Assembly: GCF_014337925.2 (NCBI RefSeq)
Contig: NZ_CP143423.1
Coordinates: 3,378,501 to 3,442,500 of the forward strand
Direction: 5' to 3'
Source: Roseobacter fucihabitans
GTDB taxonomy: Bacteria; Pseudomonadota; Alphaproteobacteria; Rhodobacterales; Rhodobacteraceae
Length of the DNA stretch: 64,000 nt
Shown: positions 1 through 64,000 of the stretch, one piece after another
Position numbering within the stretch: position 1 is the stretch's first letter
Layout of the letters: every line of letters starts with the position of its first letter
Translations under genes and position numbers: made by a program
Notes under the pieces: generated by a model
Told to the model about the DNA's origin: nothing
The model's input: the letters and a program-made list of their open reading frames with translations, nothing else
Database searches by the model: none

Positions 1-697
1 GGTCAAAAACCACTTTTGCGTGTTCAAAAGCCCGTTGTTTCAGAGCCGCGGCGGCCTCGGCCTCTTCATCGCGGCCCCATTGCTCGGCCTGCCACACTTC
101 ATCCAGCCGCGAGACCCTCCAGATGTCTGCTGCCGGTTGAACGTTCTGCGTGGCCGCAAAGCCCAGCACCAGAGAGCCCGTCAGGCTGACGAGATCGTGA
201 AAGGCGGCCAGTTCAAACGCGTTGAGCGCATGAACATGGTGCGATAATTGCGCCAGGGCATCCGGGTCCTGGGCAATATGCATGACACCGGAACGCGCCT
301 GCAACCGCGCACCCAATGCCCCCTCAACCCAGGTGAGAAACGGATCCCACTGCGCTGCCTGCCGGGCCACCAGTTCAACGGGTTGCTCCGCGCGATAACA
401 CAGCAGATCGCTGTCCCCATAGGCGGCGAGCATATCCGCGACCTCGCCGTGTTGCACCGCGACCTTGTCAATCGCTGCATTGGCGGTCTGCGTAAAGGGC
501 ATCTTTGACGGGTTTATCTTGTCTTCCTGCGCGTCCCATTCTGCGGCAATGGCCTCGGCAAACCCGCGACTGGGCACCAAAAGCGCCTGTTTCGCGGGCG
601 TTTTCACAGCCCGCCCGTCCAATGCGATCCCGTATCCGTCCTCGACCGACACCACTGATGCCGTTTCCCAGAATCGCTTGGCCTTCCATTCGCTCAT
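1..697 (-). CDS. ATP12 family F1-ATPase assembly chaperone (3' end outside window)
   Basis: ATP12-type proteins bind the F1 alpha subunit and help assemble the ATP synthase. The frame is open from an ATG at 697 to the window edge, about 232 codons, so only a few C-terminal residues are missing for a family of about 235-240 residues. The N-terminus reads MSEWKAKRFWETASVV, followed by the family hallmark DGRAVKTPAK and then PSRGFAEAIAAEWDAQ. The start overlaps the stop of the upstream HAD gene (ATGA), which points to translational coupling. Identification is by motif memory; the frame and hallmark are clear. Confidence 0.88.
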   Translation of the reverse strand, partial: MSEWKAKRFWETASVVSVEDGYGIALDGRAVKTPAKQALLVPSRGFAEAIAAEWDAQEDKINPSKMPFTQTANAAIDKVAVQHGEVADMLAAYGDSDLLCYRAEQPVELVARQAAQWDPFLTWVEGALGARLQARSGVMHIAQDPDALAQLSHHVHALNAFELAAFHDLVSLTGSLVLGFAATQNVQPAADIWRVSRLDEVWQAEQWGRDEEAEAAAALKQRAFEHAKVVFD

Positions 698-1356
698 GCC
701 GTTGCCTTCCACGCCTCATCCAGCGCCGTCTCCAGCTGCCCGAAATCGCTTAGAATCGCGCGCGCCGCACCCAATGCGGCAACCGGGTGGTATCCCCAAT
801 CCACGCCGAGCCCGTAAACGCCCGCCGCCGCAGCCATATCCATATCAAAACTGGTATCGCCAATCATGACCGTCCGGTCGGGCGAAACCCCCGCCTCTGA
901 CATGGCTTGATGGATCATCGAGGGGTGGGGTTTGGAGGGGTGGAAATCGGCGACTTGCTGGGTCATGAACACACCCTCCAGCCCATGCCCTTCGATCAAC
1001 TTATCCAGCCCACGCTTGGATTTACCGGTCGCGACGCCCAAAATCACATCCTCGCGCGCACTCAGACGCTCCAACGCGGCGCGCGCGCCCGGATAAAGCG
1101 GGGAGGATTGCGCCGCACCGCTCTGCGCGCGCAGGTCCATATAAGCATCCTTATAGGCCTGCACCATGCGGGCATGATCCGCATCCGGGGCCAGCCGCGC
1201 CATCGCCACGTCCAGCGAGAGGCCAACGATGCCTAAAATTCGGGCGCGTTCAGGTGCAGCCAGGCGCACAGCCTCGAAGGCACGCCCCATCGCCGCGAGG
1301 ATATCCGCCTGGCTATCCACCAGCGTGCCGTCCACGTCAAAGATCACCAGCCTCAT
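694..1356 (-). CDS. HAD-superfamily hydrolase, phosphoglycolate phosphatase-like
   Basis: A 220-residue HAD phosphatase. Motif I is DVDGTLVDSQ at the N-terminus (nucleophile Asp and acid Asp), motif II is VATGKSK, the Lys motif is HPSKPHP and motif IV is GDTSFDMDMA. A helical cap lies between motifs I and II, as in the Gph subclass. Substrate cannot be told from sequence; many roseobacter copies are called phosphoglycolate phosphatase. It overlaps the pseudouridine synthase upstream by 4 nt and ATP12 downstream by 4 nt, so crcB-rluC-HAD-ATP12 reads as one operon. Confidence 0.9.
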   Translation of the reverse strand: MRLVIFDVDGTLVDSQADILAAMGRAFEAVRLAAPERARILGIVGLSLDVAMARLAPDADHARMVQAYKDAYMDLRAQSGAAQSSPLYPGARAALERLSAREDVILGVATGKSKRGLDKLIEGHGLEGVFMTQQVADFHPSKPHPSMIHQAMSEAGVSPDRTVMIGDTSFDMDMAAAAGVYGLGVDWGYHPVAALGAARAILSDFGQLETALDEAWKATA

Positions 1357-2396
1357 TCGAGCGCCTCGAACGGGTCCTCGGCCGCCAGATCTTCGCTCCA
1401 GCCAAAGGTGTCCCAGCTTTGCGCCATGTGATCCGGCATCGGGGCCGTGACTGTGATCATTTTGCGCGTTTCGGGGTGCTCGAACCGCATCATCCGTGCG
1501 TGCAGGTGCAGTTTCTTGGAAATGATCCCGCCTAGTTGGGCGCCCCAGCCATCACCCATGTTCTCCTGACCCGACCCGCCATATTTACCATCCCCGATGA
1601 TCGGATGCCCGATTTCGGCCATATGCGCGCGCAATTGATGGGTGCGCCCGGTCACAGGTTCCATCGCGATCCACGCCGCGCGCGAGGCCACCCTGTAGAG
1701 CGTGGCGTAAAGCGTATGCGCACGTTTGGCCCCATAGGTGCTCTCGATCTCGCGCGGATGCACGGCGATCATTTTCTCGCCCTCGCCACCACCGCCACGT
1801 CCGGGGGCCTTGACCAGCCCGTATTTGATCTCGCCCAGATACGGCGTCGGCACACCCGCCACCAATGCCCAGTAAATCTTGCGAGTTTCGCGGTGCCGCA
1901 TCGCCGCCGTCAGCGCCTTGGCCGCCATCCGCGTGCGCGCCAGCAGCAAAACCCCCGATGTGTCCTTGTCCAACCGGTGCACAAGACGCGGTTTTTCCTC
2001 GAACCCGAATTTCAACGCCTCGCCCATACCATCCACATGGCGCAGCTGTTTGGAGCCGCCCTGCGTCGGAAGTCCGGGGGGTTTATTGAGCGCAATCACA
2101 TGATCGTCCCGGTAAATAACGCAGGACTGGATGAGTTTCACATCCGCATCGGACACTTTGGAACGCGGTTCAGGCGCGGGGGCGGCCTCGCTAGGCAGGG
2201 GCGGGATACGCACCTGCTGGCCGACCTCCACGCGGGTCGAGCCCTTAACGCGGCCCCCATCCACGCGGATTTCGCCTTTGCGACACATCTTGTCGATGCG
2301 GCCCTGGCTGATCTGCGGGAACTGCTTGCGAAACCATCGGTCCAGCCGCTGATCTCCGTCGTCCTCCTGAATGGTCAGGGTCTGTACCCGGCTCAT
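1353..2396 (-). CDS. rluC: RluA-family 23S rRNA pseudouridine synthase (RluC-like)
   Basis: Isomerises uridine to pseudouridine in 23S rRNA. 347 residues. An S4 RNA-binding domain (about residues 12-70, with RIDKMCRKGEIRVDGGRVK) is followed by the catalytic domain with HRLDKDTSGVLLLAR, whose Asp is the nucleophile, and GRTHQLRAHMAEIGHPI near the C-terminus. The open frame extends upstream, but the ATG at 2396 gives MSRVQTLTIQEDDGDQRLDR, the usual N-terminus, and overlaps the crcB stop. RluC rather than RluD is an inference from length and S4 arrangement. Confidence 0.88.
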   Translation of the reverse strand: MSRVQTLTIQEDDGDQRLDRWFRKQFPQISQGRIDKMCRKGEIRVDGGRVKGSTRVEVGQQVRIPPLPSEAAPAPEPRSKVSDADVKLIQSCVIYRDDHVIALNKPPGLPTQGGSKQLRHVDGMGEALKFGFEEKPRLVHRLDKDTSGVLLLARTRMAAKALTAAMRHRETRKIYWALVAGVPTPYLGEIKYGLVKAPGRGGGGEGEKMIAVHPREIESTYGAKRAHTLYATLYRVASRAAWIAMEPVTGRTHQLRAHMAEIGHPIIGDGKYGGSGQENMGDGWGAQLGGIISKKLHLHARMMRFEHPETRKMITVTAPMPDHMAQSWDTFGWSEDLAAEDPFEALE

Positions 2397-2773
2397 AATA
2401 ATATCCCTCGCATCACCCAAAGGCCCAAAAAGAGGCCTGCAATCGACAACCCCACCGATAGCGCCACATAGGCACCCGCCATCCCGAAATGCCCCCGTTC
2501 CAGCAGCGTCACGGTTTCCAGCGAAAACGCCGAAAACGTCGTGAATCCACCCAAAAGCCCGGTCATCACCAAGGGGCTCAGATGGGTCAACCCGCGCTGC
2601 GCAGCCAACACGACGAAGGCCCCCATCAGGAACGATCCCAACACATTTGCTGCCATGATCGCCACAGGAAATTCCGTCGGCCCCGTTATACGCAGCGCGC
2701 CCACACCCCATAAAAAGCGCAAAGACGCGCCAATCGCGCCGCCAAAGGCCACCATGATCAGAGTTTTCATCAT
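2393..2773 (-). CDS. crcB: Fluoride efflux channel CrcB/Fluc
   Basis: Small membrane fluoride channel, 126 residues with four hydrophobic helices. The signatures GGAIGASLRF near the N-terminus and GLLGGFTTFSAFSLE in the middle are the family hallmarks. The longer frame could begin at 2815, but the ATG pair at 2773/2770 gives MMKTLIMVAFGGAIGA at the expected length. It is the first gene of the four-gene operon and overlaps rluC by 4 nt. Confidence 0.9.
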   Translation of the reverse strand: MMKTLIMVAFGGAIGASLRFLWGVGALRITGPTEFPVAIMAANVLGSFLMGAFVVLAAQRGLTHLSPLVMTGLLGGFTTFSAFSLETVTLLERGHFGMAGAYVALSVGLSIAGLFLGLWVMRGILL

Positions 2774-2888
2774 CCGCGGTCTGTCACGCACCCTCACGCC
2801 ATTGTCAAGTTTCACAAGCGGTTGAGGCAGCGATGGATCATGCCCCTATGCCAAGTATGCCCCAAAGGAGTGCATCTGTTCTATTAAG

Positions 2889-3213
2889 TGTAGTGGGTCA
2901 GATGTGATCCGGCAAAACCCTGTGGGAGGATTTTGTGAAGACGCGCGCAGTTGCCATTTGTCTGAAGTGACTTCGCCTTGATTTTGGTGTGATCGATATC
3001 GTTGATTGCCGGGAAGTGCTGGAAGTCGTGCTTGTCAGCACGGGCGCAATAATCCGTGCCACAATCGTCAAAATACGGATTGCTGGCTGGTCATGTTCCT
3101 CGTGGAATAGCAGCCCGTGATCGTTCAGCCAGCCCGCTGCCATGATCGGCAGCTTGGGAATGTAGAGTGTGGCATGCGCGACCTTGGAACAGACCCAAAC
3201 ATGCCGTCATTTT
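2889..3213 (-). pseudogene. IS481-type transposase remnant (C-terminal half, frameshifted)
   Basis: Decayed integrase-type transposase. Reading from 3213 down, one frame gives SKVAHATLYIPKLPI, then LNDHGLLFHEEHDQPAIRILT. A shift near 3068 moves to a second frame giving TDYCARADKHDFQHF, AINDIDHTKIKAKS and QTNGNCARLHKI. These correspond in order to the IS481-type series SKVAHxxLYTTKTPI, LNDRVLPFFEEHD, GTEYCG, AINDIDHTKTKAxxPQTNGICERFHKTI as I remember it. The rest of the element and its inverted repeats were not found. It fills most of the gap between crcB and rarA. Confidence 0.72.
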
Positions 3214-3293
3214 CATCACATCAAAGACCTCTGCTGCCAAAACCAAACAATGCCCAATTTCCAATCCTGCAATACTGGAATAGAACATCCGCC

Positions 3294-4619
3294 ATGAGTG
3301 ATCTTTTCGACGATCTCGCGAATACCTCCGAACCGGCCGCAGCAGAGGCCGGTGACAGGCCGTTGGCGGATCGCATGCGCCCTGCAAGGCTTGACGATGT
3401 CATCGGACAGGATCACCTGCTGGCTGCTGACGCACCCCTTGGTGCGATGCTCGCGGCCAACACCCTGTCCTCACTAATTTTCTGGGGGCCGCCCGGCGTT
3501 GGAAAAACCACCATCGCGCGGCTTTTAGCGGATGCTTCTGAGCGCGCCTTCGTGCAGATCAGCGCGATTTTTTCGGGCGTCTCCGAGTTGCGCAAGGTGT
3601 TTGATGCAGCCAAGACCCGGCGGCGCATTGGTCAAGGCACGTTGCTCTTCGTGGACGAAATCCATCGTTTCAACAAGGCGCAACAAGATGGGTTCCTGCC
3701 CCATATGGAGGACGGCACCATCGTGCTGGTGGGCGCGACGACGGAAAATCCGTCCTTTGAATTGAATTCAGCGCTCTTGTCGCGGGCGCAGGTTTTGGTG
3801 TTACGCCGGCTCGAAACACCGGCGCTTGAAAAGCTCATGAGTCGCGCAGAGCAGATGCTGGGCAAGCAGCTACCGTTGACGCCGGACGCCCGCACGGCCC
3901 TGGTGAACATGGCGGATGGTGACGGGCGCGCAGTGTTGAACCTGATCGAACAAACCGCGACCATCACCAATGACGCCCCGCTGGGGCCAGCGGAACTGGC
4001 CAAGCGGCTTCAACGGCGCGCCGCGCAATATGACAAATCGGGTGACGGTCATTACAACCTCATCTCTGCGCTGCATAAATCAGTGCGCGGGTCGGACCCG
4101 GATGCCGCGCTTTATTGGCTGGCACGGATGCTGACCGCAGGCGAGGACCCACGTTTTCTGGCCAGGCGCATCACCCGTATGGCCGTCGAGGACATTGGTC
4201 TGGCCGATCCGCAGGCCAACCGGCTTTGTCTGGACGCTTGGGCCACATATGAGCGGCTCGGCTCCCCCGAGGGGGAATTAGCGCTGGCGCAAGCGGTGAT
4301 TTACCTGGCCCTCGCGCCGAAATCCAACGCCGCCTATGTGGCTTACAAACAGGCGATGAAATTGGCCAAACAGACTGGCTCCGAACCACCGCCGAAACAT
4401 ATCCTGAACGCGCCCACGGGCCTGATGAAGGAGGAAGGCTATGGTCAGGGGTACGCCTATGATCACGATGCCGAAGATGGATTTTCGGGCCAGCACTACT
4501 TCCCGGACGATATGGAGCGCGTCGCGCTCTATGCCCCGCCCGAACGCGGTTATGAGCGGGAGATGAAAAAGCGCGTGGCCTATTTCGAAAAGCTGCGCCA
4601 AAAGCGACAGAATAAATAG
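3294..4619 (+). CDS. rarA: Replication-associated recombination protein RarA (MgsA)
   Basis: AAA+ ATPase of the clamp-loader-like RarA/WRNIP1 family, acting at stalled replication forks. 441 residues. Walker A is GPPGVGKTT (about residues 65-73), Walker B is LFVDEIHRF, sensor 1 is VGATTENPSFELNSALLSRA, and the C-terminal tetramerisation region includes KSVRGSDPDAALYWLARML. The frame is open further upstream, but the ATG at 3294 gives MSDLFDDLANTSEP; the upstream part is spacer and transposase remnant. Confidence 0.95.
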   Translation: MSDLFDDLANTSEPAAAEAGDRPLADRMRPARLDDVIGQDHLLAADAPLGAMLAANTLSSLIFWGPPGVGKTTIARLLADASERAFVQISAIFSGVSELRKVFDAAKTRRRIGQGTLLFVDEIHRFNKAQQDGFLPHMEDGTIVLVGATTENPSFELNSALLSRAQVLVLRRLETPALEKLMSRAEQMLGKQLPLTPDARTALVNMADGDGRAVLNLIEQTATITNDAPLGPAELAKRLQRRAAQYDKSGDGHYNLISALHKSVRGSDPDAALYWLARMLTAGEDPRFLARRITRMAVEDIGLADPQANRLCLDAWATYERLGSPEGELALAQAVIYLALAPKSNAAYVAYKQAMKLAKQTGSEPPPKHILNAPTGLMKEEGYGQGYAYDHDAEDGFSGQHYFPDDMERVALYAPPERGYEREMKKRVAYFEKLRQKRQNK

Positions 4620-4763
4620 ACAACCGCGAGACATGTAAGGACCGGCGAGTTCATACCTGTACAGGCGCGTCAAATGAGGTACGCCCCCCTCGTCGAGAGG
4701 CCTTGCCGCGACAGCCTGATCCGCTTTGCAGGCTCAACTGTTTGACAACTCATTTATCCCACG

Positions 4764-4798
4764 AAAAAGCCCCTGTGTCACCGGGACTCAGGGGCTTT
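4764..4798 (-). terminator. Rho-independent terminator of the rplQ transcript
   Basis: Perfect 10-nt arms, AAAGCCCCTG at 4766-4775 and CAGGGGCTTT at 4789-4798, with a 13-nt loop. Read on the minus strand the stem ends in a run of T, just after rplQ. It marks the end of the rpsM-rpsK-rpoA-rplQ transcript. The rest of the 4620-4822 gap shows no gene. Confidence 0.88.
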
Positions 4799-4822
4799 GA
4801 TCATTTTCTTCGCAGCCGAGGT

Positions 4823-5245
4823 TTACGCTTCGCTGACGTCATCCTCAGCAGCAATTCGGGCCTTGTCAGCAGCACCCTTGGCGTCGCGATCCCGGTCCAC
4901 GAACTCGATGATCGCCATCGGTGCCATGTCACCATAACGGAAACCAGCTTTGAGAACACGGACGTATCCACCTTGGCGATCCTTGTAGCGCGGGCCCAGG
5001 ATGTCGAAGAGTTTCGTAACATACTGGTCCTGCTTGAGCTTGCTGGCAGCTTGACGACGCGCATGCAAGTCGCCGCGTTTCGCCAGTGTAATCATCTTTT
5101 CGATGATCGGGCGCAGTTCCTTTGCCTTAGGTAAAGTTGTTTTGATCTGCTCATGTTCGATGAGCGAGCCTGCCATATTAGCCCAGAGCGCCTTGCGGTG
5201 CTCATGTGTACGGTTAAGGCGGCGATATCCACGTGCGTGACGCAT
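4823..5245 (-). CDS. rplQ: 50S ribosomal protein L17
   Basis: 140 residues beginning [19 protein letters not shown], the conserved L17 N-terminus. [18 protein letters not shown] and [15 protein letters not shown] follow. L17 bridges 23S rRNA domains near the exit tunnel. It is the last gene of the alpha operon, separated from rpoA by a 163-bp gap that carries a long perfect-type hairpin. Confidence 0.97.
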
Positions 5246-5345
5246 ATTTTTTCTCCTAGATGTGCCCTCTACGGGCTATTTTACTTTGTCTGGCCAGCGA
5301 TGCGTGTCACCGGCTCTCCTTGGGGCAAAACGCCCGGGTCGTAAT

Positions 5346-5402
5346 GGTGGCCCAAAGGCCCACCCTACGGCATGTCACCGTAAGGTGGGCCTTTGGGCCA
5401 CC
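5346..5402. repeat. Long palindromic repeat between rpoA and rplQ (family P, copy 1)
   Basis: 25-nt arms, 5346-5370 and 5378-5402, with one internal mismatch and a 7-nt loop. The right arm begins CCGTAAGGTGGGC and ends GGGCCACC. Its first 12 nt from the second C are shared exactly with the palindrome at 13433-13492, so the two are relatives, not independent terminators. No T-run follows on either side, so it may act as an RNA-stabilising or attenuating hairpin within the operon rather than a terminator. Confidence 0.85.
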
Positions 5403-5408
5403 GCCTGC

Positions 5409-6425
5409 TTAAAATGAATCCTCGAATTTCTTGGCGAGGTCCTCGATGTTGTCTGGCGGCCAGTCCTCGACGTCCATGCCCAGGTGAAGCCCCATGCCCG
5501 ACAGCACTTCCTTGATCTCGTTCAGGGACTTACGGCCGAAGTTAGGCGTGCGTAGCATTTCCGCTTCGGTCTTCTGGATCAGATCGCCAATATACACAAT
5601 ATTGTCGTTCTTGAGGCAGTTCGCAGAGCGCACCGACAGTTCCAACTCGTCCACTTTCTTCAGCAGCAGCGGGTTGAACTCAAGACCATCATCTTCATCC
5701 GCGCGGGATGCGGACTCTGGCTCGTCGAAGTTGACGAAGATGCCCAGTTGGTCCTGAAGAATACGCGCGGCAAACGCTACCGCATCATCCGGCGTCAGCG
5801 ACCCGTCGGTTTCCACCTTCATGGTCAGTTTATCATAATCGAGCACCTGACCTTCACGGGTCGGCTGCACATCGTAGCTGACCTTCTTGACCGGCGAATA
5901 GATCGCATCAATCGGGATCAGACCAATCGGCGCGTCCTCAGGCTTGTTCTTCTCTGCGGAGACATAGCCCTTGCCCTGATTGACCGTCAGCTCCATGTAG
6001 ACGTCCGCCCCATCATCAAGGTGGCAAATCACATGCTCGCGGTTTAACACTTCAATGCCCGCGGACTCCGAAATGTCACCCGCTGTTACGACGCCCGGCC
6101 CCTTGGCGGAAATCGACAGGCGCTTGGGCCCTTCGACTTCCATACGGATACTGACGCCTTTGAGGTTCAAAATGATATCGGTGACGTCTTCACGTACACC
6201 TGCCACGGATGAAAACTCGTGCAAGACGTTGTCGATCTGCACCGATGTGATCGCGGCACCTTGCAGCGACGACATCAACACACGGCGCAGCGCGTTGCCC
6301 ATCGTCAAACCGAAACCACGCTCCAGCGGCTCGGCAGTGACAACCGCTTGGCGCGCCGGATCGTTACCCGGTTTGACGTCCAGTTGTTGCGGCTTAATCA
6401 ATTCAGCCCAATTCTTGTGGATCAT
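5409..6425 (-). CDS. rpoA: DNA-directed RNA polymerase subunit alpha
   Basis: 338 residues, starting [20 protein letters not shown] at 6425 behind a GGAGGG ribosome binding site; an in-frame ATG 12 nt upstream lacks support. The N-terminal dimerisation domain includes [18 protein letters not shown], and the C-terminal domain (about residues 250-338) includes [15 protein letters not shown] and [20 protein letters not shown]. Alphaproteobacterial type. It lies between rpsK and rplQ as usual. Confidence 0.98.
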
Positions 6426-6539
6426 GCGTCCCTCCATTCTTGTCTACGCCCCATGTCCCTAAGGCGACGACTCTCGAGGTTTCAAAAAAGCGAAATGGGG
6501 CCGTGCGAAATCACACGGTCCCACATGGTAAATTTATCC

Positions 6540-6929
6540 TTAAACGCGGCGACGCTTGGGGGGGCGGCAGCCGTTGTGTGCCATCGGCGTCACGTCACGG
6601 ATCGACGTGATGTTGAACCCGGCCGCTGCAAGCGCGCGCAATGCGCTCTCACGACCCGACCCCGGTCCCTGCACTTCGACTTCCAACGTTTTCACGCCGT
6701 GCTCCTGTGCTTTGCGTCCGGCATCCTCAGCGGCCATCTGAGCCGCATAGGGTGTCGATTTACGCGAGCCCTTGAAGCCCATCGTGCCCGCAGAGGACCA
6801 TGCAATCGCATTGCCTTGCACATCAGAAATCAGGATTTTTGTGTTGTTAAAGGAGCTATTCACATGCGCCACACCAGCGGCGATGTTCTTGCTGGCCTTC
6901 TTCTTAACGCGGGTTTTTTCACGTGCCAT
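6540..6929 (-). CDS. rpsK: 30S ribosomal protein S11
   Basis: 129 residues. [15 protein letters not shown] near the N-terminus and [20 protein letters not shown] with the basic tail KRRRV at the end are typical of S11, which lies on the platform of the small subunit near the E site. Follows rpsM by 15 nt in the operon. Confidence 0.98.
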
Positions 6930-6944
6930 GGATCAGACCCTCCC

Positions 6945-7313
6945 TTATTTCTTCTTACCAGCAATGGCCTTTGCGGGGCCTTTGCGGGTGCGAGCGTTGG
7001 TGTGGGTGCGCTGACCGCGAACCGGCAGGTTACGACGATGACGCAGGCCGCGATAGCACCCAAGGTCCATCAGGCGCTTGATGTTCATCTGTGTGTCACG
7101 ACGCAGATCACCCTCAACGGAGTAATTCGCATCAATGTGCTCACGCACGGACAGAACTTCGGCATCCGACAACTCGTTGATGCGGCGCGACGGGTCGATA
7201 CCGACAGCTTCGCAAATTGCTTTTGCGGAGGTGTTTCCGATACCGGTGATATAGGTGAGGGCGATTGGAACCCGCTTTGCAGTCGGGATGTTTACGCCGG
7301 CAATACGTGCCAC
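6945..7313 (-). CDS. rpsM: 30S ribosomal protein S13
   Basis: 122 residues starting [19 protein letters not shown]; contains the helix-hairpin-helix [20 protein letters not shown] and the C-terminal [19 protein letters not shown] with a basic tail. S13 contacts the P-site tRNA and the L5 bridge. In most relatives adk precedes rpsM directly; here a 1.5-kb plus-strand insertion separates them, so rpsM needs its own promoter, probably within 7314-7616. Confidence 0.98.
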
Positions 7314-7616
7314 GTGTTATCTTCCTTTTCGTTGCGGGTCCGTGATACCAGACCCTTTTTTCACAAACGAAACCCGGAGCGTCGAAAGCACCGGGTATCA
7401 GCTGATCAGGTGATCCCGCAGAGGCAAAAACGACACGCCTTACGGATTGATTCTCATTAGAGATAGCGCGTGGTAGGGGCTTTTTAAGATGGCGTCAACC
7501 CGTGGGGACGATAACCACTGATCAGGGTCAAACGGCAAGCGGACACACAGACACTGGATCGAAAAATCAACTCATAGTAGCATAGCCATATTCATCCGAA
7601 ACGGAAAGCCGCAGCT
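7314..7616. other. Spacer upstream of rpsM and of the plus-strand ORF
   Basis: About 300 bp between two divergent genes. I see no gene. It should hold the promoter for rpsM-rpoA-rplQ and one for the divergent ORF, but no box is clear enough to call. Confidence 0.5.
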
Positions 7617-8774
7617 GTGAGAGACCGCAAAAATCATCGCCCGTCCCAGGGCAATCGCCCGCCTGTTCAGAGCCGGAATGCCGCCGGGCGCGTGGCGCGC
7701 AATGACATGCTCACCGCGGTCCAGCAACAGGCCGACCAATGCCCCACAACCGGCGCGCTCAATGCGCTTCAACGTCAGGCAACCGGCGTGATTCAGCGCG
7801 ACGTGGTAAAGTCGGATGCGCCAGACTGGGCGAAAGAGGATTTCATCGACGGCGTCGGACGCGACACCGCCAAAAGCAACCCCGTGGACCGAAGCCCCCT
7901 CACCCACAACGGCAGCTATGATGCGCGGGGCAATTTAGCAGGTGATGGCAGCGCAGGTCCCGCCGCCTGGGCAAGCGAGCATTACGAGCGTATGAATGAG
8001 GGACCCGCAGGCGTCGATGACAGGGCGATTACCCACAATGCAGGCTATGACGCAAAAGGCGATCTGGCCATAGATCGCAGCAATGCGCTGGCACGAGAGG
8101 CCTATCTCAACGAGCCGATGACCTTGATGTGCAGCATGGTCGATGGCAAAATCGGCAGCATCTATTTTGAAGGCGGGCGCGTGCGCACGACCCATACCGG
8201 CGGTCCCACAAAATCGGAACACAACAAAAATCGGCTGTTTCAGTTTAATATCGACCGCAACGCCGCACATGATCACTACACGCGCACCGGCGACAAGAAG
8301 CGCTGGGAAAAACACTTTCGCGACGCCCACCCAACAAGTATTTTCAACGAGTGGCTCGCGCAAGCGCTCAAGGGCGAGGGTGTCACGGCCACACCCGCTT
8401 GGGCCACACCGGTTCTGAGCGCGGATGATGCCTTGCCCGATGACGGCAATCAGGACGCCGCCGGGTTGAAGCTTTTTGAGGTCATGGTCAAACGGAACGG
8501 CAGGCTGGGCAAACACCCCTCCCGCGGGGCGTTGGTCAAGATGACCGCCACCCTGACGCGCGCAGAACTAACGATGCTCAAAAAGGTTGGCGAGACGATT
8601 AGCGATCGGGACAATCCCCACATCGGCAACGTGATGTTTTACAATTTCGTCAAAACATCATTGCCGCAACTGCTGCCCTATATCCGCACGCCGGAAGAGA
8701 TCAAGGCAGAAGATGCCGAATGGGAGCGCACACATCGGCCGAAGCGGAAAAAGAAAAGGAGGTTGTCGTTCTAG
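7617..8774 (+). CDS. Orphan protein with an N-terminal motif like contractile-injection-system cargo
   Basis: 385 residues, no recognised enzyme domain. The stretch at about residues 32-60 reads TAVQQQADQCPTTGALNALQ and then RQATGVIQRDVV. This resembles the repeated (L/V)QxxADxSPxxxALxALQ...VIQR pattern I know from N-termini of proteins linked to extracellular contractile injection systems. Two similar units follow, LTHNGSYDARGNLAGD and ITHNAGYDAKGDLAID, each before a Ser/Asn-Ala stretch. The C-terminus is very basic (RPKRKKKRR). The likely start is GTG at 7617 behind GGAAAG; an ATG at 7707 would keep the motif. It lies on the opposite strand between rpsM and adk, with no injection-system genes in the window. 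Function is unknown; cargo is inference. Confidence 0.6.
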   Translation: MRDRKNHRPSQGNRPPVQSRNAAGRVARNDMLTAVQQQADQCPTTGALNALQRQATGVIQRDVVKSDAPDWAKEDFIDGVGRDTAKSNPVDRSPLTHNGSYDARGNLAGDGSAGPAAWASEHYERMNEGPAGVDDRAITHNAGYDAKGDLAIDRSNALAREAYLNEPMTLMCSMVDGKIGSIYFEGGRVRTTHTGGPTKSEHNKNRLFQFNIDRNAAHDHYTRTGDKKRWEKHFRDAHPTSIFNEWLAQALKGEGVTATPAWATPVLSADDALPDDGNQDAAGLKLFEVMVKRNGRLGKHPSRGALVKMTATLTRAELTMLKKVGETISDRDNPHIGNVMFYNFVKTSLPQLLPYIRTPEEIKAEDAEWERTHRPKRKKKRRLSF

Positions 8775-8851
8775 AAATGTGGGCCGCAACACGCTCACTT
8801 TGCCCAAAGCGCCCTGCCCCGTGGCCATCGATGACCGCAAAGCGGACAGGC

Positions 8852-9499
8852 TCAGGCGTCAAGCGCCGCCTTGATCTCACCCTGCACCGCGTCAATCGCG
8901 CCCAAACCATCCACGCGCGACAGCATGCCCTTGGCGTAATAATACCCGATCAGCGGCGAGGTCTGTTTGTAATATTCCATCAGGCGCGTCTTGAGGCTCT
9001 CCTCATTGTCATCCGCGCGGCGCTTGAATTCCTTGGCCTGCCCGCAATTTGTGCAAACGCCATCCGCCGGGATCGGTTTGGAGGCGTCGTTATAGACCTC
9101 ACCACAGCCTGCACAGGTCGAACGCGCCGTGATCCGCGCCACAAGGGCGGCATCATCCACACGCATTTCGATCACCGCATCCAGCGTCTCGTTTTCTGCG
9201 GCCAGCAGCTCGCCCAAAGCATCCGCCTGCGCCAAGGTGCGCGGGAAGCCATCGAAAATGAACCCATTCGCCTTAACCGTTTCAAGCTTTTCGCGGATCA
9301 GCCCGATGACGATCTCGTCGGTGACAAGGGCACCGCGCGCCATCACATCAGCCACGATCTTGCCCATCTCCGTACCGGAGTCCTTGGCCTCGCGCAGCAT
9401 ATCACCCGTGCTCAATTGCACCATGCCGCGTGTCTCAACAAGGTGACGCGCTTGCGTCCCCTTACCGGCCCCGGGAGGCCCCAGCAGTATTATATTCAT
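8852..9499 (-). CDS. adk: Adenylate kinase
   Basis: Converts ATP + AMP to 2 ADP. 215 residues, P-loop [14 protein letters not shown] at residue 7, AMP-binding STGDMLR, and [12 protein letters not shown]. The LID is the long zinc type: [16 protein letters not shown] followed by CTNCG supplies four cysteines. Start ATG at 9499 overlaps the secY stop by 4 nt, so it is co-translated with secY. Confidence 0.97.
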
Positions 9500-10863
9500 C
9501 GCCGAACTGGGCTCCGTTTCTTACGTGGTTTACCGCCCGTCTTGCCGCGCAGCTGCGACTTTTCAAGCAAGCCTTCATATTGATGGGCCAGAAGGTGGCT
9601 TTGTACCTGTTGGATCGTGTCCATCGTAACCGACACGACGATCAGAACGGAAGTACCACCAAAGTAGAAGGGGATCGCAAACTGTCCGCGCAGGATTTCA
9701 GGCAGAAGGCACACGGCCGCAAGATATCCAGAGCCCAAGACCAACACGCGGTTGACCACATATTCCAGGTATTCGGAGGTTTTCTTGCCCGGACGGATGC
9801 CCGGCACAAAGCCGTTCTGGTTTTTCAAGTTGTCGGCGACGTCATCCGGTTTGAAGCTTACGTTGAACGTATAGAAATAGGCAAAGAACACGATCATCAC
9901 GACAAAGAACGTCAAATAAAGCGGCTGACCAGGTCCGAAATTCGCCAAGAGCCAGGACATCACCGGATTGGTGGAATTTCCCGAAAAAGTGCTGATCGTG
10001 ACGGGCAGCAACAACAGCGAGGAGGCAAAGATCGCCGGGATGACGCCCGCTGGGTTGACCTTGACCGGAAGGTGGCTGGAGCCCCCGTCATACACCTTCA
10101 TGCCCACCTGACGGCGCGGATATTGTATGTGGATCTTGCGCAGCGCCCTCTCCATGAACACCACGAACATGATCGTGGCGACCACCATGACGAGCACGCC
10201 GACGATCACTGCCGGGCTAATTGCGCCGGAGCGGCCAGAAGCAAAGAACTGCGCCATGGCGGCGGGAACCTCGGCGATGATGCCGACGAAAATGATCAGC
10301 GAAATACCATTACCGATGCCGCGTGCGGTGATCTGCTCCCCCAGCCACATCAGGAACATCGTGCCCCCGACCAGCGTAATCACGCAAGAAGCGCGGAAGA
10401 ACATGCCCGGATCGGTAACGATATCGCCGGCTTCCAGGCTGACCGCGAGGCCGTATGCCTGGAGCGTGGCCAAAAATACCGTACCAAATCGCGTATATTG
10501 GTTGATTTTCTTGCGGCCCTGCTCGCCCTCTTTCTTCAACTGTTCCAGCTTGGGCACCATCGAGGTCAAAAGCTGCACAATGATCGAGGCCGAAATATAG
10601 GGCATGATCCCAAGGGCAAAAATGCCCATCCGCCCCAGCGCACCACCGGTGAACATGGACACCATGCCGCCGATGCCCTGCCCCGCCTGCTCCATAAATT
10701 CGCGTAACGCGACACCATCGATACCCGGCACGGGGATGAACGTCCCCAGGCGGTAAACGATCAGCAGACCAAGCGTGAATAGGATACGGTTGCGAAGGTC
10801 GGTTGCTTTACCCAAGCTCGACCAGCTGGTGTTTGCAGCCATGCTTTCAACGGCAGATACCAT
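9496..10863 (-). CDS. secY: Protein translocase subunit SecY
   Basis: 455 residues with ten predicted membrane helices, the channel of the Sec translocon. Conserved pieces are [42 protein letters not shown] and the basic C-terminal end. It lies between rplO and adk as in other Rhodobacteraceae. Confidence 0.97.
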
Positions 10864-10888
10864 TTAGGGCTCTCTTTCGATACGGATA

Positions 10889-10920
10889 CGCCGCCCGGGC
10901 CGTTTTCCGGCGGGGCGGCG
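10889..10920. repeat. GC-rich hairpin between rplO and secY
   Basis: Near-perfect inverted repeat: CGCCGCCCGGGCCG, a short T loop, then CCGGCGGGGCGGCG. No T-run follows it on the minus strand, so it is more likely a processing or attenuation hairpin than a full terminator. Confidence 0.6.
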
Positions 10921-10984
10921 TAAAGGAAAACTAGAATGTATATGTAAGCGGCACGGACGCCGCCCACAAGCCTAATCCTCGTGC

Positions 10985-11467
10985 TTAAGCGTCCGCCTTC
11001 TCCGCGACGGGGGCCGTTGTGGTCAGCGACCCGCCTGCTTTGGCCACTGCGTCGATGGCGGATTTGGAGGCACCCGTGACTTCGATCGTCAATTTGCCGG
11101 TCACATCGCCCTTCGCCAACACGCGGATTCCATCGAGTTTGCGGCGGATAAGGCCGGATTCGATCAATACATCCTCGGTGATCGTTGCGGAGGCGTCGAT
11201 CTTTTTGGCGTCAATGAATTTCTGGATCAGACCGAGGTTCACAACTGCGTATGATTTGCGGTTTGGCTTGGTGAAGCCACGCTTTGGCAGGCGTTGGTAG
11301 AGCGGCATCTGCCCGCCTTCATACCCGTTGATCGACACACCCGAGCGGGATTTTTGACCCTTGATACCACGGCCACCCATCTTACCGGTGCCGGAACCGG
11401 GACCACGACCAACGCGCTTGCGTTTCTTGGTGGCACCTGGATTGTCGGAAAGTTCGTTTAATTTCAT
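10985..11467 (-). CDS. rplO: 50S ribosomal protein L15
   Basis: 160 residues starting [20 protein letters not shown], with [20 protein letters not shown] typical of L15, an early assembly protein that contacts 23S rRNA. It is cut off from rpmD upstream by about 1.1 kb containing a plus-strand lipoprotein gene and a bidirectional terminator, so rplO-secY-adk probably has its own promoter. Confidence 0.97.
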
Positions 11468-11846
11468 TGTCGCTTCTCCTTTTGCCGGATGTACCCCCCA
11501 GCGACGGGAGCGGGCAAACGCGGCGTTTCGATTCTATGATCACGTTTAGGGGTGATCTTGGGCGTATAGACGGGGTTGCAGGGTGGATCAAGAGCCAGTT
11601 TAAATCCAGCGGAGTGGCAAAGGTCATTGTCACCGAACCAATGGCTAAAAATGATCTTCAATGCGGACACCATAAGCTTTCACTGAAATCGTATCAAGAT
11701 CGGCTTGGTTGAATTGGTTCAACAAATGGCTATTTTGGCAAACTTGACCGAACACGGCGAGCGACTGGCTTGCGAACGTATTGACCATAACAATTTGGTG
11801 TGTTGGCTATGAACTTGTAGGGATTTTTTGATCTGGAGTAATACGC
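11468..11846. other. Spacer between rplO and the plus-strand lipoprotein gene
   Basis: About 380 bp, AT-richer than the flanking ribosomal genes. Short open frames exist on both strands but none has a recognisable product. It should hold the rplO promoter (minus) and the lipoprotein promoter (plus). Confidence 0.5.
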
Positions 11847-12182
11847 ATGCCGTTTTCTAAAATGATTTTGGTTACTTCTATGCTGGCCATAGCCGGATGT
11901 GCGCCGAATATGGACTTTGGCGCTAATCCGACGACTTTTGACTACACAGAGGCGAGTGCTTCGGGGTTGTCTGCGGTGCGACCCTATCCAAATCCTGATG
12001 ACGTTTGCCAAGTGATCCGAGAAAACGAGGCAATTCGTGAACCAGTGACTGATGGTACATTTCTTATTGCATGCCCAAAGCACGAACGAGGCGCGATAAA
12101 TGATCGGATCAATGAAGGTGCTGAGGTTGTTGGTCACGCCAGAAACTGGACAGTCATGGCTGCTACACCAATCGCTCCATAA
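11847..12182 (+). CDS. Small lipoprotein, unknown function
   Basis: 111 residues. MPFSKMILVTSMLAIAGC is a lipoprotein signal with lipobox AIAGC, Cys at residue 18. The mature part has a second Cys in DDVCQVIREN and a third in FLIACPKHERG. A good ribosome binding site (TGGAG) lies 9 nt upstream of the ATG. No known family recognised. It stands alone, antisense to the surrounding ribosomal genes, and its DNA is AT-richer, which suggests later acquisition. Confidence 0.75.
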   Translation: MPFSKMILVTSMLAIAGCAPNMDFGANPTTFDYTEASASGLSAVRPYPNPDDVCQVIRENEAIREPVTDGTFLIACPKHERGAINDRINEGAEVVGHARNWTVMAATPIAP

Positions 12183-12425
12183 CGCAGGACTGGCAACATA
12201 GCTGGTGTCAAATTTCAGTCGACTTTGCTGGCATTGCCTATCTCAGCGGAAGTTGTGAAACCCTCGTTTTTGGACTTTCAGCAAATCCCCAGCTTTCGAC
12301 CACCACATACCCCATTCAGTACCATAGAAGATTTTGAAGGTTTCTGCGTCGATCGGGGCAGCCGCTCTCTTTTGATCAAGCAACGTCAGTAGGTCTGGTC
12401 TCGCAACCGACATTCATCCACACAA
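12183..12425. other. Non-coding spacer after the lipoprotein gene
   Basis: No open frame with a recognisable product on either strand. It ends in the bidirectional terminator at 12426-12457. Confidence 0.5.
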
Positions 12426-12457
12426 AAAACGCCTCGCAGTTTCCTGCGAGGCGTTTT
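12426..12457. terminator. Bidirectional rho-independent terminator
   Basis: Perfect 14-nt arms AAAACGCCTCGCAG and CTGCGAGGCGTTTT around a 4-nt loop, with A-run before and T-run after. It would stop the lipoprotein transcript from the left and the rpmC-to-rpmD transcript from the right, splitting the spc operon in two. Confidence 0.9.
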
Positions 12458-12490
12458 CATCACTTAAAGGCAAAACCCGGGGCTCCGCCC

Positions 12491-12553
12491 GTGAATTCCT
12501 CAAAGGCTCCACCGGAGCCTTTGCCAGCCCCAAGGCGCCGGACCGGAATTCAC
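12491..12553. repeat. Nested inverted repeat at the 3' end of rpmD
   Basis: Outer arms GTGAATTCC (12491-12499) and GGAATTCAC (12545-12553); inner perfect hairpin AAAGGCTCC / GGAGCCTTT (12502-12510, 12514-12522) with a 3-nt loop. The outer right arm overlaps the rpmD stop codon. Confidence 0.6.
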
Positions 12554-12738
12554 CCCTTTTCTTCGATGATCTCAACCATGTGAGAGATCGAGTTCACCAT
12601 ACCACGCACGGAAGGTGTGTCTTCCAACTCGCGGGTGCGATTCATTTTGTTCAGGCCCAGGCCGATCAGCGTCGCACGCTGTTTGGCGGGGCGGCGGATC
12701 GGGGAACCGACCTGTTTTACAACGATAGTCTTGGCCAT
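12550..12738 (-). CDS. rpmD: 50S ribosomal protein L30
   Basis: 62 residues: [20 protein letters not shown] and then [11 protein letters not shown], the L30 signature. It follows rpsE by 2 nt. Last gene of the upstream part of the split spc operon. Confidence 0.97.
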
Positions 12739-12740
12739 GT

Positions 12741-13319
12741 TTATGCCTCCTCAGCCACTTGTGCGGAAGAATCCACAGAATCTTCGCGCTTGGGCAGAAT
12801 ATCAGCCACTTTCTTGCCACGACGCTGCGCAACAGACCGCGGGCTCGACTCTTTGCGCAATCCGTCCATGGTGGCGCGGATCATGTTGTAAGGGTTTTGC
12901 GACCCGATGGATTTAGACACAACGTCTTTCACACCCAGCATCTCAAAAACGGCACGCATTGGACCACCAGCGATGATCCCGGTCCCCTCAGGGGCGGTGC
13001 GCATCACGACCTTACCGGCACCGTGGCGGCCGTGCATGTCATGGTGTAGCGTACGACCTTCGCGCAATTGTACGCGAATCATTTGGCGCTTGGCCTGCTC
13101 AGTAGCTTTGCGAATGGCCTCGGGGACCTCTTTCGCCTTACCTTTACCAAAACCGACGCGGCCTTTTTGATCGCCCACAACCACGAGGGCTGCAAAACCA
13201 AAGCGCTTACCACCTTTTACGGTTTTGGACACGCGGTTTATCGCGACCAGACGGTCGGCGAATTCCGGTGTTTCGTCACGGTCACGGCGGGGGCCGCGAC
13301 GGTTTTCACGTTCTGCCAT
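12741..13319 (-). CDS. rpsE: 30S ribosomal protein S5
   Basis: 192 residues from ATG 13319 ([16 protein letters not shown]); an ATG 9 nt upstream is less likely. The double-stranded RNA-binding part contains [17 protein letters not shown], and the C-terminal part contains [19 protein letters not shown] and [18 protein letters not shown]5 contributes to decoding accuracy. Confidence 0.97.
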
Positions 13320-13432
13320 TGAGAACATCCCTTATTTCTGGGCAAGCGCCCGTTTAATTCAATCCCAGTGGTACAAAAGCCCCCGGATCATCGAGGCGGC
13401 CAACCCTAGCCGCCTGCGCGTTCTATCCAACG

Positions 13433-13492
13433 AAGGTGGCCTGAAAGCCCACCTTACGGTGCACGTCGTAAGGTGGGCTTTCAGGCCACCTT
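13433..13492. repeat. Long perfect palindrome between rplR and rpsE (family P, copy 2)
   Basis: Two perfect 26-nt arms, 13433-13458 and 13467-13492, around the 8-nt loop GTGCACGT. The right arm begins CGTAAGGTGGGCTTTC and ends GGCCACCTT. It shares its first 12 nt with copy 1 (right arm 5378-5402), and 25 of 26 nt with a single arm inside rsmE at 52615-52640. No T-run follows it. Confidence 0.9.
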
Positions 13493-13496
13493 CCTT

Positions 13497-13856
13497 TTAG
13501 ATCTTCAAACCACCTTCACGGGCGGCATCGGCAACTGCCTTGACCTTGCCGTGAAATAGGAAACCACCGCGATCAAAATACGCCTCCGATACGCCGGCTT
13601 TCTTCGCGCGCTCGGCAATTGCCGCACCCACTTTGGTTGCCGCATCGACGTTGTTCTTGCCCACAACACCCAGATCTTTTTCGAGCGTCGAAGCGGAGGC
13701 GATCGTTGTGCCAGCCACATCGTCGATCAATTGAACCGAGATATTCTTGTTGGAGCGGTGAACCGACAGGCGCACGCGCCCTGCGTTGACCTTGCGGAGT
13801 TTGTTCCGAACGCGCAGGCGGCGTTTCAGGAACAGTTGTCTTTTGCTGTTTGCCAT
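13497..13856 (-). CDS. rplR: 50S ribosomal protein L18
   Basis: 119 residues, [20 protein letters not shown] followed by [18 protein letters not shown], binds 5S rRNA with L5. C-terminal [20 protein letters not shown] is diagnostic. The palindrome at 13433-13492 lies just upstream, in the gap to rpsE. Confidence 0.97.
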
Positions 13857-13867
13857 CTGTGTGTTCC

Positions 13868-14401
13868 TTACTTCTTCTTGCCTTCTTTGCGGAAGACGAA
13901 CTCGCCCTTGTAACGGATGCCCTTGCCCTTATAGGGCTCGGGTTTACGCCACTGGCGGATGTTCGCGGCGACCTGACCAACAAGCTGTTCGTCAATGCCT
14001 TCCACAATCACTTCGGTTTGCTTGGGTGCGGTTACGGTGACGCCAGCAGGCGGCACGTAATCCACATCGTGGGACAGGCCCAGGTTCAAGCGCAGCGTGT
14101 TGCCGTTCATCGTTGCACGGTACCCAACACCCTGGATTTCAAGCTCTTTCTTGAACCCATCAGTGACGCCAGTGACAAGGTTTTCGACCATCGTGCGGGA
14201 CATGCCCCACTGTTGACGCGCGCGCTTGGATTTGCCGCGTGGCGTGATGGTCACAACATTGTCCTCGACCGTTAGGGTCACATCATCCGTTGCATTGAAC
14301 GTCCGTGTGCCCTTGGGGCCTTTGACTTCGATGGTCTGACCGCTGACTGATGCGCTGACACCGACAGGCAGATCGACCGGCTTTTTACCAATACGAGACA
14401 T
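13868..14401 (-). CDS. rplF: 50S ribosomal protein L6
   Basis: 177 residues, [18 protein letters not shown] start and C-terminal [20 protein letters not shown], both L6 signatures. L6 lies near the factor-binding site. Gap to rplR is 11 nt. Confidence 0.97.
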
Positions 14402-14411
14402 CTTGCTCTCC

Positions 14412-14804
14412 TTAGAAGACGGTGCAGAGCACTTCGCCGCCGACGTTGGCGCTGCGTGCTGCTTGATCCGACATCACACCCTTGGGGGTGGAGACAATCG
14501 ACACGCCCAGGCCCTGACGGACAACGGGGATGTCATTGACGCCCATGTAAACGCGACGACCGGGCTTGGAGACCCGCTTCAACTCGCGAATGACAGGTTC
14601 GCCCTCATAATACTTCAGGCTGATCTCGATGGCCGGGTGACCGTCTTCGCCGGTCATTTTTTCATAGCCCCGGATGTAACCCTCATCCGCCAGCACATCC
14701 AACACCCAGGCGCGCAGCTTGGAGCCGGGCGTCATGACGGTGGATTTGCCGCGCAATTGCGAGTTACGGATGCGTGTCAGCATATCTGCGATAGGATCGT
14801 TCAT
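14412..14804 (-). CDS. rpsH: 30S ribosomal protein S8
   Basis: 130 residues, [20 protein letters not shown] start and [20 protein letters not shown] at the C-terminal side. S8 binds helix 21 of 16S rRNA and regulates the spc operon in enterics. Adjacent to rplF (10 nt). Confidence 0.97.
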
Positions 14805-14816
14805 GTGATGCGCTCC

Positions 14817-15122
14817 TTACCAGCTCGACTTGACCATGCCGGGGATTTGGCCTGCTGAGCCAAGATCCCGCAACGCGATCCGCGAAATTTTCAGTTTTCG
14901 ATAGTAAGCGTGAGGACGGCCCGTCAGCTGGCAACGGTTGTGCAAACGCACGGCCGAAGAGTTGCGGGGCAGTTTCGCCAGCTTCAGTGAAGCGCGAAAA
15001 CGCTCTTCCATCGGCTTGCTTTCATCATTCACGATTGCTTTCAGTTCCGCACGTTTGGCAGCATATTTTGCGACCAGACGTTCGCGCTTCTTCTCGCGCT
15101 CGATCATTGCTTTTTTAGCCAT
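14817..15122 (-). CDS. rpsN: 30S ribosomal protein S14 (zinc-free type)
   Basis: 101 residues, [20 protein letters not shown] start. The long form without the four-cysteine zinc knuckle: [20 protein letters not shown] keeps only one Cys. Lies between rplE and rpsH as usual. Confidence 0.97.
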
Positions 15123-15141
15123 ATCTAAATCCCTCCCGCGC

Positions 15142-15705
15142 TTATGAATTGAAAGGCATGTTGAACGCTTTCAACAGGCTTTTCGCTTCTGCGTCGGTAT
15201 GCGCCGTTGTGGCGATCACGATGTCCATTCCCCAGTTTTCATCAATTGTGTCGAAATTGATCTCGGGGAAAACCAGATGCTCTTTGAGGCCCATGGCATA
15301 GTTGCCACGCCCATCAAAAGACTTGCCCGATACGCCGCGGAAATCGCGGATACGAGGCATTGCAATCGTGGTCAAACGGTCGAGGAATTCATACATTCGA
15401 TCCCCGCGCAGGGTCACTTTCGCACCCATCGGCATATCTTCACGCACCCGGAAACCCGCGATGGATTTCTTGGCCGTTGTGGTCAAAGCCTTCTGGCCCG
15501 CTATCAACGTCAGATCAGCTTGCGCAGATTTGGCTTTCTTGCTGTCGCGTACGGCGGCGGCACCACATCCGATGTTCAGGACAATCTTGTCCAGACGCGG
15601 GATCTGCATGTCGTTTTTGTAACCGAACTCTTCCTTCATCGCAGCACGGATCGTGCTGTGATACAGCGCTTCCAGGCGGGGTGTATATGTTGCAGTATCA
15701 AGCAT
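15142..15705 (-). CDS. rplE: 50S ribosomal protein L5
   Basis: 187 residues, with [20 protein letters not shown] and [19 protein letters not shown], binds 5S rRNA and contacts P-site tRNA. Start [14 protein letters not shown] at 15705 overlaps the rplX stop by 8 nt. Confidence 0.97.
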
Positions 15706-16009
15706 CGATCACATCCCCTGTTGTCTTGGCGAAACGCACTTTCTTGTCGCCGTCCATCTTGAACCCGACGCGTGTGGCTTTGCCCTTGGCATCCACAATG
15801 GCCAGATTGGACAAATCAATCGGCATCGCCTTGGGGATGCGGCCCCCTTGGCTTTCCTGGGACTGGCGTGTGGCGCGGATCGAAATGTTGATCCCATCCA
15901 CAATCGCCTTGCCGGATTTCGGATCAACAGAGGTAATCGACCCCGTCTTGCCCTTATCCTTGCCGGTCAACACGATGACCTTGTCACCCTTGCGAAGTTT
16001 AGCAGCCAT
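15698..16009 (-). CDS. rplX: 50S ribosomal protein L24
   Basis: 103 residues, KOW motif [19 protein letters not shown] at the N-terminus, early 50S assembly protein near the exit tunnel. Overlaps rplE by 8 nt and abuts rplN (shared base). Confidence 0.97.
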
Positions 16010-16377
16010 TACAGCACCTCCGGCGCAAGCGAGATGATTTTCATGAAGTTCTTGCCACGCAGCTCACGCACAACCGGGCCAAAGATACGTGTACCTACGG
16101 GCTCATTGTTGTTGTTGAGGATAACAGCAGCATTGCGATCAAAACGGATCGCCGTGCCATCGTCGCGGCGGACTTCCTTGGCGGTGCGAACAACGACGGC
16201 CTTGCGGACGTCGCCTTTTTTCACACGACCGCGGGGGATGGCTTCCTTGACCGACACGACAATGATGTCGCCGACGGATGCGTATTTACGCTTGGAACCA
16301 CCCAGGACCTTGATGCACTGTACACGGCGCGCGCCGCTATTGTCAGCAACATCCAGGTTGGTCTGCATCTGGATCAT
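16009..16377 (-). CDS. rplN: 50S ribosomal protein L14
   Basis: 122 residues, [20 protein letters not shown] start and [20 protein letters not shown] at the end, both conserved in L14, which bridges to 16S helix 14. Confidence 0.98.
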
Positions 16378-16449
16378 TTGGTTTCTCCCGACCTTTGGGG
16401 GGCCGACGCGTGGCCTTCTCCCCCAGGGTTTCGATTAAGCAGGAGTGCT

Positions 16450-16689
16450 TCAGGCCTCAGCGGCTTCAAGCACTTCCCAACGTTTGGTTTTGGATCGTGG
16501 TGCACATTCGACAATGCGGACTGAATCGCCGACCTTGAATGTGTTCTTTTCATCGTGCGCCCGATATTTTTTGGACTTACGGATTGTTTTCTTCAGAACC
16601 GGATGCGTGAAACGACGTTCCACGGATACGGTGACTGTTTGCTCGTTCGCGTCGGAGGTCACGACGCCGGACAGAATACGCTTTGGCAT
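16450..16689 (-). CDS. rpsQ: 30S ribosomal protein S17
   Basis: 79 residues, [20 protein letters not shown] start, OB fold, with [20 protein letters not shown] at the end. Primary 16S-binding protein. Confidence 0.97.
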
Positions 16690-16700
16690 GGGGGCTCTCC

Positions 16701-16907
16701 TTATTCAGACGCTGCGGCAGACGCCGCTTTTTGGTTCAGCACAGTCTTTACACGCGCCGCATCCCGGCGGGCCTTGCGGATTTGTGCGGCGTTCTCCAAC
16801 TGGCCTGTCGCTTGCTGGAAGCGCAGGTTGAAGGAGGCTTTTTTCAGATTGGCCAGCTCTTCACGCAGCTGGTCTGGCGTTTTGTCGTGCAATTCCTTGG
16901 CGTCCAT
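16701..16907 (-). CDS. rpmC: 50S ribosomal protein L29
   Basis: 68 residues from ATG 16907 ([20 protein letters not shown]); the frame is open far upstream but that part is spacer. Basic helix-turn-helix with [21 protein letters not shown]29 lies at the tunnel exit. The usual upstream neighbours rplP and rpsC are absent; instead a 145-bp gap and an NTF2-like gene precede it. Confidence 0.95.
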
Positions 16908-17052
16908 CGCCCTATTCCTTTCAACATCACGCGCAGGCCGCATCAAATGCGTCACCCTGATTCCCGTGGAGTCCCTGATGAAGGGGCCGTATAGGCCTAT
17001 GTCGCGCGCATCGCAACCCCTTTCGACGCTGGACTCCAAAGGCGGCAATAGC

Positions 17053-17496
17053 TCAGGAAGACTGGCGGCGCGGCGCGCCCATCACGTCCAAATCCGCTTC
17101 CTTATAACAGGCGGGCATGTCGATGTATTCGACCAGCTGTACTTCCGGCACCCCCATGATGCTATCACGGCAAATATAGCGGGCGTTGGTTGCGCTCAAT
17201 AACTCTCCGCCCGCATCGAAATGCTGCCACACCACCCAGACCGAATAGTTATTGGTGCGCGACAGGCTCTGGGCCACCACGCGGTTCTGCACCCTGCGCA
17301 CGCCCATCTGGTAATTTCTGGCGCAATGGTTCTCCATGAAGGCCACAAAAGCCGCCGCACTCTCCAGGACGATCACCTCATCTTCAAGGTAAATAGCACC
17401 GGGATAAACGCGCGTGCGCGCTACGGATCTGTGATCCCCATCCTGAAAACACTGCGCCATCGCAGTAAAAAAGGACTCGATAGTCACTATTGTCAC
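17053..17496 (-). CDS. NTF2-like / SnoaL-fold protein, unknown function
   Basis: 147 residues, likely GTG start at 17496 with GGGAG 7 nt upstream. Pattern of an NTF2-fold protein: an N-terminal helix ([16 protein letters not shown]), a short strand with [16 protein letters not shown], then [20 protein letters not shown] and the strands [20 protein letters not shown]. No specific family recognised. It immediately precedes rpmC and may share its transcript. Confidence 0.65.
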
Positions 17497-17976
17497 ACGT
17501 CACTCCCGCGTTCTGCGAAGCAAGCCCTGGCAGCGGGCAGCGTTTGAAAGTTGATTAACATTAGGCGAACTATGTACCATAAGGCACAGAGTTTGTAGCC
17601 CCCACCTACGCCTCCAGCGCAGAATAGATGGCCCATTTGCGGCACTTCATTGCCTGGAACAGTCGCTTCCTGCGGATGACGCAACGGCACCTTTCCGCAA
17701 TCCACCTCGCGCGATCTGTTTTCGCTTTTAGGTTGAAAGCCTGTGAGGCAATGGCTCTGATAGCCTCCGCATGCGGCGGCATTGCCAAGCTCGGCCACAG
17801 GCCAAGGCCGCAAAACTGCTGGCCGGTGGAAGGCAATGGCTGGATCTGCTCTTCACGGCACAGATTGGCCATAAAGAACCAGGATCATACGTCTAGCCGC
17901 GCAATCGGGTTCTGGGCACTTATTGGCGCCACCCTGGTCAAGAAAACAGGCATTCGCCTTCCTGCAAGCGCCCGCT
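17497..17976. other. Gene-poor spacer with unassigned ORFs
   Basis: About 480 bp. Minus-strand frames at 17493-17813 and 17606-17872 and a plus-strand frame at 17628-18170 are open, but I recognise no family in any and they overlap each other, so none is called. The first of them would end in the start codon of the NTF2-like gene. The region separates the ribosomal block from the next genes. Confidence 0.45.
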
Positions 17977-18000
17977 GTGGCCCGACCAGGGTCGGGCCAC
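17977..18000 (-). terminator. Hairpin downstream of the minus-strand lipoprotein gene
   Basis: Perfect 10-nt arms GTGGCCCGAC and GTCGGGCCAC with a 4-nt loop, 16 nt after the stop of the 18017-18346 gene. There is no T-run, so it is a weak or factor-aided terminator. Its GGCCACCTT edge resembles family P palindromes, but the arm interior differs. Confidence 0.6.
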
Positions 18001-18016
18001 CTTCGGATCAAAAACC

Positions 18017-18346
18017 TCAGCAGTTGCCGTCCAGCAGCATCCGATCAAGTTCATTGATCCGTCCCTTGGCAACAGCGACTACGGCTTCTTTATCGTTGCC
18101 CGACATGCTCGATAACGGCAACCCGAGCAGAAACACGCCCCAGGCATCACCGTTTGCCGCTCTTTTTTGAGCCGCAGAAGTTGCCGCAAGGTCCTGCGTT
18201 ACTTTCAAATGCTCGGCATCCAGCTGTTTGCACGAAAAGCCCCGATAGGGCATGCCAGCCACATCGATTGCGGCAATACGTTCAGGCTGCTGTGCACATC
18301 CAGCGACCAAAACGGCCAGTCCAAAATGCAAAATCACTTTCATCAT
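18017..18346 (-). CDS. Small lipoprotein of unknown function
   Basis: 109 residues from the ATG pair 18346/18343. MMKVILHFGLAVLVAGC is a lipoprotein signal with the lipobox LVAGC. The mature part has YRGFSCKQLDAEHLKVTQDL, then AANGDAWGVFLLGLPLSSMS and a C-terminal DGNC; the two Cys could pair. The pattern is familiar from roseobacter outer-membrane lipoproteins of unknown role. The frame upstream (MKELLRKK) is probably not translated. Confidence 0.78.
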   Translation of the reverse strand: MMKVILHFGLAVLVAGCAQQPERIAAIDVAGMPYRGFSCKQLDAEHLKVTQDLAATSAAQKRAANGDAWGVFLLGLPLSSMSGNDKEAVVAVAKGRINELDRMLLDGNC

Positions 18347-18723
18347 GTAAGTCTCACTAAATTTTTTTCTTAGAAGCTCTTTCAATCGAATCTTCCGCGC
18401 TCCAGCGACACGTTACGCATTCAAAAACCGCGCCTCATAATCTCGCCAGAAATACAGTAAATTCTGATCGCGAGAGACGTGCATTAAGAAAGAGTTAACG
18501 GCAATAATAAATTCTAAAATCGGTTAAATTATTATCAGAATGCACTTTTTGCGGTATATTTTCACCTTAAGCGGAAGTCCGAAGCCCTAAAGCAATTTTT
18601 GGTTGCGCCGTGACATCTCACTTCCATTATTGTTTGGCTTGGGAGGAACAATCGCCCCGCAGATTTATGGAATCCGCATGGCGGTCATTGCCTAAGGCGC
18701 GGGCTGAAGGTATCAAGGTCAGT
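18347..18723. other. AT-rich spacer between divergent genes
   Basis: About 375 bp, notably AT-rich around 18470-18600. An upstream extension of the plus-strand ORF (from 18610) is open but not supported. Probably holds promoters for both divergent genes. Confidence 0.45.
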
Positions 18724-18900
18724 ATGAAAATAGTCCCCAAAGAAACCACCGATGATGCCCTTATTCAGGAATACCTCAATAAGGGCGGCAAGGTCAGCGT
18801 TGGTAAAACCAAACCTCTTCCCGCTGATCTGGGTCTGAGTAAAAACACCTGGAACCAGAAGCTGACCCGCGAAGAGAAAGCCGCGCGCGATAAAAAGTGA
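18724..18900 (+). CDS. Small basic protein of unknown function
   Basis: 58 residues from ATG 18724, MKIVPKETTDDALIQEYLNK, then GGKVSVGKTKPLPADLGLSK and a KLTREEKAARDKK tail. The pattern TxDxxIQxxLxKGGKVxxGKTKPxPxxLGxS looks like a small conserved protein I have seen in marine alphaproteobacteria, without assigned function. The frame can start at 18610, but the upstream residues look unlike protein of this type. Confidence 0.6.
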   Translation: MKIVPKETTDDALIQEYLNKGGKVSVGKTKPLPADLGLSKNTWNQKLTREEKAARDKK

Positions 18901-18941
18901 CCGCCCAAAGGGTCACGAGGCATTTCTGAGCGAAACACGCG

Positions 18942-19160
18942 CTATGAATTCAGGTAACCACCCAGAATTGCGATCAACGCGCCGACATGCACCACCATGA
19001 TCGCGCGATCTTTCCACAACACCCCGACCAGAAACCACAGAATGATCCCGATAACAAAGGCCAGGACGTTCCACGGCACGATGTTGAGCCCGGTAAGCGC
19101 ATAGCCCACCAGCTGAACAACCGTCGCAACCCATTTGATAATATCGACCCGTTTCATCAT
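18942..19160 (-). CDS. Small two-to-three-helix membrane protein
   Basis: 72 residues from ATG 19160 (MMKRVDIIKWVATVVQLVGY). Hydrophobic segments at about residues 8-28, 31-48 and 54-70. WNVLAFVIGIILWFLVGVLW suggests a small inner-membrane protein of the DUF6552 type; that family name is a guess. An IS3-type element lies just upstream of its start, which may have replaced its promoter. Confidence 0.65.
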   Translation of the reverse strand: MMKRVDIIKWVATVVQLVGYALTGLNIVPWNVLAFVIGIILWFLVGVLWKDRAIMVVHVGALIAILGGYLNS

Positions 19161-19238
19161 CCGAACTCCCACAGAGGTTGTCGCAAGATTTCGGACCAGT
19201 CGTTAAGGTGGATTAATTTGTGAAAGAAGTGATCCCAA

Positions 19239-19451
19239 ATGACGAAACGAAAGAATTATTCGCCCGATTTCAAAGCTAAGGTTGCGCTTGAAGCAATTCG
19301 CGAGGAGATGACGTTGGCGGAGCTGTCCAAGAAATATGGCATTCACCCGACGCAGATTGGGACATGGAAATGCGCGGCGATAGAGAACCTGGCGACGGCC
19401 TTTACGCGCCGAGGGTCCGTCGCTGAGCAGGTGCAGCCCCAGAACAGGTGA
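19239..19451 (+). pseudogene. IS3-family OrfA (HTH protein), truncated
   Basis: MTKRKNYSPDFKAKVALEAI with the helix-turn-helix MTLAELSKKYGIHPTQIGTW and AIENLATAF is the OrfA N-terminus of an IS3-type element. The frame then shifts near 19430: the expected continuation PEQVSIADVDKLHS is present in another frame, and the insert at 19481-19519 follows it. Confidence 0.85.
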
Positions 19452-19480
19452 GCATTGCGGACGTCGACAAGTTGCATTCT

Positions 19481-19519
19481 GTCAACCGGCAGGTGATTGC
19501 CTGCAATCACTGAGAGGGG
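19481..19519 (-). repeat. Palindromic insert A (39 bp) in IS3 OrfA
   Basis: Interrupts the OrfA reading DVDKLHS | KIGQLVVERDFLA. It keeps frame length (39 nt) but brings a TGA. Read in reverse it begins CCCCCTCTCAGTGATTGC and continues GGCAATCACCTGCCGG, with the core ATTGC...GCAAT. Confidence 0.8.
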
Positions 19520-19559
19520 AAGATCGGCCAGCTGGTGGTGGAGCGGGATTTTTTGGCCC

Positions 19560-19599
19560 CCTCCCGGCAGCATGCTGCGCATGCGCCTGTCGGGCAGTG
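19560..19599 (+). repeat. Palindromic insert B (about 40 bp) in the IS3 OrfA/OrfB junction
   Basis: Follows VVERDFLA. Begins CCTCCCGGCAGCATGCTGCG and continues CATGCGCCTGTCGGG. Most similar to the reverse complement of insert C (shared CATGCT-CGCAT core and CGGGCAGTG end). The right boundary is uncertain because the native sequence here is not known to me. Confidence 0.65.
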
Positions 19600-19762
19600 G
19601 ATGCCTCGCATCAGTTGCTCGGGACGCGAGGCAAAAATGGTGAGTAAGGAGCACAAGCTGAGTGTACGCCGTCAATGCAAGCTGCTGACGCTGACCCGAT
19701 CCCACTTGTACTATGAACCGAAGGGGGAGAGCGCTGAGAACCTACGGTTCATGGAAATCATT

Positions 19763-19803
19763 CACTGCCCGGCAGGGTTATGCGAAGCATGATCCCGAGA
19801 GGG
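19763..19803 (-). repeat. Palindromic insert C (41 bp) in IS3 OrfB
   Basis: Interrupts OrfB between RFMEII and DKQFLETPW. Read in reverse it begins CCCTCTCGGGATCATGCTTC and ends CCCTGCCGGGCAGTG. 41 nt shifts the frame. The native sequence resumes at GAT (Asp). Confidence 0.82.
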
Positions 19804-19845
19804 GATAAGCAATTCCTCGAAACGCCATGGTAGGGGTCACGTCAA

Positions 19846-20547
19846 ATGGCGCGGTGCATGCAACGCAACAACCACAAATGCGGTCGCCATTGCGTGCGCC
19901 CTCTCATGCGGCTCATGCGTTTGGTCCCGATCTATCAGGAACCCAACACGAGCAAGAAACATCCCCAGCATAAGATCTGGCCGTATTTGCTTAGGAAAGC
20001 CGTGATCGACCGCCCGAACCAGGTATGGTGTGCTGACATTACCTACATCCCGATGCGGCGTGGCTTTCTGTATCTGGTGGCAATCATGGATTGGTACAGT
20101 CGCAAAGCCCTTGCTTGGCGGTTGTCCAACAGCATGGACGCGGACTTCTGCGTTGAAGCCTTGAAAGAGGCACTGGCAAAGCACGGCAGGCCAGAGATAT
20201 TTAATACGGACCAAGGCAGCCAATTTACCAGTGGTGCTTGGATCGACGTGCTCACGGATGCAAAGATCAAGATCAGCATGCCTCTCGTGACATTGCTACG
20301 CAATGCACTGACGGTAATAGATGGCAAAGCTGCCTGGCGGGACAATCGCATGATTGAAAGGCTTTGGCGATCACTGAAATACGAATGCGTCTACCTGAAC
20401 GCCTTTGAGGCGGGTTCAGAAATGCGGGCGGGGATCAGCAAATGGCTGACCTATTACAACTCTGAGCGCCCACATTCGACCCGCGGCATATTGACCCCCA
20501 ATGAGGCCTATGTCAGCAAAACAGAACCAATGAGATTGGCAGCCTAA
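19846..20547 (+). pseudogene. IS3-family OrfB transposase, C-terminal part
   Basis: The rve integrase domain is present with WCADITYIPM (first Asp), NTDQGSQFTS (second Asp) and RMIERLWRSLKYE (Glu), so the DDE triad is intact. The N-terminal part lies upstream of the TAG at 19831 in MVSKEHKLSVRRQCKLL (19638 on). A 39-nt insert at 20281-20319 adds 13 residues between ISM and DGKAAWRDN, where IS3 transposases normally read SMDGKG without a gap. Confidence 0.85.
20281..20319 (+). repeat. Palindromic insert D (39 bp, in frame) in IS3 OrfB
   Basis: Begins CCTCTCGTGACATTGCTACG and continues CAATGCACTGACGG. Exactly 39 nt, no stop, so it adds 13 residues to OrfB between ISM and the GAT of DGKAAW. The clearest copy for defining the element's ends. 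Confidence 0.87.
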
Positions 20548-20711
20548 ATGAAACCCTGATCCATCTTAACAAGGCTGCAAACTGGTCGGAAAAGTAAGAC
20601 CAACTCTTAACGATGCCACTTGGAACAGCGCTCGCTGGTAGCGCGCAGGTTTCTTTAAAAACCCGCTGTAGCGCCCTGTTTCAATCCTGCATTCTGCGAT
20701 ATTGGACGCGC

Positions 20712-21332
20712 ATGAGCCAAATATCATCCCTCTTCGTGACCCGCCTTTATCAAGCCGCCCTCTCTGAGCACGGCAAACCCATTGATGCCGCCGAGTTGGA
20801 GGCCTCCTGCTGGTCCATCGCCCAGGACGATGAAGCCGGACAAGAGTGGTGTGACGAAAACGGCTTTCCGGGCTATACCAGTTACGCCTCTTTGACCGAC
20901 TTGCCTTATCGCTTTCCGATCTTCAAAGATCTGGTCAAGGTGTTGAACAAGCACGTCAAAGCCTTCGCCCAGGACCTCAACTTCAATCTTGATGGGCGCA
21001 AGCTGAAGCTTGAGGACATCTGGATCAACATCCTCCCCCCCGGTGGCATCCATACCGGCCACATCCACCCCCATTCCGTGATCAGCGGCACCACCTATCT
21101 GGCCGTGCCCAAAGGTGCCAGCGCGATCAAATTCGAAGATCCACGCTTGGCGATGATGATGGCCGCCCCCGCGCGCACCAAGGACGCGCGCGCAGAAATG
21201 CGCACCTTCCACTATGTCACGCCCGAACCCGGCGAGGTTTTGCTCTGGGAAAGCTGGCTGCGTCATGAGGTTCCGCTGAACATGGCGGAAGCGGAAAGAA
21301 TATCCGTTTCATTTAATTACAACTGGGGCTGA
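20712..21332 (+). CDS. Putative 2OG-Fe(II) oxygenase-like protein (TIGR02466 type)
   Basis: 206 residues from ATG 20712 (MSQISSLFVTRLYQAALSEH); the longer frame from 20613 runs into IS3 flanking sequence. Conserved LEDIWINILPPGGIHTGHIH with two His, a long central part, then GEVLLWESWLRHEVPLNMAE and RISVSFNYNW supply the His/Arg of a double-stranded beta-helix iron site. No substrate known. Confidence 0.78.
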   Translation: MSQISSLFVTRLYQAALSEHGKPIDAAELEASCWSIAQDDEAGQEWCDENGFPGYTSYASLTDLPYRFPIFKDLVKVLNKHVKAFAQDLNFNLDGRKLKLEDIWINILPPGGIHTGHIHPHSVISGTTYLAVPKGASAIKFEDPRLAMMMAAPARTKDARAEMRTFHYVTPEPGEVLLWESWLRHEVPLNMAEAERISVSFNYNWG

Positions 21333-21383
21333 AGGGTCTCAGTTCATTGATTTTAAATCAAAGACTTTTATACGCCTAGTTCA

Positions 21384-21645
21384 TTGACCCGCGCGCAGCT
21401 GATCGCTCGACTTGGCCAAGTCAGCAGAAAACCGAGGGTGCGGGCTGAAAAGCACAATGTACCCCTCGCACACAAACAACCCGGCGAAGCGCGGCAGAAC
21501 GTCTATATCGAGGGCGGCAACCGTCTGGCTCACGGCGAACGGATGGGGCACACGCCCTTTGAAACCATCCGCCAGGCACAGGAGCAGAAACCCGAATGGC
21601 TCTGGACTAACAACAAACGGCCACCCAATGGGTATCGCCAGCATA
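21384..21645 (+). pseudogene. Possible 3' remnant of another IS3-type transposase
   Basis: PFETIRQAQEQKPEWLWTNN followed by KRPPNG, and in the next frame HPMGIASI, resemble the integrase C-terminus pattern of IS3 transposases (IR-AQ--ATQWLWTYNNDRPNMGIG). A frameshift near 21622 is needed. Upstream homology is weak, so this is tentative. The rest of 21333-21807 shows no gene. Confidence 0.35.
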
Positions 21646-21807
21646 GTCGCTCAGTTTTCAGAACGAACGACCCTGAGCGAAGGATTGAATATCAGCCCGC
21701 AGATATGCACGTTAAAAAGAAATTTTTAATACAAATAGTTACTCAAAATAAACCTTGGCTTCCTAGTGTGATCCTACTGTTGAAAACAGTGCTCACCAAG
21801 GTGCAGA

Positions 21808-22521
21808 ATGCCAATGAATGTAAATTTGAGCCGAAGATCATCCGTTTCCTGGGCGTTCTTAATTTGTGCTTTTGCCGTTTGCGGTTCCACAACCAGTGCG
21901 CTGACTAGGAACGTTTGCGATCGGGCCGCGATCTTAGCGTCCAATGAAACAAGCGTACCAATCTCTGTACTGCTTGCCGTGACGCGGACCGAAACCGGAC
22001 GAACAAGCGCCGGCACTTTGGAACCATGGCCTTGGGCCGTCAATGTTGCCGGAGAGGGGTCGTGGTTGCCAAACCGCTCTGACGCCGAAGACCTTGCAAA
22101 TCAGATCATCGGCACTGGAAAACGAAACATTGATATCGGTTGTTTCCAGTTGAACTATCGGTGGCATGGGCATGCTTTTTCTTCGGTTTCGGAAATGTTC
22201 GATCCGGTTTCCAATGCCAGATACGCGGCAGAATTCTTATCCCGCCTTTTCGCCGAAAAGGGCGATTGGACCAATGCTGTGGGTGCGTTTCATTCAAGGA
22301 CGCATGAGTTTTCCGAACGATATAAGAAGAAATATAAGGCAATCTATGCCGATCTCAAAACCCAAGGCTCTGGCCTGCGCCACACGCCACCGGTTTCATC
22401 CGAACAGAATCAATTTCCTCTCTTGAAACCCTCCACCGTACGGCCGCTGCGCGGATCACTGGTGCCGCTTGGAAATAGCGGAAATAGACGAAGCCTGGTT
22501 TTTCACGGAGGGGAGATATAG
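21808..22521 (+). CDS. Lytic transglycosylase, flagellar-associated
   Basis: 237 residues with a signal peptide (SWAFLICAFAVCGSTTSA). SLT-like domain: the catalytic Glu in LLAVTRTETGR, then WPWAVNVAGEG, GCFQLNYRWHG and NARYAAEFLSRLFAEKGDW. It cleaves peptidoglycan glycan strands, probably to let the flagellar rod pass. It ends 2 nt before flhA. Confidence 0.82.
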   Translation: MPMNVNLSRRSSVSWAFLICAFAVCGSTTSALTRNVCDRAAILASNETSVPISVLLAVTRTETGRTSAGTLEPWPWAVNVAGEGSWLPNRSDAEDLANQIIGTGKRNIDIGCFQLNYRWHGHAFSSVSEMFDPVSNARYAAEFLSRLFAEKGDWTNAVGAFHSRTHEFSERYKKKYKAIYADLKTQGSGLRHTPPVSSEQNQFPLLKPSTVRPLRGSLVPLGNSGNRRSLVFHGGEI

Positions 22522-22523
22522 TC

Positions 22524-24608
22524 ATGCAAAACCTGAGCATAAAGGCTTTGTTCAACCCGACGATCATGCTCGCTGTCGCCTTGATGGCGGTGATCGTGAT
22601 GATGATTCTGCCCATGCCGTCCTGGGTGCTGGACATCGGATTGGCCGCATCATTCGCCTTGGCTATCCTGATCTTCACGATCACTTTGTTTATCGAACGC
22701 CCTCTGGATTTTTCGGCGTTTCCCACCATCTTGCTGGCATCCCTGATGTTGAGGCTGTCTCTTAACGTTTCTTCGACGAAGCTCATCATTGGCGAGGGGC
22801 ACACCGGTACGGACGCCGCAGGCGGCGTCATCGAAGGCTTTGCGCAATTCGTCATGGGGGGCAGCGTTTTCCTGGGTCTGGTTGTATTCTGTGTCCTGTT
22901 GATCGTGAATTTCATGGTCATTACCAAGGGTGCGACGCGTATGGCCGAAGTCGGGGCGCGATTTGCCCTGGATGGCATGCCCGGCAAGCAACTTGCGATT
23001 GACAGCGATATGTCTGCGGGTGCCATCACGCATGCGGAGGCCAAGGAACGTCGCGAAAGAGAGCAACAGGAAACCACATTCTTCGGCTCGCTTGACGGTG
23101 CCTCCAAATTCGTAAAAGGCGACGCGGTTGCTGGATTGTTAATCACCCTGCTGAATTTGGTCGCGGGCCTCATCATGGGTATCGTGGTTCATGACATGCC
23201 CCTCGGGCAAGCTTTTGAAACCTATGCAATGCTGACGGTCGGCGATGGTTTGGTTTCACAAATCCCTGCCGTCGTGATTTCCATAGCATCCGCGTTGCTT
23301 CTGGCGCGGGGCGGTGCACAGGGTGCAACCGATCTGGCGGTTTTCAGTCAGTTAGGAAAACACCCCTCTGCGCTTGCAACAGTCGCAGGACTCATGGTGC
23401 TGTTTGCGCTGTTTCCAGGGCTTCCCTTTGGCCCTTTCATTTTTGGCGGAGCAGTCCTCGGTTTCGTCGCGTACGTGATGTATCGCAAGGCGAAAACGGC
23501 CGGTGACAAAACAGATCAGGAAGAAGCGGTTGCGATTTTACCAAAAGAAAAATCACTTGGCGACATCCTGGAGTTGGATGACATTCACGTCGAGTTCGCG
23601 CCCGACCTCGTGAATATGGTTCTGGACCCTGGAACCGGCCTTGATGCACGCATTTCCAACATGCGCACACATGTCGCTTCGGTATTCGGGCTTATCCTTC
23701 CTGAAATCAGATTGACCGACAATGCGATCCTGCCCGTCGGAACATATGTGTTGCGTATTCAGGGGGTTGAGCAGGCACGCGCCAAGCTCAATCCCGATCA
23801 AATCCTGGCTCTCGTGCCCGAAGAAGCGTCCTCGCTCCCAAGCGGTACGGACACAACCGAACCGGTTTACGGGGCCCCAGCGAGGTGGATCAACCATCGC
23901 CACCAGGAACAGGCTGCCTTGGACGGGCTGACCCTAGTCACCCCCGCCGAGGTTCTGGCCACACATCTTCTTGAAACGGTCAAGCGGAACTTCAGCCGCT
24001 TGCTGTCTCTCAAGTCGCTCCGGCGCCTGCTGGCAGAAATGGTCAATGTTTCCGAGCCCACGCGCGCTGAAGCGAACCGCAAATTGCTTGATGAAATGAT
24101 CCCCGATAAGGTCCCGATTGATGTTTTGCATGCAGTGTTGCGCCTGCTTTTGGACGAACAGGTTTCGATCAGAAATCTGCCTCTGATTTTGGAGGCTACG
24201 GCCGAAGCACGCACCCACAACACACAACCAGAAGCAATATGCGAACACGTGAGACAGCGCCTTGGGTTCCAGTTGATCGCCGAAATGAAACGAGACGACG
24301 GTACATTGCCGCTCATCCAACTGGCACCGGAATGGGAGGATACATTCAACACCTACCAGGTTGAAGCAGACCGAGGGTTGGATATCGCATTGCCCCCCGA
24401 TCTCTTCAATATGCTGGCCGAAAACATGTCGGAAAAACTGCAATCGGCCAGCCAGAACGGGATCAATGCTGCCATCGTGACGAACACCCGTCGCCGTCGC
24501 TTTCTGCGCACCGTCATGCGTGCAAAGGGTATGTCAAATCCGGTTCTCTCTTTTGAGGAGATCGGGCTTGATGCACGTCCTTCACTTGTAGGGGTCGTTG
24601 CTGCGTGA
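22524..24608 (+). CDS. flhA: Flagellar type III export protein FlhA
   Basis: 694 residues, inner-membrane export gate. About eight N-terminal membrane helices (first VALMAVIVMMILPMPSWVLD), the FHIPEP-type signature LNVSSTKLIIGEG and KQLAIDSDMSAGAITHAEAK, and a C-terminal cytoplasmic domain ending LSFEEIGLDARPSLVG. It overlaps fliR by 4 nt. Confidence 0.96.
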   Translation: MQNLSIKALFNPTIMLAVALMAVIVMMILPMPSWVLDIGLAASFALAILIFTITLFIERPLDFSAFPTILLASLMLRLSLNVSSTKLIIGEGHTGTDAAGGVIEGFAQFVMGGSVFLGLVVFCVLLIVNFMVITKGATRMAEVGARFALDGMPGKQLAIDSDMSAGAITHAEAKERREREQQETTFFGSLDGASKFVKGDAVAGLLITLLNLVAGLIMGIVVHDMPLGQAFETYAMLTVGDGLVSQIPAVVISIASALLLARGGAQGATDLAVFSQLGKHPSALATVAGLMVLFALFPGLPFGPFIFGGAVLGFVAYVMYRKAKTAGDKTDQEEAVAILPKEKSLGDILELDDIHVEFAPDLVNMVLDPGTGLDARISNMRTHVASVFGLILPEIRLTDNAILPVGTYVLRIQGVEQARAKLNPDQILALVPEEASSLPSGTDTTEPVYGAPARWINHRHQEQAALDGLTLVTPAEVLATHLLETVKRNFSRLLSLKSLRRLLAEMVNVSEPTRAEANRKLLDEMIPDKVPIDVLHAVLRLLLDEQVSIRNLPLILEATAEARTHNTQPEAICEHVRQRLGFQLIAEMKRDDGTLPLIQLAPEWEDTFNTYQVEADRGLDIALPPDLFNMLAENMSEKLQSASQNGINAAIVTNTRRRRFLRTVMRAKGMSNPVLSFEEIGLDARPSLVGVVAA

Positions 24609-25375
24609 CAGCTTTGGCGGATCTCGCACCCATGATGAACAGCGCCCTGTGGCATGGTTTCATGGTGTTTTTACGGGTTGCCGCGATGGCCGCCATGTTA
24701 CCCGCCTTCGGAGAGGAATCCGTACCTGCCCGCATCAAGCTGGTCATCGCCTTTGCCTTCACGATCATTGTCAGCCCTGCGGTTACCAGTATCGCGATCC
24801 CGCAGGGCACAGGAGACTTGCTCATTTTGATCCTAACGGAAACGCTTTCCGGTTTGGTGCTGGGGATTGGCATAAGGCTCTTTGTTCTGGCGCTCCAGAC
24901 AGCCGGCACAATTGCGGCTCATTCCACCTCATTATCACAGGTTTTTGGCGGGTCCGGCGTCGATCCAATGCCCGCTATGGGGTATATCCTGATTGTTGGC
25001 GGCCTGGCTTTGGCGGTCATGACAGGGCTGCATATAAAAGCGGCGCAGCTGGTGATCCTATCTTATGATTTCCTGCCCATGGGGCGGTTTACCGAAGCGT
25101 CCATCATTTCAGACTGGGGGGTGTCGCAGGTCGCGCGCGCCTTTACGCTCGCTTTCACCCTAGCCGCACCGTTCATCATTTTGTCTGTGCTCTATAATGT
25201 TGCGCTTGGGGCGATCAATAAAGCCATGCCGCAACTCATGGTCGCTTTCGTCGGCGCACCCGTCATAACCGCCGGCGGTCTATTTTTGCTACTCATGTCT
25301 GCGCCATTGATCTTGTCGGTCTGGGTCGAAGCCATGGATGGATTTTTGATCAATCCCTTTGGATCGATCCCATGA
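24605..25375 (+). CDS. fliR: Flagellar export protein FliR
   Basis: 256 residues, inner-membrane gate with FliP and FliQ. Six hydrophobic segments; AFGEESVPARIKLVIAFAFT near the N-terminus, the central VFGGSGVDPMPAMGYIL, and ALGAINKAMPQLMVAFVGAP late. Overlaps flhA and flhB by 4 nt each. Confidence 0.94.
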   Translation: MTALADLAPMMNSALWHGFMVFLRVAAMAAMLPAFGEESVPARIKLVIAFAFTIIVSPAVTSIAIPQGTGDLLILILTETLSGLVLGIGIRLFVLALQTAGTIAAHSTSLSQVFGGSGVDPMPAMGYILIVGGLALAVMTGLHIKAAQLVILSYDFLPMGRFTEASIISDWGVSQVARAFTLAFTLAAPFIILSVLYNVALGAINKAMPQLMVAFVGAPVITAGGLFLLLMSAPLILSVWVEAMDGFLINPFGSIP

Positions 25376-26460
25376 GCCAGGGAGATGATCAAAGCGACAA
25401 GACCTATGACGCGACGCCGCAAAAACTCTTAGAGGCGCGCAAGAAAGGGGAGATTGCCCGATCGACCGAACTGCTGACGGCCTGTGCTTATGCGGGGTTG
25501 TTACTTGCTTTCGTCGCCGTGGGCGGCAGCAGTTTGACCCATCTGGGAACAACGATGATGGTGATGATTGACCAACCGGCGCAGTTGGCACCATTGTTTT
25601 TTGGAGGCGCGTCCGGAGCACCGACGCAGGGGATCATGCGCGCCGTTGCTTGGGCCGTTTCGCCCTTTTTCCTAGTACCGGCGCTTGCCGTTTTACTTTG
25701 CCTTTTTGCGGTCCGTGGGATTGTTTTCGCCCCGACGAAAGTGGCACCGAAGATCTCAAAAATATCCATAATCGCGAACGCCAAGAACAAGTTTGGACGT
25801 ACAGGTCTATTCCAATTCGCGGTCAGCTTTTCCAAGCTCCTGATCTATTCCGCCTGTCTTGCGCTCTTCATTGACTGGCGGTTGGAGGAGATGGTGGCCG
25901 TTCTGCAAACGAACCCTCGTATTGTGGTATCCCTCCTTGCCGAAATCTGTTTGAAATTTCTGCTGGTCGTTGTGATCGTTTCTGGAGCGATTGGTGCAAT
26001 TGATGCCATTTGGCAGCATTTTGAACACCTTAGAAAAAACATGATGTCGCGCAAGGAGATCATGGATGAGAGTAAAAACAACGAAGGTGATCCCCATATG
26101 AAGCAGGAGCGCCGCCAGCGGGCACATGCAATTGCAAGTTCGCAGATGATGGCAGATGTGCCCGGAGCGGACGTTATTGTGGTTAACCCAACCCATTATG
26201 CCGTCGCTTTGAAATGGGAGCGCAAACCTGGCCAGGCGCCCGTGTGTGTCGCCAAAGGGGTCGATGAAATTGCCCTGCGTATCCGGGAAATCGCTGCAGA
26301 AAACAATATTCCGATCCATAGTGACCCCCCCACGGCACGCGCTCTGCATGCGACAACGCAAATCGGCGATGAGATTTCGCCAGATCATTATCGCGCTGTA
26401 GCGGCGGCTATTCGTTTTGCTGAAGCAATGCGCCAAAAGGCGAGGCGCAAATTTCAGTGA
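25372..26460 (+). CDS. flhB: Flagellar export protein FlhB
   Basis: 362 residues, the substrate-specificity switch. KTYDATPQKLLEARKKGEIA at the N-terminus, four membrane helices, and the autocleavage motif VVNPTHYAVALKW (Asn-Pro-Thr-His) at about residue 268. SMMSRKEIMDESKNNEGDP precedes it. Overlaps the next gene by 4 nt. Confidence 0.96.
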   Translation: MSQGDDQSDKTYDATPQKLLEARKKGEIARSTELLTACAYAGLLLAFVAVGGSSLTHLGTTMMVMIDQPAQLAPLFFGGASGAPTQGIMRAVAWAVSPFFLVPALAVLLCLFAVRGIVFAPTKVAPKISKISIIANAKNKFGRTGLFQFAVSFSKLLIYSACLALFIDWRLEEMVAVLQTNPRIVVSLLAEICLKFLLVVVIVSGAIGAIDAIWQHFEHLRKNMMSRKEIMDESKNNEGDPHMKQERRQRAHAIASSQMMADVPGADVIVVNPTHYAVALKWERKPGQAPVCVAKGVDEIALRIREIAAENNIPIHSDPPTARALHATTQIGDEISPDHYRAVAAAIRFAEAMRQKARRKFQ

Positions 26461-26888
26461 ACCTTGATAACTTGAAAGAAATCCATGCGTTGGTCGAGGC
26501 TAGGTACGAAACCAGACGCCAGGCGTTCCAGCGTCTTGTGAAAAAAGAAAACGACTTGCGTCAGGAACTTCGCCGCCTTGATGATCAGGCGCGGTCCGCG
26601 AACCTCCAGGGTGATACAGACATGCAGACCATCGGTGCCGACGTCATCTGGAAAGCATGGGTCGGGAAGGCAAAAACTTCTCTCAATATCAAACTGGCTT
26701 TGATTTTAGCCGAAAAAGAACAACATATCCGACAAGTCAAACAGGCGTATGGCAAAGTCATCGCCGCTGAAAAGCTGATCGGCGACCTGTCACGTGAACA
26801 AATTAAACGCGTGGAAAAGAAATCACTGGATGATGCCATGATTGCAGCAATTTTTGGATCTTCTTCCAGTCAAACCTCTTCCGATTGA
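26457..26888 (+). CDS. Putative FliJ-like coiled-coil protein
   Basis: 143 residues, mostly helical and charged (RLVKKENDLRQELRRLDDQA; EKEQHIRQVKQAYGKVIAAE), with no membrane segment. Position at the end of the export operon, overlapping flhB by 4 nt, and its coiled-coil character suggest a FliJ-like export chaperone. Sequence similarity is too low to be certain. It is the last gene of the operon before IS debris. Confidence 0.6.
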   Translation: MNLDNLKEIHALVEARYETRRQAFQRLVKKENDLRQELRRLDDQARSANLQGDTDMQTIGADVIWKAWVGKAKTSLNIKLALILAEKEQHIRQVKQAYGKVIAAEKLIGDLSREQIKRVEKKSLDDAMIAAIFGSSSSQTSSD

Positions 26889-26965
26889 GGTTCACTCCTC
26901 CGAGAGGCTCGATCATAGCCTTTGACCGGTCGATCTGCCTGCAATCTTTGCCCTTATGATTGCGG

Positions 26966-27277
26966 TTAAATTCGACAGACCGATTGAGAGGAAATAGAGG
27001 GGCGGCGCTCCATGGCTGAGCGATCAATTTCCCGCAAGGCGCGGTGAATTGATGAGAGGTGAACGGATACGCCGTATGCGTCTTCCAGCGCGCCCGATAG
27101 TGCATGCAATGTTATGTCTGGTTCGGCACGGATAATCCCGATTAAGAAATCCTTATACGGTGCCAGCTGGCCAAATCCGGCCCACCGGCCCGCCCTGTGG
27201 TCTGGGCGTGACGTCGCGCCGCTCTCGTTTGTCCGCAGCATAACGCACCGCCGTTTTCGCGGGTTCTTAACCACCAT
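26966..27277 (-). pseudogene. IS630-type transposase, N-terminal fragment
   Basis: GFGQLAPYKDFLIGIIRAEP followed by DITLHALSGALEDAYG and VSVHLSSIHRAL match the second helix-turn-helix of IS630 proteins. After RALRE the frame reads into unrelated residues. It is on the opposite strand to the C-terminal half at 27640-28373 and about 350 bp away, so the two may be halves of one element separated by inversion. Confidence 0.65.
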
Positions 27278-27315
27278 TCTAAAGTCGCCAAAAATAAGTT
27301 GTTGTTCTTACTTGT

Positions 27316-27543
27316 CTAATAGAGTTCTTCCGAGATAACTTCATCCTGATTTTCAAAAACCAGTATTTCGAGAGAGAGCCGTCGCTTCGGGCGTGGTTTT
27401 GCAGCCAAGGATCCACGCCTAATATGCGGAGTGCTCGGCTCAGAGGGCGATCGCGCGTCAAGTTTCCCTTTCAACAGCGCCGTGGGACGACGGAGAAACC
27501 TTTGAACCTCGGTTGCGTATGAGTGTCGGACGCTCCTAACCAT
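27316..27543 (-). CDS. Small ORF within IS debris, doubtful
   Basis: 75 residues, basic first half (MVRSVRHSYATEVQRFLRRP) and acidic end (EILVFENQDEVISEELY). No family recognised and no good ribosome binding site. It may be chance. Region 27278-27640 otherwise shows no gene. Confidence 0.25.
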   Translation of the reverse strand: MVRSVRHSYATEVQRFLRRPTALLKGKLDARSPSEPSTPHIRRGSLAAKPRPKRRLSLEILVFENQDEVISEELY

Positions 27544-27794
27544 TTATATCTTTCTTGAACGTTCGGGGTGCTGCAAACTGCCCATTCCAAAATTCGATCT
27601 GACGGCAAAACCTTGGGCTTTGATCTCCCGAAACCGGATGCTTAAGGAAGGCTTGGTACGCGCCGGGTTCTCATATGGAAAAAGGACTTATCGCACGGGA
27701 ACGTAATCGGCCTGCGCTGCGCAGGGCAAGGCGGGGGTGAATCAACCACCGCCAGCCGCGCATGCGCCAGGAGCCACACAGACTGGTCTTTATT

Positions 27795-27835
27795 GCTTCT
27801 GGGGACATTGCTGCGCAATACCCTGCCAGCCAGCG
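27795..27835 (+). repeat. Palindromic insert E (41 bp) in IS630 transposase
   Basis: Lies between LVFI and DETAVKTN. Core GGGGACATTGCTGCGCAATA. Shares 31 of 41 positions with insert G. The transposase resumes at GAT, the codon for the first catalytic Asp. Confidence 0.88.
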
Positions 27836-28042
27836 GATGAGACAGCCGTAAAAACCAATGTCACGCGGCTGTGCGGACGGGCACCTATAGGCGAGCGCCT
27901 CCTTGGCACCGCGGCCTTTGGAAAACGGGGTACGCAGACTTTCATTGCCGGGCTGCGCTGATCGCGCCGTGGGTGATCACGGGTGCACTGGACGGGCGCG
28001 CCTTCGACACCTGCGTTGGAACCCGGAACGGTGGTCATTCTC

Positions 28043-28082
28043 TCCTCTCCTTGATTGCTCTGCAATCAACTGCCGGGCAAGG
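28043..28082 (+). repeat. Palindromic insert F (40 bp) in IS630 transposase
   Basis: Lies between LEPGTVVIL and DNLSTHK. Begins TCCTCTCCTTGATTGCTCTG and continues CAATCAACTGCCGGGCAAGG. The transposase resumes at GAC, the second catalytic Asp. Boundary could shift by 2 nt. Confidence 0.85.
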
Positions 28083-28176
28083 GACAATCTTTCCACCCAC
28101 AAAAGCCCCCGCGCAGCGCAGGCGTTAAGAATGCTGGTTCCTGTTCTTGCCGCCCTACTCCCGCGACCTCAACCCC

Positions 28177-28217
28177 ACCTCTCGGGACATTGCTGCACAA
28201 TACCCTGAAGGCCAATG
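28177..28217 (+). repeat. Palindromic insert G (41 bp) in IS630 transposase
   Basis: Lies between DLNP and IEMAFSKLK. Begins ACCTCTCGGGACATTGCTGC and continues ACAATACCCTGAAGGCCAAT. The transposase resumes at ATC GAG, the Glu being the third acidic residue. Confidence 0.88.
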
Positions 28218-28480
28218 ATCGAGATGGCTTTCTCAAAGCTCAAAGCCCATCTGAGACGGATCGGGCCAAAAACGTTTGATACAAACTTCCAGGCCCTCGG
28301 CGACATTTGTGATCTGTTTGATCCAAACGAATGCTGAAACCTCCTCAAAGCTGCCGGATACGCCTCAGATTAAATGCAAAATGCCTTAAAATCCGAATGG
28401 CCGCTACATATGGATTCAAAACGAAATTCGCGGAATCTTTGTCCCGATTTCGAGACAACTTTACCCCGATTTACAGTTTT

Positions 28481-28792
28481 TTAATGCGTCCAAGCGCCAC
28501 GACGCCCTGTTGCAAAATTCTCGCCGTACCCGCCGGGACGAATGTTAGCACGACGTTTCTTGGGCTCCTGAACATCGGCGGTGATGTTATTTTCTCTGGC
28601 GTATTCGATCGCCGCTTCTTTCGTTTCAAACCGCAAGCGCACCTGACTTTGCATATCCGAGGAAGAGGTCCATCCCATCAACGGATCAACTTCGCGCGCG
28701 GAAGCCGGCGCAAACTCAAGCACCCAGGAATGCGTCTTTGCGGTGCCCGACTGCATGGCCGTCTTGGTGGGCTGATAGATGCGTGCACGCAT
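28481..28792 (-). CDS. NDUFS4-like accessory protein of NADH dehydrogenase
   Basis: 103 residues: [20 protein letters not shown], then [20 protein letters not shown] and [17 protein letters not shown]. This is the ETC complex I subunit conserved region seen in alphaproteobacteria and mitochondria (18-kDa, NDUFS4). It stabilises the peripheral arm of complex I. Stands alone here, as usual. Confidence 0.9.
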
Positions 28793-28990
28793 GAAGCTGC
28801 TCCTGAATTACAATACTATCAATTATCGAGGATTTGGTTGCGTGGAGCAAGTCACCTTTTACGCCCCACTCCGGTAATCTCTTCGCATTCGCCAAAAATC
28901 AGTCATAAATTGAGGGCGGTTAAGACTTCGCTAACTGTAATTCAGCAAAATCCGACTCGCACCGACCCAACGAGATAGATTCGCTTTATC

Positions 28991-29785
28991 ATGACACATG
29001 GATTTTCCGAAGCAGCCCTGCGCGGGCTCGAAGAACTTGACCGTCGTATCCCCAGTGGGGTTGATACAAAACCTTTGGACAGGAACGAATATTCAGGGCA
29101 CGGAGGCGGACCATCACCGCATTACGTCGGGCATCGCGAACGGCTTCGGACCCGGTTCTTGACTGGCGGCCATGGGGCCATGCCTGAATACGAACTTCTC
29201 GAATTACTCCTGTTCAATGCGATAGAACGCATAGACGTCAAGCCACTGGCCAAGCGGCTCCTGTCCACTTTCGGGGATTTGAACGGGGTCATTGCCGCTT
29301 CTGAACACCGGCTATTGCAGGTACGGGGCACAACCAAAAAGGTCTACATCCAACTGAAACTGATCGAGGCATTTGCGCATCGCATGGCGCAGGCAAAAGT
29401 GTTGGAGCATTGCGCGTTATCGTGTTGGGACGATTTGATCGATTATTGCCGCACGGCCATGGCGTACCGTGATACCGAACAGTTTCGCATCCTGTTTCTG
29501 GACAATAAGAACGTCGTCATCGCTGATGAAGAACAGGCGCGCGGCACGGTCAACCACGTACCCGTCTACCCGCGCGAAGTCGTAAAACGTGCGCTGGAAC
29601 TTAACGCCTCGGCGCTCATTCTGGTGCATAACCACCCCTCCGGTGACCCCTCTCCAAGTCAGGCGGACATCACAATGACCGACAGTATCGTATTGGCCAG
29701 CCAAGCCATCGACGTGCGTGTGCATGATCATGTGATCATCGGGAAAACCTCTGAAAGCTCCTTCCGCAGCCTTGGATTGCTGTAA
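28991..29785 (+). CDS. radC: RadC family JAB-domain protein
   Basis: 264 residues. HhH-like N-terminal region (YELLELLLFNAIERIDVKPL), then the JAB/MPN metal-binding motif with EVVKRALELNASALILVHNH, PSGDPSPSQADITMTD (His-x-His...Asp). Function in repair has been doubted; metal protease-like fold. Upstream start at 28991 is ATG. Confidence 0.93.
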   Translation: MTHGFSEAALRGLEELDRRIPSGVDTKPLDRNEYSGHGGGPSPHYVGHRERLRTRFLTGGHGAMPEYELLELLLFNAIERIDVKPLAKRLLSTFGDLNGVIAASEHRLLQVRGTTKKVYIQLKLIEAFAHRMAQAKVLEHCALSCWDDLIDYCRTAMAYRDTEQFRILFLDNKNVVIADEEQARGTVNHVPVYPREVVKRALELNASALILVHNHPSGDPSPSQADITMTDSIVLASQAIDVRVHDHVIIGKTSESSFRSLGLL

Positions 29786-29839
29786 CGGGAAGCTCCGTCT
29801 TTCCTGACAGTTTTTGGCAAGAGGCCCTTGTCGCCCCTT

Positions 29840-29854
29840 GAACCTGGCTGGAAT
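29840..29854. promoter_or_regulatory. Possible LexA (SOS) operator upstream of uvrB
   Basis: GAAC-N7-GAAT, one base off the alphaproteobacterial SOS box GAAC-N7-GAAC (GTTC-N7-GTTC in reverse). 36 nt before the uvrB start, where an operator would be expected. A single half-degenerate match can arise by chance. Confidence 0.4.
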
Positions 29855-29889
29855 CATGACACTTTGGGGGTAACCTCCAAGGATAGAGC

Positions 29890-32094
<2,205 letters not shown>

Positions 32095-32153
32095 TAGAAA
32101 TTCAGGATTCCCCAACCTGATTTTTATGTGTATCCCAGAAAAGGGAGGCGAAC

Positions 32154-32825
32154 TTGGTTCTTGATCGTGAAATAATTGGCCGTGGCGTATACACCCCAAG
32201 ACAAGCCGCACGGCTTATTGGGAGTAGTCCACAGCATGTATTGAGATGGACGCGTGGGAGCGGTCCAAACGAACCCCTGTGGCACGCGCATTACCAGTTT
32301 ATCGACGATTCTACAGAGATAAGTTTTAATGATCTCATCGAGCTCAGAGTAGTGGAGGCCATGCGCCGGGCCGGAATATCTCTGCAGTCCATTCGCTATG
32401 CGATAGAAATTGCGCAAGATAAATTCGACATAAAGAAACCACTTGCATCCAAACGCTTCAAGACAGATGGCGGCGAAATATTAATGGAAGCAGTGGAAGA
32501 CGATGGCGAATACGTAAGCTTGTCCAGGAAAAGACCAGGCCAGAAGGTATTTAGAGAAATTATCAGCCAGTCGTTGCGTGACTTGGAGTATGAAGGGGAC
32601 ACTGTTGCCCGTTGGCGCCCCGGGGGGCATGAAGCGGTGATTATTGATCCAAAAAGATCGTTCGGGGATCCACTTCTTGACGAGTTTGGCATATCCACTT
32701 CCATACTATTGAAGGAATTCACTCATTTTGGTGACATAAGATACCTCGCCAAATTATATGAAATTCCCAACACTGCAATCCAGCGCGCCGTTAGCTTTGA
32801 ACAGTCTCTTGAACAAGCAAACTGA
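32154..32825 (+). CDS. VapB45-like antitoxin with DUF433-type DNA-binding region
   Basis: 223 residues, TTG start supported by AAGGGAGG six nt upstream. N-terminal YTPRQAARLIGSSPQHVLRW is a MerR-like helix-turn-helix. EISFNDLIELRVVEAMRRAG and SLQSIRYAIEIAQDKFDIKK follow, and the C-terminus (DIRYLAKLYEIPNTAIQRAV) is a DUF433-type second HTH. It is followed after 6 nt by a PIN-like gene, the arrangement of VapBC45-type pairs. Confidence 0.75.
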   Translation: MVLDREIIGRGVYTPRQAARLIGSSPQHVLRWTRGSGPNEPLWHAHYQFIDDSTEISFNDLIELRVVEAMRRAGISLQSIRYAIEIAQDKFDIKKPLASKRFKTDGGEILMEAVEDDGEYVSLSRKRPGQKVFREIISQSLRDLEYEGDTVARWRPGGHEAVIIDPKRSFGDPLLDEFGISTSILLKEFTHFGDIRYLAKLYEIPNTAIQRAVSFEQSLEQAN

Positions 32826-32831
32826 TCTCGG

Positions 32832-33227
32832 ATGGCGCAAGTTCTACTTGATCACAACATGCCGCCTGCAATTGCCAGAGGGCTGCATGAGGTCATCAGC
32901 TTTGACGGCCATGCCGCTCATGCCTTGCGCGATAAGTTCCCTACGAACATTGAGGACATTGCGTATTTTGATAAACTCGGATCAGCTGGAAACTGGATTG
33001 TCATTTCCAAGGACCTGCAGAACGCGCGGAAAAAGGCGGAAAAGGCGGCGATTTTAAGAAATAGGATCGTTGCTTTTTACTTGGCCCCCGCGCTGCAAAA
33101 GATGGTGATCTCGCAACAAGCTGCAGCAATCCTCTGGCATTGGGATAGTATTCTTCAGCAGCGTAAACTTGTTGAGCGAGGGCTGTTCCAATTGCCCGAA
33201 AATAAGGGGCGTTTCCGGCAATTGTGA
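32832..33227 (+). CDS. VapC45-like PIN-domain toxin
   Basis: 131 residues. MAQVLLDHNMPPAIARGL supplies the first acidic residue, SFDGHAAHALRDKFPTNIED a further set, and GNWIVISKDLQNARKKAEKA a third Asp near the Ser, as in PIN-like nucleases of the DUF5615/VapC45 group, which cut RNA. The pair forms a likely type II toxin-antitoxin module. Inferred by order and pattern. Confidence 0.72.
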   Translation: MAQVLLDHNMPPAIARGLHEVISFDGHAAHALRDKFPTNIEDIAYFDKLGSAGNWIVISKDLQNARKKAEKAAILRNRIVAFYLAPALQKMVISQQAAAILWHWDSILQQRKLVERGLFQLPENKGRFRQL

Positions 33228-33244
33228 GGCTCTCGAAGCCCCAA

Positions 33245-33260
33245 TGTGACCTGCGTCACA
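33245..33260. promoter_or_regulatory. CRP/FNR-type palindrome
   Basis: TGTGACCTGCGTCACA is a perfect palindrome with TGTGA-N6-TCACA, the CRP consensus half-sites. 65 bp before the ATG of the SMR-like transporter, a typical place for a CRP-family activator or repressor. The regulator is unknown. Confidence 0.6.
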
Positions 33261-33324
33261 GCCACACTCCCGCGAACGTGCGACACTCGCCCGGACAGAA
33301 GCCCTATTATCAAGCGAGTATTGC

Positions 33325-33663
33325 ATGTCCCAAATCATCTTCGGCTACGCTTTCGCCCTATTTACGGCCTTCACCGTTATCATCGGCGACATGGCAATTA
33401 AATGGGCCGCAGACGGGGGCCATGCGGTGACCTCCAATTACGTATTGCTGGGAGTCGCGCTTTATGGCGGCTCTGCGGTTCTGTGGTTTTTTGCGATGCA
33501 CCACATCACATTGGCGCAGGCGGGTGTCGCCTACTCCATGTTGACGCTCATCGCACTGGCGGTTCTAGGCGCGGTCTATTTCGGCGAAACACTCGCCTTC
33601 AGGGAGTACGCAGGCATCGGCTGCGCCCTCCTGTCCATGGTGCTGATGACCCGGCTGTCCTAG
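33325..33663 (+). CDS. Small multidrug-resistance/DMT-type transporter
   Basis: 112 residues with four hydrophobic helices (starting MSQIIFGYAFALFTAFTVII), the size and topology of SMR (EmrE-like) proteins; the Glu of helix 1 is not seen, GDMAIKWAADGG instead holds an Asp. ITLAQAGVAYSMLTLIALAV and GIGCALLSMVLM form helices 3 and 4. Its 3' end overlaps the convergent zinc-finger gene by 4 nt. Confidence 0.72.
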   Translation: MSQIIFGYAFALFTAFTVIIGDMAIKWAADGGHAVTSNYVLLGVALYGGSAVLWFFAMHHITLAQAGVAYSMLTLIALAVLGAVYFGETLAFREYAGIGCALLSMVLMTRLS

Positions 33664-33905
33664 AAATCGAATATATCTTCCAGAAACCCGCCGCGTTTCT
33701 TCTTTTTATACCCGCCGCGATCATCGTATCCGCGTTGTTGTTGCGGCGGAGGGGGAGGCGCGGACATGCTGTTGCGGTCGATGATCTTATCCAACTCGCC
33801 CCTGTCGAGCCAAACACCCCGGCATTGCGGGCAGTAATCTATCTCGACTCCACTTCGATCCGTGATCACCAAAGTCGAACCATCAACGGGGCATTTCATC
33901 GGCAT
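33660..33905 (-). CDS. Zinc-finger (TFIIB-type) small protein
   Basis: 81 residues: MKCPVDGSTL and DYCPQCRGVWLDRGELDKII form a zinc ribbon with Cys-x5 and Cys-x2-Cys, followed by a Pro-rich then Gly/Tyr/Lys-rich linker (PPPPPQQQRGYDDRGGYKKK) and GGFLEDIFDF. Known as zf-TFIIB domain protein, role unknown. Confidence 0.85.
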   Translation of the reverse strand: MPMKCPVDGSTLVITDRSGVEIDYCPQCRGVWLDRGELDKIIDRNSMSAPPPPPQQQRGYDDRGGYKKKKRGGFLEDIFDF

Positions 33906-34032
33906 ATCTCCTACATAACTTTTGGGTGCAATTGATATAGGTGCGATCCGGCAAAATTCATCCGTAAAACTGCTTAGGCGCAGGGATGTTCGCTGGACTG
34001 GTTAATGCAACCATCCGTCCTATCTTTGAGCG

Positions 34033-34461
34033 ATGCGTTTTTACCTTATGTTCATTTTGCTGTTTGCCACCCCTGTTCGTGCCTGGGAGTTCACCCCCGG
34101 CATGCCCTGTCGCTTGACCCATGAGACACCTGAGGTTTCTGTCGAACTGACATATGACCCCACACAACCGCTTTACACGATTTCTCTGACACGCAACGTG
34201 ATGTGGCCTCATGCGGAGGTATTTGCGCTGCAATTTGAGGGGCACCAAGCCCTGTCGATCGCAACCGACCGGCATCACATCGATAAAGGCGGCAAGCGTC
34301 TGACCGTCGCGGATCATGGCTTTAAGAATGTGTTGGATGGGCTGCAATTCAATGAAACCGCACGCGCGGTGACAGGAAATTCATCGGTTTCCATTCCGCT
34401 TGCCGGGGCTTTAGGTCCGGTCAAAGCCTTTAGAAATTGCGCGCCTGTCGCCGGGGTGTGA
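34033..34461 (+). CDS. Putative periplasmic protein, unknown
   Basis: 142 residues. MRFYLMFILLFATPVRAWEF is a signal peptide with cleavage near Ala17-Trp18. Three Cys in the mature part (GMPCRL, FRNC). GKRLTVADHGFKNVLDGLQF may be conserved. No family recognised. It precedes the outer-membrane-like gene by 66 nt and may share a transcript. Confidence 0.68.
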   Translation: MRFYLMFILLFATPVRAWEFTPGMPCRLTHETPEVSVELTYDPTQPLYTISLTRNVMWPHAEVFALQFEGHQALSIATDRHHIDKGGKRLTVADHGFKNVLDGLQFNETARAVTGNSSVSIPLAGALGPVKAFRNCAPVAGV

Positions 34462-34527
34462 TCAAAACAGCCTCTTTGTAACCAATTATTAACTACAAAT
34501 AAACATGATACCGGTCGGGAGATTGGA

Positions 34528-35199
34528 ATGATGCGTTTGGTTGCGCTGGCCATATTCTTTGTTGTGACGGGCGTGCAGCTGGCGCAGTCCGGGCCTTGGT
34601 TGCGCGAAAAAGGCAAGGGATTTTACGCGGGGTCCGGCAATGTCACACGGCAAAAAGACACATCGGGCAGCCTCTATGCAGAATATGGGCTGAGCGAGAA
34701 AATCACCATCGGGGCGGATATATTCTATGGGATCGACCGCACCTTGCAGCAATCCGGCTCCGGCATCCTGTTCCTGCGATTTCCGCTGAGCGCGCCCGAT
34801 GCCACGTATAAATGGGCCGCGCATCTGGGGCTTGGCGCGCGCTCGCAGAACCTGATCATCCGGCCCGCTTTTGAGGCCGGGTTATCTTTTGGGCGCGGCA
34901 TCAAGATCGGCGAGAAATATGGCTGGGCCGTGATAGATAGCAGCATCAACATCCCCGGCTCGCAATTGGAAACCCGGATCAAACTTGATGGCACGGTCGG
35001 GCTTGGCTTTAGCGATCATATCAAAGGCATGATGCAGATTTTCGCAACATATCAGGGCGATGCGCTTTTTACGAAAGCCGCCCCGTCGCTTTTAATCATA
35101 CCGGGAAAGAGCGGCTACACGTTTCAAATCGGTGCCGAGATACCCACCTCGGGCGGCGGTGACACCCAGTTCAAGCTGGGGATTTGGCGCGAATTCTGA
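34528..35199 (+). CDS. Putative outer-membrane beta-barrel protein
   Basis: 223 residues with a signal peptide (MMRLVALAIFFVVTGVQLAQ). Mature part shows alternating strands: GKGFYAGSGNVTRQKDTSG, EYGLSEKITIGADIFYGI, WAAHLGLGARSQNLIIRPA and the end QFKLGIWREF, with a final Phe. Looks like a small barrel, role unknown. Confidence 0.65.
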   Translation: MMRLVALAIFFVVTGVQLAQSGPWLREKGKGFYAGSGNVTRQKDTSGSLYAEYGLSEKITIGADIFYGIDRTLQQSGSGILFLRFPLSAPDATYKWAAHLGLGARSQNLIIRPAFEAGLSFGRGIKIGEKYGWAVIDSSINIPGSQLETRIKLDGTVGLGFSDHIKGMMQIFATYQGDALFTKAAPSLLIIPGKSGYTFQIGAEIPTSGGGDTQFKLGIWREF

Positions 35200-35281
35200 G
35201 AGGGCCGTTGCGCAAACAGCGTTTGGCTTTTTCGATGTTCTGGACGCGCTATCCGGAACCACAATGCTCGCGCGAAGCCGG

Positions 35282-35683
35282 TCACGCGCTGAAATCGGCG
35301 CTATCAAGTATTTGAACGCCGTTAATGCGCCAGCCCGCATCGGTTTCAAGCATCCGGTAGTCAAGAACATGCACGCGCCCGGATTGATCCGTGATCATCA
35401 CACGTTGCCAGAATGATCCGTCCTGCTGGCGCATCTCAAGATAGCGCACCTCTCCCGGCCGCCAGACCATCGGGTAGCCGCCTGTAACCATCTGTTGAAA
35501 GTTCTGCGGTGTCTGAAACAGGCGTTGCAGATTGGGGCTCGCAAACTCAAAGGCGGCCACAAAGTCATCCTGTTGGAAGGCTTCCAGCTGGCTGTCGATG
35601 ATGGCCTTTATATCTGCTTCCTGAGCCTGGGGTACGCCCCCCAGGCTCAGCCAGATCAAAGCTCCGAAAATGACGTTGCGCAT
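35282..35683 (-). CDS. DUF4864 domain protein, secreted
   Basis: 133 residues from ATG 35683 (MRNVIFGALIWLSLGGVPQA, signal peptide) behind a GGGGAG site; an upstream ATG at 35710 is less likely. IIDSQLEAFQQDDFVAAFEF, ASPNLQRLFQTPQNFQQMV and YPMVWRPGEVRYLEMRQQ are the DUF4864 pattern (NTF2-like). Role unknown. Confidence 0.85.
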   Translation of the reverse strand: MRNVIFGALIWLSLGGVPQAQEADIKAIIDSQLEAFQQDDFVAAFEFASPNLQRLFQTPQNFQQMVTGGYPMVWRPGEVRYLEMRQQDGSFWQRVMITDQSGRVHVLDYRMLETDAGWRINGVQILDSADFSA

Positions 35684-35742
35684 GCGTTTCTCCCCTGCTC
35701 GATTTCTCACAGGGTAAGGCGACGAGGCGATTGGGCAAGGGT

Positions 35743-37326
35743 TCAGTCGCTTTTCACCAACTCACCCGCCAGCGCCTGATCAATCAGGGCCACCGTCTCA
35801 GCCACACCGTAAAGCGCGATAAACCCGCCAAAACGCGGCCCCTGGCTGGCCCCGAGCAGCACCTCGTATAGTGCTGTGAACCAAGCACGCAGCGGGTCAA
35901 ACCGATCCCGCCCGCAGGCATAGACAATCGACTGCAAGGCTTCGTCATCCAACGGTCCGTCATAGCCCACAAGCCGATCCCGCAGATCGCTCAAAGCCTC
36001 TCGTTCCAGATCGCTGGCTGCGCGGTACACTTTTTTCGGCTTCACGAAATCATGGTAATAGCGCACCGCAAACCCGGCAGCCGCATCCATATCAGGATTG
36101 TTTTCGGGATTAGTTTCAGGGGCATAGCGCTGGATGAAGCCCCACAAGTGCGACTTATCCGCCGCCGCCGACACGCTGGCCAGATTGAGCAACATGGAAA
36201 ACGGCACCAACATATTGGAGGTCGGCACATCGCCGCCGTGGATGTGCCAGACGGGATTATTCAACCGTTGAACCACATCCTGCATCGCATAGGCGCGCAA
36301 CTGCTGGTGATATTCATCCACCGCCTTGGGGATCACGTCGAAATGCATGCGCTTTGCCGTTTTCGGCTTTTGATACATGAAATACGACAGGCTCTCGGTG
36401 CTGGCGTAGCTGAGCCATTGATCGATCGAAATGCCGTTGCCGGAGGATTTGGAGATCTTCTGGCCGTTCTCATCCAAAAACAGCTCATAGCTGAAATGCT
36501 CAGGCTTTCGCCCCCCCAGAATTTCGCAAATACGGTCATAAATCGCCGTGTTCGTCGCGTGCTCCTTGCCATACATCTCGAAATCGACGTCCAAAGCGGC
36601 CCATCGCGCGCCAAAATCCGGTTTCCACTGCAATTTGACGTTGCCGCCCGTGACCGGCAGCGTCCATTCGCGCCCGTCTTCATCGTCAAAGGTCACAGTA
36701 TGGTTTTGCGCATCCACATGTTTCATCGGAACATAAAGAACGCGTCCGGTTTCCGGATGGATCGGCAGGAATATCGAATAGGTCTGCTGGCGTTCCGCGC
36801 GCAGAGATTTCAGCATCACCTTCATCACCTCGTCGTACCGTTCGACCGCCCGGCGCAGGATCGTATCGAACTGCCCCGCCTGGTAAAATTCGCGCGCGGA
36901 ATAGAATTCATAGTCGAACCCGAAAGTGTCGAGGAACCGGCGCAGCATAGCGTTATTGTGATGGCCAAAACTCTCATGCGTTCCAAAAGGATCCGGCACG
37001 GAAGTCAGCGGTTTGTGCATGTGTTCGGCAAGCATGTCCTGTTGTGGTACATTGCCAGGTATTTTGCGCATCCCGTCAAGATCATCCGAAAAACAGATCA
37101 GCCGTGTGGGAATATCCGAAATCTGCTCGAAAGCGCGCCGCACCATCGTGGTACGCAACACTTCGCCAAAGGTGCCGATATGGGGCAGACCGCTGGGCCC
37201 ATAGCCCGTTTCAAACAGCACGTGACCCTTTTCGGGCGGCGCTTTTTGGTACCGTTTGAGAATCCGGCGCGCCTCTTCAAAGGGCCATGCTTTGCTGCTC
37301 ATTGCGGCGTCGCGTATCTCGGACAT
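35743..37326 (-). CDS. lysK: Lysine--tRNA ligase, class I
   Basis: 527 residues. The HIGH-like motif is [17 protein letters not shown] near residue 45, and [16 protein letters not shown] is the KMSKS motif, so this is the class I (archaeal-type) enzyme rather than class II LysS. Charges tRNA-Lys. Class I LysRS is known in several alphaproteobacteria. Start [20 protein letters not shown] at 37326; a start at MSSKAW is an alternative. Confidence 0.96.
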
Positions 37327-37444
37327 ATCTCACCTGTGGATCATGCGCCCGACGCCCCATGCGCCGGGTTTGTGAGGTCCCTATTGCGTTGCAGCATTGG
37401 CGTCAATAATCTGCCACCAATGTCCCCAGTGAAAGAACACACCA

Positions 37445-37867
37445 GTGCCCGATGACCCCGCCCACGCTTTTACCGCGCAAGACAGCCTTGTTGCCCTGAT
37501 GATTGCGGTTTCCGCATCGGATGAAGACATCCGAACGGCCGAACTGGTCAAGATTCAGGCAGCCGTTCAAATGTTACCTATCTTTTCAGGTTACGATCAG
37601 GACCGGCTGGGCGTGACCAGTCAGATTGTTTTTGATCTGTTTGAACAAGAGGATGGGCTGGATGCGCTTTTCGGGCTGATCCGCGAGGGCCTGCCAGAAC
37701 GTCTGTATGAAACAGCCTATGCGCTGGCCTGCGATGTTGCGGCAGCGGACGGCACTTTGGATGAGGCGGAATTGCGCCTGCTCGAAGAAATTCGCTATGA
37801 GTTGGAGTTGGATCGGTTGCATGCCGCCGCCATTGAACGGGGCGCGCGGGCGCGGCATCTGACCTGA
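37445..37867 (+). CDS. TerB-like tellurite-resistance domain protein
   Basis: 140 residues, all helical. The likely start is GTG at 37445. LVALMIAVSASDEDIRTAEL, VKIQAAVQMLPIFSG and AYALACDVAAADGTLDEAEL, RLLEEIRYELEL are the two TerB half-repeats, each with an Asp/Glu pair. Role unknown; metal binding is suggested for the family. Divergent from lysK. Confidence 0.85.
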   Translation: MPDDPAHAFTAQDSLVALMIAVSASDEDIRTAELVKIQAAVQMLPIFSGYDQDRLGVTSQIVFDLFEQEDGLDALFGLIREGLPERLYETAYALACDVAAADGTLDEAELRLLEEIRYELELDRLHAAAIERGARARHLT

Positions 37868-38169
37868 CAGGCGGGTTTCAACGGGCCTCATGGGTTGAAG
37901 AATGTATTCATGATGAGAAATCAGGGCGGCAGGTGCCGCCATGCACCCGATCAAAACTCCGGCATCCGCGCACCGAATAGTCATTTCCGCAGGAATGGGA
38001 CGCGCCGTCATTCGGACCGAGAGCAGGGTTCTGAAAGAGGCAACACGCGTCATTTCATCGCCATGTTCGCAGCGCCTGTCACCTAAGGACATGGCATCCC
38101 AAATGGCGGTGCCTCAAAATCCAAGGCCAATTGTCCGGAGGCCCGATTTGCGTCGAATGACGCCAAGGC
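37868..38169. other. Spacer without gene
   Basis: About 300 bp between converging genes. It holds a small perfect hairpin GGCGGCA-GG-TGCCGCC at 37925-37940 and no recognisable gene. Confidence 0.5.
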
Positions 38170-39666
38170 TCAGGCGGCATAAACCGCGCCCCATCTGGCG
38201 AGCAGCTTGCGTTGCAAGCGCCGCGCACGGGTGGCCCAGGAACGCGCGCCTTGCGGGCGTTCGCGATTTGCACGCGTGATGCGCGCGCGCACCTCCTCAT
38301 CTGCGCAAAAGATCGCAAAGACCAATTCCCGGCCACTCGGAGCGGTGATATAACCCGCCAAGCCGGATACAAAATTCAACGTACCGGTTTTGGCCACGGC
38401 CTTGACGGGGTGCTTGTGGGTCGTGCGGCCATTCTTATCCAGCAACCTGACAGGTTTCAAAAGCGGTCGCAAACGGGCATCGCGATGGGCGGCACTCAAA
38501 GCGCGCACCATGTCTTGCGGGCTGACACGGCTTGCCGAGCCGAGCCCGGAATGGTCCGCAAAGGCCGGGTTGGTCATGCCCAGAGAGGCCATCGCCCAAA
38601 GGTTCATTTGCCGGGCTGAGGCCGCCAATGTCTGCGGGCGCGCGACGGTGTGACGTGTCGCGGCAAGCCCGACCATCTCCGCAGTAAGGTTGTTTGAATA
38701 TTTCAGCATGCCCTGAATAATTTCGCGCAGCGGCGGGCTTTGAACGGTCGCGCGCACCTCGCCCTCCGGCATGGTACCCACCAATTCGGGCACGGCCAGC
38801 ACAATGCCTTGGGAGCGCGCCAGGGTCGCGAACACATCACCCGCATAACGCCCGGGATGACGCACTGGCAACCAGCGCGCACCCTCCTGGCCCAAGGCCC
38901 CCTTGGCCACGCTCCAATGATCGGCGTCCCCGGCATTATCATAGGTATAGACCGGCGCGGCACGCTCCACGATCTGCATCCGCGCGATGGTCACATCCGG
39001 GCGATACGGTGCTGCACGGGCGTCCATCGTGATCTTGTATTTACCCGCGTTGCGTTTCCATTCGAAATGAACCCTGTTGTAATTGAGCGCAATGCCGGAC
39101 ACCGCCGGACTGTAGCCCAAGTGATCGGGCTGGTCGGGATCGATCGTGTGCAGCGGGGTCAGTGCGTTTTCATAAACCAGAAACCGGCCTCGAACCTCAC
39201 GCAGGCCACTGTCCTTGAGCTGCTGGGCCAGATCGGCCAAAGCCCTTGTATCAAGGGTCGGATCGCATCCGCCTTCCAGCACCAGATCGCCGTCCAGCAC
39301 ACCATCGTTCACGCGCCCCGCAGCCACGACACGGGTGGCAAAACGGTGGTCCGACCCAAGCCTGTCCAGCGCATAAAGCGCCGTGATGGATTTCGTCACG
39401 CTGGCGGGGGCTGTTCCCTGCGCCTTATTGCGGGCTTCCAGAATGTCGCCGGTCTTTGCATCCGCCACAGCAAAAGCGACCTGCCCCGTGACGCGCGAGG
39501 CGCGCAGCATTTCATTGACCGCATCCGCCACATCAGGCACCGCGCCGCGCAGCCGTGGACGCAAGGAAACAGTCGGTGCGGCGGCCAGCAGTGGGCTTGC
39601 GGCCGTTGCCAGACAGGCCGCCAGAAAGCTGCGGCGGGAAAATTGCGATCGCAAATGTTTTGTCAT
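38170..39666 (-). CDS. dacB: D-alanyl-D-alanine carboxypeptidase/endopeptidase (PBP4)
   Basis: 498 residues. ATG 39666 gives MTKHLRSQFSRRSFLAACLA, a Tat-type signal (SRRSFL) ending LLAAAP. PASVTKSITALYAL carries the catalytic Ser-x-x-Lys, KYSNNLTAEMVG the SxN motif and AKTGTLNFVSGLAGYI the KTG motif. It trims peptidoglycan in the periplasm. The long upstream frame overlaps nadD antisense to its sense and is not translated. Confidence 0.93.
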   Translation of the reverse strand: MTKHLRSQFSRRSFLAACLATAASPLLAAAPTVSLRPRLRGAVPDVADAVNEMLRASRVTGQVAFAVADAKTGDILEARNKAQGTAPASVTKSITALYALDRLGSDHRFATRVVAAGRVNDGVLDGDLVLEGGCDPTLDTRALADLAQQLKDSGLREVRGRFLVYENALTPLHTIDPDQPDHLGYSPAVSGIALNYNRVHFEWKRNAGKYKITMDARAAPYRPDVTIARMQIVERAAPVYTYDNAGDADHWSVAKGALGQEGARWLPVRHPGRYAGDVFATLARSQGIVLAVPELVGTMPEGEVRATVQSPPLREIIQGMLKYSNNLTAEMVGLAATRHTVARPQTLAASARQMNLWAMASLGMTNPAFADHSGLGSASRVSPQDMVRALSAAHRDARLRPLLKPVRLLDKNGRTTHKHPVKAVAKTGTLNFVSGLAGYITAPSGRELVFAIFCADEEVRARITRANRERPQGARSWATRARRLQRKLLARWGAVYAA

Positions 39667-39745
39667 ACCAGCAAGTAAACCCCAGCACGCAGCGTGAAAC
39701 AACCAGTACACTCGCCGCAATTCCTGAATATTTCGTGACGTCTGC

Positions 39746-40351
39746 TCATCCGCCCTGCCAATCCCCCGCCGCGCGGATGGCCGAGGAGGAATGTGCCACC
39801 ATCGGCACATTGACGAAACACCACGCAGGCGCATTCGAACGCCCCAGAAGCGACGCGCCCCGCCCCGAGATCCGCGCCGTCGCATAAATCCGCGCCGCCG
39901 GGCTCATACGCGCCGAAATCCTGTCGCCGGGGCGCGCCAAAACGCCGATGGGCACGGATGACATGATCTGACGCCAGTCCTGCCAGTGGTGCAATTGCGC
40001 CAGATTATCCGCCCCCATCAGCCACACAAACCGGACACCGGGATAGCGCGCCTTGATCGCGGCAAGCGTCCGGGCGGTATAGCGCGTGCCCAGATGCGCT
40101 TCGATATCGGTGATGCATACCCGCGGGTCCTGCATTCTGGCGCGTGCATGTGCCATACGCTGCGCGAGGGGAGCAGGCCCGTGTTTCTTGATCGGATTGC
40201 CGGGGCTGACCAACCACCACACGCGGTCCAACCCAAACCGTTTCAACGCCTCGCGGGTGATATGCACATGGCCCGTATGCGCGGGATCAAACGATCCTCC
40301 CAAAAGGCCGATGACCTCGCCTGCGCGCGCAATGGGAAAGCCCTGCTTCAC
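39746..40351 (-). CDS. nadD: Nicotinate-nucleotide adenylyltransferase
   Basis: Makes deamido-NAD from nicotinate mononucleotide and ATP. 201 residues from GTG 40351 behind GGGAGGGGG; a TTG at 40381 is less likely. [20 protein letters not shown] has the GxFDPxHxGH signature, [14 protein letters not shown] binds substrate, and SSSAIRAA is the ISSTxIR-like end motif. Confidence 0.93.
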
Positions 40352-40423
40352 TTGATTGCCCCCTCCCGCACGTCCCACCAACCCTTTGAACGGGGCGCGC
40401 GAGGGGATGTCAATATCTGCTAC

Positions 40424-40891
40424 TCACTGCGGCTGCACGGGTGCGCCTGCATCAATGGTGCCGGGTTCGATCACACGCGCGCACCAGCCGCCGTGCCCGC
40501 GCATCGCCGAATACCCGCCCCGCCCCAGCGTTTCTTCCATCCGGCTGCACGGGGCGCAGATGCCGGTAACTTCCAGAACGGCCTGCCCGATGCGAAGGCG
40601 GCGGCCCTTGAGGGCGGCGAGATTAAGGCCAGCGATCACCAGATTGCGGCGCAGCTCTTCCGGCGTCACGGCCCCCTGCCCGAGCATGGCCCCGATCACG
40701 GTGAGATGTTCCGCCTGTATCAGGGTCACGGCGCGTTTGTTTGAGGCTGCGTGATCCCCGCTGAGCCCTGTCGGTGCAACCATGGCGCGCGACACAACCT
40801 GCATTGGCGCGCGCCGCTGCGGACGCAAGCCGATCCACGTCAACCTGCCGTCTTGCGCATGGCGCGCGATCAAATCGTGAATGCTCTGCAT
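40424..40891 (-). CDS. MOSC domain protein
   Basis: 155 residues. GLSGDHAASNKRAVTLIQAE and the Cys motif GICAPCSRMEETLG are MOSC-type (molybdenum cofactor sulfurase C-terminal). Binds sulfur or molybdenum cofactor derivatives; specific role unknown. It ends 72 nt from nadD and lies 9 nt after the DUF900-like gene. Confidence 0.85.
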   Translation of the reverse strand: MQSIHDLIARHAQDGRLTWIGLRPQRRAPMQVVSRAMVAPTGLSGDHAASNKRAVTLIQAEHLTVIGAMLGQGAVTPEELRRNLVIAGLNLAALKGRRLRIGQAVLEVTGICAPCSRMEETLGRGGYSAMRGHGGWCARVIEPGTIDAGAPVQPQ

Positions 40892-40900
40892 GCCCCGCCC

Positions 40901-42193
40901 TCAACGATCCTCGCCGTTCACATTCCCCAGATCAGGCAGCCGGTCCAGAGGGTAGTTGGGGTGCAATTGCCAGAACCCATCCTCCCCCAGTTCCAGCGGC
41001 CGCAGCGTGCCGCCCGGAAAAGCGCGCGTGCGCAACGCAAGCACGATATCGGATAACACGGCCTGATTATCGCGAAAGTAGGAATGCCCGCGACCGATCA
41101 CGCCCTCGACGCGTATCAGATGCACCAGCTCGTTTTTCTTTAATCTCTCCAACTGCTTGACCATGTGGCTGTCCGTCGAGGCGGATCCAAGACGGGGCGC
41201 ATTGGTCAAATAGGAGGACAGTCGCAGCGCACTGTCGGTCGGATTGATGTAGATGTTGATTTGCTCGAAAGCCTCGGAGAAACGCTCCGCCTGAAGCCGC
41301 TGTTCCACGACCCCGGTGTCCAGATCCGCCGCCGCAAGGATCAGGGTCCCGGTTTTCATGGCCAGCTTGGGCGCCACGCCGCGCCCACGGTGATAGATCA
41401 CAAGTTCACGCAAGGATGTGGTCATCACATCCGTCCCGCGCGAATGCGCGACAATGTCGATATCCTCGACCTCTTCGATCTCGGCCAGAAGGCGCAGGAA
41501 TTCCTTTGCGTGATACACGCTGAAATCCCCTGATTCCCGGTCGCGGAAATACCCCAGAAGCCCGCCATTGCCCGCAGGCCAGGTAAAGGCGATGGGTATG
41601 CTCTCGCGCCCTGCATAATGCCAAAGGTTGGCCAATGTATCCATCGCACGGTCGAAATCATTGGCGACGCCGTGGGTAAACACCAGAATGCGCCGGTTCC
41701 CGGTGCGCGTGATTTCATCGCGAATGGCCTGCTGGAAGGCGCGCGCGCTTTTTTCATAATCCGCGAGATCATCCGGATCAAAGATCAACTTGCCGTCTTC
41801 GCGCCGCGTGCCAAGCGGCACATCCCGAAACCGTACCAACTCAGCCGTGTCTTCGACATCAAGGCTGGAAATACGCCGCGAGCCATCGCGCGAGGTACGC
41901 GCGACAAGGTCCGCCCAATCCTGCGCGCCAAAACGCACCCTCGCAACCCCCAGCGTCATCGCATTTGAACGCTCTGACGTATAGGTCAGCTTGCCCGAGT
42001 GGCCGGTCAAAGACGCGCGGTCGGTCACATAAAAGATACGCGGTGCCACGGTTTGAAGCACAACTGGGACTGCATCCGCAGGATAATTGTTGCCCTCAAG
42101 GTAGATGTTGGGCGGCGGTGCCAACAACACATCGCGCGCCGCACACCCCGCCAGCACAGCACAAAGGAGCACGATAATTGTGATTGCCCGCAC
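40901..42193 (-). CDS. Alpha/beta hydrolase lipoprotein (DUF900 type)
   Basis: 430 residues. GTG start at 42193 behind GGAGG gives MRAITIIVLLCAVLAGCAAR, a lipoprotein signal (lipobox LAGC). RRILVFTHGVANDFDRAMDT gives the oxyanion region, and DIDIVAHSRGTDVMTTSL holds the nucleophile Ser in a GxSxG-like AHSRG. EQINIYINPTDSALRLSSYL follows. Substrate unknown. Confidence 0.82.
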   Translation of the reverse strand: MRAITIIVLLCAVLAGCAARDVLLAPPPNIYLEGNNYPADAVPVVLQTVAPRIFYVTDRASLTGHSGKLTYTSERSNAMTLGVARVRFGAQDWADLVARTSRDGSRRISSLDVEDTAELVRFRDVPLGTRREDGKLIFDPDDLADYEKSARAFQQAIRDEITRTGNRRILVFTHGVANDFDRAMDTLANLWHYAGRESIPIAFTWPAGNGGLLGYFRDRESGDFSVYHAKEFLRLLAEIEEVEDIDIVAHSRGTDVMTTSLRELVIYHRGRGVAPKLAMKTGTLILAAADLDTGVVEQRLQAERFSEAFEQINIYINPTDSALRLSSYLTNAPRLGSASTDSHMVKQLERLKKNELVHLIRVEGVIGRGHSYFRDNQAVLSDIVLALRTRAFPGGTLRPLELGEDGFWQLHPNYPLDRLPDLGNVNGEDR

Positions 42194-42430
42194 CACGCCG
42201 CCTCCCCCTATGAGTTTCGAAAAAGGGCTAACACGCCACTCATTATTTTCACAATCACAATTGAATTTATGGGGATTTCTTTGCCGACCGCGCCCTTTGG
42301 GCCAAAGGCAGACATCATTGCGACCAGGGTCTTTTGTCATTGCGAACGGGACCGGAAAACCATGCATCACAGCGAAACGAAAAAGGCCACGCCCTTCAGG
42401 CATGGTCCTCTTCATATGCAGTTTACTGGG

Positions 42431-43092
42431 TTAGTCTGCTAAATCGCTCAAGCGGCTTTGCGGTTTTTTGTGACGGGCCATGAAGCCCAGACCGCCGAGA
42501 CCTGCAAGGCGCAAGGGCAGTGCAGCCGGAACCGGAATCGCAGCGATTGTAACATCACGCCCCCAGTCATCCGGCCGTGTCACGTTGAGGAAGCTGCTGA
42601 TAACGGTTTTGCCGGAAAACGTAACAACACCAACAAATTTACTCCACAATTCCAGCCCGCGATTTGTGAAGTTTTGATAGCCCACCGGAGCGCCCAGATA
42701 ATCTGTTGGCGCAAGCCGCAAACTGCCGTTCACATCAGAGAACGTCCCAAGAATATCAGTTGCGAATGTCAAACTCCCCTGCACCGAAATCACAGCGCCC
42801 GATGATATGTCCCGGTTGAGGAAAAACATGTGGCTGTCACCGCGCGTTCCGGCTTTCAACAGCACGCCGCATCGCTCAGGATGTCATGGGTCAACGCAGC
42901 ATTCTGCATTACGTTGAAGAACAGAATGGTCGTGTTGCTTGTCGCAGAACCGTTTGTAATGTTGGCTGACACAGGGTTCCGTTAAAGAAATGTGCCTGCG
43001 GAAGACACAACCGCTGCCGATGCTGCACCACAAATGAAGGTAGCCGCCGCAATGACGGTCAATTTTCCCAGTCGCAGGGTTAATAACCTCAC
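42431..43092 (-). pseudogene. VPLPA-CTERM sorting-signal protein, disrupted
   Basis: From the GTG at 43092 the frame gives a signal peptide (RLGKLTVIAAATFICGAASA), then TAA near 42986. The same frame continues NPVSANITNGSATSNTTI and LFFNVMQNAALTHDIL. A shift near 42870 moves to GDSHMFFLNRDISSGAVISV and on to the C-terminus IPVPAALPLRLAGLGGLGFM with ARHKK, the VPLPA-CTERM anchor. One stop plus one frameshift, so probably dead. Confidence 0.78.
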
Positions 43093-43374
43093 CGGGCATT
43101 TTGGAAAATTCTGCCCGTGAACTGATACTGTGAGCCCCTGTGCAACGGACCTTTTCTAAACGAGTATTAAGTCTTCTTATGGATTTTAGTGTGCAGACCG
43201 CGAAGCACGACCTAGGATTGAAATCCGGCTGCTTCGATCACCTTCCAGATCAGAAAAATCCGTCGAACTCAGCCTCGCTTGGGTTGAAACGCGGACCACC
43301 GCCCCTCACGGATTGCCCTTTTACATATGAGCCTTTAGGAGGTAGGCGAATGCGATTTTTTCGGAGTACGCTCA
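43093..43374. other. Spacer upstream of ettA
   Basis: About 280 bp, no gene recognised. AGGAGG-like TTTAGGAGG at 43334-43342 is too far from the ettA start to serve as its ribosome binding site. Confidence 0.45.
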
Positions 43375-45030
43375 ATGGCCGCCTATCAATACGTCTATCA
43401 TATGTCCGGTGTTTCAAAGACCTATCCAGGTGGTAAGAAGTGCTTTGAAAACATACATTTGAACTTCCTGCCCGGCGTCAAGATCGGCGTCGTCGGCGTC
43501 AACGGCGCGGGTAAATCGACCTTGATGAAAATCATGGCTGGTCTGGACACGGATTTTTCCGGCGAAGCCTGGCACGCAGAGGGCGCAACTGTTGGGTATT
43601 TACCCCAGGAACCGAAACTGGATGAAACGCTGTCGGTGCGTGACAATGTGATGCTCGCCGTGGCCGATAAGAAGGCCATTCTGGATCGCTATAACGAATT
43701 GGCGATGAATTATTCCGATGAGACCGCGGATGAGATGGCCGCGCTTCAGGACCAGATCGATGCCGACAACCTGTGGGATTTGGATTCACAGATTGATGTG
43801 TCCATGGAGGCGCTGCGTTGCCCGCCGGATGACGCGAAAATCGCCGATCTGTCGGGTGGTGAAGCGCGCCGTGTCGCGCTGTGCAAACTGCTTCTGGAAG
43901 CGCCCGATATGTTGCTGCTCGATGAGCCGACCAACCATCTGGATGCGGAAACCATCGCCTGGCTGCAACAGCATCTGATTGATTACAAAGGGACAATCCT
44001 AATCGTTACGCATGACCGCTATTTCCTCGACGATATCACCAGCTGGATTCTGGAACTCGACCGGGGCAAAGGCGTGCCTTACGAGGGCAATTATTCGGAC
44101 TGGCTGGAGCAAAAGGCAAAGCGCCTGAGCCAGGAAGCGCGCGAGGATAAATCCCGCCAGAAAACGCTGGAGCGCGAGTTGGAATGGATGCGCCAAGGGG
44201 CCAAGGCGCGCCAGGCCAAATCCAAGGCCCGGATCAAATCCTATAATGAAATGGCCGAAGTTTCCGAGCGCGAAAAACTTGCCCGCGCGCAGATCGTCAT
44301 CCCCAACGGTCCCCGTCTGGGCAATAAGGTGATTGAGGTCATGGGGCTGGCCAAACACATGGGCGACAAGCAATTGGTCGAGGGGCTCGATTTCTCCCTG
44401 CCCCCCGGTGGCATTGTCGGTGTGATCGGGCCAAACGGTGCGGGTAAATCGACGTTGTTCAAGATGTTGACCCGGCAATTGGAGCCGGATGAGGGCACGA
44501 TTGAATATGGTGATACGGTGGATTTATCCTACGTGGATCAGAGCCGCGATGATCTGAAAGCGGATGACAACGTCTGGCAGGCGATCTCCGGCGGGGCCGA
44601 GTTGATCCAACTGGGTGATGCGGAGGTCAATTCGCGCGCCTATTGTTCGTCGTTCAATTTCAAGGGCGGGGATCAGCAGAAAAAGGTCGGGCTGCTCTCG
44701 GGCGGGGAGCGCAACCGGGTGCATATGGCACGGCTCTTGAAGGACGGCGGCAACGTGTTGCTGCTCGATGAGCCGACGAATGATCTGGACGTGGAGACGC
44801 TGCGCGCGCTGGAAGACGCGCTGGTCGATTTTGCAGGCTGCGCGGTGGTGATCTCGCACGACCGGTTTTTCTTGGACCGCATCTGCACGCATATTCTCGC
44901 GTTCGAGGGCGAGGCGCATGTGGAATGGTTCGAGGGTGGGTTTACGGAGTATGAAGAGGACAAGAAGCGGAGATTAGGCGCGGATGCACTGGAGCCGAAG
45001 CGTTTGAAACATAAGAAGTTTGTACGTTGA
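43375..45030 (+). CDS. ettA: ABC-F type translation factor EttA
   Basis: 551 residues, two ATP-binding cassettes in one chain, no membrane part. First cassette: GVNGAGKSTLMKI (Walker A), LSGGEARRVALCKLLLE, DMLLLDEPTNHLDAET. The linker (arm) ELEWMRQGAKARQAKSKARI is the P-site tRNA interaction motif typical of EttA. Second cassette: GPNGAGKSTLFKM, LSGGERNRVHMARLL, LLLDEPTNDLDVET. It gates entry to the elongation cycle by ATP/ADP. Confidence 0.97.
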   Translation: MAAYQYVYHMSGVSKTYPGGKKCFENIHLNFLPGVKIGVVGVNGAGKSTLMKIMAGLDTDFSGEAWHAEGATVGYLPQEPKLDETLSVRDNVMLAVADKKAILDRYNELAMNYSDETADEMAALQDQIDADNLWDLDSQIDVSMEALRCPPDDAKIADLSGGEARRVALCKLLLEAPDMLLLDEPTNHLDAETIAWLQQHLIDYKGTILIVTHDRYFLDDITSWILELDRGKGVPYEGNYSDWLEQKAKRLSQEAREDKSRQKTLERELEWMRQGAKARQAKSKARIKSYNEMAEVSEREKLARAQIVIPNGPRLGNKVIEVMGLAKHMGDKQLVEGLDFSLPPGGIVGVIGPNGAGKSTLFKMLTRQLEPDEGTIEYGDTVDLSYVDQSRDDLKADDNVWQAISGGAELIQLGDAEVNSRAYCSSFNFKGGDQQKKVGLLSGGERNRVHMARLLKDGGNVLLLDEPTNDLDVETLRALEDALVDFAGCAVVISHDRFFLDRICTHILAFEGEAHVEWFEGGFTEYEEDKKRRLGADALEPKRLKHKKFVR

Positions 45031-45052
45031 GTTTTATGCAATAAAACTCAAC
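45026..45052. repeat. AT-rich hairpin overlapping the ettA stop
   Basis: Perfect 12-nt arms GTTGAGTTTTAT (45026-45037) and ATAAAACTCAAC (45041-45052) with a 3-nt loop. The left arm contains the TGA. Directly followed by a GC-rich nested hairpin. It may act as a 3' end or a translation-coupled structure; it is not a standard terminator. Confidence 0.7.
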
Positions 45053-45093
45053 GGGTGCGCGGCAGCGGGTGCAGAGCACCCGCGTGCGCACCC
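45053..45093. repeat. GC-rich nested hairpin downstream of ettA
   Basis: Outer arms GGGTGCGC (45053-45060) and GCGCACCC (45086-45093), inner arms CGGGTGC and GCACCCG (45066-45072, 45076-45082). Strong structure, no T-run after it. Confidence 0.65.
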
Positions 45094-45156
45094 CGGTACA
45101 GTCTGAGCATCAGGCTAACTCCGAGGTAATAAAACTCTAGATTTATGAGGTAAACT

Positions 45157-45957
45157 TTGCAAAGAATTGATGCCTTTTATCTTTTTCGAGTAGGCCACCA
45201 AATTCATCGGATTCTCGATATCGACGCCGAGCTTTGGGATGGGCAAGAAAATGTCGCAAGAAAGCGCGGCATAGTTAACGATTTACTTGAAACTCGCCAA
45301 GCACTTAGTGAGTTTTTGTATGCTAGTATTTTTGATCTCTCCATTTCTCAAAGATCGGGTCACCAACTAATAATTGCAATAAACGGTTTAATCGAAGCTT
45401 GCGAAAAGTGCCAGGACGATCAAGAAACCGTAAAACACTTTGAACTATGGCCTGTTCAGCAAGCGTACCAAGAATTTGAAGCAGTATTGAAAGCCGAACT
45501 TGGGCAGACTGGTATTTTCCTAGTCGCAGACAAGAACGCAATGAATACACTTACCCTGATCGAGCAGGGCGAAAAAGCTTTCCCTGCGAAGCTCGAAGAA
45601 CTAGTGCCGGATAGCATTGAAGATGTACGCGATGCTATGAGCTGCATCGCCTTAGAATTGCCTACAGCGGCAGCGTTCCATCTGCATCGAGCAAATGAAA
45701 CTGTTTTAAAATCGTATTACCATAGTGAGTCCAATGAAGTTGTACCGCCAAAGAAAACAATGGGCCAACTTATACAGCTAATGGAAGATAAGGGAATCGG
45801 ACGAGAAGAAATCCGTTCTTCTCTCAGAGACATCGTGCGGTTGCATCGAAACCCGACGATACATCCAGGAACTAGAATTAGCGACGTTGAGGAAGCACTG
45901 AACTTGTACGGAGCTATTCGATCTGTGATAGGGTTCATGATTAAGGAAATGGAATAG
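45157..45957 (+). CDS. Putative HEPN-type protein, unknown role
   Basis: 266 residues, TTG start behind GAGG 8 nt upstream. All-helical protein. Near the C-terminus LRDIVRLHRNPTIHPGT holds an Arg-x5-His pattern of the HEPN RNase type, and LELPTAAAFHLHRANETVLK lies in the preceding helices. AT-richer than its neighbours, which suggests transfer. HEPN proteins often act in toxin or defence systems. The assignment is tentative. Confidence 0.5.
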   Translation: MQRIDAFYLFRVGHQIHRILDIDAELWDGQENVARKRGIVNDLLETRQALSEFLYASIFDLSISQRSGHQLIIAINGLIEACEKCQDDQETVKHFELWPVQQAYQEFEAVLKAELGQTGIFLVADKNAMNTLTLIEQGEKAFPAKLEELVPDSIEDVRDAMSCIALELPTAAAFHLHRANETVLKSYYHSESNEVVPPKKTMGQLIQLMEDKGIGREEIRSSLRDIVRLHRNPTIHPGTRISDVEEALNLYGAIRSVIGFMIKEME

Positions 45958-46225
45958 TTATCTTGGTCGATTGAGGCCGCAGAATGCAATAGCTTCGCGG
46001 GTGTCGAAGGAAGCCTCCGCACGTCGCACCAAAGGTGCGCCGAGAAAAAACCGCACGCCTTGGGCGTGACGGGGCCGTCTTGGGCGGCAGAAACGCGGGA
46101 AGTTTCCGCTGGGGTTGGAAATAAGCGTCGCTTATGCGGCACCTCCACAAAGGTCTCGACGATCCGCAAGCGTTTACGACAAAGATCTAAAACAGAATCT
46201 AATTTTAAAGATCAAAACCCCGGAT

Positions 46226-46582
46226 ATGGACACACCACATCCCGTGCCCTACCCTCCCCGCATGCACATCATCGATATCACCGTGAATTGCCCCTCCATC
46301 GAGACCGCAGACGCCATAAGCGCGGCGCTCATTGAACCGCGCCTTGTCGCCTGTTCCAATCGCTATCCCGCGATCCAGAGCGCTTATTTCTGGGACGGGG
46401 CGGTCGCGCGGGAGGAGGAACATCCGCTCCATTTGAAGACGCGGGCCGCGCTGGGTGATGCGGTGGAGGCGGCGGTGCGCGCGTTGCATCCTTACGCCGT
46501 GCCTCCGATCATTCGCATCAATATTGATCACGCCAATGACGATTACATCGCCTGGGTCTGTGCGGAAACCTGCGCTCCGTAG
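46226..46582 (+). CDS. cutA: CutA-family divalent ion tolerance protein
   Basis: 118 residues from ATG 46226, or 106 from the ATG at 46262 (MHIIDITVNCPSIETADAIS). CSNRYPAIQSAYFWDGAVAR and HPLHLKTRAALGDAVEAAVR, then YAVPPIIRINI, match the CutA fold, a trimeric PII-like protein. Its role in metal tolerance is uncertain. It has no near neighbour of clear function. Confidence 0.85.
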   Translation: MDTPHPVPYPPRMHIIDITVNCPSIETADAISAALIEPRLVACSNRYPAIQSAYFWDGAVAREEEHPLHLKTRAALGDAVEAAVRALHPYAVPPIIRINIDHANDDYIAWVCAETCAP

Positions 46583-46586
46583 GGCC

Positions 46587-47060
46587 TCAGATCACCGCGC
46601 CCGCCCAGAGCCCGACACCAAAGACCGTATGCGCCGCCAACCCCAGCCCGCGTGCGCGCCAGGGGGTCGGTGTGCGCGATGCGGCGAGGCCTGCACCCAT
46701 GCCCGGCTGCATCAGGAACCAGCCAAAACTGATGGTGGCGATGGCAAAAACGAAAGCAGGCAGAAACGTCGGGGCGGCCAGCCACGAAGGCCCCATGATC
46801 AACGCGAGCGCCACGCCGTAAGCAATCCCGACGGCGTAGTGAAACACCCAGCCGATGGCATGTTCGCCCGCCACAGGATCCGCCGCCGCGATGTCGTCAT
46901 GAAACAGGCGGCCAGCAGGCATATGCCCCACCCAACGACCGGGCAGGCCCCAGTTCGGCGCGGGCAATTTCATCACCCGGTTGATCAGAACCGCCCAAGC
47001 ATCCATCGCCAGGGTGGCAATCAGGCCCATCAGGAGTCCCGTTGTCAAAATTTCGCTCAC
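46587..47060 (-). CDS. DUF2938 membrane protein
   Basis: 157 residues from GTG 47060 behind GGGGAG; the frame is open upstream to 47138. Four hydrophobic segments (TTGLLMGLIATLAMDAWAVL; VFHYAVGIAYGVALALIMG; PAFVFAIATISFGWFLMQPG; AAHTVFGVGLWAGAVI). DUF2938 type, role unknown. Convergent with cutA (4 nt apart). Confidence 0.8.
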   Translation of the reverse strand: MSEILTTGLLMGLIATLAMDAWAVLINRVMKLPAPNWGLPGRWVGHMPAGRLFHDDIAAADPVAGEHAIGWVFHYAVGIAYGVALALIMGPSWLAAPTFLPAFVFAIATISFGWFLMQPGMGAGLAASRTPTPWRARGLGLAAHTVFGVGLWAGAVI

Positions 47061-47209
47061 ACCCAACTCCCCTTTTCGCGCAGAAACTGCCACGTCACGG
47101 GCGGATTGACCAGCACCCAAGCCCATGAACATCGACAAGCTTGACCCATGTCAAAGCCCATAGGCGCGCGCCGTGCCACCCTCGGGCCAAACAACAAAAG
47201 GAGCGCGAC

Positions 47210-47449
47210 ATGTCCCACACCCCGCACGCATTGGTCGAAGAATTCCCGGAACATTCCGACCGCATTCATGCCCTGCGCGAGAGCAATGCGCATTTTCGCA
47301 AACTTAGCGATGCCTATCATGACGCCAATCGCGCCGTGCACCGGGCGGAAACCAATGTCGAGCCGACGGATTCGCTGCACGAAACAGAATTGCGCAAGCA
47401 GCGGATGCGTATGAAGGACGAAATATCGGCCATTTTGAACCAGAATTGA
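47210..47449 (+). CDS. YdcH/DUF465 small protein
   Basis: 79 residues from ATG 47210 with AAAGGAG upstream. MSHTPHALVEEFPEHSDRIH, ALRESNAHFRKLSDAYHDAN and ELRKQRMRMKDEISAIL form two helices, the YdcH/SlyX-like pattern of DUF465. The role is unknown; it is common in alphaproteobacteria. Divergent from DUF2938. Confidence 0.9.
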   Translation: MSHTPHALVEEFPEHSDRIHALRESNAHFRKLSDAYHDANRAVHRAETNVEPTDSLHETELRKQRMRMKDEISAILNQN

Positions 47450-47548
47450 GGCAAGCGCGATTCCAAACGCGCCGCCCCGCAAGCGCCCCATGTCTGGGAT
47501 GACATCTCAAACGCGGGCATGATAAGCTTGTTCCACAGGAGTTTTCTG

Positions 47549-48076
47549 ATGCGCCTGAAGATCCTCCTGAGCCTTGTCGTGCTGACGGCATGTGCCGCGC
47601 CCTATCGTGACACCCGCGTGGCGATCACATCACAAAAGGGTTTTGTCGCTGAGCGCTATCTGGGGCGTTGGTACGAAATTGCCCGCTTTCCGGTGTCGTT
47701 TCAAAAGGGCTGCACTGCGACAACCGCCGATTATGGCAGGATCGACGCCGATACGATCAGCGTGAAAAACACCTGTCGGCAAGGGTCCCCGGATGGGGAA
47801 ATGCGCAGCATCTCGGGCACCGCCGATATCATCGGTCCCGGACGTCTCAAGGTGCGTTTCAACAATGTGCCCTTCATCGCCGCCCCCTATTGGGTCCTCT
47901 GGGTCGATGAGGGGTACGAAACGGCGGTGGTAGGGGTTCCCAACGGGCGGGCAGGATGGATTCTGGCGCGCGCGCCGATAATCGATGCCGACCGTCGCGT
48001 CAAAGCCGAACAAATCCTGCGCGCGAATGGCTATGATGTCACCGCGCTCATCGACGTACAGCAGACGATTGAATAG
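47549..48076 (+). CDS. Outer-membrane lipocalin (Blc-like)
   Basis: 175 residues from ATG 47549 (MRLKILLSLVVLTACAAPYR), a lipoprotein signal with lipobox LTAC. ERYLGRWYEIARFPVSFQKG is the lipocalin GxW motif, then GTADIIGPGRLKVRFNN and YWVLWVDEGYETAVVGVPNG. Binds hydrophobic ligands in the envelope. AGGAG lies 9 nt upstream. Confidence 0.9.
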   Translation: MRLKILLSLVVLTACAAPYRDTRVAITSQKGFVAERYLGRWYEIARFPVSFQKGCTATTADYGRIDADTISVKNTCRQGSPDGEMRSISGTADIIGPGRLKVRFNNVPFIAAPYWVLWVDEGYETAVVGVPNGRAGWILARAPIIDADRRVKAEQILRANGYDVTALIDVQQTIE

Positions 48077-48093
48077 CGCCAAAAAGGAAAAAA

Positions 48094-48117
48094 CGGGCCG
48101 GTACAAAGACCGGCCCG
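48094..48117 (-). terminator. Rho-independent terminator of the 55-residue ORF
   Basis: Perfect 9-nt arms CGGGCCGGT and ACCGGCCCG, 6-nt loop, followed by a T-run when read on the minus strand. It lies 43 nt after the stop of the small minus-strand ORF at 48160-48327. Confidence 0.85.
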
Positions 48118-48159
48118 AAGGAAAGAACACCGCAGGGGGAGAAAACTGCGCTGTCCTGC

Positions 48160-48327
48160 TTAAAGCGCAGCCCAATCCGTGAAACGCCACTTGGACGGGC
48201 ATTTCGGACCTGGACGAGGGTAGATCGGGCTGCACCCGTCCGCGCGCCAGGAAGAAGAGCGCGCGGTCGGGGAGAGGTCCGGGAAAATATCCCGGGGGTC
48301 GTCATAAAAATCACGGGAAAGGGTCAT
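48160..48327 (-). CDS. Small unknown protein, 55 residues
   Basis: ATG at 48327 behind GGAG 10 nt upstream; the ORF ends TAA and is followed by a rho-independent terminator. Start MTLSRDFYDDPRDIFPDLSP, middle ARSSSWRADGCSPIYPRPG, end PKCPSKWRFTDWAAL. Two Cys, rich in Pro, Ser and aromatic residues. Good ribosome binding site and terminator make it likely a real gene; no family recognised. Confidence 0.65.
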   Translation of the reverse strand: MTLSRDFYDDPRDIFPDLSPTARSSSWRADGCSPIYPRPGPKCPSKWRFTDWAAL

Positions 48328-48721
48328 AATCGTTACTCCACTTCCGAGGAGGAAAAACTCCCCGGCTCACAAGTCCAATCAACAGCAAAAAGCAACATAG
48401 GTATGTGAAGCGGATCACATAGGTTCATTAAATGTGAATTTTTTTCTGATCCTCGTTTCATTCGCCGTTAATCGCTGGCTGCGCGGCTTCTGTCCCTCCG
48501 CGCGGTTTGATGAGCAGTCCGGCCACTCTCTGCCCGATGACCAGAGCGTGGTTGAAGAATGCGTGGCCCTCGAAATTGCACCTCAACAAGCCCAAATCCG
48601 CATTCAATCCTCGAACGGCCAGGATTTCCAAACGACATGCGTTGATCACATGGTAACAGCCAGTGTCGATGCCGATACTCACGTTGAGTGTGATGAATCT
48701 GGTCGTTCGGTCAAAGGAGCT
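48328..48721. other. Spacer with unassigned ORFs
   Basis: Plus-strand 48434-48742 and minus-strand 48458-48730 frames overlap each other and match no family. Nothing supports either. Confidence 0.45.
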
Positions 48722-48975
48722 GGTCAGCACGTCTTGCGTTGAGCCACAGAACCTCAGAATGCGTATGGGTATGCGCCTTTACCTGCCTGACCAACGGGTT
48801 CGGCAAGAAGCTGGAAAACCCCCTGCACATGCTTTCGCTGTATTTCGTGCACTACAACTTCGGGCGCATCCATAAAACGTTGAAAATAACGCCAGCCACG
48901 GCAGCGGGTGTTTCGGACACGCTGCACGATATAGAGTGGATTGCGGGCTTAATCGACGCAGCGGCACCAGCGCCT
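48722..48975 (+). pseudogene. IS1-family-like transposase, 3' remnant
   Basis: NLRMRMGMRL followed, after a frameshift near 48775, by TCLTNGFGKKLENPLHMLSL and YFVHYNFGRIHKTLKITPA, TAAGVSDTLHDIEWIAGLI. Corresponds to the transposase ending NLTMRMSMRRFTRLTNAFSK... VRIHKTLRVTPAMAAGVT. Ends just before ppk2; no ends or repeats seen. Confidence 0.68.
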
Positions 48976-49032
48976 AAAGAGCGTGGACCTTGTAGAAAAA
49001 CTTCGAAACGAGACACCCCTCAAACGCGGATA

Positions 49033-49914
49033 TCAACGTTTCCGCGTACCGGGATGCAATGACGCTGACAGGATATGATCTGCCGCGCGCACGACGCTCT
49101 CCGCGCGGTGGACAATCTTGGGATCCGGCAATTGCGCAACGGCTGTGTCCTTATCGGGATACTCCAACTCGGACAGGAAATGCTTCATGCAATTCAGGCG
49201 CGCACGCTTTTTGTCATTCGAACGGATCACGGTCCAGGGCGCATCCGCCGTATCCGTATAAAAGAACATAGCTTCCTTGGCTTCGGTGTAATCGCCCCAT
49301 TTATCAAGGCTGGCACGATCAATCGGGGATAGTTTCCACATCTTCAACGGATCGGTTTCGCGCGAAGAAAACCGGCGTTTCTGTTCGTCCTGCGTGACGG
49401 AGAACCAATATTTGAACAGCTTGATGCCACTGCGCACCAACATCCGCTCGAATTCCGGCGTTTGGCGCATGAATTCAAGATATTCGTTCGGCTCACAAAA
49501 TCCCATTACCCGCTCGACACCGGCGCGGTTGTACCAGGACCGATCATAAAGCACGATTTCACCAGCTGTCGGCAGGTGTTTGATATAACGTTGGAAAAAC
49601 CACTGGCCGCGCTCTTCTTCGGTGGGTTTGTTCAAAGCGACAACGCGCGCGAAACGTGGGTTCAAATGCTCCCCGAAACGCTTGATCGTCCCGCCCTTGC
49701 CCGCAGCATCGCGCCCCTCGAAAAGCATGACCGCCTTTTGATTGGTTTCCTGAAACCAATGCTGTACTTTGAGCAATTCAACCTGAAGGGCGGCTTTTTC
49801 ATCCTCATATGCCCCGCGGCTCAAACGTTCGGCATAGGGGTATTCGCCCTGTTCGAATCCAATGATTTCGGCGGTGCGTTCTGCGTTGCCCCCGGCCTGA
49901 GCGCTGTCTGACAT
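49033..49914 (-). CDS. ppk2: Polyphosphate kinase 2
   Basis: 293 residues. VMLFEGRDAAGKGGTIKRF is Walker A, IVLYDRSWYNRAGVERVMGF is Walker B with lid, and FSSRETDPLKMWKLSPID follows. It phosphorylates nucleoside di- or monophosphates from polyphosphate. The upstream neighbourhood has no related gene. Confidence 0.95.
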   Translation of the reverse strand: MSDSAQAGGNAERTAEIIGFEQGEYPYAERLSRGAYEDEKAALQVELLKVQHWFQETNQKAVMLFEGRDAAGKGGTIKRFGEHLNPRFARVVALNKPTEEERGQWFFQRYIKHLPTAGEIVLYDRSWYNRAGVERVMGFCEPNEYLEFMRQTPEFERMLVRSGIKLFKYWFSVTQDEQKRRFSSRETDPLKMWKLSPIDRASLDKWGDYTEAKEAMFFYTDTADAPWTVIRSNDKKRARLNCMKHFLSELEYPDKDTAVAQLPDPKIVHRAESVVRAADHILSASLHPGTRKR

Positions 49915-50105
49915 TGATTGCCTCCTTTGATGAGTTCAATCTTAGCCAAACTCCAGCGGCCGGGTCATTGACCTGTATCAAACGGCGGAAAAACTCTCCT
50001 GCATCTTCCGCCGTTGCCTGTCCGTCGGGCGTTGATCCAGATCATATACAGCAAGTGACAAGATGTGAAATGAAGTGAGGGCCACGCAAAACAAGAGGTG
50101 CGCCA

Positions 50106-50423
50106 ATGCTAGATATTTCCGAGACAAAAGTCGCTCAGATCATCCTGTATGGCCATGAAATCGAACGGGCCGAAGGCGAGTTGCGCGGATTTCTGGAAAC
50201 GCTCAATGAGGATGAAAGTCACAGCCTGATCGCGCTGATGTGGATCGGCCGCGACAGTTTTGCCAGTGATGAATATCATGAGGCGCTCGCCACGGCCAAA
50301 CGCGAGGCCGTAACGCCGACCGCTGATTATCTGATCGGCACCCCGCATTTTGCCGACCACCTGGAAAATGGGCTTGAACTTCTGGGCTTATCCGCTGCGG
50401 ATGCGGAACAATCCTTGCTTTGA
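50106..50423 (+). CDS. DUF3775 protein
   Basis: 105 residues: MLDISETKVAQIILYGHEIE, EDESHSLIALMWIGRDSFAS and EAVTPTADYLIGTPHFADHL match DUF3775, an alphaproteobacterial protein of unknown role. AGGTG lies 9 nt upstream of the ATG. Confidence 0.9.
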   Translation: MLDISETKVAQIILYGHEIERAEGELRGFLETLNEDESHSLIALMWIGRDSFASDEYHEALATAKREAVTPTADYLIGTPHFADHLENGLELLGLSAADAEQSLL

Positions 50424-50471
50424 TCCCTGCACCCCTTCTTGGAACGCGTGCAGGGCGCTCAAAGCGTCATA

Positions 50472-51842
50472 TCAATACGAAAAATCCGCGTAAATCCGGC
50501 TGATGTCGCCGTTCCAATCACCGTTGTAATGGTCCAGCAGCTCATCCGCGGGCGCTTTTCCGGTCTCGATGCTTTCATGCAGCGCATTCAGGAAATGCGT
50601 TTCATCGGGCACCATGCCGCCGGCACCGGGGCGCGCGCGTGATTTGAGGCCGGACTGGCTGATCGCAACGGCCTCGCGGGCGATGTCGTGCATCCTGATG
50701 CCGTGCACCTCTGCCTGTAACCCGTCAACCGAAGCCGCAACGCGCATTAGATCGCGCGTCCCTGCGTCCCAGTCTTTTGCCAGATCCCAGGCCGCATCCA
50801 GCGCGGATTGATCATACATCAGCCCGACCCAGAAGGCGGGCAGCGCGCAGAGCCTGCGCCAGGGGCCACCATCCGCACCGCGCATCTCGATGTAGCGTTT
50901 CATGCGCGCCTCGGGAAAGGCCGTGGTCAAATGATCCGCCCAATCGCTGAGCGTCGGCATTTCACCCGGCAATGCGGAAAGCTCGCCTTTCAGGAAATCA
51001 CGGAACGACAGGCCCAATGCATCAATATAGCGCCCGTCGCGATAGACGAAATACATCGGCACATCGAGCGCATATTCCACCCAACGCTCAAACCCGAAGC
51101 CCTCCTCGAAGACGAAAGGCAGGGTCCCGGTGCGTGCCGCATCCAGATCGCGCCAGACCCGCGAGCGCCATGATTTATGGCCATTCACCTTATTCTCAAA
51201 GAAGGGCGAATTAGCGAAAAGCGCCGTGGCCACCGGTTGCAAGGCCAAGGCCACGCGCATTTTTTGCACCATATCGGCCTCGGACCCAAAGTCCAGATTG
51301 ACCTGTACCGTGCAGGTCCGGCGCATCATGACCCGGCCCATCGTGCCGACCTTGGTCATATATTCATTCATCAGCTTGTAGCGCCCCTTGGGCATCAGAT
51401 CCATGTCCTCATGGCTCCAGATCGGTGCTGCGCCCAGCCCGATGAAGCCCGCGCCGATCCTGTCGGCCACATCCTGCACCTCGCGCAGGTGCACGTTCAC
51501 CTCGTCACAGGTCTCGTGGATGGTTTCGAGCGGCGCACCGCTTAACTCGAGCTGCCCGCCCGGCTCCAGGCTGATGTTGGCCCCGTCTTTTTCGAGGCCA
51601 ATCAGGTGCTCGCCCTCCAGAACCGGACTCCAGCCATGGGTGTCGCGCAGCCCCTCCAGCATCACCCGGATCGAGCGGTCCCCCTCATAGGGAAGTGGCT
51701 TCAGCGTATCCTTGCAGTAGCCGAATTTTTCGTGCTCGGTCCCAATGCGCCATTGCTCTTTCGGCTTGCAGCCGTCCGCTAGGTATTGCGCCAACTGATC
51801 ATACGAAGTGATCGGACCGCCGCCGGATTGGGGAATAGACAT
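50472..51842 (-). CDS. gshA: Glutamate--cysteine ligase, plant type
   Basis: First step of glutathione synthesis. 456 residues from ATG 51842 (MSIPQSGGGPITSYDQLAQY); an ATG at 51860 is possible. EQWRIGTEHEKFGY, NISLEPGGQLELSGAPLETI and MRRTCTVQVNLDFGSEADMV are the GCS2 signatures. Confidence 0.95.
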   Translation of the reverse strand: MSIPQSGGGPITSYDQLAQYLADGCKPKEQWRIGTEHEKFGYCKDTLKPLPYEGDRSIRVMLEGLRDTHGWSPVLEGEHLIGLEKDGANISLEPGGQLELSGAPLETIHETCDEVNVHLREVQDVADRIGAGFIGLGAAPIWSHEDMDLMPKGRYKLMNEYMTKVGTMGRVMMRRTCTVQVNLDFGSEADMVQKMRVALALQPVATALFANSPFFENKVNGHKSWRSRVWRDLDAARTGTLPFVFEEGFGFERWVEYALDVPMYFVYRDGRYIDALGLSFRDFLKGELSALPGEMPTLSDWADHLTTAFPEARMKRYIEMRGADGGPWRRLCALPAFWVGLMYDQSALDAAWDLAKDWDAGTRDLMRVAASVDGLQAEVHGIRMHDIAREAVAISQSGLKSRARPGAGGMVPDETHFLNALHESIETGKAPADELLDHYNGDWNGDISRIYADFSY

Positions 51843-51909
51843 AGGGGAGGCTCCGTTCATTCATCAGATGCATTTGGGACGTCAGGGATGGGACGATTTT
51901 GGCAGGGTG

Positions 51910-52431
51910 TCAATGCAGACCAATCTGTGCGTTTCCGGAAGGGTCCCGCTGCCAGATCACAATCCGGTGTTTTTCCTGCCCTTGCAAGGCATGCAGCATC
52001 CGTTCGGTGCGCAATCCCGAAAGCGTGGCGAAAGCGTCAAAAAGCGCATCCGCCCCTTCAGCATTCACCGGGATGAACAGGTCCGGCTGACCGGGCTGAC
52101 TAAGGCCCCAATGCGCCGGAAACAACGTCTTGTCCAAACGCAGCTGTGACATTTCGCGCAAAGCAACCGCCCCGCCGGTCAGAGGGCCAAAATAGGTGAT
52201 CTGCCCCTCATCCACACTCACCGTGCCCGGCCCGGCTCCGGTACTGCGAAAACGCGCGCGCTGCACACCAACCCAGACCAGCCCCGCCCCGACAATCATC
52301 AACGCCAACCCCGGCAAGACCAGCAACCGCCCCGGCCCCAAGAGCCACCACAGCCCCAAGGCGGCCATCACGCTACCCGCAAGCGTCTCGCGCCAACGCA
52401 TCAATTGCGCCTTGGCCTCGGGGCGGATCAC
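51910..52431 (-). CDS. Membrane protein with cytosolic domain, unknown
   Basis: 173 residues from GTG 52431, overlapping the rsmE stop (GTGA). Two hydrophobic segments (TLAGSVMAALGLWWLLGPG; LLVLPGLALMIVGAGLVWVG) and a soluble C-terminal part with GTVSVDEGQITYFGPLTGG and AVALREMSQLRLDK. Typical roseobacter pair with rsmE; function unknown. Confidence 0.75.
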   Translation of the reverse strand: MIRPEAKAQLMRWRETLAGSVMAALGLWWLLGPGRLLVLPGLALMIVGAGLVWVGVQRARFRSTGAGPGTVSVDEGQITYFGPLTGGAVALREMSQLRLDKTLFPAHWGLSQPGQPDLFIPVNAEGADALFDAFATLSGLRTERMLHALQGQEKHRIVIWQRDPSGNAQIGLH

Positions 52432-53159
52432 CCCCAATCTCCCAAAGCCTGCTGCCAAAGCGTCAATGCCGCGACCGCCGCCGTATCCGCCCGCAGGATG
52501 CGCGGCCCCAAGGAGACCGCATGCGCATGCTCCACCCCCTGCAGACGCTTACGTTCTGCTTCCGAAAACCCACCCTCCGGCCCGATCAGGATCGCCCAAG
52601 GGGCCACAAGCGCCCGTAAGGTGGGCTTTGAGGCCACCTTTGCCTCGTCACAAAACATGATCTGTCGGTTTGTATCCCAACCGTCCAACAGGCGTTCCAA
52701 CCTCTGCATCTCCGCCACCTCAGGCACGAACGTTCCGCCACATTGCTCTGCTGCCTCAACCGCATGGGCTTGCAGACGCTCGCGTTGGATGCGCCCCGAG
52801 TTGGTGAATTCCGTACGCACCGGCAGGATGCGCCCCGCGCCCATCTCCACCGCCTTTTCGACGATGAAATCCGTGCGTGCCTTCTTGATCGGCGCGAACA
52901 TCAGCCAGACGTCGGGGGGCATCTGCAAGGGCCGCGTCTGACGCAACACCGCCAACATGCCGCCGCGCTTGCCCGCCTCGACGACATCGGCCAGCCATTC
53001 ACCGCTCTGCCCATCAAACAGCAAGACCTGCGCGCCCACAGCCAACCGCATCACCCCAAAAAGATAATGTGCCTGCTCCCGCGACACAGGAACCGATTGC
53101 CCTGGGCTCAAGGCATGCTCTACATAAAGCCTGATTTTGGCTGAAATTTTTTGGTCCAT
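52428..53159 (-). CDS. rsmE: 16S rRNA (uracil(1498)-N(3))-methyltransferase RsmE
   Basis: 243 residues from ATG 53159 (MDQKISAKIRLYVEHALSPG). SPOUT methyltransferase: N-terminal PUA-like region with REQAHYLFGVMRLAVGAQV, VEKAVEMGAGRILPV, the knot motif AILIGPEGGFSEAER and SLGPRILRADTAAVAAL. It carries an unusual AKVASKPTLRAL stretch, encoded by one arm (52615-52640) of the family P palindrome, between FCDE and the knot. Confidence 0.93.
   Translation of the reverse strand: MDQKISAKIRLYVEHALSPGQSVPVSREQAHYLFGVMRLAVGAQVLLFDGQSGEWLADVVEAGKRGGMLAVLRQTRPLQMPPDVWLMFAPIKKARTDFIVEKAVEMGAGRILPVRTEFTNSGRIQRERLQAHAVEAAEQCGGTFVPEVAEMQRLERLLDGWDTNRQIMFCDEAKVASKPTLRALVAPWAILIGPEGGFSEAERKRLQGVEHAHAVSLGPRILRADTAAVAALTLWQQALGDWG
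52615..52640. repeat. Single arm of family P palindrome inside rsmE
   Basis: 26 nt, 25 identical to the right arm of the palindrome at 13467-13492 (CGTAAGGTGGGCTTT then G for C, ending GGCCACCTT). Only one arm is present. It encodes part of the VASKPTLRA stretch of RsmE. Confidence 0.8.
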
Positions 53160-53171
53160 GGAGAGAGATAT

Positions 53172-54134
53172 ATGCAAACCCGCAAGCCAACACCAGATGG
53201 TCAGGTCGCGGATGCGGTCAAAGGCAATTGGGTCGATACCGCCGCACCCGTCTGGACCCGCCCCTACCTGCGGCTCAGCCGGGCGGACCGGCCCATCGGG
53301 ACCTGGCTGTTGCTCCTGCCCTGCTGGTGGGGGCTCGCGCTCTCAATGCTGCACGATCAACGCGCCAGCCTGTTCGATCTGTGGATCGCGCTTGGCTGTG
53401 GCATCGGTGCATGGCTCATGCGGGGGGCGGGCTGCACCTGGAACGATATCAGTGACCGTGACTTTGACGGCAAGGTCGAACGCACGCGCTCCCGCCCCAT
53501 TCCCTCGGGACAGGTCTCTGTGCGCGGGGCAGTGATCTGGATGTGCCTTCAAGCGCTGATCGCCTTCGCCATACTGCTAACCTTCAACCTTGCCGCCATC
53601 GCCTTGGGTATCCTGGCGCTGCTGCCGGTCGCAATCTACCCCTTTGCCAAACGGTTTACCTGGTGGCCGCAGGTGTTTCTGGGGCTGGCTTTCAACTGGG
53701 GCGCGATGCTGGCCTGGACCGCCCATAGCGGCGTGCTGCATCCGGCCGCTGTAATCCTCTATCTGGCCGGGATCGCATGGACCTTGTTCTACGATACAAT
53801 CTACGCCCATCAGGACACCGAAGACGACGCCCTGATCGGGGTAAAATCAACCGCGCGGCTGTTCGGGGATGACACCGCCGCGTGGCTGTGCGGGTTCCTG
53901 ATCGCAACTGTTATTCTCATGGGCGTGGCGGTCATCTCTGCCGCCTTGCCCGGTGCCAGTGGGCTGGCTATGGGATTGGCGCTGACAGGGCCCGCAGCCA
54001 TGGGCGCGCATATGATCTGGCAACTGCGCCGCCTCGACATCACGGATAGCGCTCATTTATTACAGCTGTTTCGCGTCAATCGCGATACGGGCATGATCCC
54101 GCTGGTGTTTTTTGCGATGGCCCTGCTGGCATGA
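53172..54134 (+). CDS. ubiA: 4-hydroxybenzoate polyprenyltransferase
   Basis: 320 residues, start ATG 53172 (MQTRKPTPDGQVADAV). Attaches the polyprenyl tail in ubiquinone synthesis. NDISDRDFDGKVERTRSRPI is the first Asp-rich motif and DTIYAHQDTEDDALIGVKST the second; eight membrane helices around these. Divergent from rsmE. Confidence 0.95.
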   Translation: MQTRKPTPDGQVADAVKGNWVDTAAPVWTRPYLRLSRADRPIGTWLLLLPCWWGLALSMLHDQRASLFDLWIALGCGIGAWLMRGAGCTWNDISDRDFDGKVERTRSRPIPSGQVSVRGAVIWMCLQALIAFAILLTFNLAAIALGILALLPVAIYPFAKRFTWWPQVFLGLAFNWGAMLAWTAHSGVLHPAAVILYLAGIAWTLFYDTIYAHQDTEDDALIGVKSTARLFGDDTAAWLCGFLIATVILMGVAVISAALPGASGLAMGLALTGPAAMGAHMIWQLRRLDITDSAHLLQLFRVNRDTGMIPLVFFAMALLA

Positions 54135-54194
54135 TTGAAACCAGACCACAGGCGGCGTATCAGGGGACAGACCGAAGTCGGAACCCTTGATCCA

Positions 54195-56102
54195 ATGAAG
54201 CTCTCAAAAACAACCATGACCGTCGCCGCCTTTGTGGCCGCTGCTGCGGTGGCGCTATTTGCGGCGAATTCTTCCGTGCAACTGATTGAGGATTCCTCCG
54301 AGATCGGAGTCCGCAGCGCCCTGGACGACAACACCCTGACCTGGGCCGAAGTCGAAGCAAACGGCCTCCAGGTCGCGCTTGCGGGCACCGCCCCCTCCGA
54401 AGCGATGCGTTTTCAGGCGCTCAGCGTTGCGGGATCGGTCGTGGATGCGGCGCGCATTCTTGACCATATGGAGGTTGAGGCCGATGAGGCGATTGCGCCG
54501 CCGCGGTTTTCAGCGGAGGTTCTGCGCAATACCAGCGGCTTGTCGATCATCGGCCTGATCCCGCAAAGCACGGATCGCGATGCCATCGTCGAAGGTTTCG
54601 CGGATATGAGCGATCTGCCCGTCACCGACCTGTTGGAAACGGCCGACTACCCCGCTCCATCTGGCTGGGAAGACGCGTTATCTTTTGCGATCACCGCAAT
54701 TGATGATCTGCCCCGCGCCAAACTCTCCATCACCGCAGGCCGCGTCACAATCACCGCCATTGCCAATAGCGCTGAGGCCAAGGCCGCGATGGAAAAGAAA
54801 CTGATGGGCTCTGCACCCCCTGCGCTGAGCCTCACCCTCAACATCACCGCACCGCGCCCCGTGATCACACCTTTTACGCTGCGCTTCGTCATGGACGAAG
54901 ACGGCGCGCGCTTTGACGCCTGTTCCGCCGATTCCAAAGAGGGGCAGCAACGTATTCTCAACGCCGCCTTCGAGGCCGGTCTGTCCGGGCCGGGACGCTG
55001 CACAATTGCAATGGGGGTGCCGTCCAAATTCTGGGCCGCCGCCGTGGAACAAGCGATCAAGGCATTGGCCCAAATTGGCGGTGGCAGTGTGACTTTCTCC
55101 AATGCCGACGTCACGCTCATCGCCGCCGAAGCCACAAGCCAGTCGCTGTTTGACACCGTCGCAGGCGAGTTGGAAAATGACCTGCCCGATGTCTTTGTGC
55201 TGCGCGCGATCCTGCCCGAAGCGCCCGATGCATCGGTGGGACCGCCCGAGTTCACCGCAACGCTAAGCCCCGAAGGGCAGGTACAGCTGCGCGGGCGCCT
55301 CTCGGATGAAAAGATGCGCGAGGTGACGGATAGTTTCGCCCGGGCGAAATTCGGCTCCGACAACGTTTATACCGCTGCACGTGTGGTATCCGGCCTGCCA
55401 GCGGATTGGTCCACTCGGGTGCTGACCGGGCTTCAGGCTTTGGCCTATCTGAACAACGGCGCCATTACGGTTACACCCGCCTCGATTGCATTAAGCGGCA
55501 TGTCGGGCGATCAAAACGCAAGTGATACCATTGCCCAGTTGATGGCCAGTCGCTTGGGGCAAGGCACGTCCTTCGACATTAATGTCAAATATCTGGAAGA
55601 GCTTGACCCGGTTGCCAGCCTGCCCACGCCCGAAGAATGCGAAGGCAGGATCGGGGATATCATTTCCGCCGCCAAAATCGTTTTCGAACCCGGCAGCGCC
55701 ACAATCGATTCGACCGCATTGACCACGATGGACAGCATCGCAGAGGTCTTGCAGGAATGCGGCAGCATCCGCCTGGAAATACAAGGGCATACCGACAGCC
55801 AGGGCCGCGAAGGGATGAACCTGTCGCTTAGCCAGGCACGTGCCGAATCCGTTCTGAACGAATTGCGCGCGCGGCGCGTTCTGACCGGGTCGTTTCTGGC
55901 AAAGGGCTACGGCGAGGTTGATCCAATTGCACAAAATGATACCGAAGAAGGCCGCGAAGCCAACCGCCGCATAGAATTTCGCCTGATCCAGCCGGAAGCT
56001 TCCGTGCCAGAGGGCGATTCAACACTGGAAAGCGTCGCGGAATCCAGTGATATAGACGCATCAGATGATACGAGCGATGCAGAAGGACCCGAAAATGAGT
56101 AG
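54195..56102 (+). CDS. OmpA-family protein with long N-terminal region
   Basis: 635 residues from ATG 54195 (MKLSKTTMTVAAFVAAAAVA, membrane anchor or signal). The long middle resembles repeated BON-type units (e.g. GLQVALAGTAPSEAMRFQAL; QVQLRGRLSDEKMREVTDSF). C-terminal OmpA domain: IEIQGHTDSQGREGMNLSLS-like IRLEIQGHTDSQGREG and AKGYGEVDPIAQNDTEEGRE with NRRIEFRL. Anchors to peptidoglycan. Overlaps the next gene by 8 nt. Confidence 0.85.
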   Translation: MKLSKTTMTVAAFVAAAAVALFAANSSVQLIEDSSEIGVRSALDDNTLTWAEVEANGLQVALAGTAPSEAMRFQALSVAGSVVDAARILDHMEVEADEAIAPPRFSAEVLRNTSGLSIIGLIPQSTDRDAIVEGFADMSDLPVTDLLETADYPAPSGWEDALSFAITAIDDLPRAKLSITAGRVTITAIANSAEAKAAMEKKLMGSAPPALSLTLNITAPRPVITPFTLRFVMDEDGARFDACSADSKEGQQRILNAAFEAGLSGPGRCTIAMGVPSKFWAAAVEQAIKALAQIGGGSVTFSNADVTLIAAEATSQSLFDTVAGELENDLPDVFVLRAILPEAPDASVGPPEFTATLSPEGQVQLRGRLSDEKMREVTDSFARAKFGSDNVYTAARVVSGLPADWSTRVLTGLQALAYLNNGAITVTPASIALSGMSGDQNASDTIAQLMASRLGQGTSFDINVKYLEELDPVASLPTPEECEGRIGDIISAAKIVFEPGSATIDSTALTTMDSIAEVLQECGSIRLEIQGHTDSQGREGMNLSLSQARAESVLNELRARRVLTGSFLAKGYGEVDPIAQNDTEEGREANRRIEFRLIQPEASVPEGDSTLESVAESSDIDASDDTSDAEGPENE

Positions 56103-56421
56103 AACAGAGTTTGTCATTGCGACGGCCATTATTCTGTTCGTGGCTTTTTGTCTGGGGTGGTTCGCCAATTGGCTCATTCATCGCTTTACCCGCGTGGCCG
56201 CCGATGATGTCGCACAGCTTGACCGGATGGCTCAGGAGCTGCACGAGGCCGAAGAAACGCGAGATCAGGCGATCACATACCTTCAGCAACGCGAAGCGGA
56301 ACTCACCAACCAGCTCGCGCAAACCGAGGCGGAACTGCGCGCCGCGATGGACGGGTTGCGCGATGCGCGCCATGAGACCGAGGAGTTGCGCGCCTACGCC
56401 GAAGGGCAGCGCGCACTCTGA
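56095..56421 (+). CDS. Small membrane-anchored coiled-coil protein
   Basis: 108 residues, ATG 56095. One N-terminal membrane helix (FVIATAIILFVAFCLGWFAN), then a long charged helix (VAQLDRMAQELHEAEETRDQ; AELTNQLAQTEAELRAAMDG). Overlaps the OmpA-like gene, so probably works with it in the envelope. Function unknown. Confidence 0.75.
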   Translation: MSRTEFVIATAIILFVAFCLGWFANWLIHRFTRVAADDVAQLDRMAQELHEAEETRDQAITYLQQREAELTNQLAQTEAELRAAMDGLRDARHETEELRAYAEGQRAL

Positions 56422-56426
56422 GCAGG

Positions 56427-56873
56427 CTACATGACGGTCAGATGGGCGCAATGCGACAGGTGCCCCACACGCTGGGACGTGCTGCCCAGCACAAGCGCTG
56501 ACAGATTTCCCAGACCCCGCCGACCGGTCACGATGAGATCAGACCCCACGGCTTTGGCATGCGTCAACAACGCATCGGCGGCATCACCCTCGCCCACTTC
56601 CGTTTTGATGTTCGACTGCCCTGCCTCGGTTGCGATTGTCTTTGCCCGATCCAGCAATGTTTGCGCAGTTTTCATAACTTCATCATGTGAGGGCATGGTG
56701 GTTGCCGCATGATACCCCGCAACAGCCCCCATCGCGAAAGCGACAGTTTCAGGTTTGGGCGTATGCAGAACATGGATTTCCGAGTCATATTTCCCTGCCA
56801 GATCACAGGCGAGACGCAGCGCATTCTCGGACGGTTCTGACCCGTCAAATCCAACGGTAATTGTCTTGAACAT
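56427..56873 (-). CDS. Universal stress protein UspA family
   Basis: 148 residues from ATG 56873 (MFKTITVGFDGSEPSENALR), AAGGGGAAG upstream. The ATP-binding loop ends VTGRRGLGNLSALVLGSTSQ (Gly-x2-Gly-x9-Gly-Ser). Convergent with the small coiled-coil gene. Induced by stress in relatives. Confidence 0.93.
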   Translation of the reverse strand: MFKTITVGFDGSEPSENALRLACDLAGKYDSEIHVLHTPKPETVAFAMGAVAGYHAATTMPSHDEVMKTAQTLLDRAKTIATEAGQSNIKTEVGEGDAADALLTHAKAVGSDLIVTGRRGLGNLSALVLGSTSQRVGHLSHCAHLTVM

Positions 56874-56964
56874 CGTTTTCTTCCCCTTTGTCATTTAATG
56901 ACACAAGAGTAGCCTACCGTGCGCGGCCCCGCCTTGATGCACGTCAACGTCGACAGTAACGGGG

Positions 56965-57408
56965 TTACCAGCGCTCCAACGCGTCTTCATCCGCATCGCG
57001 CGCCGCAACCCATGTCGCGCCGTTTTCCGTCACTTCGCGTTTCCAGAAAGGCGCGCGCGACTTGAGGTAATCCATCAAAAACTCGGCTGCCTCAAACGCA
57101 TCCTTGCGGTGACGCGCGGCCGTGGCGACCATCATGATCACCTCACCCGGTTTCAAGGTGCCATATCGATGGATAACCAACACATCCCCCAAAGACCACC
57201 GCGACACAGCCTGCTGCGCAATATCGCGCAGCGCCGCTTCGGTCATACCCGGATAATGCTCGATCTCCATCACCTGTAATTTCTGCTCACCCGTATCCCG
57301 CACGACACCTGTGAAGGTCACAAAAGCCCCAATATCCTTACGCCCTGAGGCAAAGGCATTCATCTCTTGCCCGGGATCGAAAGACGCTTCCTGAACAGAA
57401 ATGCGCAT
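56965..57408 (-). CDS. moaE: Molybdopterin synthase catalytic subunit MoaE
   Basis: 147 residues. FTGVVRDTGEQKLQVMEIEH, VLVIHRYGTLKPGEVIMMVA and KDAFEAAEFLMDYLKSRAPF, with KREVTENG including the catalytic Lys. Transfers sulfur from MoaD to precursor Z. Follows moaD by 3 nt. Confidence 0.96.
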   Translation of the reverse strand: MRISVQEASFDPGQEMNAFASGRKDIGAFVTFTGVVRDTGEQKLQVMEIEHYPGMTEAALRDIAQQAVSRWSLGDVLVIHRYGTLKPGEVIMMVATAARHRKDAFEAAEFLMDYLKSRAPFWKREVTENGATWVAARDADEDALERW

Positions 57409-57411
57409 GCC

Positions 57412-57657
57412 CTACCCTCCGGTCATGGGCGGGAAAAACGCAACTTCGCGCACACCTGAGAGGCTTGCATCAAAACCACTCAACTCCTGGTCCAGCGCGA
57501 CACGCAAGGCGGAACGGTCGGCAAAGGCCGCGGCATATCGCTCTTCGCGCGCCACCAGCTCGTCAACAAGTTCCGACACCGTCCGCGCCGATGTCTCCAG
57601 CTTTTCGCGCGGCAATCCGATACGTTCCCGCACCCAGGCAAAATACAGCACATCCAT
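57412..57657 (-). CDS. moaD: Molybdopterin synthase sulfur carrier MoaD
   Basis: 81 residues, MDVLYFAWVRERIGL start and the C-terminal EVAFFPPMTGG, whose Gly-Gly is thiocarboxylated. Ubiquitin-like fold. Abuts pgsA (shared base at 57657). Confidence 0.95.
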   Translation of the reverse strand: MDVLYFAWVRERIGLPREKLETSARTVSELVDELVAREERYAAAFADRSALRVALDQELSGFDASLSGVREVAFFPPMTGG

Positions 57658-58322
57658 CAGTGATCATCCTTCAAATGGGGCAGCGATTTCATCAGATAAT
57701 CAATGCCCGTGATCAAGGTCAACGCAGCGGCGAGCCATAACAACGCCAATCCCGCACTCCCGGCCCATTCCATCGCGGTATGTTTCCAGCGCAACCCCTG
57801 CAAATCTGGCTCACTGCCTGCGAAAATCGCATTCACCATATCCTGATCCATGCCATAGGCTGACATGCCCAGATAATGCTCGAAAACACCGTGCGAGAAC
57901 AGAACCGCGATGGCGACCATCTGGCAGGTGGTTTTCCATTTCGCCAGTTGCGTGACCTTCAATGTCCCCGCCGTATCGCCCAGAAACTCTCGCAAACCGG
58001 ATACAAAAACTTCGCGAAACAATATCACCGTCGCCGGCAAAACCAGCCAGGGCGACCAACTCGAAAAGCCGATGATTACCATCAGGGCAATCACCACCAT
58101 CGCCTTATCGGCAATCGGATCCAACATCGCGCCCAATTTGGTTTCCTGCTTCCAGGCCCGCGCCAGATAGCCATCAAACCAATCCGTTATCGCCGCAGAC
58201 ACAAAAAGAATGAGTGCAAACCAGTCGGCATAGGGTCGCGTAAAATACAGGAACATCACAGCCACCATCGGGGCTGCGATCAATCTGATCATGGTCAAAA
58301 TATTGGGCAAGGTCAAAGTCAT
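57657..58322 (-). CDS. pgsA: CDP-diacylglycerol--glycerol-3-phosphate 3-phosphatidyltransferase
   Basis: 221 residues from ATG 58322 (MTLTLPNILTMIRLIAAPMV). The CDP-alcohol phosphotransferase motif is DWFDGYLARAW, TKLGAMLDPIADK (Asp-Gly-x2-Ala-Arg...Gly-x3-Asp-x3-Asp). Makes phosphatidylglycerol phosphate. Linked to uvrC upstream, as in many Rhodobacteraceae. Confidence 0.94.
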   Translation of the reverse strand: MTLTLPNILTMIRLIAAPMVAVMFLYFTRPYADWFALILFVSAAITDWFDGYLARAWKQETKLGAMLDPIADKAMVVIALMVIIGFSSWSPWLVLPATVILFREVFVSGLREFLGDTAGTLKVTQLAKWKTTCQMVAIAVLFSHGVFEHYLGMSAYGMDQDMVNAIFAGSEPDLQGLRWKHTAMEWAGSAGLALLWLAAALTLITGIDYLMKSLPHLKDDH

Positions 58323-58468
58323 GGCACCACCATACAGCGCCTCACGCGGCGCTGAAAGCGACAACCGCATCGCAAGCGCAAACTGTCCCGGATGGCAACC
58401 GCGACCACTGGCCCCAAGCGAGACCTAAGACTCAAAAATCGTGTCGCGCGGAACGCGCGTCCTTTGGA

Positions 58469-60346
58469 TCAACCCCGCTCATGGAAATAGTCATAGATCT
58501 TTTCCGCCAAAGCGCCCGACACGCCCTCCACCGCCTTGAGATCGCTCAGGTTCGCCCGCGCCACAGCCTTCGCCGATCCGAAATGCGCCAAAAGCGCGCG
58601 CTTTCGGGACGCCCCCACGCCTGGGACATCATCCAGCGGGGTCGCCCCTATGGCCTTTGCGCGTTTTGCACGGTGCGTCCCGATTGCAAAACGATGCGCT
58701 TCATCTCGTAGCCTTTGAACAAAATAGAGCACAGGATCATTGTGGCGCAGGGCAAAGGTCGGCTTACCGGTACGGTAAAACTCCTCTTTACCCGCGTCCC
58801 GGTCGATACCCTTGGCCACGCCGACCATCGCAATATCTTTCACGCCATAGGTGCTCAAAATCTCGCGCACGGCGCTGACTTGACCGGCACCGCCGTCGAT
58901 CAGGAGCAAATCAGGCCATTGCCCCGCCTTACGGTCCGGGTCCTCATGGATCAAACGTTTGAAACGACGCGTCAGAACCTCTTTCATCATACCAAAATCA
59001 TCACCCGGCGTCAGATCCTCGCCCCGAATATTGAATTTTCGGTATTGGTTCTTCAAAAACCCCTCCGCGCCCGCGACGATCATCGCGCCCACGGCAAATG
59101 CCCCCTGAATATGCGAGTTGTCATAGACTTCAATGCGCTCGGGGGGGGCTGCAAGATCGAAAGCTTCTGCAATGCCCTTCATCAATCGTGCCTGGCTTGC
59201 CGTCTCGGCCATCTTGCGCGCCAGCGACTCGCGCGCATTGCGCAACGCCCCATCCACCAGTTCGGCTTTTTCTCCCCGCTGTGGCACGGTCAGCTCGACC
59301 CTGCGCCCCAACTTGCCGCTTAACGCATCCGTCATCAGATCCGGGTTCTCGATCTCATGACTCAATATCAATTGCCGGGGCGGCTCCTTGGTGTCGTAAA
59401 ACTGCCCGATGAACGCCTCCAGAACCTCGGCGGCTTCGACATCCGGCCCGACACGCGGGTAGTAATCCCGATTACCCCAGTTTTGGTTTGCGCGGATGAA
59501 AAATACCTGCACACAGGCCTGCCCGCCCTCCAAATGCAACGCTATGATGTCTGCCTCCGCGACGCCTTTGGGATTGATGCCCTGCGCTGTCTGCACCTGG
59601 GTCAGCGCCTTGATCCGATCCCGCAAGGCCGCCGCGCGCTCAAATTCCATCGCCTCCGATGCCGCCCCCATATCGCTGGCAAGGCGCGCCTGGATCGCGG
59701 TGGTCTTGCCCCTTAGAAACTGTTCGGCGTCTTTGACCGTTTGCCTGTACTCATCCGGGCTGATCTTACCTACACAAGGGGCCGAACAGCGTTTGATCTG
59801 ATACTGTAAACAGGGTCGCGTCCGACTCTCAAACATGGCATCGGAACAATCACGGAGCAGGAAAACACGCTGAAGCTGGCTGAGCGTGCGATTGACCGCC
59901 CCTGCCGATGCGAAAGGCCCGTAATAGTTTCCCTTTTCCTTTTTGGCCCCGCGGTGTTTCTTGATCTGCGGATAGTCATGATCCGCCGTTACCAGAATAT
60001 TGGGAAAGCTCTTGTCATCGCGCAACAGCACATTGAATTTGGGCTTTAACTGTTTGATCAGGTTCTGCTCAAGCAGCAAGGCTTCCGTTTCCGTGCGCGT
60101 CGTCAGGAACATCATCGACGCGGTGTTGGCGATCATGCGCGCAATCCGCGCCGAATGCCCTGTTGGGCGGGCATAATTACTCACACGGGCGCGCAGGTTG
60201 CGCGCTTTGCCGACATATAGCACACGGCTTTCGCTATCGAGCATGCGATACACGCCGGGCGACATGTCCAGGGTCTTGAGATAACCCTGAATGACATCAG
60301 GGCCCGTCGCCACATCCAGTGATTGATTTTCGGTTGATCCGGTCAT
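58469..60346 (-). CDS. uvrC: UvrABC excinuclease subunit C
   Basis: 625 residues. GIY-YIG domain at the N-terminus ([20 protein letters not shown]), UVR domain, Cys-rich [15 protein letters not shown], the RNase H-like [20 protein letters not shown] and C-terminal helix-hairpin-helix [17 protein letters not shown]. Makes both incisions. Followed by pgsA-moaD-moaE. Confidence 0.97.
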
Positions 60347-60626
60347 CTTGTTTCAGGGATGATTCTGCTACTGCGCTGCACTGTGATGCGCGCGACTACA
60401 AGTGTTAAGCTGTCCACCGTTCCTGGGGATAACTCTGCTGATAACTTCCGGCCACCCCAAAAATTTTGTTGTAATTTGGGCGTTTCCACTGTTTGCCCAA
60501 AAATTAGGCACATATGCAACCTCCTGATTTAACTTGTTATTTTCTTTTCGTTGGCGCAAGTTTTTGAAAACAAAGACAATTTGGTAACGAATTTGTAACA
60601 CTTTCGAAGCCCGTGCAAAACTCGCA
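60347..60626. other. Promoter-bearing spacer of uvrC
   Basis: About 280 bp, AT-rich in 60440-60610. No gene recognised. Should hold the uvrC promoter; no LexA box seen. Confidence 0.5.
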
Positions 60627-61406
60627 CTACTCCACACCTAGAACGTCGGGTGTCTGCCAGGCGAGGTGTTGGCCACCATCCACACAGAGCAACTGACCCG
60701 TGACCGCCGGGGCGTCCAGAAAGTAGCCCAAAGCCGCTGTCATATCCTGCGGATTGGAGCCGCGTTCGAGTGTCGTGTTCCCCCTTTGCCGTGCAAAATG
60801 GTCCGCCGGTTGCCGCGCGCCCTGAAGCGTGGGGCCCGGTCCGATGGCGTTGACGCGGATGTTGGGTGCCAGAGCCTGCGCCGTGGTGCGGGTTAAAGCC
60901 CAAAGCCCCATCTTGGCAAGGGTATAGGTCATAAACTCAGGCGTCAGCTTGCGCACGCGCTGGTCGATCATATTCACGACCAACCCTGCGGCAACCGGCT
61001 CGCCCGCGCCGTCCATGGCCGCCTGCACCCCCTGCCCCGCCATCGCCTGTGTCAATATAAAGGGCGCGCGCAGATTGCTTTGCATATGCCTGTCCCAGCT
61101 CTCGCGCGTCGCGCTGTGCACGGTGTCATATTCGAAGATAGAGGCATTGTTGATCAGGCAGGTCACGGGACCGCCAAGCTGCGCAACTGTCTCGGCAAAT
61201 AATGCTTCTGTCTGTGCGTCTTCCAACAGGTCGGCCTGCAAGGCCACGGCGCGCCGCCCCTTTGATTGTATCAGGGAAACCGTTTCACGCGCGCCAACAT
61301 CCGAGGAGGCATAGTGCACCCCAACATCATAGCCCCGATCCGCGAGATAAAGAGCCAAAGCACGCCCGATACGCTGCCCCGCGCCTGTTACTAGTGCTGT
61401 GCCCAT
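60627..61406 (-). CDS. SDR oxidoreductase, pteridine reductase (FolM)-like
   Basis: 259 residues. The cofactor motif TGAGQRIGRALALYL has an Arg in place of the second Gly (TGxxxRxG), typical of pteridine reductases. NNASIFEYDT, then YTLAKMGLWALTRTTA (Tyr-x3-Lys) and PGPTLQG. Probably dihydropteridine or folate reduction using NADPH. Divergence from classic SDR is at the Arg. Confidence 0.8.
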   Translation of the reverse strand: MGTALVTGAGQRIGRALALYLADRGYDVGVHYASSDVGARETVSLIQSKGRRAVALQADLLEDAQTEALFAETVAQLGGPVTCLINNASIFEYDTVHSATRESWDRHMQSNLRAPFILTQAMAGQGVQAAMDGAGEPVAAGLVVNMIDQRVRKLTPEFMTYTLAKMGLWALTRTTAQALAPNIRVNAIGPGPTLQGARQPADHFARQRGNTTLERGSNPQDMTAALGYFLDAPAVTGQLLCVDGGQHLAWQTPDVLGVE

Positions 61407-61428
61407 CCCAATCTCTCCTTTCGATGCC

Positions 61429-62379
61429 TTAAATCAGAACCACCACCAGATAGGCCAGGTAAAGGCCGCTCAGGACGACGCCCCAAAATCGCGTGATGTT
61501 CCAGGACAGATAGACGAAAGGAAACAAAAGAACAGAGGCCCCCAGCATGACCCACAAGTCAAACCGAAGGAATTCGGGATCCACCGGGATGGGGCCAACA
61601 AAGCTGGCGATGCCGATGATCGCCAAAAGGTTGAACATGTTGGAGCCGATAACATTCCCAAGCGCGACATCGGCCTGGCGACGCAATGCGGCCATCACGG
61701 TCGTTGCCAATTCGGGCAGTGAGGTGCCAATAGCGACAAGCGTCAGCCCGATCACCGTATCGGACACGCCGTAGGTCTTGGCAATTATGGTCGCGTTTTC
61801 CACCAAAAGGCTCGCACCCAGCGGCAAGCCAATCAGGCCCAGCACCAGAAACAGGATGATGCGCCACCAGGGCATGTCCGGGTCCGCGCCCTCGGGCTCC
61901 TCTTCCGGCTCATCCTTATCCGCGCGTCGGTGCAAATGAGCGTCGCGAAAGGCATCCCCGAGCATCAGCGCGAGACCGGCCAGCAAAACGATTCCTGCGA
62001 TCCAGTCGAACACGCCCCGAAATGCCAGCCCGATGAACAAAAGGCTGGCCAGGATCATGAAATTATAGGTTTTGCGCGTGTTACATTCCGAGGTGTGCAT
62101 CGTGGCCAGCAAGGCCGGTATGCCCAGAACAAGCAGGATATTGGCCGTATTGGAGCCGACAACATTGCCCAGGGCCAGCCCCGGTGCGTTATCCTTGATC
62201 GCCTGAATGGAAATCAACAACTCCGGTGCGGAGGTGCCAAAGGCCACGATGGTCAGGCTGACGATCAGGGCCGGAACGCCAAGGCGCAGGCTCAGGTTGA
62301 CCGCGCCCTTCACCAGCGCATCGCCCGCAAGCAGCAAGAGCACCAGCCCCAGCCCACTCATCAGCCACGGCATGATCAT
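61429..62379 (-). CDS. CaCA-family Na+(K+)/Ca2+-type cation antiporter
   Basis: 316 residues from ATG 62379 (or 62373). Two inverted halves, each with the alpha-repeat: GTSAPELLISIQA with GNVVGSNTANILLVLGI, and GTSLPELATTVMA with GNVIGSNMFNLLAII. Ten membrane helices around a central acidic loop (RADKDEPEEEPEGADPD). Exchanges calcium or other cations. Overlaps the upstream Cys-rich ORF by 4 nt. Confidence 0.92.
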   Translation of the reverse strand: MIMPWLMSGLGLVLLLLAGDALVKGAVNLSLRLGVPALIVSLTIVAFGTSAPELLISIQAIKDNAPGLALGNVVGSNTANILLVLGIPALLATMHTSECNTRKTYNFMILASLLFIGLAFRGVFDWIAGIVLLAGLALMLGDAFRDAHLHRRADKDEPEEEPEGADPDMPWWRIILFLVLGLIGLPLGASLLVENATIIAKTYGVSDTVIGLTLVAIGTSLPELATTVMAALRRQADVALGNVIGSNMFNLLAIIGIASFVGPIPVDPEFLRFDLWVMLGASVLLFPFVYLSWNITRFWGVVLSGLYLAYLVVVLI

Positions 62380-62546
62380 GCCTTGCCACCCTTGCCACAA
62401 GAACAGGGACCACGCCCGATCCGATAGCGGCCACATTTGCGGCATTTGGCGTTTGCCAGGCGTTTGCCACCCAACCAATGCATCTTACCGAACATGGCCA
62501 GCACTGCCATGACGACCAAAAACAGGGAAACGATCTTGAAAATCAT
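62376..62546 (-). CDS. Small membrane-anchored Cys-rich protein
   Basis: 56 residues from ATG 62546: MIFKIVSLFLVVMAVLAMFG anchors in the membrane, then KRLANAKCRKCGRYRIGRGP and CSCGKGGKA give four Cys in two pairs, a zinc ribbon. It lies between the S49 peptidase (5 nt upstream) and the antiporter (overlap ATGA). It fits a small conserved protein of Rhodobacterales; role unknown. Confidence 0.75.
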   Translation of the reverse strand: MIFKIVSLFLVVMAVLAMFGKMHWLGGKRLANAKCRKCGRYRIGRGPCSCGKGGKA

Positions 62547-62551
62547 GCAGG

Positions 62552-63349
62552 TTACAGACCGAATTGCGCGAAGGCACTGCGCTCTTCGATACTGTGCAGG
62601 GCGTCCCCGACGATGCGCGCACCGAAACGCGACAGGAAGGGTTTGCGCAATCCATAGCAGCGGAATGTGACCTTATCGCCAAAGCGCGCCTTCATCATCG
62701 GTTTCAGATGCCCGATGCCATCGATCAACCCAAGATCAACCGCGCGGCGCGCCAGCCAGATTTCGCCGGTGAACAGGTCGCGATCCTCGGGCAACTTGCC
62801 TTTGCGCCGCGCCGTGACATGATCCTTGAAATTGGCGTGAATGTCTTCGAGCAGATCCTTGAGCCGCGCCACATCCTCGGGGTTTTCAGGGCGGAAGGGG
62901 TCGAGCATGGATTTGGATTTTCCGGCGGTGTAGACGCGCCGCTCGATCCCCTGGCGGGCCAAAAACTCATGCGCGCCAAAGGAGGCAGAGATCACACCGA
63001 TGGAGCCAACAACAGAGCTGTCGTCGGCATAAATTTCATCCGCTGCCGCTGCGAGCCAATAGCCGCCAGATGCGGCAACATCCTCCACAAAGGCGATCAC
63101 GGGGATGTTTTTCTCTTCGGCCAGCCGTCGGATGCGCGACCCGATCAGCGAAGATTGCACCGGGCTGCCGCCGGGGGAATTCACCTCCAGGACAACCGCC
63201 GCAGGCTTGCCACGCGAAAATGCTTTCTCGATGATCGGCGCAAGGCTTTGATCATTGAGTGTGCCACGGCCCGACGCGCTGATCACGCCGGACAGGCGTA
63301 GGACAGCGACCGTTGGGTCAGACTTGATAAAAGGGATCCAGCGTTTCAT
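62552..63349 (-). CDS. S49-family signal peptide peptidase-like protein
   Basis: 265 residues from ATG 63349 (MKRWIPFIKSDPTVAVLRLS). EVNSPGGSPVQSSLI, then DVAASGGYWLAAAADEIYAD with the nucleophile Ser, and AGKSKSMLDPFRPENPED with the general-base Lys. SppA/SohB type, cleaves membrane peptides. No clear signal segment; it may be cytosolic or weakly anchored. Confidence 0.9.
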   Translation of the reverse strand: MKRWIPFIKSDPTVAVLRLSGVISASGRGTLNDQSLAPIIEKAFSRGKPAAVVLEVNSPGGSPVQSSLIGSRIRRLAEEKNIPVIAFVEDVAASGGYWLAAAADEIYADDSSVVGSIGVISASFGAHEFLARQGIERRVYTAGKSKSMLDPFRPENPEDVARLKDLLEDIHANFKDHVTARRKGKLPEDRDLFTGEIWLARRAVDLGLIDGIGHLKPMMKARFGDKVTFRCYGLRKPFLSRFGARIVGDALHSIEERSAFAQFGL

Positions 63350-63418
63350 GTCATCCCATGTAGAATGGCAACCCCCATCAAACAAGGAGGCAAGCCCAAT
63401 GAGTTTTATCCTGCGTCT

Positions 63419-64000
63419 TTATTGACGGATGCGCCAACCGGTCTTGAATATCCACCAGATGACCAAGATGCATAAAGCGGTGAAGCCGGCAATCGCGCAA
63501 AGCGAAAACAGGATCGGCACATCAGCCGTGCCAAAGAATGACCACCGAAAGCCTGAGATCAGGTAAACAACCGGGTTAAACAGCGAAATAATCTGCCACA
63601 CAGGCGGCAGCATCGAGATGGAGTAGAACGACCCGCCAAGGAACACCAGCGGGGTCACAATGAGCAGCGGCACCAGCTGCAATTGCTCGAAATTCCCCGC
63701 CCATATGCCAATGATGAAGCCCAAAAGCGCGAAGCTGAGGCAGGTCAGCAGCAAAAAGGCGATCATTGCAATGGGATGCGCGATGCTGACATCCACAAAG
63801 AAAAACGCCGTGATCAGGATGATAACGCCGATGAAAAGCGCCTTGGTCGCCGCCGCCCCGACATAGCCCGCGACGATTTCCAGGAAGTTCACCGGGGCCG
63901 ATAATAGTTCATAGATCGTGCCGATGAATTTGGGGAAATAGATACCGAAAGAGGCGTTGGAAATGGCCTGCGTGATCACGGAGAGCATGATAAGACCCGG
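63419..64000 (-). CDS. ABC-2 type transporter permease (5' end outside window)
   Basis: Open to the window edge, reading [20 protein letters not shown] at the edge, so the N-terminus lies outside. [20 protein letters not shown], then [20 protein letters not shown] and [20 protein letters not shown] are ABC-2 permease C-terminal motifs. Partner ATPase not in window. Confidence 0.88.

Follow-up and report, generated by a model that had tools for sequence, protein, structure and literature searches.

The stretch of Roseobacter fucihabitans DNA analysed here (64,000 nucleotides of contig NZ_CP143423.1, hereafter the window) contains two transposase genes that hold seven palindromic blocks of about 40 bp between them. 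This raises the question of whether the blocks are native coding sequence or insertions and, if insertions, how they arrive and what becomes of the genes that receive them.

Insertions in two transposase genes

All seven stretches proved to be precise insertions of 39–41 bp in IS3 and IS630 transposase genes (Table 1), at the positions given by a first-pass annotation to within 1 bp. Inserts A to D appear as additional blocks when the window IS3 is compared with annotated IS3 copies of Phaeobacter and Roseovarius plasmids (L140, L141), and F and G do so when the window IS630 is compared with an annotated Roseovarius IS630 (L478). The latter alignment starts just 3' of E, and E was therefore shown via L109b, a diverged relative of the window IS630 in the same genome, in which E, F and G are all additional blocks with respect to L478. 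Native coding sequence as the origin of the inserts is ruled out by these empty sites in related IS, in agreement with the annotation, and intact relatives carrying the same blocks were not found (L140, L141, L477 and L478 lack them). An Antarctobacter IS3 (L143) has its own, different family member at the position of A.

Table 1. Host genes and inserts in the window, with the insertion site marked by ^.
Feature	Position	Strand	Basis or insertion site
IS3-family host of A–D (OrfA/OrfB, rve integrase core)	19215..20560	+	Pfam HTH_Tnp_1 + rve; alignment to named IS3 copies
Insert A, 39 bp	19480..19518	-	stem GTGATTGC/GCAATCAC; site GCATTC^GAAGAT
Insert B, 41 bp	19559..19599	+	site GGCC^GATGCC
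Insert C, 41 bp	19763..19803	-	site ATT^GATAAG
Insert D, 39 bp	20281..20319	+	site ATG^GATGGC
IS630-family remnant hosting E–G	27650..28360	+	tblastn to annotated IS630 transposases; alignments
Insert E, 41 bp	27795..27835	+	site TTTATT^GATGAG, seen on diverged copy L109b
Insert F, 40 bp	28043..28082	+	site ATTCTC^GACAAT
Insert G, 41 bp	28177..28217	+	site AACCCC^ATCGAG

As annotated, both orientations occur, A and C being inverted relative to the gene. Insert D is free of stop codons and keeps the frame, adding 13 codons. With a minimum score of 25, a simple scan recovered inserts B, C, D, E and G in the window at 30–35, together with three weaker matches at 25, and did not detect A or F; the same threshold gave 0–2 matches per mononucleotide shuffle of the window (n = 5 shuffles). 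A covariance model built from 21 copies, C included, recovered all seven inserts, bearing out their assignment to one family, and found no eighth insert in the window at E ≤ 1. When the host genome was searched with a 23-mer allowing up to 3 mismatches, 57 places were found as against 0 for the reversed pattern. Chance similarity among the inserts is ruled out by the shuffled-window and reversed-pattern controls.

Element design and target site

The unit consists of CCCCTCTC, a hairpin of freely varying sequence and CTGCCGGGCARTG, with a length of about 36–45 bp, most commonly 41 bp. The outermost C of the element may be part of the target. A stem of at least 6 bp was present in 82% of 134 elements, as against 5.2% of shuffled middles, and 102 of the middles were distinct; a Planctomicrobium stretch (L249) was excluded as non-palindromic. 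The ATTGC/GCAAT core, which the annotation took as the hallmark, is one of many interchangeable stems, and the constant parts are the flanking CTCTC...CTGCC. Covariation in the 21 aligned copies was 0.218 compared with 0.069 for shuffled and at most 0.097 for slid alignments, the structure being drawn from the same sequences. Constant arms around a free stem point to an enzyme reading DNA shape. The folded single strand would be the substrate of a putative trans-acting cutting-and-joining enzyme, which would read the constant ends and the shape rather than the sequence of the stem.

With the outer C removed, no more than 13 of 133 elements have a length that is a multiple of three and, besides D, one Sulfitobacter plasmid IS3 has an open frame through an insert. 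Insertion would mostly inactivate the host gene. Two additional families of small-hairpin inserts were found in the same IS3 gene, so that the phenomenon extends beyond one family. At the gathering threshold, Rfam gave 0 matches in 10 sources totalling 121,089 bases.

The CTGCC end of the element abuts GAYG in the target. For 133 elements (L249, duplicates and short flanks dropped) the information in the 3' flank was 0.96, 0.86, 0.63 and 0.66 bits at G, A, Y and G respectively, whereas that in the 5' flank did not exceed 0.25 bits. The junctions share no bases, indicating insertion without target duplication. Comparison of filled and empty copies of related IS gave 70 rows and about 45 distinct family-1 inserts with flanks 85–95% identical, the lower figure being what a rough regular-expression grouping leaves after removal of coding differences, of families 2 and 3 and of repeats. 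The mobility raised by the annotation is supported by the many loci and by presence or absence between related IS copies, but not at strain level; the closest filled and empty pair with a family-1 element has flanks 95% identical, and no strain-level pair was found among the compared copies.

In the second IS3 type, 45 inserts were divided into 12 forward, 19 reverse and 14 unassigned. Among the 17 sites passing an end filter, which C and D failed, the three codon phases occurred 9, 2 and 6 times. Since all three phases occur, translational bypass tied to one codon phase is not supported.

In the second IS3 type, site 332 holds an element at five loci, each in a different genome (L087, L135, L432 and the near-identical L088 and L418), and these elements have four different stems, which points to separate insertions. 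This also argues against rare founding insertions followed by spread chiefly through (biased) recombination among the copies of an IS or repeat, an account that we find rather unlikely even though some host copies fit it. Two IS630 copies in the host genome share E, F and G despite an exon pS of 0.50; by our own count their inserts show 8 differences over 122 bases, and by eye the sequence directly 3' of E and G is nearly identical between them. The hosts are multicopy DNA and include a repeat with both filled and empty copies. Hybrids of E and G, with the intervening DNA deleted, occur at four loci, apparently through recombination between two direct element copies within the same IS, which removed the DNA between them and left MITE-like derivatives.

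Distribution and genomic context

The search of this genome and its relatives proposed in the annotation found elements in at least 148 places here and in 67 of 149 genomes of the family, the host genome being counted. A scan of 84,980 species gave at least 120 stretches, and 113 of those listed have Rhodobacterales names. A plasmid of Phaeobacter gallaeciensis also holds a close match. IMG/VR contained four stretches for one pattern, two of which, judged by length and position, look like Labrenzia OB1 contig L282, and a search of a phage collection with one element variant gave no match. An origin in phage was rejected on these grounds.

Transposase-like coding sequence was found beside 105 of 135 elements (78%) compared with 12 of the 375 control positions taken from those stretches (3.2%). 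The tblastn library was made from ORFs beside elements, a bias towards them, and the count was therefore repeated without self-matches (99 of 135, 73%); in loci that supplied no query the figure was 63 of 93 elements. In the host genome, 22 of 30 element-adjacent ORF pieces, some of which share a gene, match Pfam transposase or integrase families, two of the 22 by helix-turn-helix alone (HTH_21, HTH_38). The remaining eight have no Pfam match and none of the 30 matches any other function. Among 70 best-ORF Pfam picks, where as much as 250 bp could separate ORF and element, 40 hit transposases or integrases, 19 had no match and 11 hit other families, in part weakly and in part in neighbouring genes.

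Of the 30 elements without a transposase-like flank, 16 were read by eye. Five are in IS (L195, L201, L202, L210, L212), six in an apparently intergenic repeat (L229, L230, L262, L264 twice, L284), one in a RelE-like toxin gene (L207) and one in a spacer (L208), while three have no clear context (L205, L216, L243). The repeat has 11 copies, four filled and seven empty. Confinement to transposase genes, as originally claimed, is not supported in that form: 22 of the 30 pieces in the host genome match transposases or integrases, and among relatives elements also lie in the repeat, in the toxin gene read by eye and in at least one spacer (L208).

The best explanation, to which we give a probability of roughly 0.6, is that these palindromic insertion elements form a non-autonomous family, largely seen in Rhodobacterales, that acts at the DNA level within mobile DNA. 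The elements resemble small mobile parasites that live on other mobile DNA. Their enrichment in mobile and repeated DNA would result from insertion there together with later recombination and movement of the host IS. It is highly unlikely that insertion is neutral and genome-wide and that inserts survive just in dispensable IS genes. The dispensability of IS genes, the decay of many inserted copies, the eight unassigned contexts and the 30 elements lacking a transposase-like flank fit such an account. However, spacers are equally dispensable and yet no element of the host genome could be placed in plain spacer, and the excess of transposase-like flanks over the control, with or without self-matches, also argues against it.

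Host IS copies

Insert-bearing IS are present at several places, namely the window IS3 (three full copies), the L135 type, an IS3 of genome G013 (six copies) and 12 pairs. The window IS3 has three full and two partial copies at 100% identity in its own genome, with no full insert-free copy there, and also contains one nonsense codon. For the IS630, with the frame followed across the programmed frameshift, pN/pS was 0.25 between the window copy and L109b and 0.18 between two intact copies. The L135 type occurs in at least six places with one common deletion junction and lacks an exon that, from its motif, we take to hold the catalytic glutamate, indicating that movement in trans occurs.

Nineteen inserted and 19 uninserted IS3 copies were compared, the set being picked by similarity to an inserted copy with duplicates L418, L422 and L425 omitted; L163 and L434, identical uninserted copies, contributed no changes. 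The inserted copies had 36 other lesions and the uninserted copies 13, while terminal-branch pN/pS was 0.100 and 0.082 respectively. In the same IS copies 45 inserts (a count that takes in families 2 and 3 plus a single doubtful case) stand against the 36 other lesions; inserts about as frequent as all other lesions together again argue against neutral insertion. A 25-bp 'insert' in L421 is probably an alignment artefact.

The six G013 copies are 99.1–99.8% identical to one of their number and all contain the same four frame-breaking inserts (38, 40, 38 and 38 nt), with 0 nonsense codons and 0 further frameshifts. No full-length insert-free copy was found in that genome, the other matches being fragments. 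The pN/pS of the G013 OrfB branch was 0.045, with 0.048 and 0.136 for the branches of two relatives. Assuming that the inserts kill the gene, neutral evolution can have filled no more than some 3% of the branch (P = 0.048 at 3%). In that case, at least 3.3 copy-specific inserts are expected and 0 were seen (P = 0.037), whereas P = 0.91 for inserts distributed along the whole branch. Were insertion always lethal to the gene, all four G013 inserts would have to fall within roughly 3% of the branch at most, with no further insertion in any of the six daughter copies.

Given these open exons and the strong past purifying selection, some host genes may have worked despite their inserts. The wider proposal holds that host genes tolerate inserts in long coexistence, the hairpins being skipped, taken out of the message or cut precisely from the DNA often enough for an IS to make what little transposase it requires. 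It draws on the otherwise intact G013 IS3 and on the similar pN/pS of inserted and uninserted copies, but we consider it unlikely. Other lesions are commoner in inserted copies, the window IS3 has its nonsense codon, the L135 type has spread by movement in trans, the six G013 copies differ by 12 nonsynonymous and three synonymous changes, as in neutral evolution, and both orientations and three codon phases are unsuited to a single RNA or ribosome signal. Tolerance in IS would be explained by the very little transposase that an IS needs. It seems rather improbable that transposase genes with multiple inserts still yield enough protein, their hairpins being skipped, spliced or precisely excised. 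The G013 IS3 is a direct test case for bacterial gene expression across frame-breaking hairpins.

Known elements and the candidate mover

Rickettsia palindromic elements (RPEs) are palindromic, about 150 bp long and in-frame in cellular genes (Ogata et al. 2000, 2002, as cited in PMC10969869 and PMC3733652), and RPE-4 and RPE-6 are smaller and counted among CGTC-tagged repeats (PMC3733652). The present elements are likewise palindromic repeats within protein-coding genes of an alphaproteobacterium, inside ORFs, but are shorter, as the annotation had noted, mostly frame-breaking rather than in frame and translated, mostly in genes of mobile DNA and different in sequence. REPs are hairpins of 20–40 bp with GTAG/GYAG tags, mainly intergenic although intragenic cases are known (PMC3733652, PMC8266576). 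Our elements share the short stem-loop, and reading them in reverse puts GCAG directly 5' of the hairpin. However, there is no strict GTAG or CGTC tag, conserved additional arms flank the hairpin, most elements lie beside transposase-like coding rather than outside genes and, unlike REP/RAYT systems, the stems are sequence-free and most carrier genomes have no Y1 gene. MITEs are small, non-autonomous and multicopy (PMC10969869), as are these elements, which are far shorter; no target duplication was found, nor could any terminal inverted repeats be recognised as those of a known IS.

The byp elements of Magnusiomyces mitochondria form hairpins. They and the bypassed block of T4 gene 60 are short blocks that break coding genes (PMC5009743). 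The elements described here also interrupt coding genes with short hairpin blocks but, unlike byp and gene 60, occur in both orientations and all codon phases. If tolerance were true, they would be a bacterial counterpart of byp. A search of open-access titles and abstract openings, with subscription journals mostly outside it, gave no description of these elements, which are among the smallest insertion elements known to us. If the preferred reading of a non-autonomous insertion family is true, they are a widespread parasite family of mobile DNA and may help to account for the abundance of broken IS genes in genomes of this kind.

IS200/IS605 elements use a short target adjoining one end and make no target duplication. 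They transpose as single strands with recognition of hairpins (PMC8266576). The present elements resemble them in the hairpin, the short target beside one end and the lack of target duplication, but have a single hairpin instead of two ends. The Y1/HUH transposase (PF01797) was found in 16 of 149 genomes and was absent from 54 of the 67 carrier genomes; G013, G067 and G075 lack it yet have 16–39 reported element matches. Elements are carried by 13 of the 16 Y1 genomes and 54 of the 133 others (Fisher P = 0.003), an excess that may just reflect IS richness. A Y1/HUH transposase as general mover is not supported, being missing from most carriers though enriched among them. In the loci fetched, we noticed no gene with element ends on both sides. 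Experiments to find the mover should be helped by the GAYG rule and by insertion without target duplication. One element of the host genome interrupts a Y1 gene (L102).

Seven insertions in two transposase genes

The first-pass annotation had taken seven short palindromic stretches, A–D in the IS3 element and E–G in the IS630 remnant of the window, to be insertions. This was borne out: each is a precise block and the gene picks up again straight after it. In alignments along the length of the window IS3, A–D were missing from two annotated plasmid IS3 copies, L140 (Phaeobacter) and L141 (Roseovarius). The IS630 inserts were compared with the annotated Roseovarius copy L478 and with L109b, a diverged copy from the window's own genome; insert E was placed on L109b, not on L478. 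The boundaries first assigned to C–G were correct, while those of A and B were off by one base. Searching the window with a covariance model trained on 21 copies recovered A–G and, at E ≤ 1, no eighth element.

Structure and spread of the element

Constant arms, CCCCTCTC and CTGCCGGGCARTG, enclose a middle with 102 different sequences among 133 or 134 distinct elements, the number depending on the filters of each analysis. Folding with at least 6 bp was found for 82% of the middles and for 5.2% of shuffled middles. A bulged A after two pairs is frequent in the stem (GG-A-CATTGC...GCAATG-CC, read off the element set). For a structure drawn from these very sequences, the 21 aligned copies had a covariation score of 0.218; shuffles gave 0.069 and slid pairings no more than 0.097. 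Two other measures, pairs changed on both sides and additional pair types, did not rise above the shuffles, of which 229 and 210 in 500 attained the observed values. When folded singly, two elements showed no unusual stability (z −0.9 and −1.2), and Rfam gave no match. The stem varies freely while the arms and the shape stay, which suggests recognition of shape plus arms.

Profile searching of this genome and its relatives, as proposed initially, gave many further copies. The 23-mer CTCTCGGGACATTGCTGCGCAAT, with up to 3 mismatches, occurs at 57 places in the R. fucihabitans genome and the reversed 23-mer at none. The covariance model found at least 148 places (a lower bound; 150 candidates were scored), and 67 of 149 genomes of the family, R. 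fucihabitans included, had a match at E ≤ 0.01. A gapped pattern run over 84,980 species gave at least 120 stretches. Among the 120 listed, 113 are Rhodobacterales by title, the organism names presumably indicating the order correctly; matches listed outside it were two Labrenzia, Cohaesibacter, a Rhizobiaceae MAG, two MAGs named only Alphaproteobacteria and Planctomicrobium, the last dropped as not palindromic. Two element variants were also present on plasmids with Rhodobacterales names, one in 2 records and the other in 16. IMG/VR gave four stretches; a search of a phage collection with one variant found nothing.

Hosts and target

The element had been described as confined to transposase genes. 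Most hosts are indeed transposase-like, but a toxin-like gene (Table), a spacer (L208) and an intergenic-looking repeat, all read by eye, also carry it. In a family scan of 30 ORF pieces adjoining elements in the R. fucihabitans genome, 22 matched transposase or integrase families (IS3, IS200/Y1, IS21, IS66, IS4/5, Mutator and tyrosine integrase; two by helix-turn-helix only), 8 matched nothing and none matched another function. Among named relatives, transposase-like coding lay within 500 bp of 105 of 135 elements, compared with 12 of 375 control positions taken from the same stretches at a distance of over 2 kb. It was kept by 99 elements when self-matches of a locus were barred, and by 63 of 93 in query-free loci. 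In the genome of Rhodobacteraceae bacterium 63075 (L264), 11 copies of a multi-hairpin repeat of roughly 85 nt, apparently intergenic, were found by pattern (L466–L476). Seven are empty and four filled, all at one site, GGC^GATG; the composite, filled at the same site, recurs in three other genomes.

Directly after the CTGCC end, G, A, Y and G carry 0.96, 0.86, 0.63 and 0.66 bits, and the opposite flank is nearly free. Comparison of filled and empty sites at flank identity of at least 85% gave 70 rows. Removing coding differences (45-bp rows and one 36-bp row), two other insert families and repeats of one insert left, by this rough grouping, about 45 inserts of the main family with clean junctions, the best pair being 95% identical. 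In a second IS3 type (the transposase gene of loci such as L087, L135 and L432), 12 of 45 inserts were forward, 19 reverse and 14 not assigned. The 17 sites passing the end filter were spread over the three codon phases as 9, 2 and 6.

Inserts match the sum of all other lesions in frequency within decaying IS copies. No plain-spacer element was placed among 30 contexts in the R. fucihabitans genome (8 not assigned), and L208 was the only spacer element among relatives' loci read by eye. Uniform neutral insertion therefore looks wrong. Insertion might be directed to mobile DNA, for instance while it is single-stranded in transfer or transposition, or copies might become enriched there through recombination and host movement. 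The IS200/IS605 and REP/RAYT logic (PMC8266576) is alike in the lack of duplication, the short target beside one end and the folded strand. On its reverse strand the element has GCAG directly 5' of the hairpin. Y1 genes occur in 16 of 149 genomes, 13 of which are carriers (P = 0.003), and may play a part in movement; their absence from 54 of 67 carriers rules out Y1 as the universal mover.

Effect on the host gene

Two lines of evidence on whether inserts kill the host gene are in conflict. Two observations favour killing. The 19 inserted copies of the second IS3 type, which hold 45 inserts from three families, have 36 other lesions, and the 19 uninserted copies have 13. On the window IS3 branch pN/pS is 0.11; two relatives have 0.02 and 0.07. 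Against killing, the pN/pS excess in the second type is small (0.100 inserted, 0.082 uninserted), and in genome G013 six IS3 copies have four inserts in common yet exons without other lesion, with no full-length insert-free counterpart in that genome. OrfB pN/pS on the G013 branch is 0.045, compared with 0.048 and 0.136 for two relatives. Were the inserts lethal, all four would lie within no more than about 3% of the branch, and zero new inserts in six copies then has P ≤ 0.037; tolerance throughout gives P = 0.91. Both tests are weighed lightly, since they use the same branch estimate and the same genome.

Two IS630 copies in the R. fucihabitans genome have three inserts in common, although selection acted while their exons diverged (pN/pS 0.25, against 0.18 for two intact copies). 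The exons differ far more than the inserts do, and by eye far more than the 3' flanks of the inserts. This points to an exchange by recombination at a later time rather than to tolerance. A Sulfitobacter plasmid IS3, annotated as a normal transposase, has a reading frame open through an element, so in-frame copies may be tolerated.

Movement of inserted copies

At 100% identity, the window IS3 is present in its genome as three full copies and two partial ones, and no full copy there lacks the inserts. The L135-type IS3 occurs at no fewer than six places, all with one identical deletion between two elements. The exon lost is, we take it from its motif, that of the catalytic glutamate, and some movement is therefore in trans. 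Nineteen full-length copies with near-equal scores (L171–L189) belong to a related IS3 that lacks inserts and is 69% identical to the query; this IS3 is probably the one currently active in this genome and could supply the trans function. Inserts E and G appear, from the alignment of four loci, to have recombined, leaving short IS630 derivatives (Table). Twelve places in a 7.2-Mb assembly each carry two elements ~300 bp apart, in what by eye is a Mutator-type transposase fragment.

Known kinds and other inserts

Of the known kinds, Rickettsia palindromic elements and intragenic REPs come closest. On the tested features the element belongs to neither and is thus a variant apart, a small palindromic selfish DNA whose distinguishing marks are free stems between constant arms, insertion at GAYG without duplication, hosts in mobile DNA and a wide distribution within one order. 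Two other families were seen: one of about 43 bp in the same IS3 transposase gene, a GAGGAGGATC-hairpin with TCCGGGGGA centre-CCC, and one of 36–38 bp around CCATTG.CCTCGGACCAATGGCGGA, for which the loci retrieved show nine distinct contexts. The third-family inserts in L410 and L428 lie in IS3 copies without any other lesion.

Table. Loci of derivatives, other inserts and single observations.
Feature	Locus and position (strand)	Remark
Short IS630 derivatives, E/G recombination type	L137, L108, L109 1980-2900, L128	
Second insert family	L087 1418 (-), L433 486 (-), L268 7109 (+), L079/L418	IS3 gene
Third insert family	L410, L428, L433, L079, L118 2940, others	
Element at or near start of RelE-like toxin gene (by eye)	L086 1501, L207 1345	L207 element adjoins weak gpW match
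Element in viral contig	L314 1471	Flank common with L086
Extra stretch of 17 bp, window IS3 OrfA	19412-19428 (approximate)	Missing from three relatives; outside the palindromic families
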